From Suttonella sp. R2A3 (GTDB taxonomy: Bacteria; Pseudomonadota; Gammaproteobacteria; Cardiobacteriales; Cardiobacteriaceae), in NCBI RefSeq assembly GCF_021513215.1, contig NZ_CP090975.1:179501-243500 (forward strand): a stretch of 64,000 nucleotides of DNA. Direction: 5' to 3'. A program made the translations under genes and the position numbers. The notes beneath the pieces were generated by a model. It worked only from the letters and a program-made list of their open reading frames with translations, was not told the origin of the DNA and did not search any database. This document shows positions 1 to 64,000 of the stretch, piece by piece; positions within the stretch are counted from its first letter, which is position 1; each line of letters opens with the position of its first letter.

Positions 1-2
1 CA

Positions 3-356
3 GAGGCGAAAGCCGCGCAAGAACGCGCCCAGCGTGAAGCAGAAGTGGCGCGTCAAGAAGCTGAACAGGCGCGCCGTGAAGCGCAGGCAGCGTTTACCGC
101 AGTTAAGCGTAATGAACCGGTTAAAGTGAGTGACGATATTCAGCAAGCAACCCAGGTCCAAGGGGCGAAAACGATGGCTGGGGGGTTCCAAGAGCTCAAT
201 GGTATTCTTCGTCACAATGGTCGTTCGTCTTGTAGCGTTAACGGGCAAAATATTGAGGCCAGTTGGTGCGAATCGGTTTATCAAGAAAGCAGCGGTAAAA
301 ACTGTAACGTGATTTTGACCCCGTCAGGATTAGTCGTCAGCTTCTTGTGTGACTAA
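3..356 (+). CDS. C-terminal part of an unknown protein with an Ala/Glu/Arg-rich helix (5' end outside window)
   Basis: The reading frame is open from the first complete codon at base 3, so the start lies upstream of the window. The visible N-terminal part (about 40 residues) is a charged Ala/Glu/Gln/Arg helix likely to form a coiled coil. A compact C-terminal part of about 75 residues follows, with four cysteines (in SSCSV, SWCES, KNCNV and the final FLCD). Cys-rich short beta domains of this kind occur in periplasmic or envelope proteins, but that is inference. I do not recognise the family. A 222-nt gap separates it from trpB, so it is probably the last gene of its unit. Confidence 0.6.
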   Translation, partial: EAKAAQERAQREAEVARQEAEQARREAQAAFTAVKRNEPVKVSDDIQQATQVQGAKTMAGGFQELNGILRHNGRSSCSVNGQNIEASWCESVYQESSGKNCNVILTPSGLVVSFLCD

Positions 357-401
357 GCAAGGCGCTTGCCTATCGAATATATGGAGTAGCTGAGATATAC
401 C

Positions 402-429
402 TTTTAGGTTGCCTCGGCTAATCCTAAAA
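402..429. promoter_or_regulatory. Inverted repeat upstream of trpB; rest of the 357-578 gap
   Basis: A 7-bp perfect inverted repeat (TTTTAGG at 402-408, CCTAAAA at 423-429) with a 14-nt loop lies in the gap between the partial gene and trpB. No T-run follows on the plus strand, so it is not a convincing terminator; it could be a weak hairpin or an operator. A TTAAAAT stretch at about 557-563 could serve as a -10 for trpB, but I see no good -35. I see no trp leader peptide in the gap. Confidence 0.25.
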
Positions 430-578
430 TGGTTGTTTCTGCTCGGTGTTAGCGAACTCAGCGGTAAGTAAGTGGTGATTGCCTGTAGCGGGCTTACGAA
501 CAATAACTTTACGATTAACGGATGGATAACACATCCACAAAACACACAAGGCTCTGTTAAAATACAGCGTTTGTAGCA

Positions 579-1802
579 ATGATTAAACCAGCATTTATGC
601 CCAATCAAACCCAATTTCCCGATGCACGTGGCTACTTTGGTCGCTATGGTGGCCAATTTGTCGCAGAAACCTTAATGCAGGCTGTATTGGAATTACAGCA
701 AGCCTATGAGCAGGCCAAGAATGAACCGGAATTCTGGCAGCAATATCGTCAGGAATTACGCGATTATGTTGGCCGTCCTTCACCGCTGTATTTTGCCGAA
801 CGTCTAACCCAAGCTGCTGGTGGCGCGCAAATTTGGTTAAAACGCGAAGACCTTAATCATACTGGCGCGCATAAAGTGAATAACACCATTGGCCAGGCCT
901 TACTCGCGCAACGCTTAGGCAAGCCGCGGGTAATTGCTGAAACCGGTGCGGGGCAGCATGGGGTGGCTACGGCAACTGTGGCTGCACGTCTGGGGCTAGA
1001 ATGCGTGGTGTACATGGGCGCTGATGATATAGCGCGCCAGGCGCCTAACGTCTATCGCATGAAGTTATTGGGCGCTAAGGTGGTTTCTGTCACCTCAGGA
1101 TCACGCACTTTAAAAGATGCGATGAACGAAGCGTTGCGTGATTGGGTGGCCAACGTTGATGACACGTTTTATATCATCGGTACCGTTGCCGGCCCGCACC
1201 CTTATCCGATGTTGGTGCGCGATTTTCAGAAAGTGATTGGTGAGGAAGTACGCGCCCAAGCACACGATCAATTTGGCGCGCTGCCCGATGCCTTAGTGGC
1301 TTGTGTGGGCGGTGGCTCGAATGCGATAGGGCTGTTTTATCCTTTTTATGAGGATGATGTGGCGCTTTATGGCGTTGAAGCCGGTGGACATGGTTTGGCC
1401 AGTGGTGAACATGCCGCACCTTTATCCGATGCACATACTCCGGTTGGCGTGCTTCATGGTAATCGAACGTATGTGATGAGCGATCGAGATGGACAAATTT
1501 CTGCAACCCATTCGATTTCAGCCGGCCTCGATTATCCTGGGGTTGGTCCTGAGCATGCCTGGTTAAAAGACAGTGAACGGGCGCGTTATGTCGCAGTTGA
1601 TGATCAGCAGGCGATGGACGGCTTTCATCAGCTCTGTCGCTTAGAAGGGATTATTCCTGCGTTGGAAAGTTCCCATGCGGTGGCTTATGCCATGGAACTT
1701 GCGAAAACCATGGATAAAGACCAGCGGATTGTGGTCAATCTCTCTGGCCGTGGCGATAAAGATATTAATACCGTCGCGCAGTTAGACGGCATCGAGTTGT
1801 GA
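579..1802 (+). CDS. trpB: Tryptophan synthase beta chain
   Basis: Catalyses the PLP-dependent condensation of indole with L-serine, the last step of tryptophan synthesis, in an alpha2-beta2 complex with TrpA. At 407 residues it is close to the usual length. The N-terminal motif [15 protein letters not shown], the PLP-lysine motif HTGAHKVNN (Lys99) and the phosphate-binding GGGSNAIG (244-251) are all present. The start at 579 lacks a clear Shine-Dalgarno; an in-frame ATG at 597 (MPNQTQF) is an equally possible start. trpA follows after 6 nt, so the two are co-transcribed. trpF is not upstream, unlike in many relatives. Confidence 0.97.
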
Positions 1803-1808
1803 GGCCCT

Positions 1809-2612
1809 ATGCAACGAATTGAACAACGATTTTCTGATCTACGTCATGCCGGACGTAAGGCGCTTATTCCTTACATTAGCGCTGGTGATCCGGATCCTGA
1901 TCAAACGGTTTCGGTGATGCACGCTTTAGTGGCCTCTGGTGCGGATGTGCTGGAACTCGGGATTCCCTTTTCTGATCCGGCCGCTGATGGCGAGACGATT
2001 CAGCTCGCTAATGAACGCGCGCTAGCTCGTGGGGTGGGCTTTTCTGATGTGTTGGCGATGATTGGTGAATTTCGCGGCAAAGATCAAGAGACGCCGGTTG
2101 TGGTGATGGGCTATCTCAACAGTTTTGAACGTCATGGATTTGCTGAGGCCACCCAGCAGTTAGCTAATGCCGGTGTTGATGCGGTAATTTTGGTAGATTG
2201 TCCGGTTGAGGCACTACCAGATTACCGTGATGCGTTAAGCAATAGTGGTTTGCTGCCGATTTTACTGGTTGCACCAACCACTAAACCGCAACGTCTGGCG
2301 ATGATTACCCGTGAAGCGCGTGGTTTTATTTATTATGTGTCGCTGCGTGGGGTAACCGGAAAACAGCAGGCTCAGGCGCAGGCGATAGCGCCTGCTTTAG
2401 CAGAACTTAAAACACAAACTGATTTACCGGTGTGTGTAGGATTTGGGATTCGTGATAGTGAAACCGCCCATGCAATGGCTGAGATTGCCGATGGGGTGGT
2501 GATTGGTAGTGCGTTAGTAAGTGCGCTTAATGATGCCGCAGAACGTAACTCGAATCTGGCTGATGCGGCAAGCGAATTTCTCACCCCGATTCGGGCAGCG
2601 ATGGATCAATAA
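1809..2612 (+). CDS. trpA: Tryptophan synthase alpha chain
   Basis: Cleaves indole-3-glycerol phosphate to indole, which is channelled to TrpB. A TIM barrel of 267 residues, matching the family. The catalytic Glu49 (in LELGIPFSDP) and Asp60 (in PAADGETIQ) sit at the same numbers as in the E. coli enzyme. The phosphate-binding region near GFGIRDSETA is also present. It lies 6 nt after trpB and 28 nt before accD. Confidence 0.97.
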   Translation: MQRIEQRFSDLRHAGRKALIPYISAGDPDPDQTVSVMHALVASGADVLELGIPFSDPAADGETIQLANERALARGVGFSDVLAMIGEFRGKDQETPVVVMGYLNSFERHGFAEATQQLANAGVDAVILVDCPVEALPDYRDALSNSGLLPILLVAPTTKPQRLAMITREARGFIYYVSLRGVTGKQQAQAQAIAPALAELKTQTDLPVCVGFGIRDSETAHAMAEIADGVVIGSALVSALNDAAERNSNLADAASEFLTPIRAAMDQ

Positions 2613-2640
2613 CTGGATGATAAAAGAATAAGGAGTAACG

Positions 2641-3633
2641 ATGAGTTGGTTTGATAGTTTAATGCCGTCGCGCATTAAGACCAAAAACAAGAATCAGCAA
2701 GTACCTGATGGATTGTGGAAGCAATGCGGGGCGTGTAATGAAGTGCTTTATGCACAAGATTTAGCGTTTAATCAGCAAGTTTGCCCAAAATGTAATCACC
2801 ACATGCGTATTAGTGCGCGTGAGCGGCTGCAGTTACTGTTTGATAAAGACAGTAAATCCAGTGAAATTGGCAACAATCTACGCCCAAATGACTTTTTAAA
2901 ATTTAAAGACAGTAAGCGCTATAAAGACCGTATTAGCCAAGCGCAGAAACGCAGTGGGGAAAGCGAGGCAATCATCGCTATGGCGGGTGAGCTCTATGGC
3001 AAGCCACTAACCGCTGCTGCCTTTGAGTTTGAATATATGGCTGGCTCGATGGGTTCTGTGGTCGGGGAGCGCTTCGCTTTAGCGGTCGATCATGCGATTG
3101 CCAATCAAACCCCATTTGTGTGTTTTGCCGCCAGTGGTGGCGCACGGATGCAAGAAGGGCTAACTTCATTGATGCAAATGGCGAAAACCAGTGCGATGCT
3201 GACTCAGCTGCGAGAGGCGGGATTGCCGTTTATCTCAGTGCTTACGGACCCGACGATGGGCGGTGTTTCAGCGTCTTTTGCGATGCTCGGCGATATTATT
3301 ATCGCTGAACCGGGTGCGTTGATTGGTTTTGCCGGACCACGCGTCATTGAACAAACGGTGCGCGAGACGCTACCAGAAGGGTTTCAGCGCAGTGAATTTC
3401 TGATGGATAAGGGTGCGATCGATATGATTGTCGATCGTCGACAGATGCGTGATGAATTAGCCGCTTTATTGGCCTTATTGTTAAAACAATCTGAACGCGT
3501 TATCGCAACTGAAGAAGCGTCTTTGGGCGATGAGGACCAAGTCAGCAAAGAAGTCGCTATTGAAGGTGAGTTAGTCGATGAGAATGAAGCAGCTTCATCT
3601 TCTGAGGATTCACCGCAGGCTAAAAACGATTGA
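2641..3633 (+). CDS. accD: Acetyl-CoA carboxylase carboxyltransferase subunit beta
   Basis: Beta subunit of the carboxyltransferase that makes malonyl-CoA with AccA. The N-terminal zinc ribbon has four cysteines (Cys29, Cys32, Cys48, Cys51) and is followed by the crotonase-like carboxyltransferase fold with [13 protein letters not shown] strong Shine-Dalgarno (AAGGAG at 2630-2635) fixes the start. At 330 residues it is longer than the roughly 300-residue family norm because of an acidic, Ser/Glu/Asp-rich tail of about 35 residues at the C-terminus. Its stop overlaps the folC start. Confidence 0.97.
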
Positions 3634-4934
3634 GTAACGCATTAGAACAAGCTCAGCGTATGCGTGCGTCTTGGCAGCTATCACAGTGGCTGGATTGGCA
3701 AGAATCCTTACACCCTAAAGCATGGGATTTAGGGCTCGCACGGATTAGCGAAGTGTGGCAACGTCTCGATTGTGGACGTATTGCTGAACGGGTATTAATT
3801 GTCGCTGGAACCAACGGTAAGGGCTCAACCGTGCGTTGGACAGAAGCAATAGCCCTGGCACATGGTATCAAGGTCGCGACATTTACCTCACCCCATGTAC
3901 AAGACTATCGCGAGCGTATTCGTTTTGATGGTGCGTTGGTCGATGAAGCTACATTGTGTGATGCTTTTCAGGTGATTGACCGAGCGCGTGGCGAGATTAG
4001 TCTGACCTATTTTGAGTGGTCCGCCTTAGCGGCCTTTTATTTGATGGCTAATGCGTCTTTAGCGTTAGCTATTTTAGAAGTCGGTCTTGGGGGGCGTCTG
4101 GATGCGACAAACATCATCGATGCAGATGCTGCGATTATCACGCGTATTGGCCTTGATCATCAAGATTGGCTTGGTGATGATGTTGAAACGATTGCCCGTG
4201 AAAAAGCTGGCGTTCTGCGTCGTGGACAGCTGCTTGCTTTGCCGGTTGAACGCCCACCACAGGCTGTGCTTGAACAGGCATCAGATTTGGCGATCACACC
4301 ATGGCGCTTACATGAAGAACTGTCGGTCTCGATTGATGGTGATGATTGGACGGTTGCGGTTCCTGGCTATCAGGCACAGTTGCCATTGCCGAAGCTTTTG
4401 CCCGGCAAGCATCAATGCGCACATATTGCGGCTGTGTTATCGATCTTGGCGCAATGGTTTGTTTTAGATGTGCACAAGCTTGCGGCTGTGATGCGCGAGA
4501 CTGCACTGATTGGGCGGTTAACTAAGAAAAAGCTTCATCATACGGCTGACATTCTTTTTGATGTGGCTCATAATGCTGATAGTGCAGAAATACTAGCAGC
4601 GTTTTTACGCGAACAGCGGCGACATTATCAGCGCGTCCATGTCATTTGTGGTATGTTGCGCGATAAAGACCATCAGGCCGTATTTGGGCTGTTAGCACCG
4701 GTCGTTGACTCGTGGTCATTGTGTCGCTTAAGCGGCCCACGGGCGAGCCATATGGACGATTTTTATCAAGCCGCATTATCGGCTGGCATTGATGAGCAAA
4801 TTATCCATCAATATGATGATTGTCCAAGTGCGAAAAAGGGTATGGACGAACAAGCCTCAGCCGACGATTTGGTTGTGGTGATGGGGTCATTTATTACGGT
4901 AGGTGAATTATTGCATGAATGGGATAAGCAATGA
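3630..4934 (+). CDS. folC: Bifunctional dihydrofolate synthase / folylpolyglutamate synthase
   Basis: Adds glutamate to dihydropteroate and to folates, using ATP. The Mur-ligase-type P-loop GTNGKGST is at residues 60-67, [13 protein letters not shown] follows, and FDVAHNADS marks the C-terminal ligase domain. The start is a TTG overlapping the accD stop (TTGA), suggesting translational coupling; an in-frame ATG at 3660 (MRASWQ) is an alternative. Length 434 residues, normal. The accD-folC-SPOR-cvpA order is conserved in many Gammaproteobacteria. Confidence 0.95.
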
Positions 4935-5536
4935 ATAAATGGATATATCGATTAATTGGTGTACTGGTGCTTGCATTAGTCGCCTTATTATTTTTAGATT
5001 TCTGGTTGAAACCGAAAGTACCTGAAGCGATAGAAAATGAGATCGGTATGGAAGTGGTTGATGGCGAAGGCCAACCGATTCCACAACGTGATCCGAGTGA
5101 AGGCAATGAAGGCTTAAGTTTATTGTCATTAGAATCAGATGATAACACCCAAGGCAATGTGGCGGCTAATGGAGGCACGCCACCAGCTCACACAACGACC
5201 AATCAATCAAATAATACACCTGCCGAAACACCGGCTGAGCCTGAGATGAGCCTCACCTCTTTAGAGGATGATGTACCGGTACCGGTATTGAGTAATCCAG
5301 ACTCAACCAGGGCCAATGCTTGGCTACAAGCGGGGAGTTTTGGTAGTCGTGAGAATGCCGATAACCGTGCGGTATTGTTGCGTGGGCAAGGTTTATCGAC
5401 CGATATTGAACAGGCAAACGTCAATGGAAAAACCTATTATCGGGTTTATGTTGGACCGCTGCAACGCAGTGCTGTTGATCAAACACTCGGACAGTTGCAA
5501 GGATTGAATATTGAGGCTCGGGAAGTGAGTCGTTAA
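4931..5536 (+). CDS. DedD-like SPOR-domain cell-division protein
   Basis: A bitopic inner-membrane protein: a short cytoplasmic N-terminus, one membrane segment (about residues 5-26), a Pro/Thr/Glu/Asn-rich periplasmic linker (30-125) and a C-terminal SPOR domain (about 129-200, from AWLQAGSFGSRENA to the VYVGPL motif). SPOR domains bind denuded septal peptidoglycan. Position between folC and cvpA matches dedD in E. coli. The ATG overlaps the folC stop by 4 nt (ATGA). Confidence 0.88.
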   Translation: MNKWIYRLIGVLVLALVALLFLDFWLKPKVPEAIENEIGMEVVDGEGQPIPQRDPSEGNEGLSLLSLESDDNTQGNVAANGGTPPAHTTTNQSNNTPAETPAEPEMSLTSLEDDVPVPVLSNPDSTRANAWLQAGSFGSRENADNRAVLLRGQGLSTDIEQANVNGKTYYRVYVGPLQRSAVDQTLGQLQGLNIEAREVSR

Positions 5537-5545
5537 GGAACAGTT

Positions 5546-6403
5546 ATGGAAACGCTTAATTATTTAGATGCCGCCCTCGGTGCAATCGTTATTATTTCAG
5601 CGCTGGTCGGTTTAGCGCGTGGCTTACTTAAAGAAGTTTTATCGTTAGTTGCTTGGGCTGCTGCGGCTTATATCGCCTTTTTGTTTGCCGAAATGATCGC
5701 TGAAAAATACATTGTTAAATTTATCAATGACCCGTTAATCAGTTATTTGGCCGCTTTTGGCTTGTTATTTTTGTGTACCTTGTTTGCGATTGGGCTGATT
5801 AATTTAATCATTACCCAGTTGTTGAGCCGTACCGGCATGGGTGGCTTTGACCGCTTTTTAGGGATGCTCTTTGGCTTAGCGCGTGGCGCGATTATAGGTG
5901 CATTAGCTGTATTTGTGTTGGGTTTAACACCAGCGGTTAATCAAAGCTGGTGGCAAACATCAGTGCTTCAGCCTGGGTTCTCATCACTTGCTGATTGGGG
6001 ACGTCAAAAATTGCCCGATGAAGTGCGCAGCCTATTGGGCCGCTATACCGGTGAAGAAGGTGACTTGCCCGGTCAGGCGGTGTTACAGCTTGAACGTAAT
6101 GCGATCATCAACGCTGAGGGCGAACAAGCAACTCGGCCGGAAACGATGGTCGAAGGTGAGGCACGTAACGCAATTAGCGAAATGAGTGAGAATGAACCAG
6201 CGATTCAATTAGAATCGTATGATCCTGAGCAGAATAATGTAACAGCAGTGCCACAACCCACAGCACCTGCCGAGCCGGCAGTACAAAATGCTGTGCATCA
6301 GTCACCGCAGACAAACTCAGAAAGTAGCGCCAGCTCATCGGCAAACGAACCTTCGATTGAAACCCCAGAGCCGCCTGCATTAATCTTGGAGTCCATACAG
6401 TAA
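5546..6403 (+). CDS. cvpA: CvpA family membrane protein with long C-terminal extension
   Basis: The N-terminal 165 residues match CvpA (colicin V production protein): about four membrane helices, starting LDAALGAIVIISALVGLARGLLKE, and the Gly/Phe-rich MGGFDRFLGMLFGLARG. The usual family length is about 160-190; here roughly 120 more residues follow. The last part is low-complexity (Pro, Ala, Glu, Ser, Asn) and presumably disordered. AAGGAA at 5536-5541 serves as ribosome binding site. purF, which normally follows cvpA, is missing; metZ starts 2 nt after the stop. Confidence 0.88.
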   Translation: METLNYLDAALGAIVIISALVGLARGLLKEVLSLVAWAAAAYIAFLFAEMIAEKYIVKFINDPLISYLAAFGLLFLCTLFAIGLINLIITQLLSRTGMGGFDRFLGMLFGLARGAIIGALAVFVLGLTPAVNQSWWQTSVLQPGFSSLADWGRQKLPDEVRSLLGRYTGEEGDLPGQAVLQLERNAIINAEGEQATRPETMVEGEARNAISEMSENEPAIQLESYDPEQNNVTAVPQPTAPAEPAVQNAVHQSPQTNSESSASSSANEPSIETPEPPALILESIQ

Positions 6404-6405
6404 CG

Positions 6406-7587
6406 ATGTCTGATAAAGCCTTCTCAACCCGCGCCATTCGTGAGCATTGGTGGCAATCTTCAGCCAATGAGCATTCACAGGCGTTATTTTTAACGTCTTC
6501 TTACACGTTTAATAGCGCCGAAGAAGCGGCTGATGTGTTTGCTGAACGTAAGAAAGCGTTCAGCTATAGCCGTTTTGGTAATCCGACGGTTGCGATGTTT
6601 GAAGAGCGCTTAAATCATTTGGAAGGTGGTGCGCGCTGTGTGGCGGCTTCAACCGGGATGAGCGCGATCACTGCATTGTGTATGGCTTTTCTAGAGCAAG
6701 GCGATCATGTGGTGTGCGCGCGCAATTGCTTTGGCTCGACCTTGGTATTATTCCGGCAAATTATCGCCAAATTTGGTGTGAGCGTGAGTATTGTCGATCT
6801 CAATGATCTTGAGCAATGGCGTGAGGCGTGTACAGCAAAAACCAAGTTGCTGTTCGTTGAAACACCAGCGAACCCTTTATTGGATATTGCTGATTTGGAT
6901 GCGTTGGCTGAGATTGCGCGTGATAGTGGCGCTAAACTTGTGGTGGATAATTGCTTTGCCACGCCTTATTTGCAGCGACCGATTGAGCATGGCGCGGATA
7001 TCGTGATTCACTCAGCGACCAAGTACATTGACGGTCAAGGTCGAGCAATGGGTGGCGCGCTTATCTGTCGGGATGCAGAAGATGGGGACATGCTTTATCG
7101 CCTGTTGCGCACGATTGGGACAACGATGAGTGCGTTTGATGCGTGGATTTTTCTTAAAAGTTTGGAAACGCTAGCGTTGCGTATGCGCTGTCATAGCGAA
7201 AATGCACTGTACGTGGCTCAATGGCTGGTTAAACAACCAGGGATTGAACGCGTGTATTATCCAGGGCTGGAAAATCACCCACAACACGCGCTGGCAAAAC
7301 GTTATATGCCGGAGGGTTTTGGCGGTATGGTGAGCTTTGATGTTCGTGGTGGACAAAAAGCAGCATGGGCGCTCATTGATCGTTGTGACTGGTTGAGTAT
7401 CTCGGGCAATCTCGGTGACGCGCGCACCATCATTACCCACCCGGATACAACCACCCATGCGCGTGTCTCAGATGAAGATAAAGCGAAAATGGGGATCAGT
7501 GGCGCAACGATTCGTTTATCTGTGGGCTTGGAAGACGCCCAAGATATTTGCCAGGATTTAGCAAAAGGTTTTCCAAGCGCCAGCTAA
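6406..7587 (+). CDS. metZ: O-succinylhomoserine sulfhydrylase
   Basis: A Cys/Met-metabolism PLP enzyme that makes homocysteine directly from O-succinylhomoserine and sulfide. Seen: YSRFGNPTVAMFEERL (53-70), VETPANPLLDI (151-161), and the PLP-lysine motif HSATKYIDGQGR (Lys206), followed by MGGALI. The IDGQGR variant and the placement after cvpA point to MetZ rather than MetB or MetC. 393 residues, normal. It ends 2 bp from the convergent ccmB, with no obvious terminator. Confidence 0.92.
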   Translation: MSDKAFSTRAIREHWWQSSANEHSQALFLTSSYTFNSAEEAADVFAERKKAFSYSRFGNPTVAMFEERLNHLEGGARCVAASTGMSAITALCMAFLEQGDHVVCARNCFGSTLVLFRQIIAKFGVSVSIVDLNDLEQWREACTAKTKLLFVETPANPLLDIADLDALAEIARDSGAKLVVDNCFATPYLQRPIEHGADIVIHSATKYIDGQGRAMGGALICRDAEDGDMLYRLLRTIGTTMSAFDAWIFLKSLETLALRMRCHSENALYVAQWLVKQPGIERVYYPGLENHPQHALAKRYMPEGFGGMVSFDVRGGQKAAWALIDRCDWLSISGNLGDARTIITHPDTTTHARVSDEDKAKMGISGATIRLSVGLEDAQDICQDLAKGFPSAS

Positions 7588-7589
7588 GC

Positions 7590-8249
7590 TTATAAATTCT
7601 GTGTTTTTAGCGCGAGCGTGGCAAATGGGATCATTACCAGTGCTGCAAATAACGCGAATGCCCCGAGTAGCGCGAATAAGCCCATAAATGGCAGGCCAAT
7701 CGTGATGCTGTTAGCTGCACTGACGCCTAAAATGAGTACCGGTATATATAACGGCACAACGATTAAAAACAATAAAAAAGTACTTTGCGCCTGACTGACG
7801 GTCAAAGCCGCACCAAGCATCGCGATCAGTAATAAACTCAAACTACCAAGGGCGATCAGTGCGCCAAGTGCGGGCAGCGTGTCCACTTTGATATGCAGTA
7901 GCATCGCCATAAGCGGTAAACATAGGAGCAGTGGCAGGGTGAAGCGCAGCCAGGCAGCGATGAGCTTCGCCAGCGGCAGTAACCATAAATCTTCCAAGTG
8001 TACGCGGTCCTGGCTTAGCGTACCATCATGATAATCTTCATAAAAAAGCTGTTCTCCAGCGAGCAGAGCAGCCAATAATAGCGCCAACCATAATGCGGCT
8101 GGGGCACTTGCGCGTAAGGTTGCTTCATCAATGCCAAGAGCTATTGGGAACAAACACAGGGTTAATATAAAAAACAATAACGGCTGTAAAAGACGTTGTG
8201 GATTACGCCAAGCGGTGTGTAATTCTCGTTGGATAAGCAGTTTAAGCAT
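7590..8249 (-). CDS. ccmB: Haem exporter ABC permease CcmB
   Basis: Membrane subunit of the CcmAB ATPase, which releases holo-CcmE from CcmC during cytochrome c maturation. 219 residues with about six hydrophobic segments; the N-terminus LIQRELHTAWRNPQRLLQPLLFF is typical. It overlaps ccmA by 8 nt and is the last gene of the operon. In most Gammaproteobacteria ccmA and ccmB open the operon; here they close it. Confidence 0.93.
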   Translation of the reverse strand: MLKLLIQRELHTAWRNPQRLLQPLLFFILTLCLFPIALGIDEATLRASAPAALWLALLLAALLAGEQLFYEDYHDGTLSQDRVHLEDLWLLPLAKLIAAWLRFTLPLLLCLPLMAMLLHIKVDTLPALGALIALGSLSLLLIAMLGAALTVSQAQSTFLLFLIVVPLYIPVLILGVSAANSITIGLPFMGLFALLGAFALFAALVMIPFATLALKTQNL

Positions 8250-8844
8250 AATCGGATAGTGAATACGTATTAAGCGTGTGTGAGGGGATATAAAATGGCT
8301 GGTGTGAGGTGATGATCAGTCCACCGCCGTTATCGCAGTGTTCAGCGCAGCGTTCAGCCAAGCGTTTAACCCCGTGGGTATCTAACGCGGTCAGCGGCTC
8401 ATCAAGCAGCCATAACGGCGGGGTGTTGAGCCAAAGCCGGGCGAGTTGGCAGCGGCGTTGTTGGCCGGCTGATAAAAACCGCGTCTGACGATCGCGTTGC
8501 TTAAGCAGCCCAACTTGCTCAATAGCCTCTTCAACCTGATTGTGTAATTGAGGGTGGGTCATTTGATGATAGAGTCGGGCAGCAAGCTGTAAATTCTCTT
8601 TCACGCTCAACCCAGCTTTAACCCCCGGGCGATGGCCGAGATACAATAAATTGCTATGACGCTCGATATGACCACCATGAACGGTAAATAATCCGGCAAG
8701 CGCTTGCAGTAATGTGGTTTTGCCACTGCCGTTATCCCCGGTTAAATGGATCGCTTCACCACGGGCAACACGGATACTGATATGGCGCAGGATAGGGGTG
8801 TGTCCGCGCATTAGGGTCAGGTTGTCGGCAGTGATCAAACTCAT
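8242..8844 (-). CDS. ccmA: Haem exporter ABC ATPase CcmA
   Basis: Cytoplasmic ATPase subunit of CcmAB. Walker A is GDNGSGKT (36-43), the ABC signature is LSAGQQRRCQLARL, and Walker B is LWLLDEPLTALD. 200 residues, as usual for CcmA. The start overlaps the ccmI stop by 4 nt. Confidence 0.95.
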   Translation of the reverse strand: MSLITADNLTLMRGHTPILRHISIRVARGEAIHLTGDNGSGKTTLLQALAGLFTVHGGHIERHSNLLYLGHRPGVKAGLSVKENLQLAARLYHQMTHPQLHNQVEEAIEQVGLLKQRDRQTRFLSAGQQRRCQLARLWLNTPPLWLLDEPLTALDTHGVKRLAERCAEHCDNGGGLIITSHQPFYIPSHTLNTYSLSDYA

Positions 8845-10004
8845 AGCTGAAGCTGGATCTGATTTGAATAGGGTAAGGTAATGCGCTGTTCGCTTTCGCC
8901 CAAGGTGGCGCTGCTGACATCGCCTGTTTCACTCAATTTAGCGCGAACAATCACGTTCTGCTCAGCTTCTAAGCGCACACCATTCATACTGCTGCGCTCA
9001 TCGAGGATGACATTTTGTGTCTCCTTGATTGGTAAACGCTGCGCAAGGAGTGGTATGCGGCTGTCTTGCGGGCTGACGCTGACAAATAACGCCGCTTGTT
9101 CTGGTAGGTTTGCTAAACGACTGGCATCAATATCAATCCGTACCGACAACGTTAATTCATCCGCTGATAAGGTAGATGATTCATCGTCGTCAAAGGAAGC
9201 CAAGGTTTGTTCGATTACCGGATATAAAGGATGCTCCTTAGGGGTCTCATCCGCCAACGCCTGCCATAATGGTTTTGCTTTTAGGGTGTCGCCTGACTGT
9301 AAGTAGCCTGCGGCAAGCATTAAAGTGGCCCGCGTGGTATGCTCCGGGTTGCCTTTTAAAGAGATCAATATCCGTTCAACTTCGCGTTCCATCGGTCGAT
9401 TACGCGCACCCATTAAGCGAATTTCTGCATAGTCCATCGCAATACCATCGTCATCAGGTTGTAAGCGGTACATGGCTTCATAAACATCAGCAGCTGCGGG
9501 AAAATTATTATAGCTTAGGTAGCAGCGTGCCAATGCGCTGAGCTGATTGGTATCTTGGCGTTCAACGCGGGTTTGTAATAATTGACAATAGGTATTTAAG
9601 TCTTGCACCGGCAGATTAGGCGTTTCCATACCTAAGTACTGACTACTAATCAGTGGCTTATCGAGCATGGTTTCATAACTTTGCCATTGTAATGCGTTCT
9701 CACCACCTAAGCGATACCAGGCAAACGTAGAAGCACCCAATACAACGACCAACAGCAGTAATAGCCAAATTGACAGCTGTTTACGTAGGGTTGTTTGAGT
9801 GCTTTCTCGCAGGTGTTTGAGTTCTTGATAGAGGCGATAGTCGCGCTCGTTTTGCTGTGCACCATCGTGTGCACGCTGATCATAGAGCGCAACCAAACGG
9901 CGCGCTTCATGATCACGATCAAAAGTGGGTAAGACTTTACGGCTGGCGAGGAGTAAATACCCCAACACAACCATTAAGGTGGTTATAATAATGGCAAAAC
10001 TCAT
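8841..10004 (-). CDS. ccmI: Cytochrome c maturation chaperone CcmI
   Basis: An apocytochrome c chaperone: two N-terminal membrane segments (about 3-21 and 80-97) with a cytoplasmic charged segment between them, then a periplasmic region with TPR-like helices (about 130-260) and a C-terminal beta domain. 387 residues, within the CcmI range. It overlaps ccmH and ccmA by 4 nt on either side. The TPR part is divergent, so assignment relies on topology and operon position as well as sequence. Confidence 0.85.
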   Translation of the reverse strand: MSFAIIITTLMVVLGYLLLASRKVLPTFDRDHEARRLVALYDQRAHDGAQQNERDYRLYQELKHLRESTQTTLRKQLSIWLLLLLVVVLGASTFAWYRLGGENALQWQSYETMLDKPLISSQYLGMETPNLPVQDLNTYCQLLQTRVERQDTNQLSALARCYLSYNNFPAAADVYEAMYRLQPDDDGIAMDYAEIRLMGARNRPMEREVERILISLKGNPEHTTRATLMLAAGYLQSGDTLKAKPLWQALADETPKEHPLYPVIEQTLASFDDDESSTLSADELTLSVRIDIDASRLANLPEQAALFVSVSPQDSRIPLLAQRLPIKETQNVILDERSSMNGVRLEAEQNVIVRAKLSETGDVSSATLGESEQRITLPYSNQIQLQL

Positions 10005-10462
10005 GATCGACTCCGATACTCATCGAGCCAGGTTTGAAGCTCTTCTCGTTGCTCTGCGCTGAGCGTTGCAGCAGTCGTTGCTTTGCCACGGCGTACGAAC
10101 CACCAGAGAAAAGCAATAAGCATCACCAGGCTTGGTGCTAGCCACAACAACCATGTGCGAGGATTAAACGGTGGTTTATAGGTAATGAAGTCCCCGTAGC
10201 GGTCGACAAGGTAGGCATTAATCTCGCTATTGCCTTTACCGGCTTCAATTTGGGTCGCGATTAGGCCACGTAGTTGGCGAGCAAGCGGGGCATTAGATTC
10301 GGCGACGTTGTTGTTTTGACAGGTTGGACAGCGAATATCTTTAATCAGTTCGTAGTATTGCTCTTCTTGCGCAGGGGTGGAAAATTCTGGCGCGGCGTCA
10401 ATACTTGCCCAACTCAAAGCGGTGAAGCACAGGGTCACTAAGGCAGAAATCCATACTCTCAT
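10001..10462 (-). CDS. ccmH: Cytochrome c-type biogenesis protein CcmH (thiol oxidoreductase)
   Basis: A periplasm-facing thioredoxin-type protein that keeps the apocytochrome CxxCH cysteines reduced. An N-terminal signal segment is followed by the family motif RCPTCQNNNVAESNAPLA (Cys45 and Cys48), then one C-terminal membrane helix (LLWLAPSLVMLIAFLWWFV). 153 residues, typical of the short CcmH/CycL form, with the TPR portion carried by the separate CcmI. Overlaps neighbours by 4 nt at each end. Confidence 0.95.
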   Translation of the reverse strand: MRVWISALVTLCFTALSWASIDAAPEFSTPAQEEQYYELIKDIRCPTCQNNNVAESNAPLARQLRGLIATQIEAGKGNSEINAYLVDRYGDFITYKPPFNPRTWLLWLAPSLVMLIAFLWWFVRRGKATTAATLSAEQREELQTWLDEYRSRS

Positions 10463-11208
10463 TGCTGTAAAAATCCTTGCCCTTGAGCGATTTGATGAAG
10501 TTCTTGGCGCTTAACCGGGTGAAATGCTTTAACCATTAAATCACGCCAGTTTTCGCTGCGCGTGCCTGCGCCACGCGTATCGTAATAGGCGTTAATCGTT
10601 TGATCATAAGTATCAAGTGCCGAATGAATAAACGCAGGGTCATGCTGGTAGCGGTTCTCATGGTAGATTGCTTTGCTTGGTAGGCGCGGCTTTTGGCTGC
10701 CTTGAGCGGCCGGATAGCCGAGCACCACCCCAAACAGCGGTAATGTATAGCGCGGTAGCTCAAGTAATTCGATAATGCGCTGTGGGTCATTACGTAGTGA
10801 TCCAACGTAGCAGGCGCCTAAGCCCAAAGATTCTGCAGCGAGTACGAGGTTTTGTGCTGCAAGTGCGGCGTCAATTGCGGCAACACTATAGCCTTCGGTG
10901 GTTTCGAAACTCTCGCTGGTTTCGTAGCCTTTGCTGCGACAGATCAGATCATGGCGATAATAATCGGCGACAAACACCAATAAGAGCCCATTGTCGCGGA
11001 CGTGCTTTTGCCCGGCCACTTCAGAGAGCGCCTCTTTTAGCGCAGGATCGGTGATCCCGATAATGCTATAGGCTTGCTTATAGTTTGATGTTGAAGCCAT
11101 CTGTGCGGCATTAATGAGTTGAGTGATAGTTTGGTTATCAAGCGGCTGTTCGCTAAATTCACGAATAGAGCGATGTTTGCTGATTAATTCGATGGTTGGG
11201 GTGCTCAT
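10459..11208 (-). CDS. NfsA-like FMN-dependent nitroreductase inside the ccm operon
   Basis: A nitroreductase-fold flavoprotein of 249 residues. The N-terminal HRSIREFSEQPL (FMN phosphate binding), AAQMASTSNYKQAYSII and LGLGACYVGSLRNDPQ motifs fit the NfsA/FRP group of NADPH oxidoreductases. It has no signal peptide, so it is cytoplasmic. It is locked into the ccm operon by 4-nt overlaps with both ccmG and ccmH. No role for such an enzyme in haem or cytochrome c maturation is established; the link is positional only. Confidence 0.88.
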   Translation of the reverse strand: MSTPTIELISKHRSIREFSEQPLDNQTITQLINAAQMASTSNYKQAYSIIGITDPALKEALSEVAGQKHVRDNGLLLVFVADYYRHDLICRSKGYETSESFETTEGYSVAAIDAALAAQNLVLAAESLGLGACYVGSLRNDPQRIIELLELPRYTLPLFGVVLGYPAAQGSQKPRLPSKAIYHENRYQHDPAFIHSALDTYDQTINAYYDTRGAGTRSENWRDLMVKAFHPVKRQELHQIAQGQGFLQQ

Positions 11209-11774
11209 GAATCCTCTTGGGTTTTAATCAGGGGCGCAAATTTGCTTTGCCAGACGCCAGGACTCATTGGTCCAGCATGACGGTATAAAATGGTTTTATC
11301 GGGCGCGATTAAGAACGTTTCTGGTGCGCCGTATACCCCTAAATCAATGATCAGTGATCCTGCTTCGTCTACCGCGATTAATGAATATGGGTTGCCTTTA
11401 TCGCGTAAAAACCGTTTGGCGTCTGCGTCTTCGTTCGGGTTATCTGCCGGCCAGTTCAGTCCGACAATGGGGATGGTTTGCCCAAGCTCCATCAAATAAG
11501 GATGTTCTTGATGACATGCCGGGCACCAGCTGCCCCAGACATTGAGTAAGAAATAGCCTTCTGGCAAATCGCTATCATTGATCATGCGGTCTTCGAGCAA
11601 GGCAGGAAGGCTAAATGATATAGCGCCTTGATCACTATCCTGACCAATCGTTGTACCTTCACGCACGCTGTCTAATTGTCGTGGGTCATGACTGAGGCCA
11701 AAAAAGAAAAAGCCAATCAAGACAATAAATACGACCGCGATCGCGCCACCTAATAATATCGGGGTTTTAGACAT
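11205..11774 (-). CDS. ccmG: Thiol:disulfide interchange protein CcmG/DsbE
   Basis: A membrane-anchored periplasmic thioredoxin that supplies reductant for apocytochrome c. One N-terminal membrane helix (about 6-27) precedes a thioredoxin domain with the active site WCPAC (Cys84, Cys87) and the following HQEHP. I chose the ATG at 11774 (MSKTPILL) because AAGGA lies 6-7 nt before it; the longer frame from 11828 would add 18 residues deep inside ccmF. It overlaps ccmF by 8 nt. 189 residues, typical. Confidence 0.92.
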   Translation of the reverse strand: MSKTPILLGGAIAVVFIVLIGFFFFGLSHDPRQLDSVREGTTIGQDSDQGAISFSLPALLEDRMINDSDLPEGYFLLNVWGSWCPACHQEHPYLMELGQTIPIVGLNWPADNPNEDADAKRFLRDKGNPYSLIAVDEAGSLIIDLGVYGAPETFLIAPDKTILYRHAGPMSPGVWQSKFAPLIKTQEDS

Positions 11775-13692
11775 AAACATTCCTTGCTTGACGATAGCTC
11801 CGATCAAGTGCGGCGATGCCACCGCCAATCGCCATCAACAGTGCACCCAACCAAATCCAAATAATAAAAGGTTTGTACTGCAGACGTACTGCCCAGTTAC
11901 CCGGGCCTATTTCCTCACCCATGGCAAGATAAAGGTCGTGCGTTGGAGTAACCAGGCGCGAAGATTCTGTCATTGGCATGGTCGATGAGAAATATTGCCG
12001 CTTAGCAGGGGTGAGTACGGTGAAAAAATCATCATCATCGTTCTTGCTGATTCGGAATAATCCTTGAGTGGCCTGGTAGTTTGGGCCTTTTTCTTCACGA
12101 AGGCTGAGTAATGAAATACGGTAGTCGGCAATACCAACCTCATCACCCGCACGAATGCTAATGTCTTGCTCGTTACTGTAAGTGCCGGTTGCTGTAATCG
12201 CCAGCGCCATAATAATGTAGCCTAAATGCGCGCTGAGCATACCGATGAGACTACGTGAAAATGTACGTGTCCCACGACGCAGATGTTTAGCCGTATCAGC
12301 ACACACTGCCGCGAATGCAAGACCTGACACAAACAGCGCTAAATAGGTCATCATATTCATGTCTGGCAATAACCACCAACCAATACCGAGTGTGAATATC
12401 AGTGCAAAGACGGTTATAAAAATCAGGGCGTTTTTCAGGCGTGACGCGCGGTCGCGATGCCAACGCAGTAGCGGCATGAATCCTAATAACAATAGGCTAA
12501 TTAAAGCCAGTGGTACAATCAAGCGGTTAAAATAGGGCGCGCCGACAGAGATTTTGCCAAGGTTTAAAATGTCGGCAACCAGTGGATAAAGTGTGCCGAT
12601 AAAAACCACCACACACGCGCCTGTCATCAACCAGTTGTTGGCCAGTAGCCCGGTTTCACGTGACAGGAGTCCGTAAGATACGCTGCGCGAAAGCTGGGCG
12701 CTACGCAGGATGAGTAACACTAAGGCAGGCAGGGTGATCGCGACCAATAGCGCGAGAATAAAAATACCGCGCGTGGGATCTGAAGCAAAGGCATGCACTG
12801 AGGTCAGGACACCAGAGCGAACGAGGAAAGTCCCGATCAAGCTAAGCGCAAAAGCCAGAATCGCTAATAGTGAGGTCCAAATCATAAAGGCACCACGGCG
12901 ATCACTGGCTGAGAGTGAGTGGATGAGCGCTGTGCCAATCAACCAAGGCATGAGTGAGGCATTTTCGACTGGATCCCAGAACCACCAGCCACCCCAGCCG
13001 AGTTCGTAATAAGCCCAGTAACTACCGAGGGTGATGCCGAGGGTAAGGGTCAGCCAGGCAGCAAGTGTCCAAGGTCGCGCACGTTTCAGCCATAAGCTAT
13101 CGAGTCGTCCTTGCCACAGGCCGGCAACCACAAAAGCAAATGCAACTGCAAAGCCAACGTAGCCGGCATAGAGTAGCGGCGGATGGAATATAAGGCCAGG
13201 GTCTTGCAGGAGTGGGTTGAGGTCGTGGCCATCAAACGGAAATGGGAATTGGCGGGCAAAGGGGTTTGATGTTAAAACGATAAAGGCGACAAATCCGACG
13301 CTGATGTAGCCAAGCACTGCGAGTACGCGCGTACGAAAAAGCGCTGGCAAACTAGCGCTACGCCAGGCAACCGCAGCACTCCAAATACTTAAAATATAAA
13401 TCCACAGCAATAAGGAGCCTTCATGGCCGCCCCAGATCGCCGATAGGCGGTAATACCAGGGCAAGAGGCTGTTGCTGTGATTAGCGACATAATAGAGCGT
13501 AAAGTCATTGGCATAAAAGGCATAACCTAAAGCCAACATCGAGACGCTAAGTAAATAAAATTGCCCTTTAGCACAAGCCAGCACAATGCTTTGCGCGCGT
13601 GCATTATGCGCGCTGAATACCGGCAATAAACATTGCAAAAGAGCCAAACCACCAGCGAGTAATAACGTGAGGTGACCTAATTCGCCCGTCAT
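11767..13692 (-). CDS. ccmF: Cytochrome c haem lyase subunit CcmF
   Basis: A large polytopic membrane protein (641 residues, about 14-15 helices) that with CcmH attaches haem to apocytochrome c. The tryptophan-rich periplasmic motif WGGWWFWDPVENASLMPWL and the HP-rich DPGLIFHPPLLYAGYVG are unmistakable. It overlaps ccmE by 4 nt and ccmG by 8 nt. Confidence 0.97.
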   Translation of the reverse strand: MTGELGHLTLLLAGGLALLQCLLPVFSAHNARAQSIVLACAKGQFYLLSVSMLALGYAFYANDFTLYYVANHSNSLLPWYYRLSAIWGGHEGSLLLWIYILSIWSAAVAWRSASLPALFRTRVLAVLGYISVGFVAFIVLTSNPFARQFPFPFDGHDLNPLLQDPGLIFHPPLLYAGYVGFAVAFAFVVAGLWQGRLDSLWLKRARPWTLAAWLTLTLGITLGSYWAYYELGWGGWWFWDPVENASLMPWLIGTALIHSLSASDRRGAFMIWTSLLAILAFALSLIGTFLVRSGVLTSVHAFASDPTRGIFILALLVAITLPALVLLILRSAQLSRSVSYGLLSRETGLLANNWLMTGACVVVFIGTLYPLVADILNLGKISVGAPYFNRLIVPLALISLLLLGFMPLLRWHRDRASRLKNALIFITVFALIFTLGIGWWLLPDMNMMTYLALFVSGLAFAAVCADTAKHLRRGTRTFSRSLIGMLSAHLGYIIMALAITATGTYSNEQDISIRAGDEVGIADYRISLLSLREEKGPNYQATQGLFRISKNDDDDFFTVLTPAKRQYFSSTMPMTESSRLVTPTHDLYLAMGEEIGPGNWAVRLQYKPFIIWIWLGALLMAIGGGIAALDRSYRQARNVYV

Positions 13693-14147
13693 GGCGTGTC
13701 ACCTTGTTGGTGATCATAGCCACTGCGCTCCATATCTTGGGCGACTTCTGGTGGCATGTAATTCTCATCATGTTTGGCTAAAATTTCATCGGCATAGAAT
13801 GCGCCATTTTTCCCCAGCTTACCACGTGCAATAACGCCTTGGTTATCACGAAATAAATCCGGGAGAATACCGCTGTAGTGCATGGTCAGTGGGGTATTTT
13901 TAAAGTCGGTGATGCGGAAAGTAACATCGAGTGAGTCAGGTGTACGAACAATCGAGCCGCTTTGCACCATACCACCAACGCGAATTCCTGGTTGTTCAAC
14001 CGGTACAGTCCCTTTACTCACTGCCTCTAAAGAATAATAGTGGTTCAAATTTTCTCGCATCGCAAAAAGCAATAAGGTAATCGCGAGACTAGCAACAACA
14101 AAAATCAAAACAATCAGCTTAAGACGTTTTTTCTTCACCGGCTTCAT
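13689..14147 (-). CDS. ccmE: Haem chaperone CcmE
   Basis: A periplasmic haem chaperone anchored by one N-terminal helix (about 10-28) with an OB-fold domain. The haem-binding histidine is His126 in the motif LAKHDENYMPPE (with Tyr130). 152 residues, typical. The start overlaps the ccmD stop (ATGA) and the stop overlaps ccmF. Confidence 0.97.
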   Translation of the reverse strand: MKPVKKKRLKLIVLIFVVASLAITLLLFAMRENLNHYYSLEAVSKGTVPVEQPGIRVGGMVQSGSIVRTPDSLDVTFRITDFKNTPLTMHYSGILPDLFRDNQGVIARGKLGKNGAFYADEILAKHDENYMPPEVAQDMERSGYDHQQGDTP

Positions 14148-14311
14148 GGCTTATCCTTTAGGTTTTTAAGCATGCGCTGCAAATGGCGGTGACGCAGGCG
14201 GCTATGAATATGAAAGCCAATGATTGCAAATAATGTGATGGCGTACGCAGACCAAACAAACGGCGCGTGACCACCCATGGCCAGAAAATCAGAAACAGAA
14301 TCAAAAAACAT
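14144..14311 (-). CDS. ccmD: Haem exporter protein CcmD
   Basis: A 55-residue single-span membrane protein that sits with CcmC and CcmE and helps release holo-CcmE. I translated it directly from the minus strand: it begins MFFDSVSDFLAMGGHAPFVW and has the family signature MGGHAPFVWSAY, one hydrophobic helix, and a basic tail with several His and Arg (HIHSRLRHRHLQR). AAGGA precedes the ATG by 6 nt. It lies 17 nt after ccmC and its stop overlaps the ccmE start. Confidence 0.93.
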   Translation of the reverse strand: MFFDSVSDFLAMGGHAPFVWSAYAITLFAIIGFHIHSRLRHRHLQRMLKNLKDKP

Positions 14312-14328
14312 GACGATCCTTAAATGCT

Positions 14329-15069
14329 TTACGAACGCACGAGTAAGCGTTCAATCCGATGAGAGAGAATGGCGTTTTGCATGCTTTTTAAAATGTAGGA
14401 AAAAAACAGCAGATAAAACGCGCTAAGGGTAATTAATAATGGTAGTAGCATCGATAGCGACATCGATGGTGCACCAAGTTTTAAGATGGTTGCTCCTTGA
14501 TGTAGGGAATTCCACCAGTCAACCGAGTAATGAATAATCGGGATATTAATTACCCCGACAATCGCCAAGATGGCGCTTAAGCGATCCGCTTGTGCGCGGT
14601 CTTCGATGCTTTCTTGCAGCATCATATAGGCGATATATAAAAATAATAGAATCAGCTCAGAGGTGAGACGCGCATCCCATGTCCAATACGTACCCCAAGT
14701 GGGCTTGCCCCATAACATGCCTGAGATGAGCGCAAGGGCGGTAACCAATGCCCCATAGGGTGCCGCAGCACGCGCAAAAATGGCTGCTGTGCGAACACGC
14801 CAAATAAAGAAGACTAATGAAGTCAGCGCCATCATCACATAAATACTCATAGAGAGCGCTGCAGAAGGGACGTGAATAAAAATAATCCGGTAGCTATTAC
14901 CTTGTTGGTAGTCAGCAGGGGCAATGGTTAAACCCCAGATGACGCCTACTGCAAGAAGAATCCATGCTAACGGTGTCAACCACGGTAAAAAATAACCACT
15001 TAAACGATCAAACCCTGCAGGGCTTGCCCATTGATGCCCCCATTTTCGGATGCTTTGCCACATACTCAT
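14329..15069 (-). CDS. ccmC: Haem delivery protein CcmC
   Basis: Loads haem onto CcmE at the outer face of the inner membrane. About six membrane helices in 246 residues; the WWD-type motif GTYWTWDARLTSELILLFLY and the WWNSLHQGATI segment are present. It is the first gene of the ccm operon, which in most relatives starts with ccmAB. The start at 15069 (MSMWQ) has an alternative ATG two codons further on. Confidence 0.96.
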   Translation of the reverse strand: MSMWQSIRKWGHQWASPAGFDRLSGYFLPWLTPLAWILLAVGVIWGLTIAPADYQQGNSYRIIFIHVPSAALSMSIYVMMALTSLVFFIWRVRTAAIFARAAAPYGALVTALALISGMLWGKPTWGTYWTWDARLTSELILLFLYIAYMMLQESIEDRAQADRLSAILAIVGVINIPIIHYSVDWWNSLHQGATILKLGAPSMSLSMLLPLLITLSAFYLLFFSYILKSMQNAILSHRIERLLVRS

Positions 15070-15099
15070 GTCTATTTATATAGTCTTTAGAATGCCGGC

Positions 15100-15105
15100 A
15101 TTATA
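15100..15105 (-). promoter_or_regulatory. Candidate -10 of the ccm operon promoter
   Basis: A perfect TATAAT on the minus strand, about 30 bp upstream of the ccmC start and downstream of the terminator at 15176-15205. The -35 region is poor. This is the only good candidate for driving the whole ccm operon. Confidence 0.45.
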
Positions 15106-15175
15106 GGCTAGCTGGCCAATAAATAAAACTATTACATCTAGGTCATTAGCTTGCAATTTTAAGCATTTACCCAAT

Positions 15176-15205
15176 AAAAAAGGCTTCGCGATGCGAAGCC
15201 TTTTT
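15176..15205. terminator. Rho-independent terminator between the lipoprotein gene and ccmC
   Basis: An 8-bp perfect stem (GGCTTCGC 15182-15189, loop GAT, GCGAAGCC 15193-15200) flanked by six A on the left and five T on the right, so it can work on both strands. On the minus strand it ends transcription from the lipoprotein gene and insulates the ccm operon. Confidence 0.85.
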
Positions 15206-15222
15206 GCCACTTGAATGGTCGC

Positions 15223-15723
15223 TTATAAGGTGCCAACCCCTGAGTTGACACTCCAAGATTGTGAACGGCCTTTGTTTTCAATGTAGTTATAATCAACCAC
15301 ACGACCCGTTGCTAAAGAGATCAGTACTTCTAAATACTGTTCTTCTTGACGCGCAGTGACCATATTATCAGCAAGCAGACCACCAGCTATCGCGCCGACT
15401 GAACCAGCGATCACTTGTCCGCTACCACCACCGATCTGGCTGCCAAGTAAACCACCAGCGGCAGCGCCACCAATACCTGCTGCGCTCTTTTTGATTTGAT
15501 CGCTATTACGGTAGCCATAAGTAAGTTTGCGAATACCGGCTTTTTGGTTGACACTCACTGTAACCGGTTCACCAAATAACATACGAATTTGTTGTTCTGT
15601 GGTTACGCCACGCTGAATCTGGTTGACTTGTGAATAATCCATGCGTGTACCGGTAGCAATACAACCGGTGAGAATGGCGACGCCAAAAAAGCAAATGAGG
15701 ATGGTTTTAATATTTTTTTTCAT
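15223..15723 (-). CDS. Outer-membrane-type lipoprotein with glycine-zipper segment
   Basis: A 166-residue lipoprotein: signal peptide ending in lipobox LTGC (lipidated Cys21), a BamE/SmpA-like stretch (QIQRGVTTEQQIRMLFGEPVTVS, about 35-60), and a glycine-zipper hairpin (about 82-120: GIGGAAAGGLLGSQIGGG...GSVGAIAGGLLADN) that could insert into a membrane. The C-terminal part is beta-like. The exact function is unknown. GGAG precedes the start; promoter and terminator both look good, so it is monocistronic. Confidence 0.8.
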   Translation of the reverse strand: MKKNIKTILICFFGVAILTGCIATGTRMDYSQVNQIQRGVTTEQQIRMLFGEPVTVSVNQKAGIRKLTYGYRNSDQIKKSAAGIGGAAAGGLLGSQIGGGSGQVIAGSVGAIAGGLLADNMVTARQEEQYLEVLISLATGRVVDYNYIENKGRSQSWSVNSGVGTL

Positions 15724-15758
15724 GGGGATACTCTCCGTTTGAGTATGGTAACCTTGTT

Positions 15759-15787
15759 AATTTAAGCGTTGCTTGCTATCAAGTCAA
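15759..15787 (-). promoter_or_regulatory. Sigma70-type promoter of the glycine-zipper lipoprotein
   Basis: On the minus strand TTGACT (15782-15787) and TAAATT (15759-15764) are separated by 17 bp, close to the sigma70 consensus, about 35 bp upstream of the ATG at 15723. Confidence 0.55.
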
Positions 15788-15891
15788 GGTATTTATCAAT
15801 CAGGCGCTGTTAAATCGTCGCTTCGGGCAGGTATGGCTGCGTATTTATGATAAAATCGTGCGTTTAATTTTCTTGATTTAGAGAGCAGGCA

Positions 15892-18687
15892 ATGAGCGAA
15901 GAGATGGCGAAGGTTTATAGCCCGAGCGATATTGAACAAAAATGGTATAAACAATGGGAAAATGCGGGGTATTTTGCGCCAAATGGTGATAATACTGCAG
16001 CGCATTTTAGTATCGCCATTCCACCACCTAATGTGACCGGCTCGCTGCATATGGGCCATGCTTTTCAAGATACGATTATGGATTGTTTGATCCGTTATCA
16101 CCGTATGAAGGGCGACAATACGCTATGGCAACCAGGCACAGACCATGCGGGGATCGCGACACAAATGCTGGTTGAACGTAAAGTGGCCGCTGAAGAGGGG
16201 AAAAATAAACACGATTACGGCCGTGACGCATTTATCGATAAAATTTGGGACTGGAAAGCAGAATCCGGCGGTAATATCAGTAATCAATTACGTCGCTTAG
16301 GTGCTTCTGCCGATTGGTCGCGCGAACGCTTTACCATGGATGATGGTCTTTCAGAGGCGGTTAAAGAAGTCTTCGTTCGCCTGTATAAAGAAGATTTGAT
16401 TTATCGTGGTAAACGCTTGGTGAATTGGGATCCGGTATTAAAAACGGCGATTTCTGACTTGGAAGTTGAGAACAAAGAAGAGCGCGGACATATGTACCAT
16501 GTGCGCTATCCGTTTGTTGATAAGGATGTGGATTTTGGTGGCGGTTATATGCATATCGCGACCACACGTCCGGAAACGATTCTCGCTGATGGTTGTTTGG
16601 CAGTGCACCCAGACGATGAGCGCTATAAAGAGGTGATCGGCAAATTGGTTCATGTGCCGATGACCGATCGTGTTATTCCGGTGGTTACTGACCCTTATCC
16701 AGATCCTGAATTTGGTACGGGCTGTGTAAAAATCACCCCGGCGCACGATTTTAACGATTACCAAGTAGGGCAGCGTCAGGACATCGAAATCATCAATCTG
16801 TTTCATGATGACGCGAGCATGAATGACAACGCCCCAGAGCGTTATCGAGGGATGGATCGCTTTGATGCACGCAAAGCGATTGTCGCTGATTTAAAAGAAC
16901 ACGGCTATTTAGAAAAAATTGAAGATCATACCTTGGTGCGTCCGTATGGCGATCGTAGCGGCAGCGTGATTGAACCGTATCTCACCGATCAATGGTATGT
17001 GCGTGCGAATGTGTTGGCCAAGCCCGCGATAGAAGCGGTAGAAAATGGCGACATCCGTTTTGTGCCCAAACAATACGAAAATATGTATTTTGCCTGGATG
17101 CGCGATATTCAAGATTGGTGTATCTCGCGCCAGTTATGGTGGGGGCACCGAATTCCGGCGTGGTATGACGAGTCGGGTGCCGTTTATGTCGGTCGTGATG
17201 AGGCGGAAGTGCGCCGTGAGCATCAGCTTGATGATGCCATCGTCCTGCGTCAGGATGATGATGTACTCGATACGTGGTTTAGCTCGGCGCTGTGGACGTT
17301 CTCAACCCTCGGTTGGCCAGAACAAACCCCAGAGCTTAAAACCTTCCATCCAACCTCCACCCTGGTGACCGGTTTTGACATCATTTTCTTCTGGGTCGCG
17401 CGGATGATCATGCTCACCCTGCACTTTGTTAAAGATGAAGATGAAACGCCGCAAGTGCCGTTTAAGGATGTGTATGTCACCGGGCTGATTCGTGACGAAC
17501 ACGGCGCGAAAATGTCAAAATCCAAAGGTAATGTGCTCGATCCGCTCGATATGATCGATGGTATTGATTTGGAAAGTCTGGTCGCGAAACGCACTGCGAA
17601 TATGATGAACCCGAAGATTGCCGCGCAAATCGAGAAAAACACCCGCGAAACCTTCCCTGAAGGGATTGCCCCACATGGTACAGATGCGTTGCGTTTTACC
17701 CTGGCTGCACTCGCCTCCACTGGGCGCGACATTAACTGGGATATGCACCGTTTAGAAGGTTATCGCAATTTCTGTAACAAAATCTGGAATGCAGCACGCT
17801 TTGTGTTGATGAAAACCGAAGATTACCAACACGGTAGCGAAGTAACTTATAGCGCATTTGATGGTTGGATCGAGGCGCAATTTGATGAAGCTGCGCGTAA
17901 AGTCAACCAGGCAATTGACAGTTATCGCTTTGATATCGCAGCAAAAGCCATTTATGAATTTATCTGGAATGAGTATTGTGACTGGTATTTAGAACTCACT
18001 AAACCAATCTTAAACGGCGATGATCCGGCACAAATCGCTGGCACACAGCGCACCTTGTTATCCGTGCTCGAAAAATCGCTGCGCTTAATTCATCCGTTTA
18101 TGCCGTTTATCAGTGAAGAAATCTGGCAGACGATTAAGGGTAAATTAGTGATCGATACGCCGAGCATTATGATTGCTGATTATCCGCAACCTGAAAACCA
18201 TAGCCAGCAGGATGCAGTGATCGCGACCGAATGGGTGTGTGCAGTACTCAGTGGGGTACGTAAAATCCGCAGCGAAATGGATATTGCACCAAGCAAACCG
18301 ATTCCTGTGTTGGTTGAGCATGCGAGCGTTCAGGACCAACAGTATTTGGCTGAATTTAGCGCGATGATCAAAAAGCTTGGTAAATTAGAGGGCTTTGAGG
18401 TGCTTGAAGGTGAGGCGCCTGAATCAGCGATCGCGCTGATTGGTGAGATGAAGCTGCATATTCCATTGGCAGGCTTGATTGATAAAGATGCCGAACTTGC
18501 TCGCTTAGATAAGGCGATAGCTAAATTACAACAAAGCATTGATCGCCTAAATGGTCAGCTCAGTAACGAAAAGTTCGTGAACAATGCGCCAGCTGAACTG
18601 GTGGCTAAATCTCAAGAACAGGTTACTGAGCAGCAAAATGAGATGAAAGAACTGCGCGCACAGCAAGAAAAAATCAGTCGTTTATAA
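15892..18687 (+). CDS. valS: Valyl-tRNA synthetase
   Basis: Class I aminoacyl-tRNA synthetase for valine, 931 residues. The HIGH signature is HMGH (53-56), the KMSKS signature is exact (540-544, AKMSKSKGN), an editing CP1 domain lies between them ([11 protein letters not shown]), and the C-terminus has the ValS coiled-coil arm (about 865-931). A GNAT gene follows directly on the stop codon. Confidence 0.98.
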
Positions 18688-19179
18688 ATGAAGCAGGATG
18701 TGCCTTATTCACTGCTTGCTTATCAAGCAGAAGATGCTAAAGATGTGATCGCGTTGTTTCGCGCGGCGGTTTTAGCTGTGGATGAGGCGCTTTATCCCTT
18801 AGCACAAAAAGAGGCGTGGGCGAGTCGCGCCACGCCTGAAGAGTGGGCGGATAGACTGAATGCGCAGTATGTATGGCTAGCGAAAACGGCTGAGAACTTA
18901 TTGGGATTTTGTGCACTAAATGTCTCAGGGTCGTATATCGATTTTCTTTATGTCCATCCTAAGGCGCAAGGTCAGGGGATTGGTGGAATGATGCTAGCGC
19001 ATATGTTGGATGAAGCGGCACGTATTGGCGCTGATGAAGTGCGCGCGCGAGCATCTTTGGCGTCATTTCCGCTATTTTTACGTTATGGCTTTTCTGATGA
19101 TGGCGCGGATGTGCGCGAACGTAATGGTTTATTGCTGCCGTTTCATTATGTGAGTAAGGCGTTAAAGCCAACAAAGTGA
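18688..19179 (+). CDS. GNAT family N-acetyltransferase
   Basis: A 163-residue acetyl-CoA-dependent transferase. The acetyl-CoA binding motif VHPKAQGQGIGGMMLAHML (about 90-108) is clear, and the C-terminal FLRYGFSDDG is typical of the fold. The substrate cannot be told. The ATG follows the valS stop with no gap, so it is probably co-translated with valS; no separate Shine-Dalgarno is visible. Confidence 0.85.
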   Translation: MKQDVPYSLLAYQAEDAKDVIALFRAAVLAVDEALYPLAQKEAWASRATPEEWADRLNAQYVWLAKTAENLLGFCALNVSGSYIDFLYVHPKAQGQGIGGMMLAHMLDEAARIGADEVRARASLASFPLFLRYGFSDDGADVRERNGLLLPFHYVSKALKPTK

Positions 19180-19203
19180 ACGCCCTCAAGATGTGAGGGC
19201 GTT
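19179..19203. terminator. Convergent terminator between the GNAT gene and glnS
   Basis: A 10-bp perfect stem (AACGCCCTCA 19179-19188, 5-nt loop, TGAGGGCGTT 19194-19203) between two converging genes. T-runs on both sides are weak, so efficiency is uncertain. Confidence 0.6.
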
Positions 19204-19209
19204 GTTAAT

Positions 19210-20856
19210 TTATTTCCAGCTATCGCGCAGGGCAACGGTACGGTTAAATACCAGATGTGAAGTATCACTATCGGGGTCGATCGCATAATAACCTTGACGT
19301 TCAAACTGATAAACGGTGCCCACTTCCTCACGCGCTGCCGGCTCAACTTTTGCTGAATGCAACGTCTCTAAAGAGTCGGTGTTTAAGGTATCGATAAAGT
19401 GTTCGGCAGCCATCGGGTTGGCTTGATTGAACAACAAACCGTATTGACGGATTTCAGCGTCTAGTGCGTGCGCCGCACTGACCCAATGAATGACGCCATT
19501 GGGTTTATAACCTTCTGGGTTTTTACCTAAGGTGTCGGGATCATGGCTACATTTGAGCTCGATTACCTTGCCTTGATCATCACGGATTACCTCATCACAG
19601 GTAATCACATAACTGCCACGTAAACGCACCGCCTGACCTTGGGCTAAGCGTTTCCACTTGCGCGGTGGCTCGTCGCTGTAATCGTCTTGCTCAATATAAA
19701 GGGTGTTGCCAAACGGCACCTCACGTGTACCTAAATTCGGGTTTTGCGGATGATTGGGTAAGCTTAAGGTTTGTTCGTACGACGGATCTAAGGTGGTGAT
19801 GGTGACTTTTAGTGGCTGCAACACCGCCATGCGTCGTGTGGCGTGTTGGTTAAGATCATCACGAATAATGCTCTCAAAATGGCTCATTGCCACTGTTCCA
19901 TCGGATTTACTGATCCCGATGCTACGACAGAACTCACGCAGTGCGCGCGGGGTGATGCCGCGACGACGCATACCGACAATCGTTGGCATACGCGGATCAT
20001 CCCAGCCATCAACGTGTCCTTCTTGAACCAACTGAATCAGGCGGCGTTTAGAAAGCACCGTGTATTCAAGGTTCAGACGTGAAAATTCGATTTGCTGCGG
20101 GTGACAGGGCGTTTCTAAAGCGTCTAACACCCAATCATAGAGTGGGCGGTTGTTTTCAAACTCCAGGGTACACAAGGAATGAGTGATGCCTTCGATCATA
20201 TCGGATAGACAATGGGTATAGTCGTACATCGGATAGACTTTCCATTGATCACCAGCATGGAAATGCGCATGGTGACGAATACGATAAATCACCGGATCAC
20301 GCAGGTTGATATTTGGCGAAGTCATATCGATTTTGGCGCGCAAAACATGCGCTCCATCATCGTAGTCACCGGCAACCATAGCGTCAAAAATCTCACGATT
20401 CTCCGTGACACTGCGCTCACGATACGGGCTATTAATGCCAGGTTCGGTTAAGGTGCCGCGTTGTTCACGAATGGTTTCACCGTCTTGAGAATCCACATAA
20501 GCTAAACCTTTATCAATTAGCTGATACGCAAAATCGAGTAGCTGCGGAAAATAGTCTGAGGCATGGTGTGCATCTTTCCACGTAAAGCCAAGCCATTTAA
20601 CATCTTGCTTGATCGCATCCATATATTCTGCGTCTTCTTTTTCGGGGTTGGTGTCATCAAAACGCAGGTTGCAATATCCGTTGAAAGTTTCTGCCATACC
20701 AAAGTTCAGGCAAATCGATTTAACGTGTCCTAAATGCAGGTAACCATTTGGTTCTGGAGGAAAACGCGTAATCACGTTGCCACTGTTTTTGCCGTTGGCG
20801 ACGTCTTCGGTAATGATGTTTTTAATAAAGTTTGCCGCTGCCGGAGTTTCGCTCAT
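19210..20856 (-). CDS. glnS: Glutaminyl-tRNA synthetase
   Basis: Class I synthetase that charges tRNA-Gln. The N-terminal RFPPEPNGYLHLGH (HIGH form HLGH at 41-44), DDTNPEKED, and the KMSKS equivalent VLSKRRL are present, followed by the GlnS-type C-terminal beta barrels. I place the start at the ATG 20856 (MSETPAAANF), which aligns with E. coli GlnS; the frame extends to a TTG at 20877. 548 residues. A discrete GlnS also indicates that Gln-tRNA is charged directly. Confidence 0.96.
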   Translation of the reverse strand: MSETPAAANFIKNIITEDVANGKNSGNVITRFPPEPNGYLHLGHVKSICLNFGMAETFNGYCNLRFDDTNPEKEDAEYMDAIKQDVKWLGFTWKDAHHASDYFPQLLDFAYQLIDKGLAYVDSQDGETIREQRGTLTEPGINSPYRERSVTENREIFDAMVAGDYDDGAHVLRAKIDMTSPNINLRDPVIYRIRHHAHFHAGDQWKVYPMYDYTHCLSDMIEGITHSLCTLEFENNRPLYDWVLDALETPCHPQQIEFSRLNLEYTVLSKRRLIQLVQEGHVDGWDDPRMPTIVGMRRRGITPRALREFCRSIGISKSDGTVAMSHFESIIRDDLNQHATRRMAVLQPLKVTITTLDPSYEQTLSLPNHPQNPNLGTREVPFGNTLYIEQDDYSDEPPRKWKRLAQGQAVRLRGSYVITCDEVIRDDQGKVIELKCSHDPDTLGKNPEGYKPNGVIHWVSAAHALDAEIRQYGLLFNQANPMAAEHFIDTLNTDSLETLHSAKVEPAAREEVGTVYQFERQGYYAIDPDSDTSHLVFNRTVALRDSWK

Positions 20857-20919
20857 GGTGTTTCTTCTCTGTGCCAATGCTAAAATGGGCTATTCTAGCA
20901 GATTTTAAGAGGACACATT

Positions 20920-21528
20920 ATGCGGCAAATGATGGGAATTGGCGTGTTTGGCGTATTGCTGATTGCCGGCTGTGGTGGCGGTGGGGTAACACAAACCGCT
21001 GCACCGGGACATTTTGCCCAAGGTGATGACCGTTTTGCCAATGAAACTCAGCCTGCGCAAGCTTTACAAGCCGATGCCTGTGCGCTACTCGAAGCCCGTC
21101 CGCACTGGCGCGAAGCGCTAAGAACCGCGCAGCAAAATTGGCAGATTGAACCTTGGTATGTGCTGGCGTTTATGCATCAGGAATCGCGTTTCAATCCTAC
21201 TGCGATGAGTAGCTCGCGCGCCTATGGCCTGCCGCAGGCTAAGGATGGGACATGGCAGTGGTATGAAGATAAACGTGGGCGGGCAAACAGCTCACGTGAG
21301 CGTTTTGACGATTCAGTTGATTTTATCGGCTGGTATGCCCATCAAAATGTTGCGCGTAATGGCGTACCGCTTAATGATGTGCGCAATCAATATTTAGCCT
21401 ATCACGAAGGCTTGGGCGGGTTCGAACAAGCCTCATTTATTGGTAAACCCTGGCTGCTGAGTGTGACCGATAAAGTGGTCGACCGCGCAATGCTTTATCA
21501 GGCGCAGTTATTTGAATGTCCACTATAA
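20920..21528 (+). CDS. Lytic transglycosylase SLT-domain lipoprotein
   Basis: A 202-residue lipoprotein with lipobox LIAGC (Cys18) and an SLT-like muramidase domain. The catalytic glutamate is probably Glu88 in MHQESRFNPTAMSS; AYGLPQAKDGTWQWY and YLAYHEGLGGF match the family of short transglycosylase lipoproteins. It would cleave peptidoglycan glycan strands in the periplasm. AAGAGGA before the ATG supports the start. It overlaps the tsaC-like frame by 13 nt. Confidence 0.88.
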   Translation: MRQMMGIGVFGVLLIAGCGGGGVTQTAAPGHFAQGDDRFANETQPAQALQADACALLEARPHWREALRTAQQNWQIEPWYVLAFMHQESRFNPTAMSSSRAYGLPQAKDGTWQWYEDKRGRANSSRERFDDSVDFIGWYAHQNVARNGVPLNDVRNQYLAYHEGLGGFEQASFIGKPWLLSVTDKVVDRAMLYQAQLFECPL

Positions 21529-22084
21529 AACCTTGGCCAGAAGCGCAGGCGGAGATTGTTGCTGCGCTGCGAATTGGGTCCGTCATTGCGTATCCGACCG
21601 AGGCGGTTTATGGGCTTGGTGGTGATGCGGCAAATGCTAAGGTCATTGATGGGGTTTTACGGCTAAAAAAAGGGCGTGATCCGGGTAAGGGCGTTGTGCT
21701 CGTGGTGGGTCATTGGCAACAAGCCGCGGAGTGGGTTTCGGGGATTGACGATCAGGCTTGGCAGACAATGCAGATTGCCAGCCAGCAACGCGCGACCACG
21801 TTTATTTTGCCACCTTCAGTGCGTGTGCCTACAAAACTGATGCATCGTGAAGGGGGATTGCGATTCGCCAATCGCGCCATCCGCTGGTTAAAGCGTTATG
21901 CGCTGAGCTGGGTCGACCATTGATCGCGACATCAGCGAATTTACCGGGAGAACCGGCGCTTATGAATGCGCAAGCTGTGCAAGCACTTTTCCCGGATATT
22001 TTGGTGGTGGACGGACCGCTTGGTGGTGAGGCGCGGCCCAGTCGAATTATCGATTGGCGTAGTGGTTCTGTGCTGCGTGATTAG
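21516..22084 (+). pseudogene. tsaC: Frameshifted tsaC (Sua5/YrdC family threonylcarbamoyl-AMP synthase)
   Basis: Intact TsaC makes threonylcarbamoyl-AMP for t6A37 modification of tRNAs. Residues 1-114 follow the family (VIAYPTEAVYGLGGDA, RLKKGRDPGKGVVLV, ATTFILPPS) up to HREGG. After a run of five G (21852-21856) the annotated frame derails and stops at 21923. The -1 frame continues with the expected GIAIRQSRHPLVKALC, RPLIATSANLPGEP and PSRIIDWRSGSVLRD and stops at 22082-22084. One extra G would restore a normal protein of about 189 residues. Sequencing error, a true mutation, slippage and programmed frameshifting remain open. Overlap of 13 nt with the preceding gene. Confidence 0.88.
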
Positions 22085-22166
22085 CGGTTTGGGTGTTAAT
22101 AAGTAGCGCGTATAAGCGGTATTGTTGATGCATTAAAGAACAAATTTCAGGATGTTTAGGTGGTGC

Positions 22167-22195
22167 TTGAGCGTTACCTGAACAACCATTAAGAT
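22167..22195 (+). promoter_or_regulatory. Candidate promoter of purKE
   Basis: TTGAGC (22167-22172), a 17-bp spacer and TAAGAT (22190-22195) lie just upstream of purK. I see no clear PurR-type operator. Confidence 0.4.
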
Positions 22196-22217
22196 AAAAC
22201 AATGAAATGGAGTGGTT

Positions 22218-23342
22218 ATGAAAATTGGTATTCTTGGCGGCGGCCAGCTTGGGCGAATGTTCTTGCAAGAAGCCGCAAATTACCCACATTCGGTGGCGAT
22301 TCTTGATCCAACGCTGGATGCGCCCGCAGCTGCGTTAACCGATGATTTTTATTGCGGCGATTTTAATGATGAAGCGACGGTGCTTGCTTTCGGCGAAGAG
22401 CAAGACGTTATCGGCATCGAGATTGAGCACGTGAGCGTGGCCGCACTGAAACAACTCAGAGAAGCCGGTAAAAGGGTGATTCCTGAACCACGTGTTCTTG
22501 AGATGATTCAAGATAAAGGCAAACAAAAACAGTTTTATGCTGATCATAAGCTCGCCACAACCGATTTTTATCTGATCAAAGGGCGCGATGAAGTTGATTT
22601 AGAGAAAATCGCTCTGCCTTTTGTACAAAAGCTCCGTACCGGCGGCTACGATGGTCGTGGTGTGCAAGTGATCCGTGATGAACAGGAATTAGATAATCTG
22701 TGGGATGAGCCCTCAGTAATTGAAGCGATGTGTCCGATAGCGAAAGAAATTGCGGTGCTGGTTGCTACGGACGGCTCTGGTGATTTGGTGTGTTATCCGA
22801 TCCTTGAGATGGTGTTTAATCCTGAACTCAATTTAGTCGATGTGGTGAAAACGCCGGCAAGATTATCGTCTTCAGTTGAGGCGCATGCGGTCGCACTTGC
22901 CGAAGATGCGGTGCTTGCGATGGCCTCAGCGGGGATTTTTGCTGTTGAGCTGTTTGTCGATCAAGAGGGTGAGGTGTTGATTAATGAAATTGCCCCACGA
23001 GTGCACAACAGCGCGCATTTAACCATTGAAGCGTGTCCAAGCTCACAGTTTGATCAGATGTGGCGCATCTTAGCCAAACAACCACTAGGAACAGTGCAGT
23101 TATACCGTCCGGCGGCGATGGTGAATTTGATCGGCGCTGAAGGACATGAAGGTGAGGCGGTATTGCCGCATTTAGAAAAGTTGCTCGCACTCGATGAGGT
23201 TTCTGTGCATTGGTATGGCAAATCAGTGACGCGCCCTGGGCGAAAAATGGGGCACGTAACCATTCTTGCCGCTTCTGATGAGGCGCTTAACCGCAAAATT
23301 GATAAAGTAAAACAGTATGCAGAGGTGATTGCTCGTGGCTAA
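22218..23342 (+). CDS. purK: N5-carboxyaminoimidazole ribonucleotide synthase
   Basis: ATP-grasp enzyme that carboxylates AIR to N5-CAIR in purine synthesis. The N-terminal MKIGILGGGQLGRMF, the KLRTGGYDGRGVQVI loop and EIAPRVHNSAHLTIEAC are diagnostic. The ATG at 22218 is preferred: GGAG lies 5 nt before it, while an in-frame GTG two codons upstream overlaps that site. 374 residues. The gene overlaps purE by 8 nt. The purK-purE order is the reverse of E. coli. Confidence 0.96.
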   Translation: MKIGILGGGQLGRMFLQEAANYPHSVAILDPTLDAPAAALTDDFYCGDFNDEATVLAFGEEQDVIGIEIEHVSVAALKQLREAGKRVIPEPRVLEMIQDKGKQKQFYADHKLATTDFYLIKGRDEVDLEKIALPFVQKLRTGGYDGRGVQVIRDEQELDNLWDEPSVIEAMCPIAKEIAVLVATDGSGDLVCYPILEMVFNPELNLVDVVKTPARLSSSVEAHAVALAEDAVLAMASAGIFAVELFVDQEGEVLINEIAPRVHNSAHLTIEACPSSQFDQMWRILAKQPLGTVQLYRPAAMVNLIGAEGHEGEAVLPHLEKLLALDEVSVHWYGKSVTRPGRKMGHVTILAASDEALNRKIDKVKQYAEVIARG

Positions 23343-23838
23343 AATTGGCATTGTGATGGGGAGTGATAGTGATCTACGGGTCATGGATGAGGCGGTGACG
23401 GTTTGTCGGCAATTTGGCGTAGATTATGAAGTGACAATCGTCTCAGCACACCGTACTCCTGAGCGCTTACTCGATTATGGACGCAGTGCTGCTGAACGTG
23501 GCCTATCTGTGATCATAGCAGGGGCTGGAGGCGCTGCGCATTTGCCAGGCATGCTCGCTTCCCTAACCCCACTGCCAGTGATTGGGGTGCCGATTCACTC
23601 GAGTAATTCGATCGATGGTTGGGATTCTGTACTCTCTATTTTACAAATGCCTGGTGGTGTGCCGGTGGCAACTGTGGCACTCGACGGGGCGAAAAATGCG
23701 GGTTTGTTGGCACTGCGTATCTTAGGGGTCAGTAATGATGAACTGCAAAAACGCATGTGTGCGTATCAAGATGAAATGAAACAGGCTGTGTTAGAAAAAG
23801 CCAGTGCATTACAGAATGATTATCCGTGCGCTTATTAA
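23335..23838 (+). CDS. purE: N5-carboxyaminoimidazole ribonucleotide mutase
   Basis: Converts N5-CAIR to CAIR. Diagnostic motifs are MGSDSDL, SAHRTPERL, AGAGGAAHLPGM and PIHSSNSIDGWDSVLSILQMPGGVPVATVA. I choose the GTG at 23335 because GAGGTGAT (23322-23329) lies 5 nt before it; a TTG at 23329 is a worse alternative. 167 residues. Confidence 0.96.
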   Translation: MAKIGIVMGSDSDLRVMDEAVTVCRQFGVDYEVTIVSAHRTPERLLDYGRSAAERGLSVIIAGAGGAAHLPGMLASLTPLPVIGVPIHSSNSIDGWDSVLSILQMPGGVPVATVALDGAKNAGLLALRILGVSNDELQKRMCAYQDEMKQAVLEKASALQNDYPCAY

Positions 23839-23868
23839 CCAGTTCTTAAAACAGTTGGGGTAATAATC

Positions 23869-24543
23869 ATGAAATTGAACATGACAAAAATGAGCTTGGC
23901 TGCATTATCGGGGTTATTGGTGGCTTGTGGCGGGGCTGGTAATGCCTATCTCACACAAACAGGCGATAGTGTTGTGACGTTTCCTGCGCAAGTAAGCGTT
24001 GAAGGGAAAAAATTTATGCATGCGTATGCGAATTCCTCCCTCGTGATTCAAAACAGCGGCCGAGATTTAACTGGTAATCCCGCCCCTGAGAAGGATAATT
24101 TAGTGATGCATCTGCCTGATCAGGATCAGGTATTCGTTGAATATACTGCCAATAATGAAACGGTTGATCAATGGTCAGAGTTATTGACCATCACAGTCGC
24201 TGTGTTTGCTAATACCGAGACGCCTCCTCTTGAGCGACTCAAGCAGGCATTAGCTGCACAAAAACCAAAAGGGTTGGTTTCTTCTGATGTGTCGATCAAC
24301 CAGGCGCAGCAAAGCATAGAAGTGGCTTGGATTTTTGCCCCAGATGAAGCGACACCATCTTATGAAGTCAACAGCCAAGTCTTTTACCCAACCCCCTCAT
24401 GTGGTGGTTATGTTTCGCTGGCTTATGCCAAAAAACTCGCTGCTGGTTCGAATGAGGCAACTGTTAAGGCTGCATCAGAAGAAGCCACGCGCATTGTGCA
24501 AAACCTGGATATCAAACAACCAGCGATTTGCAACCATCCTTAA
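23869..24543 (+). CDS. Uncharacterised lipoprotein
   Basis: A 224-residue protein with a signal peptide and lipobox LVACGG (Cys20), hence an envelope lipoprotein. The mature part is beta-rich in prediction by eye, with a short stretch around ERLKQALAAQKPKGLV and two late cysteines (PSCGG and AICNH) that could form a disulfide. I recognise no family. GGGGTAA precedes the ATG, 30 nt after purE, so it may be read through from purKE. Confidence 0.7.
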   Translation: MKLNMTKMSLAALSGLLVACGGAGNAYLTQTGDSVVTFPAQVSVEGKKFMHAYANSSLVIQNSGRDLTGNPAPEKDNLVMHLPDQDQVFVEYTANNETVDQWSELLTITVAVFANTETPPLERLKQALAAQKPKGLVSSDVSINQAQQSIEVAWIFAPDEATPSYEVNSQVFYPTPSCGGYVSLAYAKKLAAGSNEATVKAASEEATRIVQNLDIKQPAICNHP

Positions 24544-24548
24544 AAAAT

Positions 24549-24597
24549 GAGCTTTCAAGCAGATAGTGGCTTGATAACTTAGGCATAATGAAAGCTC
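24549..24597. terminator. Large inverted repeat at the convergent lipoprotein / OsmC ends
   Basis: A 9-bp perfect inverted repeat (GAGCTTTCA 24549-24557, TGAAAGCTC 24589-24597) with a 31-nt loop; it reaches into the 3' end of the OsmC gene. An inner 5-bp hairpin (CAAGC 24556-24560 / GCTTG 24569-24573) overlaps it. There is no T-run, so termination is only a guess. Confidence 0.3.
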
Positions 24598-24986
24598 AGG
24601 TTCTGCGCAATGTCCGGATGAAGGCTTTGCGCAACTGGGCAGGCGTGCGCTACCGCTTCTAATCGCTTACGGGTGGCCTCTGGATAATCGTGATTAATAT
24701 AAAAGGCAATATCAACGGCGCTGATTCGTCGTGGGTTAGCCGACATGGTTTTGGTGACTTCAGCGCGAACGTCGCTAAACTCGATCCCCATCGACGCTGC
24801 TTTTAGTCCCATAATGGTCAGCATACAGCCGCCTAGGGCGCTGGCAACTAAATCGGTTGGCGAAAACGCCGCACCTTGACCACCATTATCAGTCGGTGCA
24901 TCGGTACTGATCGTGGTATCACTTTGCAGATGGGTCATATCGGTGTGCAGATTGCCGGTGTAGTGAATAACGGCCGTTGTCATCAT
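24579..24986 (-). CDS. OsmC/Ohr family peroxiredoxin-like protein
   Basis: A small thiol protein of 135 residues with the two redox cysteines of the family: Cys54 in ALGGCMLT and Cys116 in AHACPVAQSL. PTDLVASALGGC is the typical N-terminal signature. OsmC-type enzymes reduce organic hydroperoxides; this one is closer to the general OsmC group (YhfA-like) than to Ohr. AGGAG lies 5 nt before the first of two ATG codons. Confidence 0.88.
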   Translation of the reverse strand: MMTTAVIHYTGNLHTDMTHLQSDTTISTDAPTDNGGQGAAFSPTDLVASALGGCMLTIMGLKAASMGIEFSDVRAEVTKTMSANPRRISAVDIAFYINHDYPEATRKRLEAVAHACPVAQSLHPDIAQNLSFHYA

Positions 24987-25084
24987 AGGTCTCCTAAAAA
25001 ATGGGTGTTATCGGGATTAAGTCTAGCAAAGTGCGTCAGGATTGTCTTTCATCAGCTGGTGATGACTAGGATCATTCAGGCAAT

Positions 25085-25110
25085 AAAAAAGCGCCCGAAG
25101 ACGCTTTTTT
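25085..25110 (-). terminator. Rho-independent terminator of lpp
   Basis: On the minus strand a stem of GCGTC/GGCGC capped by a C(TTCG)G tetraloop, flanked by six A and six T. It lies 42 bp after the lpp stop, as expected for a highly expressed lipoprotein gene. Confidence 0.88.
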
Positions 25111-25152
25111 ACAGAAATTTGGTTTTCTGTTAACTCAATTAAGGGCTGAGAC

Positions 25153-25380
25153 TTATTTGAGCTGTGAAGTGCGGAATGCGCGGTTGATTTTCTCAGCGTT
25201 CTGAGAAGCCAACTCATAAGCTGCTTGAGCATTTTGATCTGCTTGAACAGCTGCTGCACGTGCTTCTTCAACAGCAACTTTAAGATCAGCGATGTCAGAG
25301 CTAGACGCGCCAGAGCTAGCACAGCCAGCAAAAGTCAGGGCAGCTGCAGAAACAGCAATGATTTTGAATGATTTCTTCAT
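25153..25380 (-). CDS. lpp: Lpp/OprI-type major outer membrane lipoprotein
   Basis: A 75-residue lipoprotein with signal peptide and lipobox FAGC (Cys20), followed by an Ala-rich heptad helix (about 28-68) that would form the Lpp trimer coiled coil. The C-terminal residue is Lys, as in Lpp proteins that are covalently linked to peptidoglycan. The start is the ATG 25380: AAGGAGT lies 5 nt upstream. The frame's longer extension to 25479 runs into coaD and is not real. Confidence 0.88.
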   Translation of the reverse strand: MKKSFKIIAVSAAALTFAGCASSGASSSDIADLKVAVEEARAAAVQADQNAQAAYELASQNAEKINRAFRTSQLK

Positions 25381-25423
25381 GCGATACTCCTTAATCAGTT
25401 CGTTGTTGGGGAAATCAACATCG

Positions 25424-25453
25424 ATTCTACACGCTTTTTGAGTCACGTTGCAA
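25424..25453 (-). promoter_or_regulatory. Promoter of lpp
   Basis: On the minus strand TTGCAA (25448-25453) and TAGAAT (25424-25429) with an 18-bp spacer, inside the 3' end of coaD and about 44 bp upstream of the lpp ATG. Confidence 0.5.
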
Positions 25454-25936
25454 ATCGGTGACGAATTTGTCATGAACATAGGGGGCGACTAGTCCACCCA
25501 AATCGCCGCCGAGTCTTGCTACCTCGCGCACCATGGTTGATGAGATAAACGATAAGTGCTCAGAAGGGGTCAAGAAAATGGTTTCAATATCCGCTGCAAG
25601 ATGACGATTCATCGCGGCTAATTGCATCTCGTATTCATAATCTGAGACCGCACGCAAACCGCGAATAATCATCTTCGCACCGACTTCGCGACATGTTTCA
25701 ATCAGTAACCCAGAAAAAGCCATCACCCGTACATCAGCATCAAGCGCTAAGCTGTTGATAACGTTTTTTGCCATATCGGTACGTTCATCGAGGTTAAATA
25801 GCGTTTTTTTATGATGCCCAGTTGCCACACAGACATAGAGCACATCACATAAACGCGTCGCGCGACGAATGATGTCTTGATGACCGACTGTGATTGGGTC
25901 AAAAGTGCCGGGGTAGATCGCAATACGTTCAATCAT
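25427..25936 (-). CDS. coaD: Pantetheine-phosphate adenylyltransferase
   Basis: Makes dephospho-CoA from 4'-phosphopantetheine and ATP. The nucleotidyltransferase motif YPGTFDPITVGHQD (TVGH) and the C-terminal ISSTMVREVARLGGD are diagnostic. 169 residues. It overlaps rsmD by 8 nt, an arrangement that is widely conserved. Confidence 0.97.
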   Translation of the reverse strand: MIERIAIYPGTFDPITVGHQDIIRRATRLCDVLYVCVATGHHKKTLFNLDERTDMAKNVINSLALDADVRVMAFSGLLIETCREVGAKMIIRGLRAVSDYEYEMQLAAMNRHLAADIETIFLTPSEHLSFISSTMVREVARLGGDLGGLVAPYVHDKFVTDLQRDSKSV

Positions 25937-26510
25937 CAGCGTTATCCGTGCGTTTAATTAAGCCAAAATACAGTGAGCCCGCACGCTGCTTTCTATGCCA
26001 GTTAAAGCCTTGGGGTAAATCGAGAGAATCAGGGCGTTCAGGCAGCTCGATGTAGATCATGCCATGAGGTTTCAACCACGCCGGATGACTGAATTGGTTC
26101 AGTGCTTGTTGGTGCAGGTTATCAGCAAAAGGAGGGTCAATAAAAATCACATCATAGGGTGTGCGAGGCTGAGCAAGCGTCAATACATCAGCAGTTTGTG
26201 CTCGCGCATGGGATTCATGCCAGCTTTGCAGTAATTCGTTAATTTGCGTGATGTTCTCAGCGTCCTTATCGACAAAGACCGCACTCGCGGCTCCGCGCGA
26301 TAAGCTCTCTAAGCCCATTGCGCCACTGCCGGCAAATGCGTCAAGCACGTGCGCGCCCGGTAAATCAAATTGTAGCCAGTTAAAGGTGGTTTCGCGGACT
26401 CGATCCGGTGACGGCCGTAAACCAGGGCGATCTAAGACAGGAATCTTTCGCCCACGATGTTTGCCGGCAATGATCCGTACGCTATGGTTGTGTTGACGTT
26501 GTTTACTCAT
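25929..26510 (-). CDS. rsmD: 16S rRNA (guanine966-N2)-methyltransferase
   Basis: SAM-dependent methyltransferase acting on 16S rRNA G966. Motifs: VRIIAGKHRGRKIPV, RPSPDRVRETTFNWL, the SAM motif LDAFAGSGAMGLESLSRGA and the catalytic IDPPF. The ATG at 26510 lies just after the DAHP synthase stop and gives 193 residues; the frame extends to an ATG at 26543 that overlaps the upstream gene. Neither has a strong Shine-Dalgarno. Confidence 0.94.
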   Translation of the reverse strand: MSKQRQHNHSVRIIAGKHRGRKIPVLDRPGLRPSPDRVRETTFNWLQFDLPGAHVLDAFAGSGAMGLESLSRGAASAVFVDKDAENITQINELLQSWHESHARAQTADVLTLAQPRTPYDVIFIDPPFADNLHQQALNQFSHPAWLKPHGMIYIELPERPDSLDLPQGFNWHRKQRAGSLYFGLIKRTDNADD

Positions 26511-26515
26511 GAGGT

Positions 26516-27583
26516 TTACCGTTTTTCTTTTAGCATGGTGCATGATTGGCGCAATAAGCTATCGGTGGTTGCAAAGTCAATACAGCCATCGGTAATCGAC
26601 ACGCCATAGCGCAGGGCTGAGAGATCTTTACCCAGACTCTGGCTGCCGGCGTTTATGTGGCTTTCCAGCATCATGCCGATGATGTCATCGTTACCTTCTA
26701 TGATTTGATAAATGCAATCTTTAAACACTAAGGGTTGGCGCTGCGGATCTTTGCTTGAGTTCGCATGCGAACAATCGATCATTAAGTTGGTGGCGATGTT
26801 GTGTTCTTTCAAGCGCTCGGTGCAGATGGCCACATTCACCGTATCATAATTGGGCCCACTGCGTCCGCCACGCAGCACCACATGCCCATAAGCATTGCCT
26901 TTACTGCGAGTGATTGCGGTAACACCTTCAGCGTCAATCCCTAAGAAACTATGAGGTTGCGCAGCGGATTGGATCGCGTTAATCGCCACATCCAGCGAGC
27001 CATCGGTGCTGTTTTTAAAGCCCACCGGGGTGGATAGGCCGCTCGACATCTCACGGTGGGTTTGCGATTCAGCTGTGCGTGCACCAATAGCCGTCCAACT
27101 GACTAAATCACCAAGGTATTGTGGGGAAACCGGATCAAGCGCTTCTGTACCAATCGGTAACCCTATTTCGTTGATTTTGATCATTAGCTCGCGTGCAATA
27201 TGTAAGCCTTTTTCGATGTCAAACGTATCGTTCAAATCCGGGTCATTGATTAAGCCTTTCCAGCCAACAGTGGTACGGGGTTTTTCAAAATACACCCGCA
27301 TGACGATATAGAGCTGATCAGCAACAGCGTCCGCTAAGGTTTTTAATTGCTGCGCGTAGTCGATAGCTGCATCCACATCATGAATCGAGCAAGGACCAAC
27401 AACCACGAGTTTACGTGGGTCTTTACGGTCTAAGATATTTTTAACCGTTTCGCGGCCTTGAAGAATCGTGGCTTTTGCAGCCTCTGTTACCGGGTGACGG
27501 CGAATTAAATCCAAAGGACTTAAAAGACGGCTTTGTTCAGCAATATTGAGATTGCTGAGTTCGTTATGATTGGGAATGGTCAT
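26516..27583 (-). CDS. 3-deoxy-7-phosphoheptulonate synthase (type I, AroF/G/H family)
   Basis: First enzyme of the shikimate pathway, condensing PEP with erythrose 4-phosphate. Motifs LVVVGPCSIHD, RVYFEKPRTTVGWKG, GARTAESQTHRE and MIDCSHANSSK are present, as is the final segment SITDGCID. 355 residues, typical. The feedback type (Phe, Tyr or Trp) cannot be read reliably. A weak promoter (TTGCAA, 16 bp, TAGACT) lies on the minus strand at about 27623-27650. Confidence 0.95.
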   Translation of the reverse strand: MTIPNHNELSNLNIAEQSRLLSPLDLIRRHPVTEAAKATILQGRETVKNILDRKDPRKLVVVGPCSIHDVDAAIDYAQQLKTLADAVADQLYIVMRVYFEKPRTTVGWKGLINDPDLNDTFDIEKGLHIARELMIKINEIGLPIGTEALDPVSPQYLGDLVSWTAIGARTAESQTHREMSSGLSTPVGFKNSTDGSLDVAINAIQSAAQPHSFLGIDAEGVTAITRSKGNAYGHVVLRGGRSGPNYDTVNVAICTERLKEHNIATNLMIDCSHANSSKDPQRQPLVFKDCIYQIIEGNDDIIGMMLESHINAGSQSLGKDLSALRYGVSITDGCIDFATTDSLLRQSCTMLKEKR

Positions 27584-27679
27584 GATCTATTTTAAGCTTA
27601 AAGATGCTTAGTCTAGGGTAAATTGCTGCGATTGCAAACCCTCGAAGAAGAATTGTTCGCTATATCAGCGACGCTTAGC

Positions 27680-28273
27680 TTAATCAGCGATCAGCGTAAT
27701 CTCTGTACGGGTAAACTGATCAATAATTAACTCATAATCATCACGGCGGCATTCAAGGATATAGCGGCAAGGCATATCCATTTTCTGGTCAATGATGCGC
27801 ATCTGCCAGTGTTCAACGCTCTGCATTAATTCATTAACGGCTTGGTAGGGGAGACTAACGCTAAAGGTTGTTTTTGGGATGATTTGGCTGAGGTACGCTT
27901 GTTCTAGCGCTTCAAGACTGGCTTGTTTATAAGCCCGAATCAAACCGGGTGCGCCAAGTAATGTGCCGCCAAAATAGCGAACCACCACGATTAAGCAATC
28001 ACTCACATCAAAGCTCAACAATTGATTATAGATCGGTAGTCCGGCAGTTCCTGAAGGCTCGCCATCATCATTAGCGCGGTATTCCTCACCTTCCGGGCCC
28101 AGGCGCCAGGCATAACAATGGTGGCGCGCTTTATGATGCTCTTGGCGTAGCGCCTCAATGTGTGCCTCAATCGCCGCTACAGAGCCAACAGGCTCTGCAT
28201 AGGCGATGAATTTACTGCCTTTAACAGTGATTTCTGCGCTGACAGCACGTTTGATTCGCTGACAATAGGCCAT
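27680..28273 (-). CDS. YigZ / IMPACT family protein
   Basis: A 197-residue protein with the UPF0029/IMPACT N-terminal domain: KGSKFIAYAEPV, HHCYAWRLG, and DDGEPSGTAGLPI followed by VVVRYFGGTLLGAPGLIRAY. The C-terminal ferredoxin-like DUF1949 half is shorter and less conserved. The bacterial role is not settled. It lies 9 nt downstream of the carbonic anhydrase gene. Confidence 0.9.
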   Translation of the reverse strand: MAYCQRIKRAVSAEITVKGSKFIAYAEPVGSVAAIEAHIEALRQEHHKARHHCYAWRLGPEGEEYRANDDGEPSGTAGLPIYNQLLSFDVSDCLIVVVRYFGGTLLGAPGLIRAYKQASLEALEQAYLSQIIPKTTFSVSLPYQAVNELMQSVEHWQMRIIDQKMDMPCRYILECRRDDYELIIDQFTRTEITLIAD

Positions 28274-28282
28274 AAATTGAGG

Positions 28283-28924
28283 TTAATTGGCGACGTTTAA
28301 GCAATAAATTTGATTGAGCGTATTGTTGTTGTCGATCGAGACGTCCAAATCGACCAAACGCCCATTATGTACCCCATAAATCAAACCGTGGATAAACAGA
28401 GTTTGTCCCTGCGACCATGCGCGCTGGACGGTGTTCGATTTACACACATTAAGCACTTGCTTCATCACATTGAGTTCGCACAGGCGGTCAATTTCTTGTT
28501 GTTTATCCATTAAATGAAATTCGCGTGACGATTCGACATAGGTATCTTTGATCGCGCTCAACCAGTTATTCATCATCCCGAAATCTTCCATCGATAATGC
28601 CGCTTTAATCGCACCACAATCATAATGACCTCCGACGATAATATCCTTAACTTTCAGCTGCTCAACCGCAAATTGAATAACGCTCTGGCAGTTAATATCC
28701 ATCGAATGGACCAGGTTGCCGATATTGCGGTGAACAAAAACCTCACCCGGTAATAATCCCATCACTTCATTGGCCGGGATACGGCTATCAGAACAGCCGA
28801 TCCACAAGTATTGTGGGGCTTGCTGAGTGCTGAGTTGTTCAAAGATTCCTGGGTTGTCTTGGGCGAATCGCTTCGCCCAAGCTTCGTTGCTATCAAGTAA
28901 CTTCTGAATGTGTTGTTTTTTCAT
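28283..28924 (-). CDS. can: Beta-class carbonic anhydrase
   Basis: Interconverts CO2 and bicarbonate in the cytoplasm. Zinc ligands Cys44, His100 and Cys103 with the Asp46-Arg48 dyad are all visible (IGCSDSR, GGHYDCGAI). 213 residues, near E. coli Can. It sits 9 nt downstream of tctA, so it is probably co-transcribed with the transporter genes. Confidence 0.96.
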   Translation of the reverse strand: MKKQHIQKLLDSNEAWAKRFAQDNPGIFEQLSTQQAPQYLWIGCSDSRIPANEVMGLLPGEVFVHRNIGNLVHSMDINCQSVIQFAVEQLKVKDIIVGGHYDCGAIKAALSMEDFGMMNNWLSAIKDTYVESSREFHLMDKQQEIDRLCELNVMKQVLNVCKSNTVQRAWSQGQTLFIHGLIYGVHNGRLVDLDVSIDNNNTLNQIYCLNVAN

Positions 28925-28933
28925 GCCTGTCTG

Positions 28934-30460
28934 TTAATCACTTATATCATCACGAAAGGTTGCTTGCTTCATCTTAGTCCGCAAAATTGGGCCAATAATC
29001 ATCGGTAGGATCAAGCCGGCAATCGCGACAATCCACAAACCAATCGCGAGTGGACTCTGCCAGAGAATCAGCCAATTGCCATCAGAGATCATCAATGAAT
29101 GGCGCAGCGAGGTTTCTAAATCTGGGCCAAGCAACATGCCTAAAATAATCGGTACCACGGGGACACCCAGCTTGCGCATAAAATAGCCAAAGACACCAAA
29201 ACCGATCATCAAATAAATATCCATCAGACTATGACTGATCGAATAGATCCCAAGGATCGCAATGATGGTGACGAGCGGCATCAAATAGCGCGGCGGAATG
29301 CTGAGGATTTTAACAAAAAATCCGATCATCGGGATGTTGAGTACAAGCAGCATCACGTTACCGATAAATAACGCGGCGATGATTGTCCATACTAAATCAG
29401 CATTTTGCTGGAATAGCATCGGTCCTGGGGTGATGTTGAGAGAAACCAGCATTGCGAGTAATACAGCGGTTGTTCCACTGCCAGGTACGCCAAGAGTCAG
29501 CATCGGCACTAAAGCGCCGTTAGCGGCAGCGTTATTACCAGCCTCTGGGGCGGCAACTCCACGAGGATCGCCGGTACCAAAATGACCTTTTTTGCCCAAT
29601 ACCTTTTTCTCTAAGGTGTAACTGATGAAGCTCCCTAAGGACGCACCAGCGCCCGGTAATACACCGGCCAAAAAGCCGAGGAATGAGCCGCGTAACGAGG
29701 TGGGCAAAATATGAACCACTTCTTTAAAAGAGAAGCGTAATTTATTGACCTTGATCATGTCTTTGCTGCTGTTGTTATGCGCTTCGATGAACATCAATAA
29801 TTCACTGATCGCAAACATTCCAACCAACACGACAATAAAATCAATCCCTTCATAAAGCTCAAGAATATCAAAAGTATAGCGTGGTGTGCTGGTGTTTTTA
29901 TCGATACCAATGGTTGCAATCATCAACCCAAGCGCTGTGGCGATCAAAGTCTTGGCCAAGCTTTGGCTGGTAATCCCGCCTAGGGCAGCAAACGCCAATA
30001 CATAAAGCGCGACATACTCAGGAGAGCCAAACTGTAGCGCGGCTTTTGCCAGCAGTGGGGCGAGCATAACCAACCCGATGGTAGCAATTAAACTGCCAAT
30101 AAATGAGGCGACCGCAGAAAGCATCAGTGCTTCTGCTGCCTTGCCCTGTTTGGCCATTGGGTAACCATCGAGTGTGGTCATGAGCGCCGGCTCGTCGCCG
30201 GGAATGTTGAGCAAGATACTCGAAATACGCCCGCCATACATCGCACCGGCATAAACGGAGGTTAATAACACAAGAGACTCTGCCGGATTCAGGCCAAGAC
30301 TAAACACCAACGGGATGAGGATCGCGACCCCGTTTGCTGGGCCTAAGCCCGGTAGGGCACCAATCAAAGTCCCTAAAATACAGCCAATGAGTGCGAATAA
30401 GAGCGTTTGCCAGGTCAGTGCGTTAACAAAGCCATCCATCAATAAGCTAAAACTGTTCAT
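28934..30460 (-). CDS. tctA: Tripartite tricarboxylate transporter large permease TctA
   Basis: The large membrane subunit (508 residues, about 12 helices) of a TTT transporter. GALPGLGPANGVAILIPL and the second repeat LAGVLPGAGASLGSFISY are the TctA signatures. I place the start at 30460 (MNSFSLLMDG): GGGAG lies upstream and the ATG overlaps the tctB stop (ATGA). The substrate may be citrate or another carboxylate and cannot be determined from sequence. Confidence 0.94.
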   Translation of the reverse strand: MNSFSLLMDGFVNALTWQTLLFALIGCILGTLIGALPGLGPANGVAILIPLVFSLGLNPAESLVLLTSVYAGAMYGGRISSILLNIPGDEPALMTTLDGYPMAKQGKAAEALMLSAVASFIGSLIATIGLVMLAPLLAKAALQFGSPEYVALYVLAFAALGGITSQSLAKTLIATALGLMIATIGIDKNTSTPRYTFDILELYEGIDFIVVLVGMFAISELLMFIEAHNNSSKDMIKVNKLRFSFKEVVHILPTSLRGSFLGFLAGVLPGAGASLGSFISYTLEKKVLGKKGHFGTGDPRGVAAPEAGNNAAANGALVPMLTLGVPGSGTTAVLLAMLVSLNITPGPMLFQQNADLVWTIIAALFIGNVMLLVLNIPMIGFFVKILSIPPRYLMPLVTIIAILGIYSISHSLMDIYLMIGFGVFGYFMRKLGVPVVPIILGMLLGPDLETSLRHSLMISDGNWLILWQSPLAIGLWIVAIAGLILPMIIGPILRTKMKQATFRDDISD

Positions 30461-30924
30461 AAAATCGCTCCCAACCAACCCGCTGGCAGGGCAAGCTCTA
30501 GACCATAGTTAAACAAGACATATAGTGCAACGCTGTAACTCACAGAAATCACTAAGGCGCGTAGAGGTTGTGCGCCCATCATGAAGCTGACAAACCAGCA
30601 AAAAGCGATTGAAGATAAGATAAATCCAGCTTCTTCAAGCAGCAATGCAAACGCGATCAGCGCAATAACAATAACAATGAGTTCAAGCCAGGTTTTGCCT
30701 TTAGGCCAGATTTGTCCTTGCTGCGGTTTGACAATGAGTGTGAGGCCGGATAGCCCTAAAATGATGCTAAGAATTGTGGGAAAGGTTTCAGAACCAATGA
30801 CTTCTGCCAGTCCAAAGGGTTCTTCAAATTGTTGCGCACCATAACCATAAGCTATGGCTAATACCACCACCGCAATCCCTAAGATGCGATCGGCAATGGT
30901 ATGAGCTGAGGTTTCTTCAGTCAT
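30457..30924 (-). CDS. tctB: Tripartite tricarboxylate transporter small permease TctB
   Basis: The small membrane subunit: 155 residues and four hydrophobic helices (about 10-27, 45-65, 78-110, 120-150). Sequence is poorly conserved as usual; position between tctC and tctA supports the call. The start at 30924 (MTEETSAHT) has a modest GGAA site; in-frame ATGs at 30948 and 30963 are less likely. Confidence 0.88.
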   Translation of the reverse strand: MTEETSAHTIADRILGIAVVVLAIAYGYGAQQFEEPFGLAEVIGSETFPTILSIILGLSGLTLIVKPQQGQIWPKGKTWLELIVIVIALIAFALLLEEAGFILSSIAFCWFVSFMMGAQPLRALVISVSYSVALYVLFNYGLELALPAGWLGAIL

Positions 30925-30973
30925 AATCGTTCCAGTTTTAGACGCCATGTCAGACCATGGCAAAATGCGGCGG

Positions 30974-31017
30974 CTCTTAAAACGGCACAGTCGTTACGTA
31001 TTATGCCGTTTTAAGAG
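30974..31017 (-). promoter_or_regulatory. Strong stem-loop between tctC and tctB
   Basis: A 14-bp perfect inverted repeat (CTCTTAAAACGGCA 30974-30987 and TGCCGTTTTAAGAG 31004-31017, 16-nt loop) just after the tctC stop. No T-run follows on the minus strand, so it is more likely an mRNA-stabilising or partial attenuating hairpin that leaves tctC more abundant than tctBA. Such uneven expression is common for binding-protein transporters, but is inferred here. Confidence 0.75.
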
Positions 31018-31031
31018 GATCAAGAGCGTGT

Positions 31032-32006
31032 TTATTCTTTGATGATCCCTAAATCAACTGAGATATCGTGAATATCTTGGATTTGTTTGCTGACATACGC
31101 ATCAAATTCAGCACCGGTTTTGGTGAACGTCATCAAGCCGTTTTGCTGCATGACTTCGTGCCAAGCATCGGTTTCACTAAGTTCGTCCAGCGTGTTCACC
31201 CACCAGTCGTAGGTGGCTTGATCGACATTACCGGGTAAGTAGAACCCGCGCCAGTTAGGGGCGATGGTGTCAATGCCTTGTTCAGCTGCGGTAGGGATCT
31301 GATCAAAGGGTGCTTCGAGGCGTTCTTCGGAAAGAACGGCCAATATTTTTAAATCGCCAGAATCAATAAACCCTTTAATTTCTGAAACATCACCACTAAA
31401 ACCATCTAAGTGGCCACCGATCACCTGGGTGATCGCTTCTGCACCGTTATTGAACGACAGATATGGGATGCTAACCAAATCTTCAACCCCAGCATCACTA
31501 GCGGTTAATAAAACTTTCAAATGATCCCAGCCACCACGTGCGCTGCCGCCAGAAAATTTAACGTCGCGAGGATTCGCTTTAACCGCGTCCATAAGATCAT
31601 TGAGTGAGTTGTATGGTGAGTCTTTACCGACAGCAATAACGCCATAATCAGCGCCTAATGAACCAACCCATTTCACCATGCCCGCATCCATGCCGCGGAA
31701 TTGTTTTTGTGCCAAACGGCTTGTGGTTGCCGTAGAAGCAGCGATGAAGAGCCCGTTATCATCAGCACGCTTTGACACCACATGGGCAAAGGCAACACCG
31801 CCGCCAGCCCCCGCCATATTCACGGTTTGGATGTTCTGATTAACATAGCCTTCTTCACGTAGTAATTTGCTCACGCTACGACAGGTGAAATCCCAGCCAC
31901 CACCTGGATCAGCGGGGGCAATACATTCTTTTATTTGTGGGGCATCAGCGGCAAACACTGACGTACTCATTGTCGCAAGCGCTAAAGTGCACAAGATTTT
32001 GTTCAT
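31032..32006 (-). CDS. tctC: Tripartite tricarboxylate transporter substrate-binding protein TctC
   Basis: A periplasmic solute-binding protein (Bug/TctC family), 324 residues. A signal peptide ends STSVFA|ADAP. The carboxylate-binding loops CIAPADPGGGWDFTCRSV and VNMAGAGGGVAF are diagnostic. The start is the ATG 32006, with AAGGA upstream; the frame extends without support to 32063. It heads the tctCBA-can-(yigZ) unit. Confidence 0.94.
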   Translation of the reverse strand: MNKILCTLALATMSTSVFAADAPQIKECIAPADPGGGWDFTCRSVSKLLREEGYVNQNIQTVNMAGAGGGVAFAHVVSKRADDNGLFIAASTATTSRLAQKQFRGMDAGMVKWVGSLGADYGVIAVGKDSPYNSLNDLMDAVKANPRDVKFSGGSARGGWDHLKVLLTASDAGVEDLVSIPYLSFNNGAEAITQVIGGHLDGFSGDVSEIKGFIDSGDLKILAVLSEERLEAPFDQIPTAAEQGIDTIAPNWRGFYLPGNVDQATYDWWVNTLDELSETDAWHEVMQQNGLMTFTKTGAEFDAYVSKQIQDIHDISVDLGIIKE

Positions 32007-32065
32007 TATAGGATTCCTTATATTCAGACCTTTGAGGCAAGCCATAACACTATGGCACCGCATTT

Positions 32066-32094
32066 ATTGTTAAGGATAGGATAAAGCTTGTCAA
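32066..32094 (-). promoter_or_regulatory. Promoter of tctC
   Basis: On the minus strand a perfect TTGACA (32089-32094), a 17-bp spacer and AACAAT (32066-32071), about 60 bp upstream of the ATG. Confidence 0.55.
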
Positions 32095-32133
32095 GGTTAA
32101 TTATCTCAAGCTGTAGGAATAAGCCTGCGTCTA

Positions 32134-32586
32134 TTATGGGTGGTGAATAGTAGGGTGTTTTTGTGGTGTTAGCGGTTTGAGAAAGAGCTGTTGGCGAAGC
32201 CTGTGATGATTAATCGCATAACCAACAAAACCACTCAGACCTAATAGGGTTGTAGCGATTAACACTTGCAGTCCCTCACTCACGAGTGATTGGGTAGCCG
32301 CGATACTGAGAATGAACAACACAAGCGGTAAGCCATAAGTTAAAAAACTTGCGCGGTTGAGCGCTGTGCTCGGTAATTCGAGCAGGGCATGGTCGCCAAT
32401 ATTAAGCGGTGGTGTGGTTTGGGCAAGACGTATGGCATGACGCTGACGAAAAAAACCACGAAACCACGGTCTCCCGCCACAACCTTCACCCGCTTGGCAT
32501 TTTGGACAATCTTCGATTTCATTCGACGGCATCACGCTAACCCACTGATCGTCAACAGCGCTGATGGTGACTTCAATTTGTGACAT
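32134..32586 (-). CDS. RseC/MucC-type SoxR-reducing protein
   Basis: A 150-residue inner membrane protein: an N-terminal cytoplasmic part with a cysteine cluster (CPKCQAGEGCGG, about 27-38), two membrane helices (about 84-102 and 106-124), and a basic tail. This is the RseC/MucC architecture, linked in E. coli to sigma-E modulation and SoxR reduction. No rpoE or rseA gene is visible nearby, so the partner is unknown. It overlaps the upstream lipoprotein gene by 14 nt; GAGG precedes the ATG. Confidence 0.82.
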   Translation of the reverse strand: MSQIEVTISAVDDQWVSVMPSNEIEDCPKCQAGEGCGGRPWFRGFFRQRHAIRLAQTTPPLNIGDHALLELPSTALNRASFLTYGLPLVLFILSIAATQSLVSEGLQVLIATTLLGLSGFVGYAINHHRLRQQLFLKPLTPQKHPTIHHP

Positions 32587-32902
32587 CTGTGCCTCGACGA
32601 ATCAGCTGCTGCGCGCGCTTAAGCACACTTTCGGCTTTTGCTTTAGCATAGGCTTCATCGCCAGATTTAAGCGCCTGGCGTGCGGCGCGTAAATCGGTTT
32701 TACTTTGTGCTAGTTCGGCACAAATTGGCTGAGGTGCTTTTGTTTGTTCGCAAGTGATGTCTTGGTATCGGTCTTGTGCGCTGGTTAAGGCGGCTTGTGC
32801 ATCGCTGATTTGTTGGAATGCAGAAGGATGACTCACGCAAGCGGTGAGAAGCAATGCTGCGCTACTACTGATGATTAAAAAAACTGTGTGATTTTTGTTC
32901 AT
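32573..32902 (-). CDS. Small helical lipoprotein (DUF4398-like)
   Basis: A 109-residue lipoprotein with signal peptide and lipobox LLTAC (Cys22). The mature part is two Ala/Lys/Gln-rich helices (QQISDAQAALTSAQDRYQ and DLRAARQALKSGDEAYAKAKAES), resembling DUF4398 proteins. Two cysteines (ITCEQ, PICAE) flank the turn and could pair. Probably co-transcribed with the RseC-like gene. Confidence 0.7.
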   Translation of the reverse strand: MNKNHTVFLIISSSAALLLTACVSHPSAFQQISDAQAALTSAQDRYQDITCEQTKAPQPICAELAQSKTDLRAARQALKSGDEAYAKAKAESVLKRAQQLIRRGTDVTN

Positions 32903-33079
32903 ACCCTTTATGATACTCTGCTGTGTTAGCTGAATGTATGGCTAAGAGCGCCTAATAACTGTGCCTATCATAGCACGAGTGATAAGTTTTCTAGTATTGC
33001 CTGTTTTAGAACGCTAGGCTGAATTGACAGTATCGACTATCCTTAGTTGAGGTGCAAAGAAGTGATTGGGAGTTGTGCG

Positions 33080-33670
33080 ATGAGCAAAGTACTGATTCTG
33101 TATTATTCCGATGGTGGCGCAACCATGGCTTTGGCTGATGAAATATTACAGGGTGTGGAAGCGGTTGCCGGTGTGGAGGCTGTGCTGCGCACAGTGCCCA
33201 CGATTGTTGATGGTGCTTGTGTTGACAGCAAGAGCGTCCCTGAGCAAGGTGCACTTTACGTACAACCTGAAGATATACGTGATTGTGCGGCACTCGCGCT
33301 CGGCTCGCCAGTTCATTTTGGACAGCTCGCTGCCCCATTACAGCATTTTTTTGCCAAGCATATCGGCCTGTGGCTATCCGGTGCCCTGATCGACAAACCA
33401 GCAACCGTTTTTGCCAGCGGTGGAAGTATGCACGGTGGACAAGAGGCTATTTTGCTCAATATGATGATTCCGCTACTGCATCATGGCGCTGTGCTTTGCG
33501 GTATTCCTTATAGTGAAGGCGATTTGCACGCAACCCGCAGTGGAGGGACACCTTATGGCGTAACCCATGTCGGTGATAGCGCAACACTTAGCGAAGAAGA
33601 ACGTCGCTTAGCACGAGCTCAGGGTAAGCGATTAGCGCAATGGGCGCTTAAAGCGCAACACAAGGATTAA
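33080..33670 (+). CDS. WrbA-like flavodoxin-family NAD(P)H:quinone oxidoreductase
   Basis: An FMN protein of 196 residues. VLILYYSDGGATMALADEI is the flavin phosphate loop, and LGSPVHFGQLAAPLQHFF, GGSMHGGQEAILLNMMIPLLHHG and GGTPYGVTHV match WrbA at equivalent places. The start is the ATG 33080 with GGGAG 8 nt upstream, not the GTG at 33047. The RND genes follow 1 nt after its stop. Confidence 0.87.
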   Translation: MSKVLILYYSDGGATMALADEILQGVEAVAGVEAVLRTVPTIVDGACVDSKSVPEQGALYVQPEDIRDCAALALGSPVHFGQLAAPLQHFFAKHIGLWLSGALIDKPATVFASGGSMHGGQEAILLNMMIPLLHHGAVLCGIPYSEGDLHATRSGGTPYGVTHVGDSATLSEEERRLARAQGKRLAQWALKAQHKD

Positions 33671-33671
33671 T

Positions 33672-34733
33672 ATGTACCGTTTGACGCACTTTTTTATCAC
33701 GCTGTTTATATTGGCCGCCACCCCTATCCTCTTGGCGCAAAGCGCTTTGACCGTTGAAGTGATTTCTCCGCAGAGGGGTTTGGTGACTGAAAAAATTAAC
33801 GCTATCGGCTACCTACAAGCCAAAGAACAGGCGGTGGTTAATGCGCGCTTAAATGGGGCAACGCTTGAAGAAATTCTGGTGGATATTGGTGATCGGGTTG
33901 AGAAAGGGCAAGTGCTTGCGCGTTATGATCAGTCGATGATCGAACAGGAGCTGATTCAAGCCAAAGCACAAATGCGCCAAGCAGAGGCGGGGCTAAGCCA
34001 AGCGCGCAATAATGCAGCACGTGCACAACGTCTATTGAAATCCAATGCGATTAGTCGCGTGGAAGGCGAGCGTTTACTCACCTCAAACGATGATGCAAGC
34101 GCACAACTCAGTGGCGCAAAAGCACAATTGGCCGCGCAAGAATTACGCTTAGATTATGCGACGGTACGTGCGCCAGTCGCTGGTGTTATTAGCGATAAAC
34201 AAGCTGTGTTAGGCTCAACTTCTGCAATTGGCCAACCGTTGTTTAGTTTGATTGTTGATGGTCGTTTGGCCTGGCAGGCAAAAGTGAGTCAAGACAAAGT
34301 GTCAGGGATCGAGATCGGCAGTCCTGCCACGGTTCGCTTAGATGATGGTAATAATATTACTGGCGAAGTCTATAATATTGCGCCAACGGTTGATCCCCAA
34401 AGTCGCGAAGTGCGCGTTTTTGTGTTGCTCGAAGAAGATCCTGCTTTACGCGCGGGGATGCTGGTCAATGGCTCGTTTGCTGTGGGCGAAAGTGAGCAGT
34501 TGCTGATTCCGGCGAGCAGCGTGCAGCGTGAAGATGGGTTTGCCTACGTCTGGCGCGTGAATGATCAAGATAAAGCCCAGCGTATACGCATTGAATTAGG
34601 TGATCGACTCGATGACCAATGGGTGGTACAAAAAGGGTTAGAAGAAAACGATCGAGTAATCGTGCGCGGTGGCGGTTTTTTAAACGAAGGCGATGAGGTT
34701 CGCGTGGTGAGCACACCGAGTCAAGACTCATGA
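33672..34733 (+). CDS. RND efflux periplasmic adaptor (membrane fusion protein)
   Basis: A HlyD/AcrA-type adaptor of 353 residues: signal peptide (1-22), biotinyl-lipoyl half motifs around VVNARLNGATLEEILVDIGDRVEKGQVLARYD, a short coiled-coil hairpin (about 95-150), the second lipoyl half DYATVRAPVAGVISD, and beta-barrel domains. It joins the inner membrane RND pump to an outer membrane channel. AAGGA precedes the ATG; it overlaps the pump gene by 4 nt. No TolC-like gene is nearby. Confidence 0.93.
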   Translation: MYRLTHFFITLFILAATPILLAQSALTVEVISPQRGLVTEKINAIGYLQAKEQAVVNARLNGATLEEILVDIGDRVEKGQVLARYDQSMIEQELIQAKAQMRQAEAGLSQARNNAARAQRLLKSNAISRVEGERLLTSNDDASAQLSGAKAQLAAQELRLDYATVRAPVAGVISDKQAVLGSTSAIGQPLFSLIVDGRLAWQAKVSQDKVSGIEIGSPATVRLDDGNNITGEVYNIAPTVDPQSREVRVFVLLEEDPALRAGMLVNGSFAVGESEQLLIPASSVQREDGFAYVWRVNDQDKAQRIRIELGDRLDDQWVVQKGLEENDRVIVRGGGFLNEGDEVRVVSTPSQDS

Positions 34734-37700
34734 ATTTTTCAGCGTATTCAATCCGCAATCCGTTAGTTGCGATTGTTTTATTTGTACTGCTAACCGTTGG
34801 GGGTTGGCTCGGCTTTGAGCGAATGAAAGTCCAACAGTTCCCGGATATGGATTTTCCGGTTGTCGTGGTTACCGTGATTATGCCGGGTACTTCACCAGAA
34901 CAGCTCGAAACCGATGTTGCCAAGGTTATTGAAGACCAGGTCAGCGGCATCGAAGGAATAAAACGCATCTATACCACGGTACAAAATGGTGCGGTGACGC
35001 TGGTGATAGAATTTCGCCTGGGTTATGACATTCAAACAGTGCTTGATGAAGTCCGCTCCTCAGTTAATGAGATTCGTGGTGACTTGCCCGCTGACGCCGA
35101 AGAACCGATCATTTCAAAAGTCGGTACCAGTGGCTTTCCGATTGTCACCTACACGATTGCCAGCGATAGCTTAAGCATTGGTGAGCTTTCCTGGTATGTT
35201 GATGATGAAATCAGCAAATTGTTATCAGGGATCAACGGCGTAGGCAGTATCGTGCGTGTGGGCGGCTTGGAGCGTGAAATTCATGTGGATGTTGATCCGC
35301 TCGCGCTTTCAGCTGCTGGTGCAAGCATTAATGATGTGTCTAATCAGCTCAATTATGTACAACAAGACGCCCCTGGTGGCGAGGCAAGTATCGGGGAGAA
35401 TAAGCAACCGATTCGCGCGTTAGGTGGGGTCACGAATGTTGATGATTTAGCCAATTTATATTTGCCGATCGGTCAAGGCGCGAATGTACGCTTATCGAGT
35501 ATTGCTGAGGTGAGCGATGCTTATGCGGAACAATCTTCGATTGCCATGCTCGATGGTGAACCGGTGGTCGCTTTTGAAATCACGCGCAGTCGCGGATCGA
35601 GTGAGGTTGAGGTTGCGAAAAGGGTGGATGAAGCATTAGCTGATCTAATGCAAATGCAGCTGCATCTTAGTTTTGAGCGTGTTTATGATCTGGCAACACC
35701 AGTTGAACAAGATTATCAGGCATCGCTAAAAATGCTCATTGAAGGTGGGTTGCTTGCAGTTGTCGTGGTCTTTTTATTCCTGCGTAATATTCGCGCAACA
35801 CTGATTGCTGCGGTTGCTTTGCCGCTGTCGATTATCCCCACTTTTATTGGCATGTATCTGTTAGGCTTCAGTCTGAATTTGATTTCTTTACTCGCACTGT
35901 CGTTAGTGGTCGGGATTCTAGTTGATGATGCAATTGTTGAGATCGAAAATATTATGCGTCATTTGCGAATGGGTAAAACGCCTTATGACGCGGCGATGCA
36001 AGCCGCAGATGAAATCGGTTTGGCGGTTATTGCGACAACCTTCACCCTGATTGCGGTGTTTTTACCAACCGCGTTTATGAGTGGGGTAGTTGGTCAGTTT
36101 TTTAAACAGTTTGGTTGGACAGCCTCAATTGCTATTTTTGCCTCTTTATTGGTTGCGCGCCTGCTCACACCGATGATGGCTGCGTATTTAATTAAGCCAG
36201 AAAAACCTCGTGAATATAAAGAAAGCGCGTTGATGGGCGCCTATTTGAGGCTTGCTGATTGGGCGATACGCTGGCGTTGGTTAACGCTTGCTTTAACGAT
36301 TGTGCTATTTGTGGGCTCATTAGCGCTTGCGCGGCTTTTACCTAGTGATTTCCTACCTGCTGATGATCTTTCCCAATCTCGGGTGGAAATCGAACTAGCA
36401 CCTGGGGCAACGATTGAAGAAACCTTAGAAGTGAGCGAATGGACGCGTCGTGCGGTAATGGATATAGACGGTATTGAATCGGTGTATTCATCCGTTGGCC
36501 ACATGCAAGCGGGTATGGATGGACCGAGCAATGCCGGTGCGCATGGTTCGACACGTAAAGCTGCGCTGAATCTGGTGTTGAGTCCGCGTAGTGAACGGAT
36601 CAATAAGACGGCGATAGAAGCCAAAATCCGTGAGCGATTACAATCCATTCCCGGGGCGCGGTTTAAGGTTGGGTTGAATAACGGTGGGGAAAGTGGCTAT
36701 AAAGTGTCGCTGACTGGGGAGGATTGGCCATTGTTGCGCCGTACTGCACGACAGTTGATGAATGAGATACGCGACATTCCAGGGGTGAGCAATGTACGCA
36801 GCAATGAAGGGATTGCCCGTGAAGAATTGCAAATCATCCCGGATACGACTGCGATGGCCGCGCATGGCGTGAGCACAGCGGCATTGGCGCAAACCATTCG
36901 CGTGGCAACCATGGGTGATTATGCGCAGTTACTCTCGAAACTCAACGTCGATAAACGTCGCATTCCGATCCTATTGCGCTTGGCGCCAGAATACCGTGGC
37001 GACATCGCGACGTTAGAAAACTTACTTGTTCGCACCAACCAAGGCCCGGTGCGTCTCGGTGATGTCGCGCGTCTGCATTTTGGTTCAAGCCCATCGGCGA
37101 TCAACCGCTTTGAACGCTCGCGTGAAATTTCCATTCAAGTAGAGAATAACGAAGGTGAGTTGGGTGCATTGGTTAAAGCGGTTAAGAATACGCCAACGAT
37201 GCAGCAATTACCGGCTGGGGTGAAGACAACCGATCTGGGTCAAGCTGGCGATATGGCAGAACTCTTTAACGGGTTCAAAATCGCGATGATGGTTGGGGTG
37301 CTGTGTATTTTTGGCGTGCTGGTACTCTTATTTCACCGCATTCTGCATCCGTTTACGATCCTTATGGCGCTGCCTTTGTCGGTCGGCGGGGCGTTTGTTG
37401 GGCTGTTACTCAGTGGCGCAGGGCTGTCGATGCCGTCATTGATTGGCTTGGTGATGCTGATGGGCATTGCCACCAAAAACTCTATTTTGTTGGTTGATTA
37501 CGCGATTATTGCCGAACAAAAAGGCAAGGTGCGACGTGAAGCCTTGCTGGATGCGTGTCGTAAACGTGCTCGGCCGATTATTATGACCACTATAGCGATG
37601 GGCGCAGGGATGTTGCCGTTAATTTTTGGCTGGGGTGAGGTTGATAGCAGTTTCCGCCGCCCGATGGCGATTGCCGTATTCGGTGGACTGATTACCTCAA

Positions 37701-37810
37701 CCATGCTCAGTTTGATCGTTATCCCGACGTTTTATACTTTTATGGATGATTTGGCACAGTTTGTTAAGCGTCTATGGGGCAAAGGTTCACACAAAGAGGT
37801 GTCTCAATGA
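34730..37810 (+). CDS. RND family efflux transporter (HAE1-like)
   Basis: An inner membrane proton-driven exporter of 1026 residues with the AcrB plan: 12 helices and two large periplasmic loops. The N-terminus FSAYSIRNPLVAIVLFVLL and the TM4 motif VVGILVDDAIVEIENIMRHL with Asp399-Asp400 (proton relay) are clear; GIATKNSILLVDYAIIAEQ is the matching TM10 motif. The adaptor-pump pair resembles MexF/VexF-type HAE1 systems more than metal (CzcA) pumps. The substrate is unknown. It overlaps the next gene by 4 nt. Confidence 0.95.
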   Translation: MNFSAYSIRNPLVAIVLFVLLTVGGWLGFERMKVQQFPDMDFPVVVVTVIMPGTSPEQLETDVAKVIEDQVSGIEGIKRIYTTVQNGAVTLVIEFRLGYDIQTVLDEVRSSVNEIRGDLPADAEEPIISKVGTSGFPIVTYTIASDSLSIGELSWYVDDEISKLLSGINGVGSIVRVGGLEREIHVDVDPLALSAAGASINDVSNQLNYVQQDAPGGEASIGENKQPIRALGGVTNVDDLANLYLPIGQGANVRLSSIAEVSDAYAEQSSIAMLDGEPVVAFEITRSRGSSEVEVAKRVDEALADLMQMQLHLSFERVYDLATPVEQDYQASLKMLIEGGLLAVVVVFLFLRNIRATLIAAVALPLSIIPTFIGMYLLGFSLNLISLLALSLVVGILVDDAIVEIENIMRHLRMGKTPYDAAMQAADEIGLAVIATTFTLIAVFLPTAFMSGVVGQFFKQFGWTASIAIFASLLVARLLTPMMAAYLIKPEKPREYKESALMGAYLRLADWAIRWRWLTLALTIVLFVGSLALARLLPSDFLPADDLSQSRVEIELAPGATIEETLEVSEWTRRAVMDIDGIESVYSSVGHMQAGMDGPSNAGAHGSTRKAALNLVLSPRSERINKTAIEAKIRERLQSIPGARFKVGLNNGGESGYKVSLTGEDWPLLRRTARQLMNEIRDIPGVSNVRSNEGIAREELQIIPDTTAMAAHGVSTAALAQTIRVATMGDYAQLLSKLNVDKRRIPILLRLAPEYRGDIATLENLLVRTNQGPVRLGDVARLHFGSSPSAINRFERSREISIQVENNEGELGALVKAVKNTPTMQQLPAGVKTTDLGQAGDMAELFNGFKIAMMVGVLCIFGVLVLLFHRILHPFTILMALPLSVGGAFVGLLLSGAGLSMPSLIGLVMLMGIATKNSILLVDYAIIAEQKGKVRREALLDACRKRARPIIMTTIAMGAGMLPLIFGWGEVDSSFRRPMAIAVFGGLITSTMLSLIVIPTFYTFMDDLAQFVKRLWGKGSHKEVSQ

Positions 37811-38154
37811 CGCGACAACAATGGGGATACTGGCTTACTGTCATTTCGGCGGTAGCGTTATTATTAAGTTATGCAACCGCCGTATGGTTTTTCCGTAGCG
37901 AAAGCCCGATGCAGATGATTCTTGGTGCGTCAATGACGCTCCTGCCATTGCTGCTCTATACTCCTCGAGCAATCATCAAACAACCCAGAGCCTTTGCCGC
38001 GCTTGCGCTGTTGGCACCCATCTATCTATTTTTTGGTGGCGTGGTGTGGATCTGGGGGCGAGCACTGTTTGGTGCGTGGTTATGTTTGTGGGCGCTCATA
38101 CTGGAAATCGGTGCGATTTTGCATAATTTCCAAAAAAGGCGCCATAAAAAGTAA
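37807..38154 (+). CDS. Small membrane protein, DUF2069-like
   Basis: A 115-residue protein with about four hydrophobic helices (12-32, 40-58, 66-88 and 90-105). The pattern of small loops (YTPRAIIK, GGVVWIWG) fits DUF2069, although my match is by eye. The ATG overlaps the RND stop (ATGA), giving a start at 37807 rather than 37774. DUF2069 genes often sit beside wrbA; here the RND pair lies between them. Confidence 0.7.
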   Translation: MTRQQWGYWLTVISAVALLLSYATAVWFFRSESPMQMILGASMTLLPLLLYTPRAIIKQPRAFAALALLAPIYLFFGGVVWIWGRALFGAWLCLWALILEIGAILHNFQKRRHKK

Positions 38155-38184
38155 TATTTACTGCGTTTCGGTGTTTCTGACAAT

Positions 38185-38219
38185 AAATGCTGTATACATG
38201 CAGCATTTTGTTTTATTTT
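38185..38219 (+). terminator. Rho-independent terminator of the wrbA-RND unit
   Basis: An 8-bp perfect stem (AAATGCTG 38185-38192, 8-nt loop, CAGCATTT 38201-38208) followed by TGTTTTATTTT, just after the DUF2069-like gene. Confidence 0.75.
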
Positions 38220-38287
38220 CGCGCATATAGGTGCGTATAAACGGCCCATTCACTTTATGAGGCTTTATCACTTTGACGAAGTTGGCC

Positions 38288-40132
38288 TTACTGTAAGCAT
38301 TGATTGAGTGTGTAACGCAAATAAAGTGCTGGTAGCGTAAGACGTTCTTGATTTTCCCAAAATGTGTTGAGAGAGTAGCGTAGTTGCTGGCGGTAAATTG
38401 GTTTAAGTTGGCGCAGCATCAATACAGCCTTGCTACTATTGATACGACTTTGAGGCGTTGTGAGTGGTGCGGTATAAGGCTGTGGGGATAGCGGCAGGCA
38501 CTGTGTGCAGAGTTCGAGATAATACGCATTTTGTTTGGCTTCGTTTTCGCTGCTGAGGCTGGCACACAGCGCAAGTACTTGCTCAATATGTACTTGCACG
38601 GCGCGATAATCTAACGTTTGTTCGCTTGAGGAAGATAAAAAATTACGTAATATAAGGTAGTAACACCATTCAAAAAAACTAAATTCATGATCTAGTTGAA
38701 TGAGTAATTTGATTTGTTGGCGTAAGGCATGAATTGCTCTATGTTCTTCGGGGCTACTATCGTGTAGGTAATGGGTGAATAATGGTAATTGCGCTAATGG
38801 ATGAACCTCACTTAGGTGCTTAAGGTAGCGTGCGCAATGAGCTTCACGGTGCTGATCAATGATGTTATTAAAACGCAGTTCAAACAGAGTTTGTGTGCTG
38901 TGGTAGATAAAAAATGACAGAATTGCCGCCTCACGGTGTTCCGTGGTGGGTGTATCCAAGGGCGTGAGCGGTTGAGATTCTTGTTCTTGCGCGATTAACA
39001 ACGGATAGATAATACTTGCGGTAAATAATGCTTTATGTTGTATTTGTGGTTTATCCGTATCACTTTTACTCATTTGCTGGCGCATTTTAAAAACGATGGC
39101 CTCAAGCTCCTCTTTTTTGGCAACAGTACCATAGCGGCTGATGCGTTCTTCCAGTGGTGGGTGTGTAGCAAATAGTGATGGGGCTTCGTGATAAAGCAAA
39201 AAAAGAAAATGCTGTTGTGCGCGTGCTGGGTGAATGAGCTGACCATTGTGTATTTTAAGTGCCAGCGCTTTTTTTAAGGTCATGACTAATGCTTCGCTAT
39301 GGCGGGTGAATTGAACTGATCGAGCATCGGCCATCCATTCGCGCTCGCGCGCGAATTTTGCTTGCATAAATCGTCCGTATAGCATCATGATGATTCCGCT
39401 AAAGCCAATGAGTTCACTAATCACGATGCTAACATTTGATACCCCGCGTATATCGCCTAAATGCCAAAATTTCTCCGGCGCGGTGTGGACGTGTTCATCT
39501 TTGCGGTGGCGGAATTCACTGAGTAAATAATAGCCGTATAGCATGGCAGATAGCTTGCTATAAATGGCAATATCTTCGTTGACGATGTGCCCAATTTCAT
39601 GTGCTACTAGGGCTTGTAATTCATCGCGGGTGAGATAATTTAACGCGCCTTGTGAGACAGCTAGAGCAATGCTGTTATTTGCGCCGCCCATGACCAGCGC
39701 ATTGATGCTTAAATCACGACGCAATACCATGGTGGTTGGTGGTAAAACACCGGCAGCAATCGCCATTTCTTCAACAACATTAATTAACTGCCGATCACGG
39801 GGGTTGATGACAGCACGTACCAATTCACCACCTAGAGCCGCAAGATGTTCAATCGCGGATCGTTCGCTGTAACGGCGACGTGCTTCGTAATAGCCATAGA
39901 GTAATGTTATCAGAACGGTGGTGGTAAACGCGGCACTGGGTAGCCATATTTTGGGGTTAGTTAAATCCACCAGCCAATGGTTACTGCCAAAGATAGTTTG
40001 TATCAACCAAAAGCTGATCACGGCGTAGAATAGGCCGCTTATCATGGCACCAAACCAGAAATAGCGGTTAAGTCGTTTACTGGTACGCAGTGCTTCCTGG
40101 TGATGAAGCTGAAATAGTGTGGAAGATGGCAT
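38288..40132 (-). CDS. M48 family membrane metallopeptidase with long C-terminal extension
   Basis: A zinc peptidase of the HtpX/Ste24 group. Two N-terminal membrane helices (about 25-50 and 65-85) precede the active site HEIGH (178-182); the third ligand is probably in AREREWMADARSVQ. LSINALVMGG is typical of the family, and THPPLEERI marks the end of the peptidase part at about residue 335. About 280 more residues follow, Leu/Glu/His-rich and mostly helical, which I cannot assign. LemA lies 12 nt upstream, a common pairing. Confidence 0.87.
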   Translation of the reverse strand: MPSSTLFQLHHQEALRTSKRLNRYFWFGAMISGLFYAVISFWLIQTIFGSNHWLVDLTNPKIWLPSAAFTTTVLITLLYGYYEARRRYSERSAIEHLAALGGELVRAVINPRDRQLINVVEEMAIAAGVLPPTTMVLRRDLSINALVMGGANNSIALAVSQGALNYLTRDELQALVAHEIGHIVNEDIAIYSKLSAMLYGYYLLSEFRHRKDEHVHTAPEKFWHLGDIRGVSNVSIVISELIGFSGIIMMLYGRFMQAKFAREREWMADARSVQFTRHSEALVMTLKKALALKIHNGQLIHPARAQQHFLFLLYHEAPSLFATHPPLEERISRYGTVAKKEELEAIVFKMRQQMSKSDTDKPQIQHKALFTASIIYPLLIAQEQESQPLTPLDTPTTEHREAAILSFFIYHSTQTLFELRFNNIIDQHREAHCARYLKHLSEVHPLAQLPLFTHYLHDSSPEEHRAIHALRQQIKLLIQLDHEFSFFEWCYYLILRNFLSSSSEQTLDYRAVQVHIEQVLALCASLSSENEAKQNAYYLELCTQCLPLSPQPYTAPLTTPQSRINSSKAVLMLRQLKPIYRQQLRYSLNTFWENQERLTLPALYLRYTLNQCLQ

Positions 40133-40144
40133 TGCGCTTAAACA

Positions 40145-40741
40145 TTATCCAAAATCAACCTTAATGGGCTGGTGTTTATATTCAATATCGTCAAATTCGA
40201 GCCATTGGTGCGCTTTGAAACCAAATAGTTTAGCGGCAATATTGTTGGGGAAGGTTTGTGAATACGTGTTGTATTGGGTGACATTGTCGTTGAAATGCTG
40301 GCGAGCAAAAGCAATACGGTTTTCAGTGGAGTTTAGCTCTTCATGTAACTCGGCAACGCGTTCATCGGCTTTCAAATCAGGGTAATTTTCAAAAGTGGCG
40401 TAAAACGCGCCCATGTTTTTCCCAAGCAGTTGTTCCGCACCAGCAAGCTTGGCTATATCCGGTAGACCACCTGTTTCACCTGGATTTTTTAATACGTCTG
40501 AGGCGTGGTTACGTGCAGCAATGACACTGGTTAATGTTTCCTGTTCGTGTTGCATGTACTTTTTGGCTACTTCTACCAAATTAGGGATCAGGTCGTGACG
40601 ACGCGTCAATTGCACATCGATTTGCGAAAAAGCATTATTGACATCATTACGTTGACGAATGAGGCTGTTATAAATGGCGATAAACACCAATATAATCAAT
40701 ACTATAATACCAAAACTTACTTTGACCCACAAAGCGTCCAT
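40145..40741 (-). CDS. lemA: LemA family protein
   Basis: A 198-residue membrane-anchored helical protein: one N-terminal helix (about 6-26), then LIRQRNDVNNAFSQIDVQLTRRHDLIPNLVEVAKKYM, the LemA signature, and the C-terminal RQHFNDNVTQYNTYSQTFPNNIAAKLFGF. The start is the ATG 40741 with AGGAGA 4-5 nt upstream, not the 40780 extension. LemA proteins often accompany M48 peptidases; the biochemical role is unsettled. Confidence 0.94.
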   Translation of the reverse strand: MDALWVKVSFGIIVLIILVFIAIYNSLIRQRNDVNNAFSQIDVQLTRRHDLIPNLVEVAKKYMQHEQETLTSVIAARNHASDVLKNPGETGGLPDIAKLAGAEQLLGKNMGAFYATFENYPDLKADERVAELHEELNSTENRIAFARQHFNDNVTQYNTYSQTFPNNIAAKLFGFKAHQWLEFDDIEYKHQPIKVDFG

Positions 40742-40799
40742 AACTTCTCCTGTTAATGGTATTGAATGCAGCAAGCGCATTTTATCACGCTATTAACGC

Positions 40800-40828
40800 T
40801 TGGGTTTTGTTGATTTTTCGCATACAAT
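40800..40828 (+). promoter_or_regulatory. Promoter of rnpB
   Basis: TTGGGT (40800-40805), a 17-bp spacer and TACAAT (40823-40828) place the start of transcription at about 40836, exactly where the RNase P RNA 5' end is expected. Confidence 0.6.
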
Positions 40829-40835
40829 CGCCGCC

Positions 40836-41170
40836 GAGTTCGCCAGGCAATCGCTGATGCGTTAAGCATTGGAGGAAAGTCCGGGCTCTATAGGGCGAAG
40901 TGCCGGGTAACACCCGGGCAGCGAGAGCTGATGGAAAGTGCCACAGAAAATATACCGCCTGCAAGGGTAAGGGTGAAATGGTGCGGTAAGAGCGCACCGC
41001 GCTTGTGGTAACACAAGTGGCAGGGTAAACCCCACTTAGAGCAAGACCAAATAGGGAATCGATGCGGCGGCCCGTCGTGATTCCGGGTAGGTTGCTAGAG
41101 GTAGCAGGTAACTGCTATCGCAGATGAATGATTGTCCACGACAGAACCCGGCTTATCGGCGAACTCAACT
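40836..41170 (+). ncRNA. rnpB: RNase P RNA (bacterial class A)
   Basis: The catalytic RNA that removes 5' leaders from tRNA precursors. The conserved core GGAGGAAAGTCCGGGCTC lies at about 40871-40890, then GTAAGGGTGAAA, GGTAAGAGCGCACCGCG, CAAATAGGG and ATGAATGATTGTCCACGACA near 41124-41143. Helix P1 closes with GAGTTCGCC (40836-40844) and GGCGAACTC (41158-41166). The 3' end is set at or a few bases after 41166; tRNA-Arg begins at 41171 with no terminator between. Confidence 0.96.
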
Positions 41171-41247
<77 letters not shown>

Positions 41248-41360
41248 TATATTATTTTCTTTATCTTTCAGAACCCCTTTATTATTTATTAAAATCAGCT
41301 TATTAGTAAGCTTCTAGCCTTCTTGTCCCTTCTTGGGGTATGATGCAATTACATTAAATG

Positions 41361-41382
41361 TGTGGGTAAAAATGTGGGTAAA
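41361..41382 (+). promoter_or_regulatory. Integrase arm-type sites, left arm
   Basis: Two direct copies of TGTGGGTAAA (41361-41370 and 41373-41382), 12 bp apart, lie between attL and int. The same decamer recurs only near attR, which is the pattern expected of integrase arm sites. Confidence 0.6.
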
Positions 41383-41449
41383 TTTAAATAACCCCTTTTT
41401 TATAGAGTACAAAAACTCACCACAAGAATTGTTTGCATGAGGCGTTAAT

Positions 41450-42652
41450 ATGGCAGGTAAGCTTTCAGATAGATTTTGCAAAACCGTTGCTGAGCTTGGC
41501 AAGTATGCCGATGGTGGGGGTTTGTCTTTTCGTGTGACAAAATCGGGCAAGTATTGGCAGGGGCGGTATCGCTTTGATGGAAAGGCTAAAACTGCATCAT
41601 ATGGCGTTTACCCACAAGTTAGCTTAGTAGAAGCTAGGGCAGCGCATGCAGCACTTAAACTTAAGCTGGCCGATGGTATTGACCCGATGGCCGAGAAGAA
41701 GCAGGCGAAGAAAGAAAAAGAGATTGAAGAAAAAGCCGCTTTTGATAAATTCGCGCTTGATTGGGTGGCTGTCACCAGTGAAACAAAGGGGTGGAGTAAG
41801 AAACATATCAAAATAATAAATGGATTTTTAAATCTCTATATCTTGCCTGCCTTTGGTGCTTCAGATATTCGGGAAATTTATGCGCCTGAGATTGTGAGAT
41901 TCGCACAAGGACTTGAGAAGCAAGGCAAGCATGAAACAGCGCGTAAATGCCTTAGAACCGTTACTCGCATCTTAACTTATGCGGTAGTGCTTGGCATCAG
42001 AGAAAGCAATCCAGCAGTAGGCTTGCATGGTGTGCTATCTAAGCATGATGCTGAAAATATGCGGCATGAGATAACCCCTGATGGAATAGGTCGAGTGTTG
42101 CTTGCGCTTGAGCGTGCAGAAACCACACTACCAGCGGTAAGAGCGTTTATTAAGTTGCAGCCTATGTTATTCACTAGGCCATCAGAGCTTCGCACGATGC
42201 GCTGGGATGAATTGAACTTAGAAGAAGCGCTGCTGCAGAAATCCGCTGATGCTATGAAAACAAGGCGTGAACATCTTGTGCCATTACCCAAGCAAGCATT
42301 AGCGATTATTGAAGAGATGAAGCAGCACACTGGGCATTGTGAATATGTATTAGCTAACACAAGGACTGGGAAGCCCATCAGTGAAGGCGCTGCGCACCGC
42401 TTGAAAATCAGGAATGGATTGCACGATGTAATCACGTGGCATGGATGGCGACACACAGCAAGTACTTTGCTTAATGAGCAAGGCTACAATGCTGACCATA
42501 TCGAGATGCAGTTGGCGCATGTGAGCGGAGGCACACGTGCTGTTTACAATAAAGCACGATACCTTGAGCCAAGGCGCGAGATGATGCAGGAATGGGCTGA
42601 TTACCTTGATGGATTGTTAGCGCAAGCGAAAGAAGCAGAAAAGCACAGTTAA
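41450..42652 (+). CDS. int: P4-type tyrosine integrase
   Basis: A 400-residue tyrosine recombinase with an N-terminal DUF4102-like arm domain (LSDRFCKTVAELGKYADGGGLSFRVTKSGKYWQGRYR), a SAM-like core-binding domain (about 100-200) and a catalytic domain with Arg243 (TRPSELRTM), His331-Arg334 (HGWRHTAS), His357 and the nucleophile Tyr366 (AVYNKARY). All five are present, so it should be active. GAGG precedes the ATG. It would catalyse integration and excision between the tRNA-Arg att sites. Confidence 0.95.
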   Translation: MAGKLSDRFCKTVAELGKYADGGGLSFRVTKSGKYWQGRYRFDGKAKTASYGVYPQVSLVEARAAHAALKLKLADGIDPMAEKKQAKKEKEIEEKAAFDKFALDWVAVTSETKGWSKKHIKIINGFLNLYILPAFGASDIREIYAPEIVRFAQGLEKQGKHETARKCLRTVTRILTYAVVLGIRESNPAVGLHGVLSKHDAENMRHEITPDGIGRVLLALERAETTLPAVRAFIKLQPMLFTRPSELRTMRWDELNLEEALLQKSADAMKTRREHLVPLPKQALAIIEEMKQHTGHCEYVLANTRTGKPISEGAAHRLKIRNGLHDVITWHGWRHTASTLLNEQGYNADHIEMQLAHVSGGTRAVYNKARYLEPRREMMQEWADYLDGLLAQAKEAEKHS

Positions 42653-42753
42653 GTTGATTAATGATTTTGGTTATGCCTAGCCTGACGGGGCGAAAGTGGA
42701 CACCCTATCCATTGGCATAATCATCTTTTTAGGGTTTCGCTGTGGGGGCGATT

Positions 42754-43572
42754 ATGGATATTATTTCAAAAGCTAAAGAATGGGTAACTCTAAATGAAGC
42801 GGCATCTATATTGTCGCGAGAGCTTAAGCAAGATATAAGTATCGGGGATATATATCACTTGGCCTTTAATAAAAGGTTAAATTTATCTTTCATTACTACA
42901 TCAACAACAGTGGGTTGTATAGTTTATGAAAAACAAGCAGATGAGATTTTTCAGGTGTATAAGGAGATTGTTAATAAACACACGCCTAAAGACGATAAGT
43001 CTCTATTTGAAAAATTAATAGAATCTGATTTGGCTTTTACAATTTTACCGACAGAAGATGCTTTGTATAAACCAGTGGGTCGCTCATTATTGGAAGCTGG
43101 CCGACCGTATTATTTAGCAATGATTGGTAATGAGAGATTGGATATAGAAAACTCTTTTTATCAGGAAGTAAAAATCCAGTCCCCTGAGTATATAAATATT
43201 GATGGTTTTTTTATAAAAGATGGACAAAAGATATTGTCTGTTAAAGAGAAACTTAATGGAGAAGATATACCAGCTTCTGGAATTGATAGTATGGAGTATG
43301 CAAGCTATGTATGTACGATTGAATCAATCGAAAGTTTTTTAGCATCGTATTCAACAAAGAAAGAAAATACAGATATACACCCTCGCGAAGAAGCGTCCTT
43401 ATTACTAATCCTTGCGGCAGTTTGTAAGATGAATCCTTTTAACCCATCAGAGCGAGGCAGGGCAAAAGGTGTCAGAATTGAGCTACAACAACTGGGCATA
43501 GATATGAGCGAAGATACAATCAGGAAATACTTAAAACAAATTGGTGATGTGTTGGACAGAAGAAAAACCTAA
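42754..43572 (+). CDS. Unknown AT-rich accessory gene of the element
   Basis: A 272-residue protein I cannot assign. The N-terminal part (WVTLNEAASILSRELKQD, then ISIGDIYHLAFNKRLNL) looks like a helix-turn-helix or MerR-type DNA-binding motif. The C-terminal 60 residues (EEASLLLILAAVCKMNPFNPSER, then GIDMSEDTIRKYLKQI) look like a second helical DNA-binding or oligomerisation domain. It has no signal peptide or membrane span. Codon use is visibly more A/T-rich than the rest of the element. I prefer the ATG at 42754, with GGGGG upstream, over the GTG at 42742. It may be cargo or a regulator. Confidence 0.72.
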   Translation: MDIISKAKEWVTLNEAASILSRELKQDISIGDIYHLAFNKRLNLSFITTSTTVGCIVYEKQADEIFQVYKEIVNKHTPKDDKSLFEKLIESDLAFTILPTEDALYKPVGRSLLEAGRPYYLAMIGNERLDIENSFYQEVKIQSPEYINIDGFFIKDGQKILSVKEKLNGEDIPASGIDSMEYASYVCTIESIESFLASYSTKKENTDIHPREEASLLLILAAVCKMNPFNPSERGRAKGVRIELQQLGIDMSEDTIRKYLKQIGDVLDRRKT

Positions 43573-43597
43573 TTAGGAAACCCAAAACCTAATTAGG
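43564..43597 (+). promoter_or_regulatory. Paired palindromic operators upstream of the alpA-like gene
   Basis: Two direct copies of AAAACCTAATTAGG (43564-43577, 43584-43597), each containing the perfect palindrome CCTAATTAGG, are 20 bp apart, two helical turns. The first overlaps the stop codon of the unknown gene. They probably bind a dimeric regulator controlling the alpA-primase-helicase transcript. Confidence 0.6.
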
Positions 43598-43672
43598 CTT
43601 TACTTAATCTATTAACCCTACGATACCCCTTAGCACATAGTGGCTGCTTCGTTAGTTAATAGAGGACTTAAT

Positions 43673-43903
43673 ATGTCTACACCGAAAAAACCGCAAGATA
43701 TTAATTATCGCGGATTACCTGATAACGCCAATTTGCGCATGCGTGATGTGGTGATTTTAACCAGCCTTTCAGAGGCGACCATTCGCAGGCTGATGAAAGC
43801 GGATAAATTCCCAAAACCGAGAAGCTACCCACATACACGTGGGATGTTTTGGACTGCAGGTGAATTGTTTGCTTGGCTTGATGAAAGCATGGGGGTTGCG
43901 TAA
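43673..43903 (+). CDS. AlpA-like excisionase / transcriptional regulator
   Basis: A 76-residue winged helix-turn-helix protein: LRMRDVVILTSLSEATIRRLMKADKFPKPRSY is the AlpA/MerR-like DNA-binding motif, and FWTAGELFAWLDE is the typical C-terminus. AlpA proteins activate int or act as excisionase in P4-like elements. The start is the ATG 43673, with AGAGGA upstream, rather than 43640. The stop overlaps the next ATG by 1 nt (TAATG). Confidence 0.88.
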   Translation: MSTPKKPQDINYRGLPDNANLRMRDVVILTSLSEATIRRLMKADKFPKPRSYPHTRGMFWTAGELFAWLDESMGVA

Positions 43904-44280
43904 TGAAAAAGGCAGCTACCCCAATACAAGATAGCCGCCCAACTGCTTCAGGGTATATCTTACCAAAAAAACTTCAGTCAGTTATAGCTGAATTGTTGGC
44001 GCGATTGCTAGAAGGTCAAACATTAAGCCAGCATGATGCTACTAAGATTCTGAGTACTACACGCTTAAGTGCTTATATCTATGAGTTACGGCATACCTAT
44101 GGCTGGGATATTGAAACATTGGATGAAACAGCGCCATGTGCTGATGGGCGCACTGCAAGCTATGGCCGTTATCGGTTGATACCTAGTGAGCTTTACAAGC
44201 TTTCTACTGAAGAGCGTGAAAAATGGATTGAAGCAGTTTATCAAGCGCGCTTAATATTGCGTGAAGGCGGTGCAGCATGA
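43903..44280 (+). CDS. Small winged-helix-like protein of the replication module
   Basis: A 125-residue protein with a winged-helix pattern: LLEGQTLSQHDATKILSTTRLSAYIYELRHTYGWDIET (about 36-75), then a beta hairpin with YGRYRL. Helix-turn-helix proteins of this size are usual next to phage or satellite primases. It is coupled to AlpA (TAATG) and to the primase gene (ATGA). Confidence 0.72.
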   Translation: MKKAATPIQDSRPTASGYILPKKLQSVIAELLARLLEGQTLSQHDATKILSTTRLSAYIYELRHTYGWDIETLDETAPCADGRTASYGRYRLIPSELYKLSTEEREKWIEAVYQARLILREGGAA

Positions 44281-45185
44281 GTATCTATTCTGATGCGCTA
44301 AGCTTTATTGATCCGAACATGCCGAGGAATGATTGGGTTGGCGTTTTGGCAGCATGTAAAACTGCTGGGATTGCGTTTGATGATGTGGTGGCTTGGTGTG
44401 AACCAGCCGCCAATTTTGAGAGCGTGAAGGATGTGCGCAGCGCTTGGAATAGCATTACTGATGGTATCGTCCCTGATGGGTATCTAATCAAGTTAGCGCG
44501 TGAAAATGGTTACTCATCGGCCAGCGCACCAATAGCAAAACAGCGTAGAAAGCCACCAGAGCTGATTAAAGACGATATAGCTACCATTCAGCGCATACTT
44601 GGTAAAACCGCTTCATTTGGCGATACAGTGCGTTTTATAGCAAGCTATCTGTATAACAGGGGCTTGGATTTGTCACCGCCTGCGATTTTGCGAGCTGCTG
44701 AGCTTGATTATTGGCATGATGGGCGGATGGTCGGGCGATTTGATTGTATGGTCGCACCGATAACTATGGGCGCTGAATTGCGTGGGTTGCACTTAACTTA
44801 TCTTAGTGGAGGCCGCAAGCTGCAAGGCTACCCTGCAAAGAAAATGCGTACTCGCTATTCAGGCGCGATTAGTGGTGCAGCAGTACAGCTATATAAACCA
44901 AGCGAATATCTAGCAATTGCTGAAGGCATAGAAACAGCATTAGCAGTGCGACAGATAACAGGCTTGCCAGTGTGGGCTTGCTTGAGCGCAGGCGGCATGG
45001 AAAAAATCATACTGCCACCAATTAAGAAGCTATGTATCTTTGCTGATAATGATGATGCAGGCATACAAGCCAGTGAGCGATTAAAAGCGCGTGCTATCAA
45101 GCAGGGCATGAGCTGCGAAATAGCTATACCTGAGCAATCAGGCGCTGATTGGCTTGATGTATTGCGAGGTGGTGACAATGAGTGA
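44277..45185 (+). CDS. Toprim-domain primase of the element
   Basis: A 302-residue protein. The N-terminal part (NDWVGVLAACKTAG, DVRSAWNSI) looks like a PriCT-type domain, the middle is DUF7146-like (RFIASYLYNRGLDLS), and the C-terminus is a Toprim domain with AIAEGIETALAV (Glu216, Glu219) and IFADNDDAG (Asp257, Asp259). It lacks a separate zinc finger. Together with the DUF927 helicase it would form a split primase-helicase, replacing the single alpha protein of phage P4. It overlaps both neighbours. Confidence 0.88.
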   Translation: MSIYSDALSFIDPNMPRNDWVGVLAACKTAGIAFDDVVAWCEPAANFESVKDVRSAWNSITDGIVPDGYLIKLARENGYSSASAPIAKQRRKPPELIKDDIATIQRILGKTASFGDTVRFIASYLYNRGLDLSPPAILRAAELDYWHDGRMVGRFDCMVAPITMGAELRGLHLTYLSGGRKLQGYPAKKMRTRYSGAISGAAVQLYKPSEYLAIAEGIETALAVRQITGLPVWACLSAGGMEKIILPPIKKLCIFADNDDAGIQASERLKARAIKQGMSCEIAIPEQSGADWLDVLRGGDNE

Positions 45186-46854
45186 AATTGAAGCATTGGA
45201 AAAGCTAGGGATTAATCTTACCGAAGTAACTAATCAACAATTCACCGTTACCGATGAAGGCATTTTTCACAATGGCAGCAGCTCAGAGAAGATTTGCGAT
45301 TACTTCACCGTTGAAGGTGATGCTATTGATGATAATGGCGTGCGTTATTACATATTGAAAGCCGATAATAAGCTGTTTGCTTTGGCTTGGGCTGATTTGG
45401 GCGATAACCAAGGATGGAAAGTGATGCGCGGTGTTATTCGTGGCATACCACCCGATACAAGGCGCAAAAATAAGCTGGTGGAGTTTATACAAACACGCGA
45501 TATATTAAAGCGGTGGGCGTTGACTGATACAGCAGGTTGGCATGGTGATGCTTATATTTTGCCGAGCGGTGAAATCATTGGTGAAGCGGATGGCGTTTTA
45601 TTTCAGAGGCCGCAAAAAATCAGCGCGTATGGTGTCGCTGGTACTCTTGAGGATTGGCAGCAGCACCTTGGGCGCTATATCGTAGGTAATAGCCGTTTTT
45701 GTTTGATGATGGGCGCAGCGTTTGCTGCCCCAATGATTGAATGGTTTGGTATCGAGGGTGGCATTTTACATTTGTATGGAAGCAGCTCAGGCGGCAAAAC
45801 CACCGCTCAACGATTAGCACAATCGGTATGGGGGCATGGCATACATTCTTGTGAAACTTGGAATGGCACAGGTTATGCGTTGACCAATACAGCAGCAGCC
45901 AGGAACAACGGCCTGCTATCTCTTGATGAGATTGGACAGGATGAGCGAGGCAATGCTGCTACTCAATGTACATACAGCATCAGCAACGGCAAAGGCAAGA
46001 TACAAGGCGCTAAAGATGGTGGTAATCGTCCCGAATTGCGCTTTTGTGTCTTGGGGGTATCATCAGGCGAGATAACCTTGGATGAGCACTTAGCGCGGCA
46101 TGGCAAACAAGCTATGGCTGGCCAGTTGGTGCGTTGCCCTTCAATCAGTCATGAGCTTGAAGCTGCGCATGGATTTGAGAGCATGAAAGCGTTTACCGAC
46201 CATATCAATGATGCAGTTACTCGCTATTATGGCGAAGCAGGGCGCGTATTTATCGCTGAGATTGTTAAAGATAAGGCAGCAGCTAAAGAGCGCGCTAAAG
46301 AGCTATACCAGCGCTTTCTTGATGAGCTAATAAGCAATCATGCCATGGGTAAGCAGCAAAGCAGGGCGGCAAGATTATTTGCAGCTGCTTATGTTGGTTT
46401 AATCATGGCGAAGCAATACGGCATTATCGGTATCGATGAAAGCGATGCGCGAGAAGGTGTTAATGCTTGCTTGATTGATTGGCTAGAGAAGCAGCCACAA
46501 GGACTGTATGAAGATGAGCGCATTAAAGAAAACGCGATTGATACCATGCCGACACTGCAGCCGCAATTTGTGAGCATAATTGCAGAAGGCACAAACCATG
46601 TATTCAGTGGTGATTATGTTGGTTTTGTCGCTGATGATGGCGAGGGGAAAATCTATGATGTATTGCCTGCCATGTTCAAAAAGTACTTTGCTTTAGGTGA
46701 CAATGCCGCTGCGATGAATCGAGCTACCCAAGTACTGGGTAACGATATGGGATGGTTAAACAAGCCGAAAGGCAAGGGCTGGCAACATGTACGTAGATTC
46801 AATGGCGAATCAATAAAGGTATATCGCTTTCGAGGGATAGCTCCACCTGAGTAA
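45178..46854 (+). CDS. DUF927 domain helicase/ATPase of the element
   Basis: A 558-residue P-loop ATPase. The N-terminal 130 residues are beta-rich; the DUF927 core contains Walker A YGSSSGGKTTAQRLA, Walker B LLSLDEIGQ, and the conserved QCTYSISNGKGKIQGAKDGG. Such proteins act as replicative helicases in mobile elements. I take the ATG at 45178 (MSEIEALEKL), with GAGGTGGT upstream, rather than 45154. It overlaps the primase by 8 nt and ends 25 nt before a terminator. Confidence 0.9.
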   Translation: MSEIEALEKLGINLTEVTNQQFTVTDEGIFHNGSSSEKICDYFTVEGDAIDDNGVRYYILKADNKLFALAWADLGDNQGWKVMRGVIRGIPPDTRRKNKLVEFIQTRDILKRWALTDTAGWHGDAYILPSGEIIGEADGVLFQRPQKISAYGVAGTLEDWQQHLGRYIVGNSRFCLMMGAAFAAPMIEWFGIEGGILHLYGSSSGGKTTAQRLAQSVWGHGIHSCETWNGTGYALTNTAAARNNGLLSLDEIGQDERGNAATQCTYSISNGKGKIQGAKDGGNRPELRFCVLGVSSGEITLDEHLARHGKQAMAGQLVRCPSISHELEAAHGFESMKAFTDHINDAVTRYYGEAGRVFIAEIVKDKAAAKERAKELYQRFLDELISNHAMGKQQSRAARLFAAAYVGLIMAKQYGIIGIDESDAREGVNACLIDWLEKQPQGLYEDERIKENAIDTMPTLQPQFVSIIAEGTNHVFSGDYVGFVADDGEGKIYDVLPAMFKKYFALGDNAAAMNRATQVLGNDMGWLNKPKGKGWQHVRRFNGESIKVYRFRGIAPPE

Positions 46855-46878
46855 TAAACCATCAGGACACAAACAAGC

Positions 46879-46901
46879 CCACCCGATGCGGTGGTTTTTT
46901 T
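46879..46901 (+). terminator. Terminator after the DUF927 helicase gene
   Basis: A short stem (CCACC 46879-46883, loop CGATGC, GGTGG 46890-46894) followed by seven T. It closes the replication operon. Confidence 0.75.
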
Positions 46902-46973
46902 ATCAGCTAAAAAAACGAGCGACCGAAGGAGCGACCACTCGCGAGCACAAGTACATAGAAAATGGAGATTATT

Positions 46974-47033
46974 ATGAAACGTGCTCTTTACTTGAGTATA
47001 TGCCTATTTATGAAGAAATCAAGAAAAAGGTAG
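46974..47033 (+). CDS. Possible 19-residue leader ORF before the iterons
   Basis: ATG at 46974 with GGAG 6 nt upstream, then a basic-hydrophobic-basic peptide (MKRALYLSICLF, ending KKSRKR). Its stop lies in the first iteron. It could be a real small peptide or chance; only the Shine-Dalgarno supports it. Confidence 0.2.
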   Translation: MKRALYLSICLFMKKSRKR

Positions 47034-47252
47034 TAACAGTAGTAACACCCTAGTAAACACTGGGTTTTAGGTGGTAACTTAGGTAGTAACTTGGTAGTAA
47101 CTGGGTAGTAACTATATCTATTAAAATTGATGGTTACCAATGCGGTTACTACTAGGGTTACTACCACGGCAAAGAAAAACCGCTTATAAATCAATGCGGT
47201 TACTACCGTTACTACCGTTACTACCGTTACTACCGTTACTACCGTTACTACC
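47029..47252. repeat. Two-armed iteron array, candidate replication origin of the element
   Basis: The left arm has GGTAGTAAC at 47029, 47082, 47093 and 47104 (last three at 11-bp period) with variants at 47038 and 47070. The right arm has the complement GTTACTACC: a variant at 47145, one copy at 47157, then six perfect tandem copies at 47199-47252 (9-bp period). The arms face each other across an AT-rich centre (47113-47144). A 15-bp repeat CAATGCGGTTACTAC occurs at 47138 and 47192. Position after the primase-helicase genes suggests an origin. The 46855-47324 gap otherwise holds only the terminator, a GAGCGACC pair at 46917 and 46929, and the small ORF. Confidence 0.75.
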
Positions 47253-47324
47253 TATTTTTGCGTTATAAATACAATCAGCGATTTAAAACTTACCCCATGC
47301 AATCATTTACAAGGAGAACTTAAA

Positions 47325-47537
47325 ATGAAAAACATTAATGACACAATCGACAACCTAGACAGATTCACATCACAAGCGCAAGCCGCTATCGTTTGCTTGT
47401 CAGCTGATAACAATTTCGAACAGCTATCAGCGGAGATAGTCGCCGATGCGCTATGGAACATTGAAGACCGCTTAGCCGATATTAAGCGAGAGATTAGAGC
47501 GTTAACGGAAACCAAAACCGAACACCCGCAAATGTAA
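47325..47537 (+). CDS. Small unknown protein of the element
   Basis: A 70-residue, all-helical, acidic protein (MKNINDTIDNLDRFTSQAQA at the start, EDRLADIKREIRAL near the end). AGGAGAAC lies 5-6 nt before the ATG, which makes it a likely real gene. No family recognised; similar small helical ORFs occur in satellites and prophages. Confidence 0.65.
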   Translation: MKNINDTIDNLDRFTSQAQAAIVCLSADNNFEQLSAEIVADALWNIEDRLADIKREIRALTETKTEHPQM

Positions 47538-47865
47538 ATAATGTTAGTTATCAATAACTTACAACATACATACGCGCAACCTGAACACCTAACCGAACAC
47601 TAGGGGGTAAATGTTCGGGCGCTTCACCCTGAAGACCGAAACACAGATAACAAAGCAATCGCTAATCCAGTTTTTACCAGTTAATAGTAATCATTATCAG
47701 TACATTTTATGCGGTAAGTGGTGAATTGTTGCAATGTCTTAGCGATGGTAAATCGGCTTTTAATTGTTTGCTGAATTGCAAAATGTGGGTAAAAAAGTGG
47801 GTAAATAATTTTACCCACAATAATAAACTCAATATAAACAAATGGTTAAATATATAGTTTGATTT
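47538..47865. other. Non-coding right end of the element
   Basis: Contains a near-palindrome at 47546-47559 (AGTTAT, CA, ATAACT), a 7-bp stem-loop (CCGAACA 47593-47599, TGTTCGG 47612-47618) without a T-run, and then the arm-type repeats leading to attR. I see no gene in it. Confidence 0.5.
47784..47819. promoter_or_regulatory. Integrase arm-type sites, right arm
   Basis: TGTGGGTAAA at 47784-47793, a one-mismatch copy at 47796-47805 (same 12-bp period as on the left), and an inverted copy TTTACCCACA at 47810-47819. They lie 47-82 bp inside attR. Confidence 0.6.
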
Positions 47866-47881
47866 CTGCCGAGGACACCAT
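47866..47881 (+). other. attR core
   Basis: The second copy of CTGCCGAGGACACCAT. It is preceded by element sequence, not by tRNA, so only the left copy makes a working tRNA. The next chromosomal gene ends 10 bp away. Confidence 0.88.
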
Positions 47882-47890
47882 TTTCAGGGC

Positions 47891-48658
47891 TTATAACCAG
47901 TAGCGATAAGCCAATATCGCGCTCATAATGATCGAGACAATAATCACCATTGGCCGGATCAGTGCATTCCCTTTATCAATAATCAGGTTTGAGGCGATAC
48001 GCGCACCGACCAGTTGACCAGCTGCCATCGCGAGCCCTGATAACCAAACGATACTGCCGCCGATCATAAATAGCACTAAAGATGTCACATTGGTTGCTGC
48101 ATTATAGGCTTTGGCTTCAATGGTCGCGTTGCGTAAGTTTTTGCCGCGTAAGGTGATTAAGGCAAGTAGGAAGAAACTTCCTGTACCAGGGCCTAAAAAG
48201 CCATCATAAAAGCCAATCGGAAGAGCCGCTGAGACGGCAAACAGGGGCAAAGCCATGCGTGCATCACGATCAAACTCACCAACACTCGGCATAAACAAGA
48301 ATATGAAGGCAACGACGAGTAATAAGATTGGGATGACGGTTTGCAGCCATTGATTGGGTAAAAATTGGACGGTGAGTGTGCCTGCGCCAGCACCGATAAT
48401 CGTAGCAATTAAGCCGGGTAAGATTTTCCGCCAGTCGAGTTCGCCACGGCGAATAAAATAAACACTTGCGGAAACCGTACCAAAGCTGCCTTGCAGTTTA
48501 TTGGTCGCTAGTGCGGCATCTGGTGGTAGTCCGCTCATCAATAACGCCGGTAAGGTAATCATCCCACCACCACCAGCAATGGTGTCGACAAAACCGGCAA
48601 AGATGCCGGTGAGTAGCAGTAGGATAAGAATCAGCTCATAACTCATGCTTGTAAACAT
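47891..48658 (-). CDS. TSUP (TauE/SafE) family permease
   Basis: A polytopic membrane protein of 255 residues with about eight helices. GFVDTIAGGGGMITLPALLMSGLPPDAALATNKLQGSFGT and the second-repeat GFYDGFLGPGTGSFFLLALI are the family marks. These carriers move sulfite, sulfoacetate or related anions; the substrate here is unknown. An internal ATG at 48646 (MSYELI) may be the true start. The gene overlaps engB by 11-23 nt. Confidence 0.9.
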   Translation of the reverse strand: MFTSMSYELILILLLLTGIFAGFVDTIAGGGGMITLPALLMSGLPPDAALATNKLQGSFGTVSASVYFIRRGELDWRKILPGLIATIIGAGAGTLTVQFLPNQWLQTVIPILLLVVAFIFLFMPSVGEFDRDARMALPLFAVSAALPIGFYDGFLGPGTGSFFLLALITLRGKNLRNATIEAKAYNAATNVTSLVLFMIGGSIVWLSGLAMAAGQLVGARIASNLIIDKGNALIRPMVIIVSIIMSAILAYRYWL

Positions 48659-49256
48659 TTAACCCGGTCCATTGATCGAGTTGGTGGGTCAGTTTATCCA
48701 CCCCTTGTTTTTTCAGGCTTGAAAAGGTTTGGATGGTGAGTGGCGAAGGGAAATCCGCCAGTTCGCGTTCCACAGAAAGGAGTTGCTTTTGTTGCGCACC
48801 TTTTTTTAATTTATCGGCTTTGGTGAGGACAATGTGTGCGGGCAGGCCACGTGAGGCGCAGCATTCAAGCATGGTGATATCGAGGTTTTTTAGCGGATGA
48901 CGGATATCCATTAAAATCACCACCCCACGAAGTGGTTCACGGGTGAGCAGATAATCACCGAGTAATTTCTCCCAGTGCGCACGAACTGCAGGAGGGACGT
49001 TGGCATAGCCATAGCCAGGTAAATCGACGAGATAACAATCAGGCTTTGGCAGGGTGAAATAATTGATTAACTGCGTACGCCCAGGCGTTTTTGATACCCG
49101 CGCAAGCGCTTTTTGATTGGTTAGCGCATTCAGTGCGCTCGATTTGCCCGCATTTGACCGCCCGGCAAAAGCGACTTCAACTTCGCTATTCTCGGGTAGT
49201 TGATTAAGGCTGTTTGCAGAAAAGGCAAACATGGATTGCTGGTAAGATCTATGCAT
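48636..49256 (-). CDS. engB: Ribosome biogenesis GTPase EngB (YihA)
   Basis: An Era-type GTPase needed for 50S assembly, 206 residues. G1 is AGRSNAGKSS, G2 lies in KTPGRTQLINYF, G3 is DLPGYGYA and G4 is TKADK. Divergent from the cytochrome c4 gene, a common pairing in Gammaproteobacteria. Confidence 0.96.
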   Translation of the reverse strand: MHRSYQQSMFAFSANSLNQLPENSEVEVAFAGRSNAGKSSALNALTNQKALARVSKTPGRTQLINYFTLPKPDCYLVDLPGYGYANVPPAVRAHWEKLLGDYLLTREPLRGVVILMDIRHPLKNLDITMLECCASRGLPAHIVLTKADKLKKGAQQKQLLSVERELADFPSPLTIQTFSSLKKQGVDKLTHQLDQWTGLNVYKHEL

Positions 49257-49287
49257 ATTATGATAAAATTTTTAGCTGATAAGACTG

Positions 49288-49293
49288 TATAAT
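49288..49293 (+). promoter_or_regulatory. Candidate -10 of the cytochrome c4 gene
   Basis: A perfect TATAAT 45 bp upstream of the ATG at 49338. No convincing -35 is seen. Confidence 0.4.
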
Positions 49294-49337
49294 AGTGCAG
49301 TATGATAAACCATAAGAATCCGACAATGGAGCTCATC

Positions 49338-50000
49338 ATGAAAAAAGGTATTTTGGCAGTAGCTGTGCTAACGCTCAGCGCATCAGTAATGGCAGCTGGA
49401 GACGCCGCTGCAGGCGAACAAAAAGCAGCGGTTTGTATGGCATGTCATGGACCTGGTGGGGTGAGCGCGAACCCAGAGTGGCCAAGCCTTGCTGGTCAGG
49501 GCGAAAAATACCTTATTAAACAGTTGCATGATTTTAAAAATGGCGACCGTGTGAATGCGGTGATGGCGCCTCAAGCGGCGATGCTTAGTGATGAAGATAT
49601 GGCGAATCTTGCCGCTTATTATGCTTCACAAGAAGCACCTAAAGCAAAAACCAAAGGCGCAGGAGAAAATCCTGAGGAAATGCTGGCTTTAGGTGAAGCG
49701 CTGTATCGCGGTGGCGATATGGAAAAAGGCATTCCAGCATGTTCGGCGTGTCATGGTCCAACCGGTGCAGGGATTAGCGTTGCTGCTTTCCCACAACTTT
49801 CTGCTCAGCATGCAAAATACACCCGAATACAGCTAGATGCCTTTAAAGCGGCGTCAGGTTCCTCTGACCAAGCAACAGATGCCCCAGTGCCGTCAGCTGT
49901 TCGCGCTAATGATCCTAATGCGATGATGCGTGATATTGCTTCGCAAATGACGCCAAAACAAATTGAAGCGGTTGCTTACTATATCCAAGGTTTGAATTAA
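49338..50000 (+). CDS. Di-haem cytochrome c4
   Basis: A periplasmic electron carrier of 220 residues: signal peptide (MKKGILAVAVLTLSASVMA), then two class I cytochrome c domains, each with a haem site: CMACH (Cys33, Cys36, His37) and CSACH (Cys135, Cys138, His139). MAPQAAML and MMRDIASQM hold the probable Met ligands. It must be matured by the ccm machinery encoded at 7.6-15 kb. The ATG at 49338 has GGAG upstream; the 49302 extension is not needed. Confidence 0.94.
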   Translation: MKKGILAVAVLTLSASVMAAGDAAAGEQKAAVCMACHGPGGVSANPEWPSLAGQGEKYLIKQLHDFKNGDRVNAVMAPQAAMLSDEDMANLAAYYASQEAPKAKTKGAGENPEEMLALGEALYRGGDMEKGIPACSACHGPTGAGISVAAFPQLSAQHAKYTRIQLDAFKAASGSSDQATDAPVPSAVRANDPNAMMRDIASQMTPKQIEAVAYYIQGLN

Positions 50001-50002
50001 TC

Positions 50003-50455
50003 TTGAGTGAGACGCCTTGGTGGCACAAAGCGCTTGATGATTTAACTGATCAAGAATGGGAAGCGCTTTGTGATGGATGTGGCTTGTGCTGCTTAAACAA
50101 AATGGAAGACATTGATACGGGAGAAGTTTACTTCTCCCGTGTTGCTTGTCCATTGCTTGATATTGAGGCAGCGCGTTGCAGCGATTATGCACATCGTGCA
50201 GAGAAAGTGCCTGATTGCTTAAATTTGCGTGATCTGCCGCGTAAAGATTTTGGTTGGTTGCCGCCGAGTTGTGCGTATCGCCTGCGCCATGAAGGTAAAC
50301 CGTTACCACGTTGGCATTATTTAATTAGCGGTGATCGGCAAACGGTCCACCGCGGTGGACGAAGCGTTTGTCATTTCGCATTATCTGAAGAAGATGGACA
50401 TGCGATCGATGATCATTTATTGTTTCGGTTGGAAGATATTTTAGGGAGCGGTTAG
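50003..50455 (+). CDS. YcgN family (UPF0260) cysteine-cluster protein
   Basis: A 150-residue protein with the family cysteines: LCDGCGLCCLNKM, VACPLLDI, ARCSDY, PDCLNL, SCAYRL. They may bind Fe-S or Zn. It starts with TTG and lacks a clear Shine-Dalgarno; it sits 2 nt after the cytochrome c4 stop, so it may rely on coupling. Next is zipA. Confidence 0.88.
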   Translation: MSETPWWHKALDDLTDQEWEALCDGCGLCCLNKMEDIDTGEVYFSRVACPLLDIEAARCSDYAHRAEKVPDCLNLRDLPRKDFGWLPPSCAYRLRHEGKPLPRWHYLISGDRQTVHRGGRSVCHFALSEEDGHAIDDHLLFRLEDILGSG

Positions 50456-50458
50456 GAG

Positions 50459-51277
50459 ATGAATGAAAGCAGCCTGATTTTTGTGATTCGTGTGGTGGCT
50501 GTGGTACTGGTGTTGATTATTATCGGCTTGGTGCTATTTAGTATTTGGCGCGCGAAACAGTTTGCTGGACGTGATTTTGATCATCCAAAATACCGCAGTT
50601 CCGCTCTTGATGGGGATGTGGCATTAGAAGCTGATACACCCGAGAATTTTGAAATCGGCAAGGTGGCCGTACAACAGAAAACCGAGCAACTCAATCCTGA
50701 GCTTTTTGCTGAGGTAGATACTAACAAACCAGCAACAGCGACTAAACCGTCAAAACCGCTCAAGCTTCCAAAATCAGCGAAACCGCTTAAAAAGCCTAAG
50801 CCGGAAATGCCGCTGAAGCAATACACTAAACCGGTAGGGCAACCTTCGATGACCTTGCCTTATACCGTGATGGCGCGTTTTGGTAAACACTTTACCGGTA
50901 AAGCGATCGCAGATATGGTCAAGACTTTTGGTCTGACTCGCTCACCGAATGATGCCTTTGAGTTAATTGGTGAAGATGGCAGCGAAGTGGTTTTTAGTGT
51001 GCTCAATGTCCGTAAACCCGGTGTGTTTCCTAAAGATCTATCGAGCCTGTCGCAGGTTGATGGGTTGATGCTGGTGATGCAATTGCCAGTTGGTGATGAT
51101 GCAGTCAAATCATGGGAAATGTTTACCGCGATGGCGCACGAAATCAGTGAAATGCTTGATGGTCGCCTCTGTGATCACACCCGTCGACCGATTGGTGATC
51201 AGGATTTGCTCAAATACCGCAAAGCGGCTGAGCAATTCGACGCCCAATATACACAGTGGTTACAACAACAACGATAA
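50459..51277 (+). CDS. zipA: Cell division protein ZipA
   Basis: A bitopic membrane protein that tethers FtsZ to the inner membrane. One N-terminal helix (about 6-28) with a periplasmic tip, a Pro/Lys/Thr-rich linker (about 60-125), and the C-terminal FtsZ-binding domain (about 130-265, PYTVMARFGKHFTGKAIADM and DGLMLVMQLP). 272 residues, slightly shorter than E. coli. ligA follows 3 nt later, as in most Gammaproteobacteria. Confidence 0.92.
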   Translation: MNESSLIFVIRVVAVVLVLIIIGLVLFSIWRAKQFAGRDFDHPKYRSSALDGDVALEADTPENFEIGKVAVQQKTEQLNPELFAEVDTNKPATATKPSKPLKLPKSAKPLKKPKPEMPLKQYTKPVGQPSMTLPYTVMARFGKHFTGKAIADMVKTFGLTRSPNDAFELIGEDGSEVVFSVLNVRKPGVFPKDLSSLSQVDGLMLVMQLPVGDDAVKSWEMFTAMAHEISEMLDGRLCDHTRRPIGDQDLLKYRKAAEQFDAQYTQWLQQQR

Positions 51278-53909
<2,632 letters not shown>

Positions 53910-53920
53910 AGGATAGAATT

Positions 53921-54931
53921 ATGAATAAGCGGGTACTCACCGGCATTACGACCACCGGCATTCCCCATTTAGGTAATTACGTGGGTGCGATTCGCCCGGC
54001 TGTGCAATCAACCGAAGGTAATAGCGACGATGCCTATTTCTTTTTGGCCGATTACCATGGGATTATTAAATGTCATGATCCTGAGCAAATTCATGAATCT
54101 ACGTTGGCAATTGCAGCAACCTGGCTGGCGTGTGGCTTGGACCCAGAACGGGTCACGTTTTATCGGCAGTCGGATATTCCTGAAATTCCTGAGCTGACTT
54201 GGGTTTTTCATTGCGCTTGTGCTAAGGGCTTGATGAATCGCGCACACGCGTATAAGGCTGCGGTGGACGCGAATAACGCTGAGGGTAATACAGATCCTGA
54301 CCATGGGGTTTCCATGGGCCTATTCAGCTATCCAATATTGATGGCCGCTGATATTTTGCTGTTTAACGCCACCCATATACCGGTTGGCCGCGACCAGATT
54401 CAACATGTCGAGATGGCGCGTGATATCGCAGGGCGTTTTAATCATCGCTATCGTGATATTTTTGTATTCCCTGAAGCGGTGGTTGATGAACAAACCGCCT
54501 TACTCACCGGGCTTGATGGTCGTAAGATGAGTAAAAGCTACGGTAATACGATTCCTTTGTTTGATAGTGAGAAAAAATTACGCAAAGCGATTATGAAAAT
54601 CGTCACTAATTCGCAGCAGCCGGGTGAGCCGAAAGATCCTGATGATTCAACGGTGTTTGATATTTATCGCGCGTTTGCCAGTAAAGAACAAAGCAACGAA
54701 ATGCGCCAGCGTTACGCTGATGGCATAGCCTGGGGTGAGGCAAAACAAGCGTTGTTTGAATTGATTAATGCTGAAATTGGCCCATTTCGTGAGCGCTACG
54801 AAGCGTTGATGAGTAACCCTCAGGAAGTGGAGATGATTTTGCAGCGCGGTGCGGAGAAAGCCCGTGATGAAGCGCGCGGGCGTATTGCAGCGGTGCGTGA
54901 AGCGATTGGTATCCGCTCTTTAGGGGCATAA
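53921..54931 (+). CDS. trpS: Tryptophanyl-tRNA synthetase
   Basis: Class I synthetase for tryptophan, 336 residues. [14 protein letters not shown] (HIGH form HLGN at 16-19) and [15 protein letters not shown] (KMSKS at 202-206) are plain. AAAGGA precedes the ATG. It lies 11 nt after the yciO gene. Confidence 0.97.
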
Positions 54932-55017
54932 AACGATTGTAAACCTTGCTAAAGTGACATCGTTGTTGGCAACAGAACCGCTAGAATAGAGATTGGTTCC
55001 TGAAAAAGAGGTGAACA

Positions 55018-55338
55018 ATGAATAAATTATGGATACTGCCTTGTGCTGCGTTACTCGGTGCCTGTGCCACACAACCACCACAAACCAATACACCGTTACA
55101 GGCGCAACAAGGGCTTAATAGTCAGCAAAACTACCAAAGTTACCAGCAAGCGTCAATGACTGCGCCTAGTAATGGGGTAGGTCAGGTTTATGGTAAACCC
55201 CATCAATTACGTAACGCTGCGGTCGGTGCAGCTTTTGGTGCAGCCATTGGCCAGGCTTGGGGCCAAGATACTGAAGGGACGGTGACCGGTGCAGCCATTG
55301 GTGGCCTGATTGGTAGTCAAATGAATACGCTCTATTAA
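55018..55338 (+). CDS. Small glycine-zipper lipoprotein
   Basis: A 106-residue lipoprotein with lipobox LLGAC (Cys16), a Gln/Asn/Ser-rich linker, and a C-terminal glycine-zipper pair (AAVGAAFGAAIGQAWGQ and TVTGAAIGGLIGSQM). Proteins of this type insert hairpins in or at the outer membrane; the role is unknown. AGAGGTGA precedes the ATG. A TAGAAT at about 54984-54989 may be the -10. It is related in plan, not clearly in sequence, to the protein at 15223-15723. Confidence 0.75.
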   Translation: MNKLWILPCAALLGACATQPPQTNTPLQAQQGLNSQQNYQSYQQASMTAPSNGVGQVYGKPHQLRNAAVGAAFGAAIGQAWGQDTEGTVTGAAIGGLIGSQMNTLY

Positions 55339-55357
55339 TCGTTTGAGCGTAACCAAC

Positions 55358-55383
55358 AACCCGATCCAATGATCGGGTTTTTT
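55358..55383 (+). terminator. Strong Rho-independent terminator
   Basis: A 9-bp perfect stem (AACCCGATC 55358-55366, loop CAAT, GATCGGGTT 55371-55379) running into six T, between the glycine-zipper gene and the convergent esterase gene. Confidence 0.88.
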
Positions 55384-55387
55384 ATGC

Positions 55388-56029
55388 TTAAAATTCTTGG
55401 GCGTTTAACCAGCTGGCGATATCTTGGATTTGCGGCATACAGACTTCATGACCCATTGGGTAGTCATACCAGCGTGGTGTATAACCCAGTTGAGAAAGAC
55501 GCTGATAAGCTGCTTCCCCTAAACCGTAGGGGACAATCGGATCATTTGTACCATGCATCAACGCAATCGGTCGGGCCGGTTGTTCTGCAACAGGGGCGTG
55601 TTCGGGGTTGAGCAAATAACACGACATGGCGAGTATGCCAGCGCATGGTAGTTCTAAACCACAATGCAGTGCCATCGCGCCACCTTGTGAAAATCCAGCA
55701 AAAAGGATGCGTTCGGCAAGAACCCCTCGCGCGATTTCAGCGTCATAAATAGCTGTGATTGCTGCGCGACTACCTGCTATACCCTGAGTGTCGTGACCAC
55801 GAAGCGACACATCGCTGATGTCATACCAGCCACGCATCGCCATACCGCCGTTAATCGTAATCGGTCGCACTGGTGCGTGAGGGAAAATGATTTGTGTGTT
55901 GGCGCGTAAATTAAGCAACGGGGCAATCGGGAGAAAATCATTTCCATCAGCGCCCAAACCGTGTAACCAGATGATGGTTTGTGTTGCAGGCTCTTTTGCT
56001 GGATGGATGATTTGTTCAAGCTGTGTCAT
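55388..56029 (-). CDS. Alpha/beta hydrolase, carboxylesterase/phospholipase family
   Basis: A cytoplasmic serine esterase of 213 residues. Catalytic triad Ser114 (GFSQGGAM), Asp163 (GTNDPIVP) and His194 (PMGHEVCMP); oxyanion motif LHGLGADG. This is the acyl-protein thioesterase-like/carboxylesterase (Est/YpfH) group. The ATG at 56029 has AAGGA 7 nt upstream; the extension to 56056 is not needed. Confidence 0.9.
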   Translation of the reverse strand: MTQLEQIIHPAKEPATQTIIWLHGLGADGNDFLPIAPLLNLRANTQIIFPHAPVRPITINGGMAMRGWYDISDVSLRGHDTQGIAGSRAAITAIYDAEIARGVLAERILFAGFSQGGAMALHCGLELPCAGILAMSCYLLNPEHAPVAEQPARPIALMHGTNDPIVPYGLGEAAYQRLSQLGYTPRWYDYPMGHEVCMPQIQDIASWLNAQEF

Positions 56030-56071
56030 AATTTCTTCCTTACTCTGTGGCATCAATGAAGAATAGTGTAA

Positions 56072-56188
56072 ATGAAAAAAAGATTAATCATAGTGGCGTG
56101 TAGTGTGTTTATCCTGTGGGGCTGTGGGCAAAAAGGTCCGCTGTATCTACCAAAAGATGCGCCGCAGGAGTCAGCTGATCATGGATAA
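56072..56188 (+). CDS. lptM: LPS translocon maturation chaperone LptM (YifL)
   Basis: A 38-residue lipoprotein, translated here by hand: signal peptide, lipobox LWGC (Cys18), then GQKGPLYLP, the hallmark of LptM/YifL. LptM helps the LptD-LptE complex mature at the outer membrane. It lies directly upstream of lysA and overlaps it by 8 nt, the canonical arrangement. Confidence 0.9.
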   Translation: MKKRLIIVACSVFILWGCGQKGPLYLPKDAPQESADHG

Positions 56189-57449
56189 CGCCGGTGTTTG
56201 GGCGCAGTTTTCGCAACAAGAAGAGACCAGCTATTTTGATGGTGTCGCGCTTTTACCTTTAGCTGAGCGCTATGGAACGCCGCTTTATGTCTATAGTGCC
56301 GCGCATATTTTAGCGCAATATCACGCCTATCATGAGCACGGTCGTGAGGCCTCGGTTGCGCTACATTATGCGGTTAAAGCCAACAGTAACTTATCGATTT
56401 TACAACTTTTAGCGCGTGCTGGGGCCGGGTTTGATATTGTCTCTGGTGGTGAGTTGGCGCGTGTTTTAGAAGCCGGTGGCGATCCTAAACAGATTGTGTT
56501 TTCAGGGGTGGCGAAAAGCGATGCGGAATTGCGTGCAGCGTTGCGAGCAGGGATTGGCTGCTTTAATGCTGAATCACGTTTTGAACTAGAGCGGATTGCA
56601 GCGATTAGTGAAGAAGAAGGGGTTGTTGCGCCAATTGCCATTCGGGTGAATCCTGATGTCGATCCGCAAACCCATCCCTATATCTCTACTGGCTTAAAAG
56701 AAAATAAATTCGGCGTGTCAATGGATGATGCCTTAGCGCTCTATCAATATGCGGCAGGCCATCCGGCGCTGCGTGTGTTGGGGATGAGTGGGCATATTGG
56801 CTCACAAATCACGACCTTACAACCGTTTCTTGATGCGCTCGATAATATGCTCGATTTAGCAGCAACTTTAGAAGAAGCTGGTATTACGCTGACCCATATC
56901 GATATGGGTGGTGGACTGGGTATTGTCACGCCTGAGCAAACACAAATCCCGCAGCCCAGCGATTTGAGTGCAGCGTTACTCGATCGCCTATCGGCAACCC
57001 CTTATGCGCTGCATCTTGAACCAGGCCGTTCTTTAGTCGGTAATGCTGGGTATTTATTAAGCAGTGTGGTCGGCGTTAAAGATCAATCGGGGCACCATTT
57101 TATTATGCTCGATGCTGGGATGAACGATTATATCCGTCCTGCGCTCTATCAGGTGCGTCCGGCGTTTCGTAATCTCAGCCACAACCAAGGGGTGGAAAGA
57201 CGCAGCGAGATGGTAGGGCCAGTGTGTGAGACTGGCGATACTTTTGCCCGAGCCTATCCGATGAGTGCGCAAGCCGGCGATGTGCTGGCTATGGCTGGCG
57301 TTGGCGCGTATGGTATGGCGATGAGTGGTGATTATAATTCACGCCCTAAGGCTGCGGAAGTACTGATTGAAGATGGTGCGGCACGGCTGATTCGTCGCCG
57401 CCAGGATGTGGCTGAATTGTGGGCACAAGAGATTGATTATTTATCATGA
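56181..57449 (+). CDS. lysA: Diaminopimelate decarboxylase
   Basis: PLP enzyme making lysine from meso-diaminopimelate. PLP-lysine Lys66 in [23 protein letters not shown] and the active-site [11 protein letters not shown] are visible. The start is the ATG 56181 with AGGAG upstream, not the longer frame from 56103. 422 residues. It overlaps leuC by 4 nt; dapF, the usual neighbour, is absent. Confidence 0.95.
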
Positions 57450-58837
57450 GTGGACAAACGCTGTACGACAAAATATGGGCTGCCCATAGCGTCCGCGAAG
57501 ACGCCGGGCAAACCTTGCTTTATATCGATCGGCATCTAGTACATGAAGTAACTTCCGCACAAGCTTTTGCCGGCTTGAGCTTAGCCGGCCGTAAGCCTTG
57601 GCGAACCCAATCGATGCAGGCGGTGCCTGATCATAATGTGCCGACGTTACATCCTGAACAAGGCATTAGCGATCCAGTTTCACGGCTACAAGTTGAAACC
57701 TTGCAACAGAATTGTCGTGATTTTGGTGTGCGTTTGTTTGATTTAGGTGACCCTAGACAAGGGATTGTCCATGTGATTGGGCCCGAACAAGGCTTAACCT
57801 TACCGGGGATGACTTTAGTCTGTGGTGATTCTCATACCGCAACCCATGGTGCGTTTGCAGCGCTCGCTTTTGGCATTGGGACATCGGAAGTGGAACACGT
57901 GATGGCGACACAAACCTTGCCACAGAAAAAAACCAAAGCGATGCGTATCACGATCGATGGGCAACTTGATAAAGGGGTTTATGCCAAGGATATGATGCTG
58001 GCGGTGATTGGTCATATTGGCACAGCAGGTGGTACGGGTTATACCTTGGAATTTGCCGGCGAAGCGATCCGAGCGTTGTCGATGGAAGGCCGCATGACGA
58101 TGTGTAATATGGCGATTGAAGCAGGTGCACGCGCGGGATTGATTGCTGTTGATGAGAAAACGATTGCGTATTTGCGCGGTCGCCCGAATGTTGCGCAAGG
58201 GGACCTATGGGATCAAGCCGAGACGTATTGGCGCAGCTTGGTCAGCGATGAAGATGCGGTTTTCGATGCTGAAGTGTGGCTGGATGCGGGAGCTATCGCG
58301 CCGCAAGTTAGCTGGGGTACGTCGCCGGAAATGGTGTGTGCGGTAACCGATTCTATCCCTCAAGATGCGGCTCAAGATACGAATCACAAGCGGGCGCTGG
58401 ACTATATGGCGCTAGAGGCAGGAACAGCGGTTACTGAGATTAGCCTCGATGCGATTTTTATTGGCTCGTGCACCAATGCGCGGATTGAAGATCTGCGTGT
58501 GGCAGCCAATATTTTAAACGGCAAAAAGATTGATCCAGCGCTTGAATTAGCGATTGTGGTACCGGGTTCAGGATTAGTCAAACGGCAGGCAGAGGAAGAG
58601 GGGCTAGATCAGATATTTATCGATGCGGGTTTTGAATGGCGCTCGCCAGGATGCTCGATGTGTCTTGCGATGAATGCCGATAAATTATCGCCTGGCATGC
58701 GCTGCGCTTCAACGTCAAACCGTAATTTTGAAGGACGACAGGGACAAGGTGGACGAACACATTTAGTCAGCCCAGCGATGGCCGCGGCGGCGGCTGTTGC
58801 CGGGCATTTTGTCGATGTGCGTGAGGTGCTTTCATGA
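57446..58837 (+). CDS. leuC: 3-isopropylmalate dehydratase large subunit
   Basis: Aconitase-family subunit holding a [4Fe-4S] cluster; isomerises 2-isopropylmalate in leucine synthesis with LeuD. Cluster cysteines Cys342 ([11 protein letters not shown]), Cys403 and Cys406 (GCSMCLAMN) are in place; [14 protein letters not shown]-like segment is present as [20 protein letters not shown]. 463 residues. Overlaps lysA and leuD by 4 nt. Confidence 0.97.
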
Positions 58838-59457
58838 ACCCTTTTGTCAAAGAAACCGGCGTATTAATGCCTTTGATGCGCGATAACATCGACACTGATG
58901 CCATTTTACCCAAGCAATATTTGAAGCTCATTAGCCGTACGGGTTTTGGGGTGTATTTATTCGATGATTGGCGTTATTTATCTAACCGTGAACCTAATCC
59001 CGATTTTGTGCTGAATGAACCGCGCTTTGCTAACGCAAGTTTTTTACTCAGCGGGGCAAATTTTGGCTGCGGTTCATCACGTGAACACGCCGTGTGGGCA
59101 CTGGCTGATTATGGTTTTCGTGCGGTGATTGCGCCTTCTTTTGCCGATATCTTTTATAATAATTGCTTTAAAAACGGCGTGTTACCGGTTAGTTTGTCTA
59201 AAGAGGCTATTGCACGTTTGGCGCAACTGTGCGCAGAAAACGACACGCTATCTATCGAGGTGGATTTAGAGGTGAAAGCAGTCCGCGTGGGCGATGCGGT
59301 TTGGCCGTTTGAACTCGATGAATTTCGCCGACAGGCGCTGCTGCAAGGCCTTGATGAGATTGGACAAACGTTGACTCATGCTGATGAGATTGCGGCATTT
59401 GAAACGCGTCATCGCCAGGCCTTCCCATGGATTTTTGATGAAAGAGGATCGTTATGA
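58834..59457 (+). CDS. leuD: 3-isopropylmalate dehydratase small subunit
   Basis: The swivelling-domain partner of LeuC, 207 residues. [32 protein letters not shown] and [17 protein letters not shown] are diagnostic. Overlaps leuC and leuB by 4 nt each. Confidence 0.97.
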
Positions 59458-60521
59458 AAAAACTTGTGTTGTTGGCCGGTGATGGTATTGGCCCAGAAAT
59501 TATGGCGCAAGCAGAAAAGGTGTTAAGTCAGCTGCAAGCGGATGGGTTAGCGGTGACAACACAACAGGCCAACCTCGGCGGATGTGCGGTAGACGCCGAA
59601 GGGGCGCCTTATCCTGAATCAACCCAGCAGGCGGTACAAAATGCTGATGCTGTGTTGTTAGGTTCAGTGGGTGGTCCAAAATGGGATACGTTGCCACGAC
59701 ACTTGCGCCCGGAAAGTGGTTTACTGGCAATTCGAAAAGATCTAGGGCTGTATGCTAATTTGCGCCCGGTGCGGGTCTTTCCCGAGCTCGCTGATCGCTC
59801 GAGTTTGAAACAATCGATTGTTGAAGACTTGGACTTACTGATTGTTCGTGAACTCACTGGCGGGATTTATTTTGGTCAACCACGCGGACTTCGTGAGGTT
59901 GATGGTCTGCGCGAAGGTTTTAATACCCTGCATTATAACGAGGAAGAAGTACGCCGAATTGCACATGTTGCTTTTCGCGCAGCCCAAGGGCGTGACAAAC
60001 GCGTCTGTTCGGTGGATAAAATGAATGTGCTTGAAGCCTCGCAATTATGGCGTGATGTGGTTGAAGAAGTCGCAGCTGAGTATCCTGAGGTGAGTGTGTC
60101 GCATATGTTGGTCGATAATGCAGCGATGCAGCTGGTGCGTGAGCCAAAGCAATTTGATGTGATCCTGACCAGTAACTTGTTTGGTGATATTCTCTCTGAT
60201 CAAGCCTCTATGCTCACTGGCTCTATTGGTTTACTTCCTTCGGCATCAATCCGTGCCGATGGTGTGGGACTGTATGAACCGATTCATGGTTCGGCACCAG
60301 ATATTGCGGGTCTTGATCGCGCTAACCCGATTGCGATGATCCTATCGCTTGCCTTATTACTGCGTCATTCACTAGGCGAAGAAGCGTATGCTAAAAAAGT
60401 TGAACAGGCGGTGGCACAGCTATTAAGTGAGGGTTGGCGTAGTGCGGATTTATCCGGCAAAGATGAGCCTTTTAAAACCACTAATGAGATTGGTGACGCC
60501 ATCGTTGGTTTGTTGGCTTAA
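59454..60521 (+). CDS. leuB: 3-isopropylmalate dehydrogenase
   Basis: NAD-dependent oxidative decarboxylation of 3-isopropylmalate, 355 residues. [39 protein letters not shown], the catalytic [13 protein letters not shown] and [12 protein letters not shown] are all present. leuA is not in this window. asd, which often follows leuB, is missing; fimV is next. Confidence 0.97.
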
Positions 60522-60570
60522 TAAGGTTTCGATATTAACGTTAAATTTTACTTTAAGCAGATTATTGCGC

Positions 60571-60579
60571 TGTTATAAT
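60571..60579 (+). promoter_or_regulatory. Extended -10 promoter of fimV
   Basis: TGTTATAAT: a perfect TATAAT (60574-60579) with the TGn extension, 40 bp upstream of the fimV ATG, which can work without a good -35. Confidence 0.6.
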
Positions 60580-60619
60580 GGAAGGATTGTAAGGTTAGGC
60601 ATCAGGACAAGGAATAAGA

Positions 60620-63142
60620 ATGAGATTAATTCATAAAATGCGTGCAGCGATCTTGCTAGCATCAGGGATGAGTCTAAGTCAATTGGCTAGCGCATTTAGC
60701 TTAGGCCCGATTGAAGTCCATTCGAGTATTGGGCAGCCTTTAAATGCCCAAATCACGATTTCCGGTCTGGATAAGGCCCAAGCTAAGCAAATCAGTATTG
60801 CATTAGCTGATGCTTCCGCTTATCAATCGCGAGGGATGAAGAAATTACCCGGTCATGAGCAGATGGCATTCTCCTTGGTGCCACAGGGATCGGCTTATGC
60901 GATACGTGTCACTACAACCAGCAATGTGCGCGAACCCTTTATTAACTTTTTACTGACTGTTGATAGCCAGGGTGACAGCGTGACGCGTGAATACGCGGTG
61001 TTTTTAAACCCAGATTTGGGCGCCGCAGCAGGACTTGGCCCTAAATCAGCTCCAACGGTTGCACCTGCACCTGTCAAGGAGCCTCAAGCCAGCGTGGATA
61101 CGAGCAAGCCAAGCGAGAACAAACCTGCCGAAGCGCCGGTTAAAAAGGTACCACCAGCTGAGCCAGAAAAACCAGCCCCTGTGGTTGCAAAAAAAGCAGA
61201 ACCAGCGCCACCTGCGGAAAAACCGAAGGAAAAACATCGTTTATGGGTGAGTACTTCAGCGGATGCGCAGATTATTGGTTGGCAGGGCAATGAAGCACCA
61301 CAACCTGAACCTGCTAAACCTGCCTATACCGGGAATACTTATGGACCGGTTAAACCAGGTGAAACGTTGTATTCGATTGCTAATACGGTCATGCCTGCCG
61401 GTTATAGCAATAATTCTGCGATGCGACAAATCTATAACGCTAATAAATCGGCATTTTCATCCAATTCGTTAAGCAGCTTGATGTCGGGTTATGTGCTCAA
61501 TATTCCGAATTTTACTGGCGCTTCAACGGTAACTGTCACACCTGAACCAGCAAATCCTGCTGCACCACAGCCAACTGCTAAACAACCACCACAGTTTGCT
61601 GAGCGCGCAGCTGATAGCCAACAAAATGATCAATCTGCTAACCCGGCAGATACTTCCGCTAAAGTGGATGCTGAAGAAGCGAAGGCAGTTGTCAAGTCAG
61701 GTGCTGCGCAGAATCCAGAATTAGCCGATAAAGCAGAAGCGATGGTTGCTTCAGTTGCTGAGGCGATCGAAAATAATCAAGAAGCGGTAGATACACCAGA
61801 AACTCAGGTTGTTGAAGAAGGTGTCGGCGAGGCTGAATCGAGTGAACCACCAGTGGAATCTGAGCCGTTACCATCGGACAGCGAAAGCGAAGAAGTCACT
61901 GAATCGGTGGATGAATCACCAGAAGTGACAGAGGAAATCTCAGAACAGATTGAGGCTGAACAATCCCCACATGCTGATGAGCAAGAAATGGGTGATGAAG
62001 CAGTTGAGACACCGCCGCTTGAGAGTTCTGAGGAAAGTAACAGCACTAACGATGATTTACAAAGTCAAGAATCTCAAGTTGGTGAAACTACGTCCGAGCC
62101 TGATGATAAAGCCTCTGCTGAGGTTGCCACTGCTGTTGCACCACAAGAGCCAGCGGCGGTTACTAATGAGCAACCGAGGCCAACCACAGAGACAAATGAG
62201 CCATCATTCTTGAACCAGGTGTTTGTTTTATTACCGAACTGGCAGTGGTTAGCGATTCTCGGCGCCTTATTATTAGGGTTGATTGCCTGGTTATTTAAAG
62301 GACGAATGAATAAGCAACAAGCTGGTGATGAAGAAACCTTTGATCTGGAATCTGATGAAATGAAAGCGCTCATTGCGCAAATCAAAAGTTTTGAGGAAGG
62401 TGATGACTCAATAGTTGTGGCGGATAATTCATCACAATACCCTGATAATTCAAATGATTATCCTGATGAATTTGATGGTTCCTTTGGTATTTCCGATGCT
62501 GAACTCGCAGCGCTCGATCAACAATATGAAGAAGACATTGACCATATCGAGGACACCAAACCGAAATTAGCGAATAAAGATGACGATCATCACGCTGAAG
62601 ATTTAGCAGACCCAGCGCCAGAACTTGAATCTGAACCGCAAGAAACTAAACCCTTGCTTAAGGAATTTAGTGATAAGGGTTGGTTAGATGGTTTCAATGA
62701 GGAAAAACCGTCTGGACCACAACCTTTTGAAGATGCGCCTTCAACGTCCTCGAAACCTGAAGATGTTGATGACTTCTTAATGGGTTGGTCAACGACTGAA
62801 GAACCTGTAGATTCTGCGACCTCTGAACCAGAGCAAGCGACGGACAAGCCTGCTGAAGAGGGAGAAGATAATTGGTTCATGGAATTTGATGAGCCCCAGA
62901 AAACGCCATCTGAGGAAGCTGAGCTTAAGCCTGAGCCTGAGCAAGCCAAATCAACCGCACCTGAACTGGTGGCTGATCATATTATCGAGGAAATGGAAAT
63001 CAACCTTGATCTCGCCAGCTCGTTTATCATTACCGGTAACGCCGAAAAAGCGAAAAAATGGTTGGATGATGTATTGATTTATGGCACAGAAGAGCAAAAA
63101 TCACGTGCGCATGAATTATTGAACGAAATCAAATCAGGTTGA
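60620..63142 (+). CDS. fimV: FimV-like LysM and TPR polar protein
   Basis: An 840-residue inner membrane protein: signal peptide (to about ASAF), the FimV N-terminal domain (FSLGPIEVHSSIGQPLNAQITI), a Pro/Ala/Lys linker, a LysM domain (about 240-295, GPVKPGETLYSIAN), a long acidic Glu/Ser/Asp-rich periplasmic segment, one membrane helix (about 540-560, LAILGALLLGLIAWLF), an acidic cytoplasmic region, and the C-terminal FimV TPR cap (DLASSFIITGNAEKAKKWLDDVL). In Pseudomonas FimV organises the cell pole and type IV pili. AAGGAAT precedes the ATG. Confidence 0.92.
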   Translation: MRLIHKMRAAILLASGMSLSQLASAFSLGPIEVHSSIGQPLNAQITISGLDKAQAKQISIALADASAYQSRGMKKLPGHEQMAFSLVPQGSAYAIRVTTTSNVREPFINFLLTVDSQGDSVTREYAVFLNPDLGAAAGLGPKSAPTVAPAPVKEPQASVDTSKPSENKPAEAPVKKVPPAEPEKPAPVVAKKAEPAPPAEKPKEKHRLWVSTSADAQIIGWQGNEAPQPEPAKPAYTGNTYGPVKPGETLYSIANTVMPAGYSNNSAMRQIYNANKSAFSSNSLSSLMSGYVLNIPNFTGASTVTVTPEPANPAAPQPTAKQPPQFAERAADSQQNDQSANPADTSAKVDAEEAKAVVKSGAAQNPELADKAEAMVASVAEAIENNQEAVDTPETQVVEEGVGEAESSEPPVESEPLPSDSESEEVTESVDESPEVTEEISEQIEAEQSPHADEQEMGDEAVETPPLESSEESNSTNDDLQSQESQVGETTSEPDDKASAEVATAVAPQEPAAVTNEQPRPTTETNEPSFLNQVFVLLPNWQWLAILGALLLGLIAWLFKGRMNKQQAGDEETFDLESDEMKALIAQIKSFEEGDDSIVVADNSSQYPDNSNDYPDEFDGSFGISDAELAALDQQYEEDIDHIEDTKPKLANKDDDHHAEDLADPAPELESEPQETKPLLKEFSDKGWLDGFNEEKPSGPQPFEDAPSTSSKPEDVDDFLMGWSTTEEPVDSATSEPEQATDKPAEEGEDNWFMEFDEPQKTPSEEAELKPEPEQAKSTAPELVADHIIEEMEINLDLASSFIITGNAEKAKKWLDDVLIYGTEEQKSRAHELLNEIKSG

Positions 63143-63927
63143 TGCGTTACGCTGCAGCGGTTGAATACGATGGGACACGCTATTCAGGCTGGCAACGTCA
63201 GCCTTCGTTTGCGCACACCATTCAAGAGCATATTGAGCATGCTTTAAGTCAGGTTGCTAATCAAGCGATTATCACGACCTGTAGTGGCCGCACTGATGCC
63301 GGGGTGCATGCTTTAGCGCAAGTGATTCATTTCGACACAGATGCTGCGCGTAGTGATTTTTCATGGTTGGCGGGCACCAATCGTTATTTACCTGATGATA
63401 TACGCCTGCGTTGGTTAATCCCGGTCGATGAGTCCTTCCATGCGCGTTATAGCGCCATAAAGCGTTATTATCGCTACCTTATTTGTCGACGGTCTCAACC
63501 CTCAGCTTTATGGCGAGCCCGCTGTCACTGGCATCGTTATCCTTTAGCACCTGAGGATATGCACGCTGCGGCACAAGCGTTAATTGGTGAGCACGATTTT
63601 AGTGCTTTTCGCGCTGCTGAATGCCAGGCAAAAACGCCAATGCGCTTTATCGAGTCGATCACGGTAGGTGGTGATGACGATTGGCTATGGGTCGATGTGT
63701 GTGGAAATGCTTTTTTACACCATATGGTACGCAATATCGTCGGTACACTATTAGCCGTTGGCGACGGCCGACAACCTTGTGAATGGGTCAAAGAAGTACT
63801 GGAAAGCCGCGATCGCAAGCAAGCAGGGATTACCGCGCCCGCTGCGGGGCTTTATTTTGTTAAAGCGCACTATGATCAGCACTTTGTGCTACCGACAACA
63901 GCAATCCCTGAAGGGGGTTTGTGGTGA
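63142..63927 (+). CDS. truA: tRNA pseudouridine(38-40) synthase
   Basis: Makes pseudouridine at positions 38-40 of tRNA anticodon arms. The catalytic Asp52 is in CSGRTDAGVHALAQV; YDGTRYSGWQRQP and FLHHMVRNIVGTLLAVGDG are diagnostic. The ATG at 63142 overlaps the fimV stop by 1 nt (TGATG). 261 residues. fimV-truA is a conserved pair. Confidence 0.96.
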   Translation: MRYAAAVEYDGTRYSGWQRQPSFAHTIQEHIEHALSQVANQAIITTCSGRTDAGVHALAQVIHFDTDAARSDFSWLAGTNRYLPDDIRLRWLIPVDESFHARYSAIKRYYRYLICRRSQPSALWRARCHWHRYPLAPEDMHAAAQALIGEHDFSAFRAAECQAKTPMRFIESITVGGDDDWLWVDVCGNAFLHHMVRNIVGTLLAVGDGRQPCEWVKEVLESRDRKQAGITAPAAGLYFVKAHYDQHFVLPTTAIPEGGLW

Positions 63928-64000
63928 GCATGCTGACTTTTCCTATTGTTGAAGGTAAGATGATTGCTTCGATCGATCAAGCCATTCTTCGCGATCAATC
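63924..64000 (+). CDS. Start of an unidentified gene (3' end outside window)
   Basis: The GTG at 63924 overlaps the truA stop (GTGA), and an ATG at 63930 is two codons on. Only about 25 residues are visible (MSMLTFPIVEGKMIASIDQA and a few more). It does not look like TrpF, which follows truA in Pseudomonas. Not identified. Confidence 0.45.
   Translation, partial: MSMLTFPIVEGKMIASIDQAILRDQ

Follow-up and report, generated by a model that had tools for sequence, protein, structure and literature searches.

A 6,633-bp element in the genome of Suttonella sp. R2A3, found in a 64,000-nt stretch of DNA (the window, to which all coordinates refer), is very probably a minimal Gram-negative phage satellite of the PICI type, here in a Cardiobacteriaceae genome. 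Its genes lie on one strand throughout, in the order int-orf-AlpA-HTH-primase-helicase-ori (Table 1). It is probably able to excise and to replicate by itself, and needs a phage shell to travel.

Boundaries and gene content

The element is flanked by a direct repeat of 25 bp at 88% identity, with an exact 16-bp core (CTGCCGAGGACACCAT) whose copies are 6,633 bp apart, and this repeat restores the 3′ end of tRNA-Arg(CCT). Both ends carry arm-type repeats spaced GTGGGTAAA-NNN-GTGGGTAAA, at about −79/+132 from the core, compared with −81/+132 in HE-PICIs (PMC10111431). The integrase is 35% identical to that of phiAH14b and 54% identical to that of a sibling element, which occupies a tRNA-Cys gene in another Cardiobacteriaceae genus (genome G006).

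Table 1. Features of the element and its flank (window coordinates).
Feature	Position	Strand	Evidence or remarks
rnpB (RNase P RNA, class A)	40835–41171	+	RF00010, 330 bits; chromosomal flank, abuts target tRNA
tRNA-Arg(CCT), integration target	41171–41247	+	ARAGORN; RF00005
attL	41224–41248 (exact 16-bp core 41233–41248)	+	direct repeat
Left doubled arm-type repeat, GTGGGTAAA x2	41361–41383	+	centre ~132 bp inside attL
Tyrosine integrase, 400 aa	41450–42652	+	Pfam Arm-DNA-bind_3, Phage_int_M, Phage_integrase; PHROG
int-alpA RNA	42670–42734	+	RF02996, 48.3 bits; outer stem, two hairpins, 3′ tail
Hairpin UCGCU-GUGGG-GGCGA, loop presents Shine-Dalgarno of orf272	42737–42751	+	fold
orf272, 272 aa, first gene after int-alpA RNA	42754–43572	+	low GC (32–36%)
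Two perfect CCTAATTAGG palindromes, 20 bp apart, upstream of alpA	43568–43597	+	candidate operator
AlpA-family regulator/excisionase, 76 aa	43673–43903	+	PF05930, 1.5e-8
Winged-helix protein (HTH_39), 125 aa	43903–44280	+	PF14090, 2.8e-8; 49% to sibling
Toprim primase, 302 aa	44277–45185	+	PriCT_2, DUF7146, Toprim_3; phrog_510
DUF927 (MCM-like AAA+) replicative helicase/initiator, 558 aa	45178–46854	+	PF06048, 3e-46; phrog_1139
Intrinsic terminator, stem then T run	46879–46894	+	closes gene block
Origin	47029–47252	.	six GGTAGTAAC iterons + (47029–47112), AT-rich middle (47114–47141), eight − (47145–47252)
Small ORF, 70 aa, no family assigned	47325–47537	+	ORF list, Pfam, PHROG
Right doubled arm-type repeat, GTGGGTAAA x2 plus one inverted copy	47784–47818	+	centre ~79 bp inside attR
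attR	47857–47881 (exact 16-bp core 47866–47881)	+	direct repeat

The product of orf272, which has an alternative GTG start at 42742, appears HTH-like at its N-terminus. Pfam, PADLOC and plasmid searches gave no match, and an AlphaFold model made from the one sequence was unusable (mean pLDDT 40). Homologues adjoin AlpA at three other loci (L126, L127 and L128), and this use of the same slot elsewhere rules out random cargo; a known defence gene was also rejected, a weak PADLOC match being found for just 1 of 34 post-RNA proteins. The CCTAATTAGG palindromes may form an operator. A promoter scan performed no better than on shuffles.

The origin contains 14 GGTAGTAAC sites with no more than one mismatch, where shuffled elements average 1.4 each. 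The original prediction had described such an iteron array together with a 16-bp direct repeat in tRNA-Arg(CCT), an integrase, an AlpA-like regulator and a separate Toprim primase and DUF927 helicase, and all of these were borne out, the proteins by Pfam or PHROG matches in intact ORFs. It had also seen no packaging or structural genes, and family searches of the element for capsid, portal, terminase and lysis genes gave no match. There is good support for its wider view of an integrated, satellite-like and presumably self-replicating element that depends on something else for movement. The int-alpA RNA, orf272, the winged-HTH gene (43903–44280) and the doubled arm-type repeats are additional to the parts it listed.

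In the proposed cycle, the integrase and AlpA (as excisionase and activator) would recombine attL with attR, which would release the element as a circle of 6,633 bp and restore tRNA-Arg. Replication would be driven by the DUF927 helicase, which would bind both iteron arms and open the AT-rich middle, together with the Toprim primase.

The RNA between int and alpA

The int-alpA RNA exceeds the gathering score of RF02996 (35.8 bits) and lies between int and alpA, placing it in this family. By folding and pairing tests, its 3′ tail (UAGGG) is complementary to the loop of hairpin 2 (CCCUA). Among 43 RNA copies this loop covaries with the tail (13.6 vs 10.1 ± 0.45, 0/1000 shuffles) and with the Shine-Dalgarno sequence (16.0 vs 13.35 ± 0.66, 0/1000 shuffles), counts that are not probabilities, since common descent links the RNA sequences; two negative-control regions gave a null result. 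Covariation of one loop with both its own tail and the Shine-Dalgarno sequence of the next gene suggests a translational switch acting in cis. An ORF starts 4–30 nt after the RNA at 29 of 35 loci (background 20%), and a preceding stop lies within 25 nt of it at 28 of the 35 (background 10%). The RNA is most likely a cis leader of the next gene. The hairpin-2 loop would have two alternative partners, the 3′ tail of the RNA itself, with which it would form a pseudoknot, and the next gene's Shine-Dalgarno sequence in its hairpin loop, so that translation of that gene could be switched.

If the RNA were instead a trans-acting sRNA lying here by chance, its Rfam type ('Gene; sRNA') would be expected. 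sRNAs that base-pair to Shine-Dalgarno sequences typically carry a CCUUC-like loop, and this also counts in favour of the explanation. However, the position of the RNA relative to the stop and the next ORF is fixed at most loci, and the loop covaries with the local Shine-Dalgarno sequence and tail but not with the negative-control regions, so that a trans-acting role is rather unlikely. It might also be an sRNA that is encoded in cis and acts on the same mRNA. A role as an intrinsic terminator was ruled out, the linker after the stem being merely pyrimidine-rich in many copies.

We judge the chances to be about even that the RNA is a cis translational switch marking a broad satellite branch, its loop picking either the pseudoknot or the Shine-Dalgarno sequence of the first variable-zone gene (a slot that mutually unalignable genes would occupy), and that, among self-replicating members of that branch, the present element is near the minimum size.

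Relatives and affinity to known satellites

In 39 of 369 gammaproteobacterial genomes, the int-alpA RNA is the mark of small elements integrated in tRNA genes, with many different tRNAs as targets. Within their att repeats, two of these elements carry a lone terminase small subunit (TerS) gene (L101, L106) and two a lone tape measure gene (L090, L104). A search of genome contigs gave matches in Dichelobacter and Cardiobacterium only, while viral contigs gave no match to a single-protein query and matches of just 22–29% to a profile query. In the relatives examined, no int, AlpA, primase or helicase match was found beside tRNA-Arg(CCT), so the element is not core. The genes downstream of this tRNA in the relatives differ from those of the element's host, and for this reason they yielded no clean empty site.

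The closest experimentally studied relative is phiAH14b of Pseudomonas sp. ANT_H14 (KU708005), which was found packaged in phiAH14a capsids (PMC4936722). It shares the order int-orf-AlpA-...-separate Toprim primase-DUF927 helicase, all on one strand, and the bidirectional iterons 3′ of the helicase, and likewise has no structural, terminase or lysis genes. It differs in its size (16.8 kb), Rha-like regulator, many extra genes and known helper, and in having a C4 antisense RNA instead of an int-alpA RNA at the gathering score. Bidirectional iteron clusters 3′ of a DUF927 gene also occur in a Klebsiella cf-PICI, a P4-like element and a 7-kb Salmonella element; vB_Pae_U10 has repeats in the same position and, like phiAH14b, the split Toprim/DUF927 pair.

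Gram-negative PICIs of the EcCICFT073 type carry int, AlpA and pri(-rep), then an origin in which two sets of iterons enclose an AT-rich stretch (PMC6092414). The element follows this plan, with its own integrase, a specific att site, AlpA, a primase followed by a two-set origin, unidirectional genes and no lytic or tail genes, and is a stripped-down member of this known group. It differs in having no Bro zone, no late zone, a separate primase and helicase and no recognised packaging or interference gene, and is smaller than the usual, but not defining, 10–20 kb (PMC10111431). The split primase/helicase and two-arm origin had been predicted to set the element apart. They do so against P4 but not against PICIs, in which primase and initiator are just "sometimes fused" and the origin "always" has iterons in two sets, one on each side of an AT-rich stretch (PMC6092414).

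Other satellite types fit less closely. The Klebsiella cf-PICI (NZ_CP069874.1, a 15,995-bp circle) resembles the element in its int-alpA RNA directly 3′ of int (its score comes from the equivalent region in PQ569648, L029), AlpA, DUF927 helicase (29.5%) and two-orientation iterons, but is 16 kb long and encodes a capsid, portal, connector and terminase of its own, a module that the element lacks. PICMIs of Vibrio are similar in size (~6 kb), in their int, alpA and primase core and in having no capsid-remodelling genes, but they target fis and use a DUF3987/DUF5906 primase, with DUF927 absent from the model (PMC10803314), whereas the element has a tRNA-Arg(CCT) target and Toprim_3 plus DUF927. 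P4 shares a tRNA target and P4-type integrase; its fused alpha (Toprim and DUF927 in one protein in the P4-like L117), sid/psu/delta and C4/CI immunity RNA are absent, searches of the element for sid/psu/delta families and C4 RNA being negative.

The small size compared with typical PICIs, the absence of late genes, and a sibling with extra Bro-zone genes and a broken helicase would also be expected if the element were an immobile remnant, left by the decay of a larger satellite (PICI or P4-like) whose late zone has been lost. Against this, the att sites and arm-repeat sets at both ends are intact, as are the origin, the leader and all six larger ORFs, and a satellite can function at 6.1 kb (PICMI115, PMC10803314), making a remnant improbable.

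Helper and implications

Having no capsid, terminase or lysis gene, the PICI-type element would require packaging by a phage, and the simplest form for this would be concatemers of phage length, as in PICMIs and EcCICFT073. Neither a packaging signal nor a TerS or capsid-redirecting gene was found in it. A search of the host genome by family (including two TerL families) revealed no helper prophage, so infection is the probable route by which the helper arrives. The self-replication module would also fit an integrative mobilizable element, or a plasmid-like island, that relies on a conjugative helper for transfer, but the element has no relaxase or oriT-processing match, members of its class bear phage genes (TerS, tape measure, capsid) and not transfer genes, and phiAH14b was found in capsids, leaving this explanation very improbable.

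The element belongs to an already known kind, the PICIs, which it extends, in near-minimal form, to a Cardiobacteriaceae genome, and the likely wiring of a conserved RNA switch has been worked out here. A satellite this small is useful for asking which functions satellites truly need. A hitherto unexplained Rfam RNA becomes linked to satellites and provides a short DNA marker for them that needs no gene calling, and the lone TerS and tape-measure genes of class members suggest different routes of theft from phage. The proposed RNA switch offers a specific, testable model of how the early genes of a satellite may be held off.

Boundaries and gene content

The window belongs to one contig of 1.99 Mb. 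A direct repeat of 25 bp (88%, with an exact core of 16 bp) has its second copy 6,633 bp downstream of the first, which places the start of the element inside the 3′ end of tRNA-Arg(CCT) and a duplicate of that tRNA end at its far side. The two copies enclose six larger ORFs, all on the same strand, encoding an integrase, an unassigned 272-aa protein, AlpA, a winged-helix protein, a Toprim primase and a DUF927 helicase; these are followed by an intrinsic terminator, two iteron arrays and a 70-aa ORF. The iterons (GGTAGTAAC) form two arrays that face each other across an AT-rich middle, and they are far from chance: the element has 14 sites, whereas shuffled versions of it have 1.4 on average. 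The tRNA, repeat, ORF and iteron evidence bears out the integrated element of the original prediction, with its direct repeat, integrase, AlpA, primase, DUF927 helicase and iterons.

Three features had been overlooked: an int-alpA RNA immediately 3′ of int, doubled GTGGGTAAA-NNN-GTGGGTAAA repeats inside both element ends (about +132 and −79 from the att core), and two perfect CCTAATTAGG palindromes, 20 bp apart and upstream of alpA, which represent a candidate operator. The HE-PICI satellites carry a doubled motif at −81 ± 2 and +132 ± 2 (PMC10111431), although its sequence differs. In other int-alpA elements with defined ends, shared repeats lie comparably far from the core, mostly at +109 to +158 and −60 to −97.

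Features of the window and of the compared loci (L-numbers)
Feature	Sequence	Positions	Method	Remarks
rnpB and tRNA-Arg(CCT)	window	40835-41247		last base of rnpB is first base of tRNA
tRNA-Arg(CCT)	window	41171-41247	ARAGORN, Rfam	directly 3′ of rnpB
Element	window	41233-47881		
int-alpA RNA	window	42670-42734	Rfam	RF02996, 48.3 bits
272-aa ORF	window	42754-43572		first gene after the RNA
TerS	L101	8290-8748		
TerS	L106	3048-3545		
TerS	L085	8091-8438		
Tape-measure protein	L090	7626-10052		TMP_2
Tape-measure protein	L104	6214-8262		TMP_3

Relationship to known satellites

The split primase and helicase and the two-arm origin had been read as departures from P4. This holds against P4 itself, but both traits match PICIs, in which primase and initiator are fused in some cases only and origins always consist of two iteron sets with an AT-rich region between them (Fillol-Salom 2018, PMC6092414). 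A separate Toprim/DUF927 pair, likewise in this order, is also present in vB_Pae_U10 and in phiAH14b, a satellite that shares its capsids with phiAH14a, the proposed helper (PMC4936722). Iteron clusters in both orientations lie 3′ of the helicase gene in phiAH14b, a Klebsiella cfPICI, a P4-like element and a 7-kb Salmonella element, and vB_Pae_U10 likewise has short repeats there. In the Klebsiella cfPICI, whose record is a circle of 15,995 bp, capsid, portal and terminase genes come after a DUF927 helicase gene; in record PQ569648, the int-alpA RNA of the same element scores 63.6 bits. This 106.5-kb 'phage' record (Klebsiella phage P12620-1, PQ569648.1; L029) contains a cfPICI-like region (int, int-alpA RNA, DUF927); the record could be an assembly chimera or include a satellite that had integrated. 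The PICMIs show that a satellite can work with int, alpA and primase in about 6 kb (PMC10803314); assignment to that group was rejected, as both primase and integration site differ. The element is a real, intact-looking, near-minimal PICI-type satellite, belonging to an already known kind. By analogy with these relatives, Int and AlpA would excise it, AlpA would activate itself, the helicase would bind the iterons and a phage would package the element.

RF02996 is present in 39 of 369 gammaproteobacterial genomes and in none of 14 control genomes. The 34 loci on which the class description rests share an order: int comes first and the RNA second, in some loci with one or two small genes between them; a variable ORF follows, and after it AlpA and replication genes, where these could be recognised. 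Where att repeats are clear, the elements measure about 5.7–12 kb and occupy many different tRNAs. Terminase small-subunit (TerS) genes of three different families occur alone: inside att repeats without the large subunit in L101 and L106, and with no large subunit nearby in L085, where the element ends are not defined. A lone tape-measure protein gene, with no other tail genes, lies inside the att repeats of L090 and L104 (only 15 bp in the latter), and is perhaps a way to commandeer tail assembly of the helper. Solitary genes of this kind, for packaging or tails, are a sign of phage exploitation. Small genes, some of them similar to toxin-antitoxin pairs, separate int from the RNA in L087, L088, L106 and L112, suggesting a second cargo slot.

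Distribution in the Cardiobacteriaceae

The named neighbours of the host, Dichelobacter and Cardiobacterium, place it in the Cardiobacteriaceae. The rnpB-tRNA-Arg(CCT) linkage is kept in nearly all Cardiobacteriaceae relatives. In those for which longer flanks were examined, no match to int, AlpA, primase or helicase was found at this tRNA, so the element is not core; synteny downstream of the tRNA differs among them, and a clean empty site is therefore not claimed. Relatives of the helicase (44–46%) adjoin P4-type integrases in Dichelobacter and Cardiobacterium, but these loci have C4 antisense RNA where the window element has int-alpA RNA. In Dichelobacter nodosus (L002, L004), three to four near-tandem C4 copies occupy about 1.4 kb just upstream of the DUF927 helicase gene. 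A true sibling was found at tRNA-Cys in another genus of the family (genome G006, contig 3; L129), with identities of 54% (integrase), 45% (AlpA), 49% (winged-helix protein) and 41% (primase). It carries both int-alpA and C4 RNAs, and its helicase gene is broken. Related elements at different tRNA sites within one family indicate past mobility. Two terminase families searched in the host genome gave no match, and the only further tyrosine recombinases there are of XerC/XerD size. The helper is therefore more likely to come in by infection than to reside in the genome as a prophage, although a prophage of another phage type may be present.

The int-alpA RNA, a probable leader

The RNA keeps a fixed position relative to its neighbours. 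In 29 of 35 loci, an ORF of at least 80 aa has its start codon 4–30 nt 3′ of the RNA, as against 20% of random positions; in 28 of 35, a stop codon is located no more than 25 nt 5′ of it, as against 10%. The proteins encoded after it are not alignable (mean column identity 9%) and almost without known domains.

By eye, the hairpin-2 loop matches both the 3′ tail of the RNA itself and the Shine-Dalgarno (SD) sequence of the gene that follows, and the matching parts covary (CUCUCAC/GUGAGAG in L106, UCGUA/UACGA in L105, GCCUUA/UAAGGC in L066). When pairing partners were dealt among loci in 1000 shuffles, the loop-tail score was 13.6 against 10.1 ± 0.45 (21 non-redundant copies) and the loop-SD score 16.0 against 13.35 ± 0.66 (16 copies); no shuffle reached either value, counts that are not probabilities because the RNA sequences are related. 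Two control regions gave no signal in the same test (392 and 491 of 1000 shuffles reached the observed value). Covariation is also seen between the arms of the SD hairpin. Since the hypothesis was formed on the very set tested, the G006 copy, read later and outside that set, is the sole independent check; it fits the pairing model (loop CCCAA, tail UUGGG, SD hairpin AACGC-UUGGGAG-GCGUU). The window copy folds in exactly the proposed form, with an unexceptional fold energy and a loop-SD match among the weaker ones of the set. In Rfam the family is classed as an sRNA, and the literature searched mentions RF02996 only in one survey. This RNA leader, unseen in the original prediction, is the most interesting part of the element.
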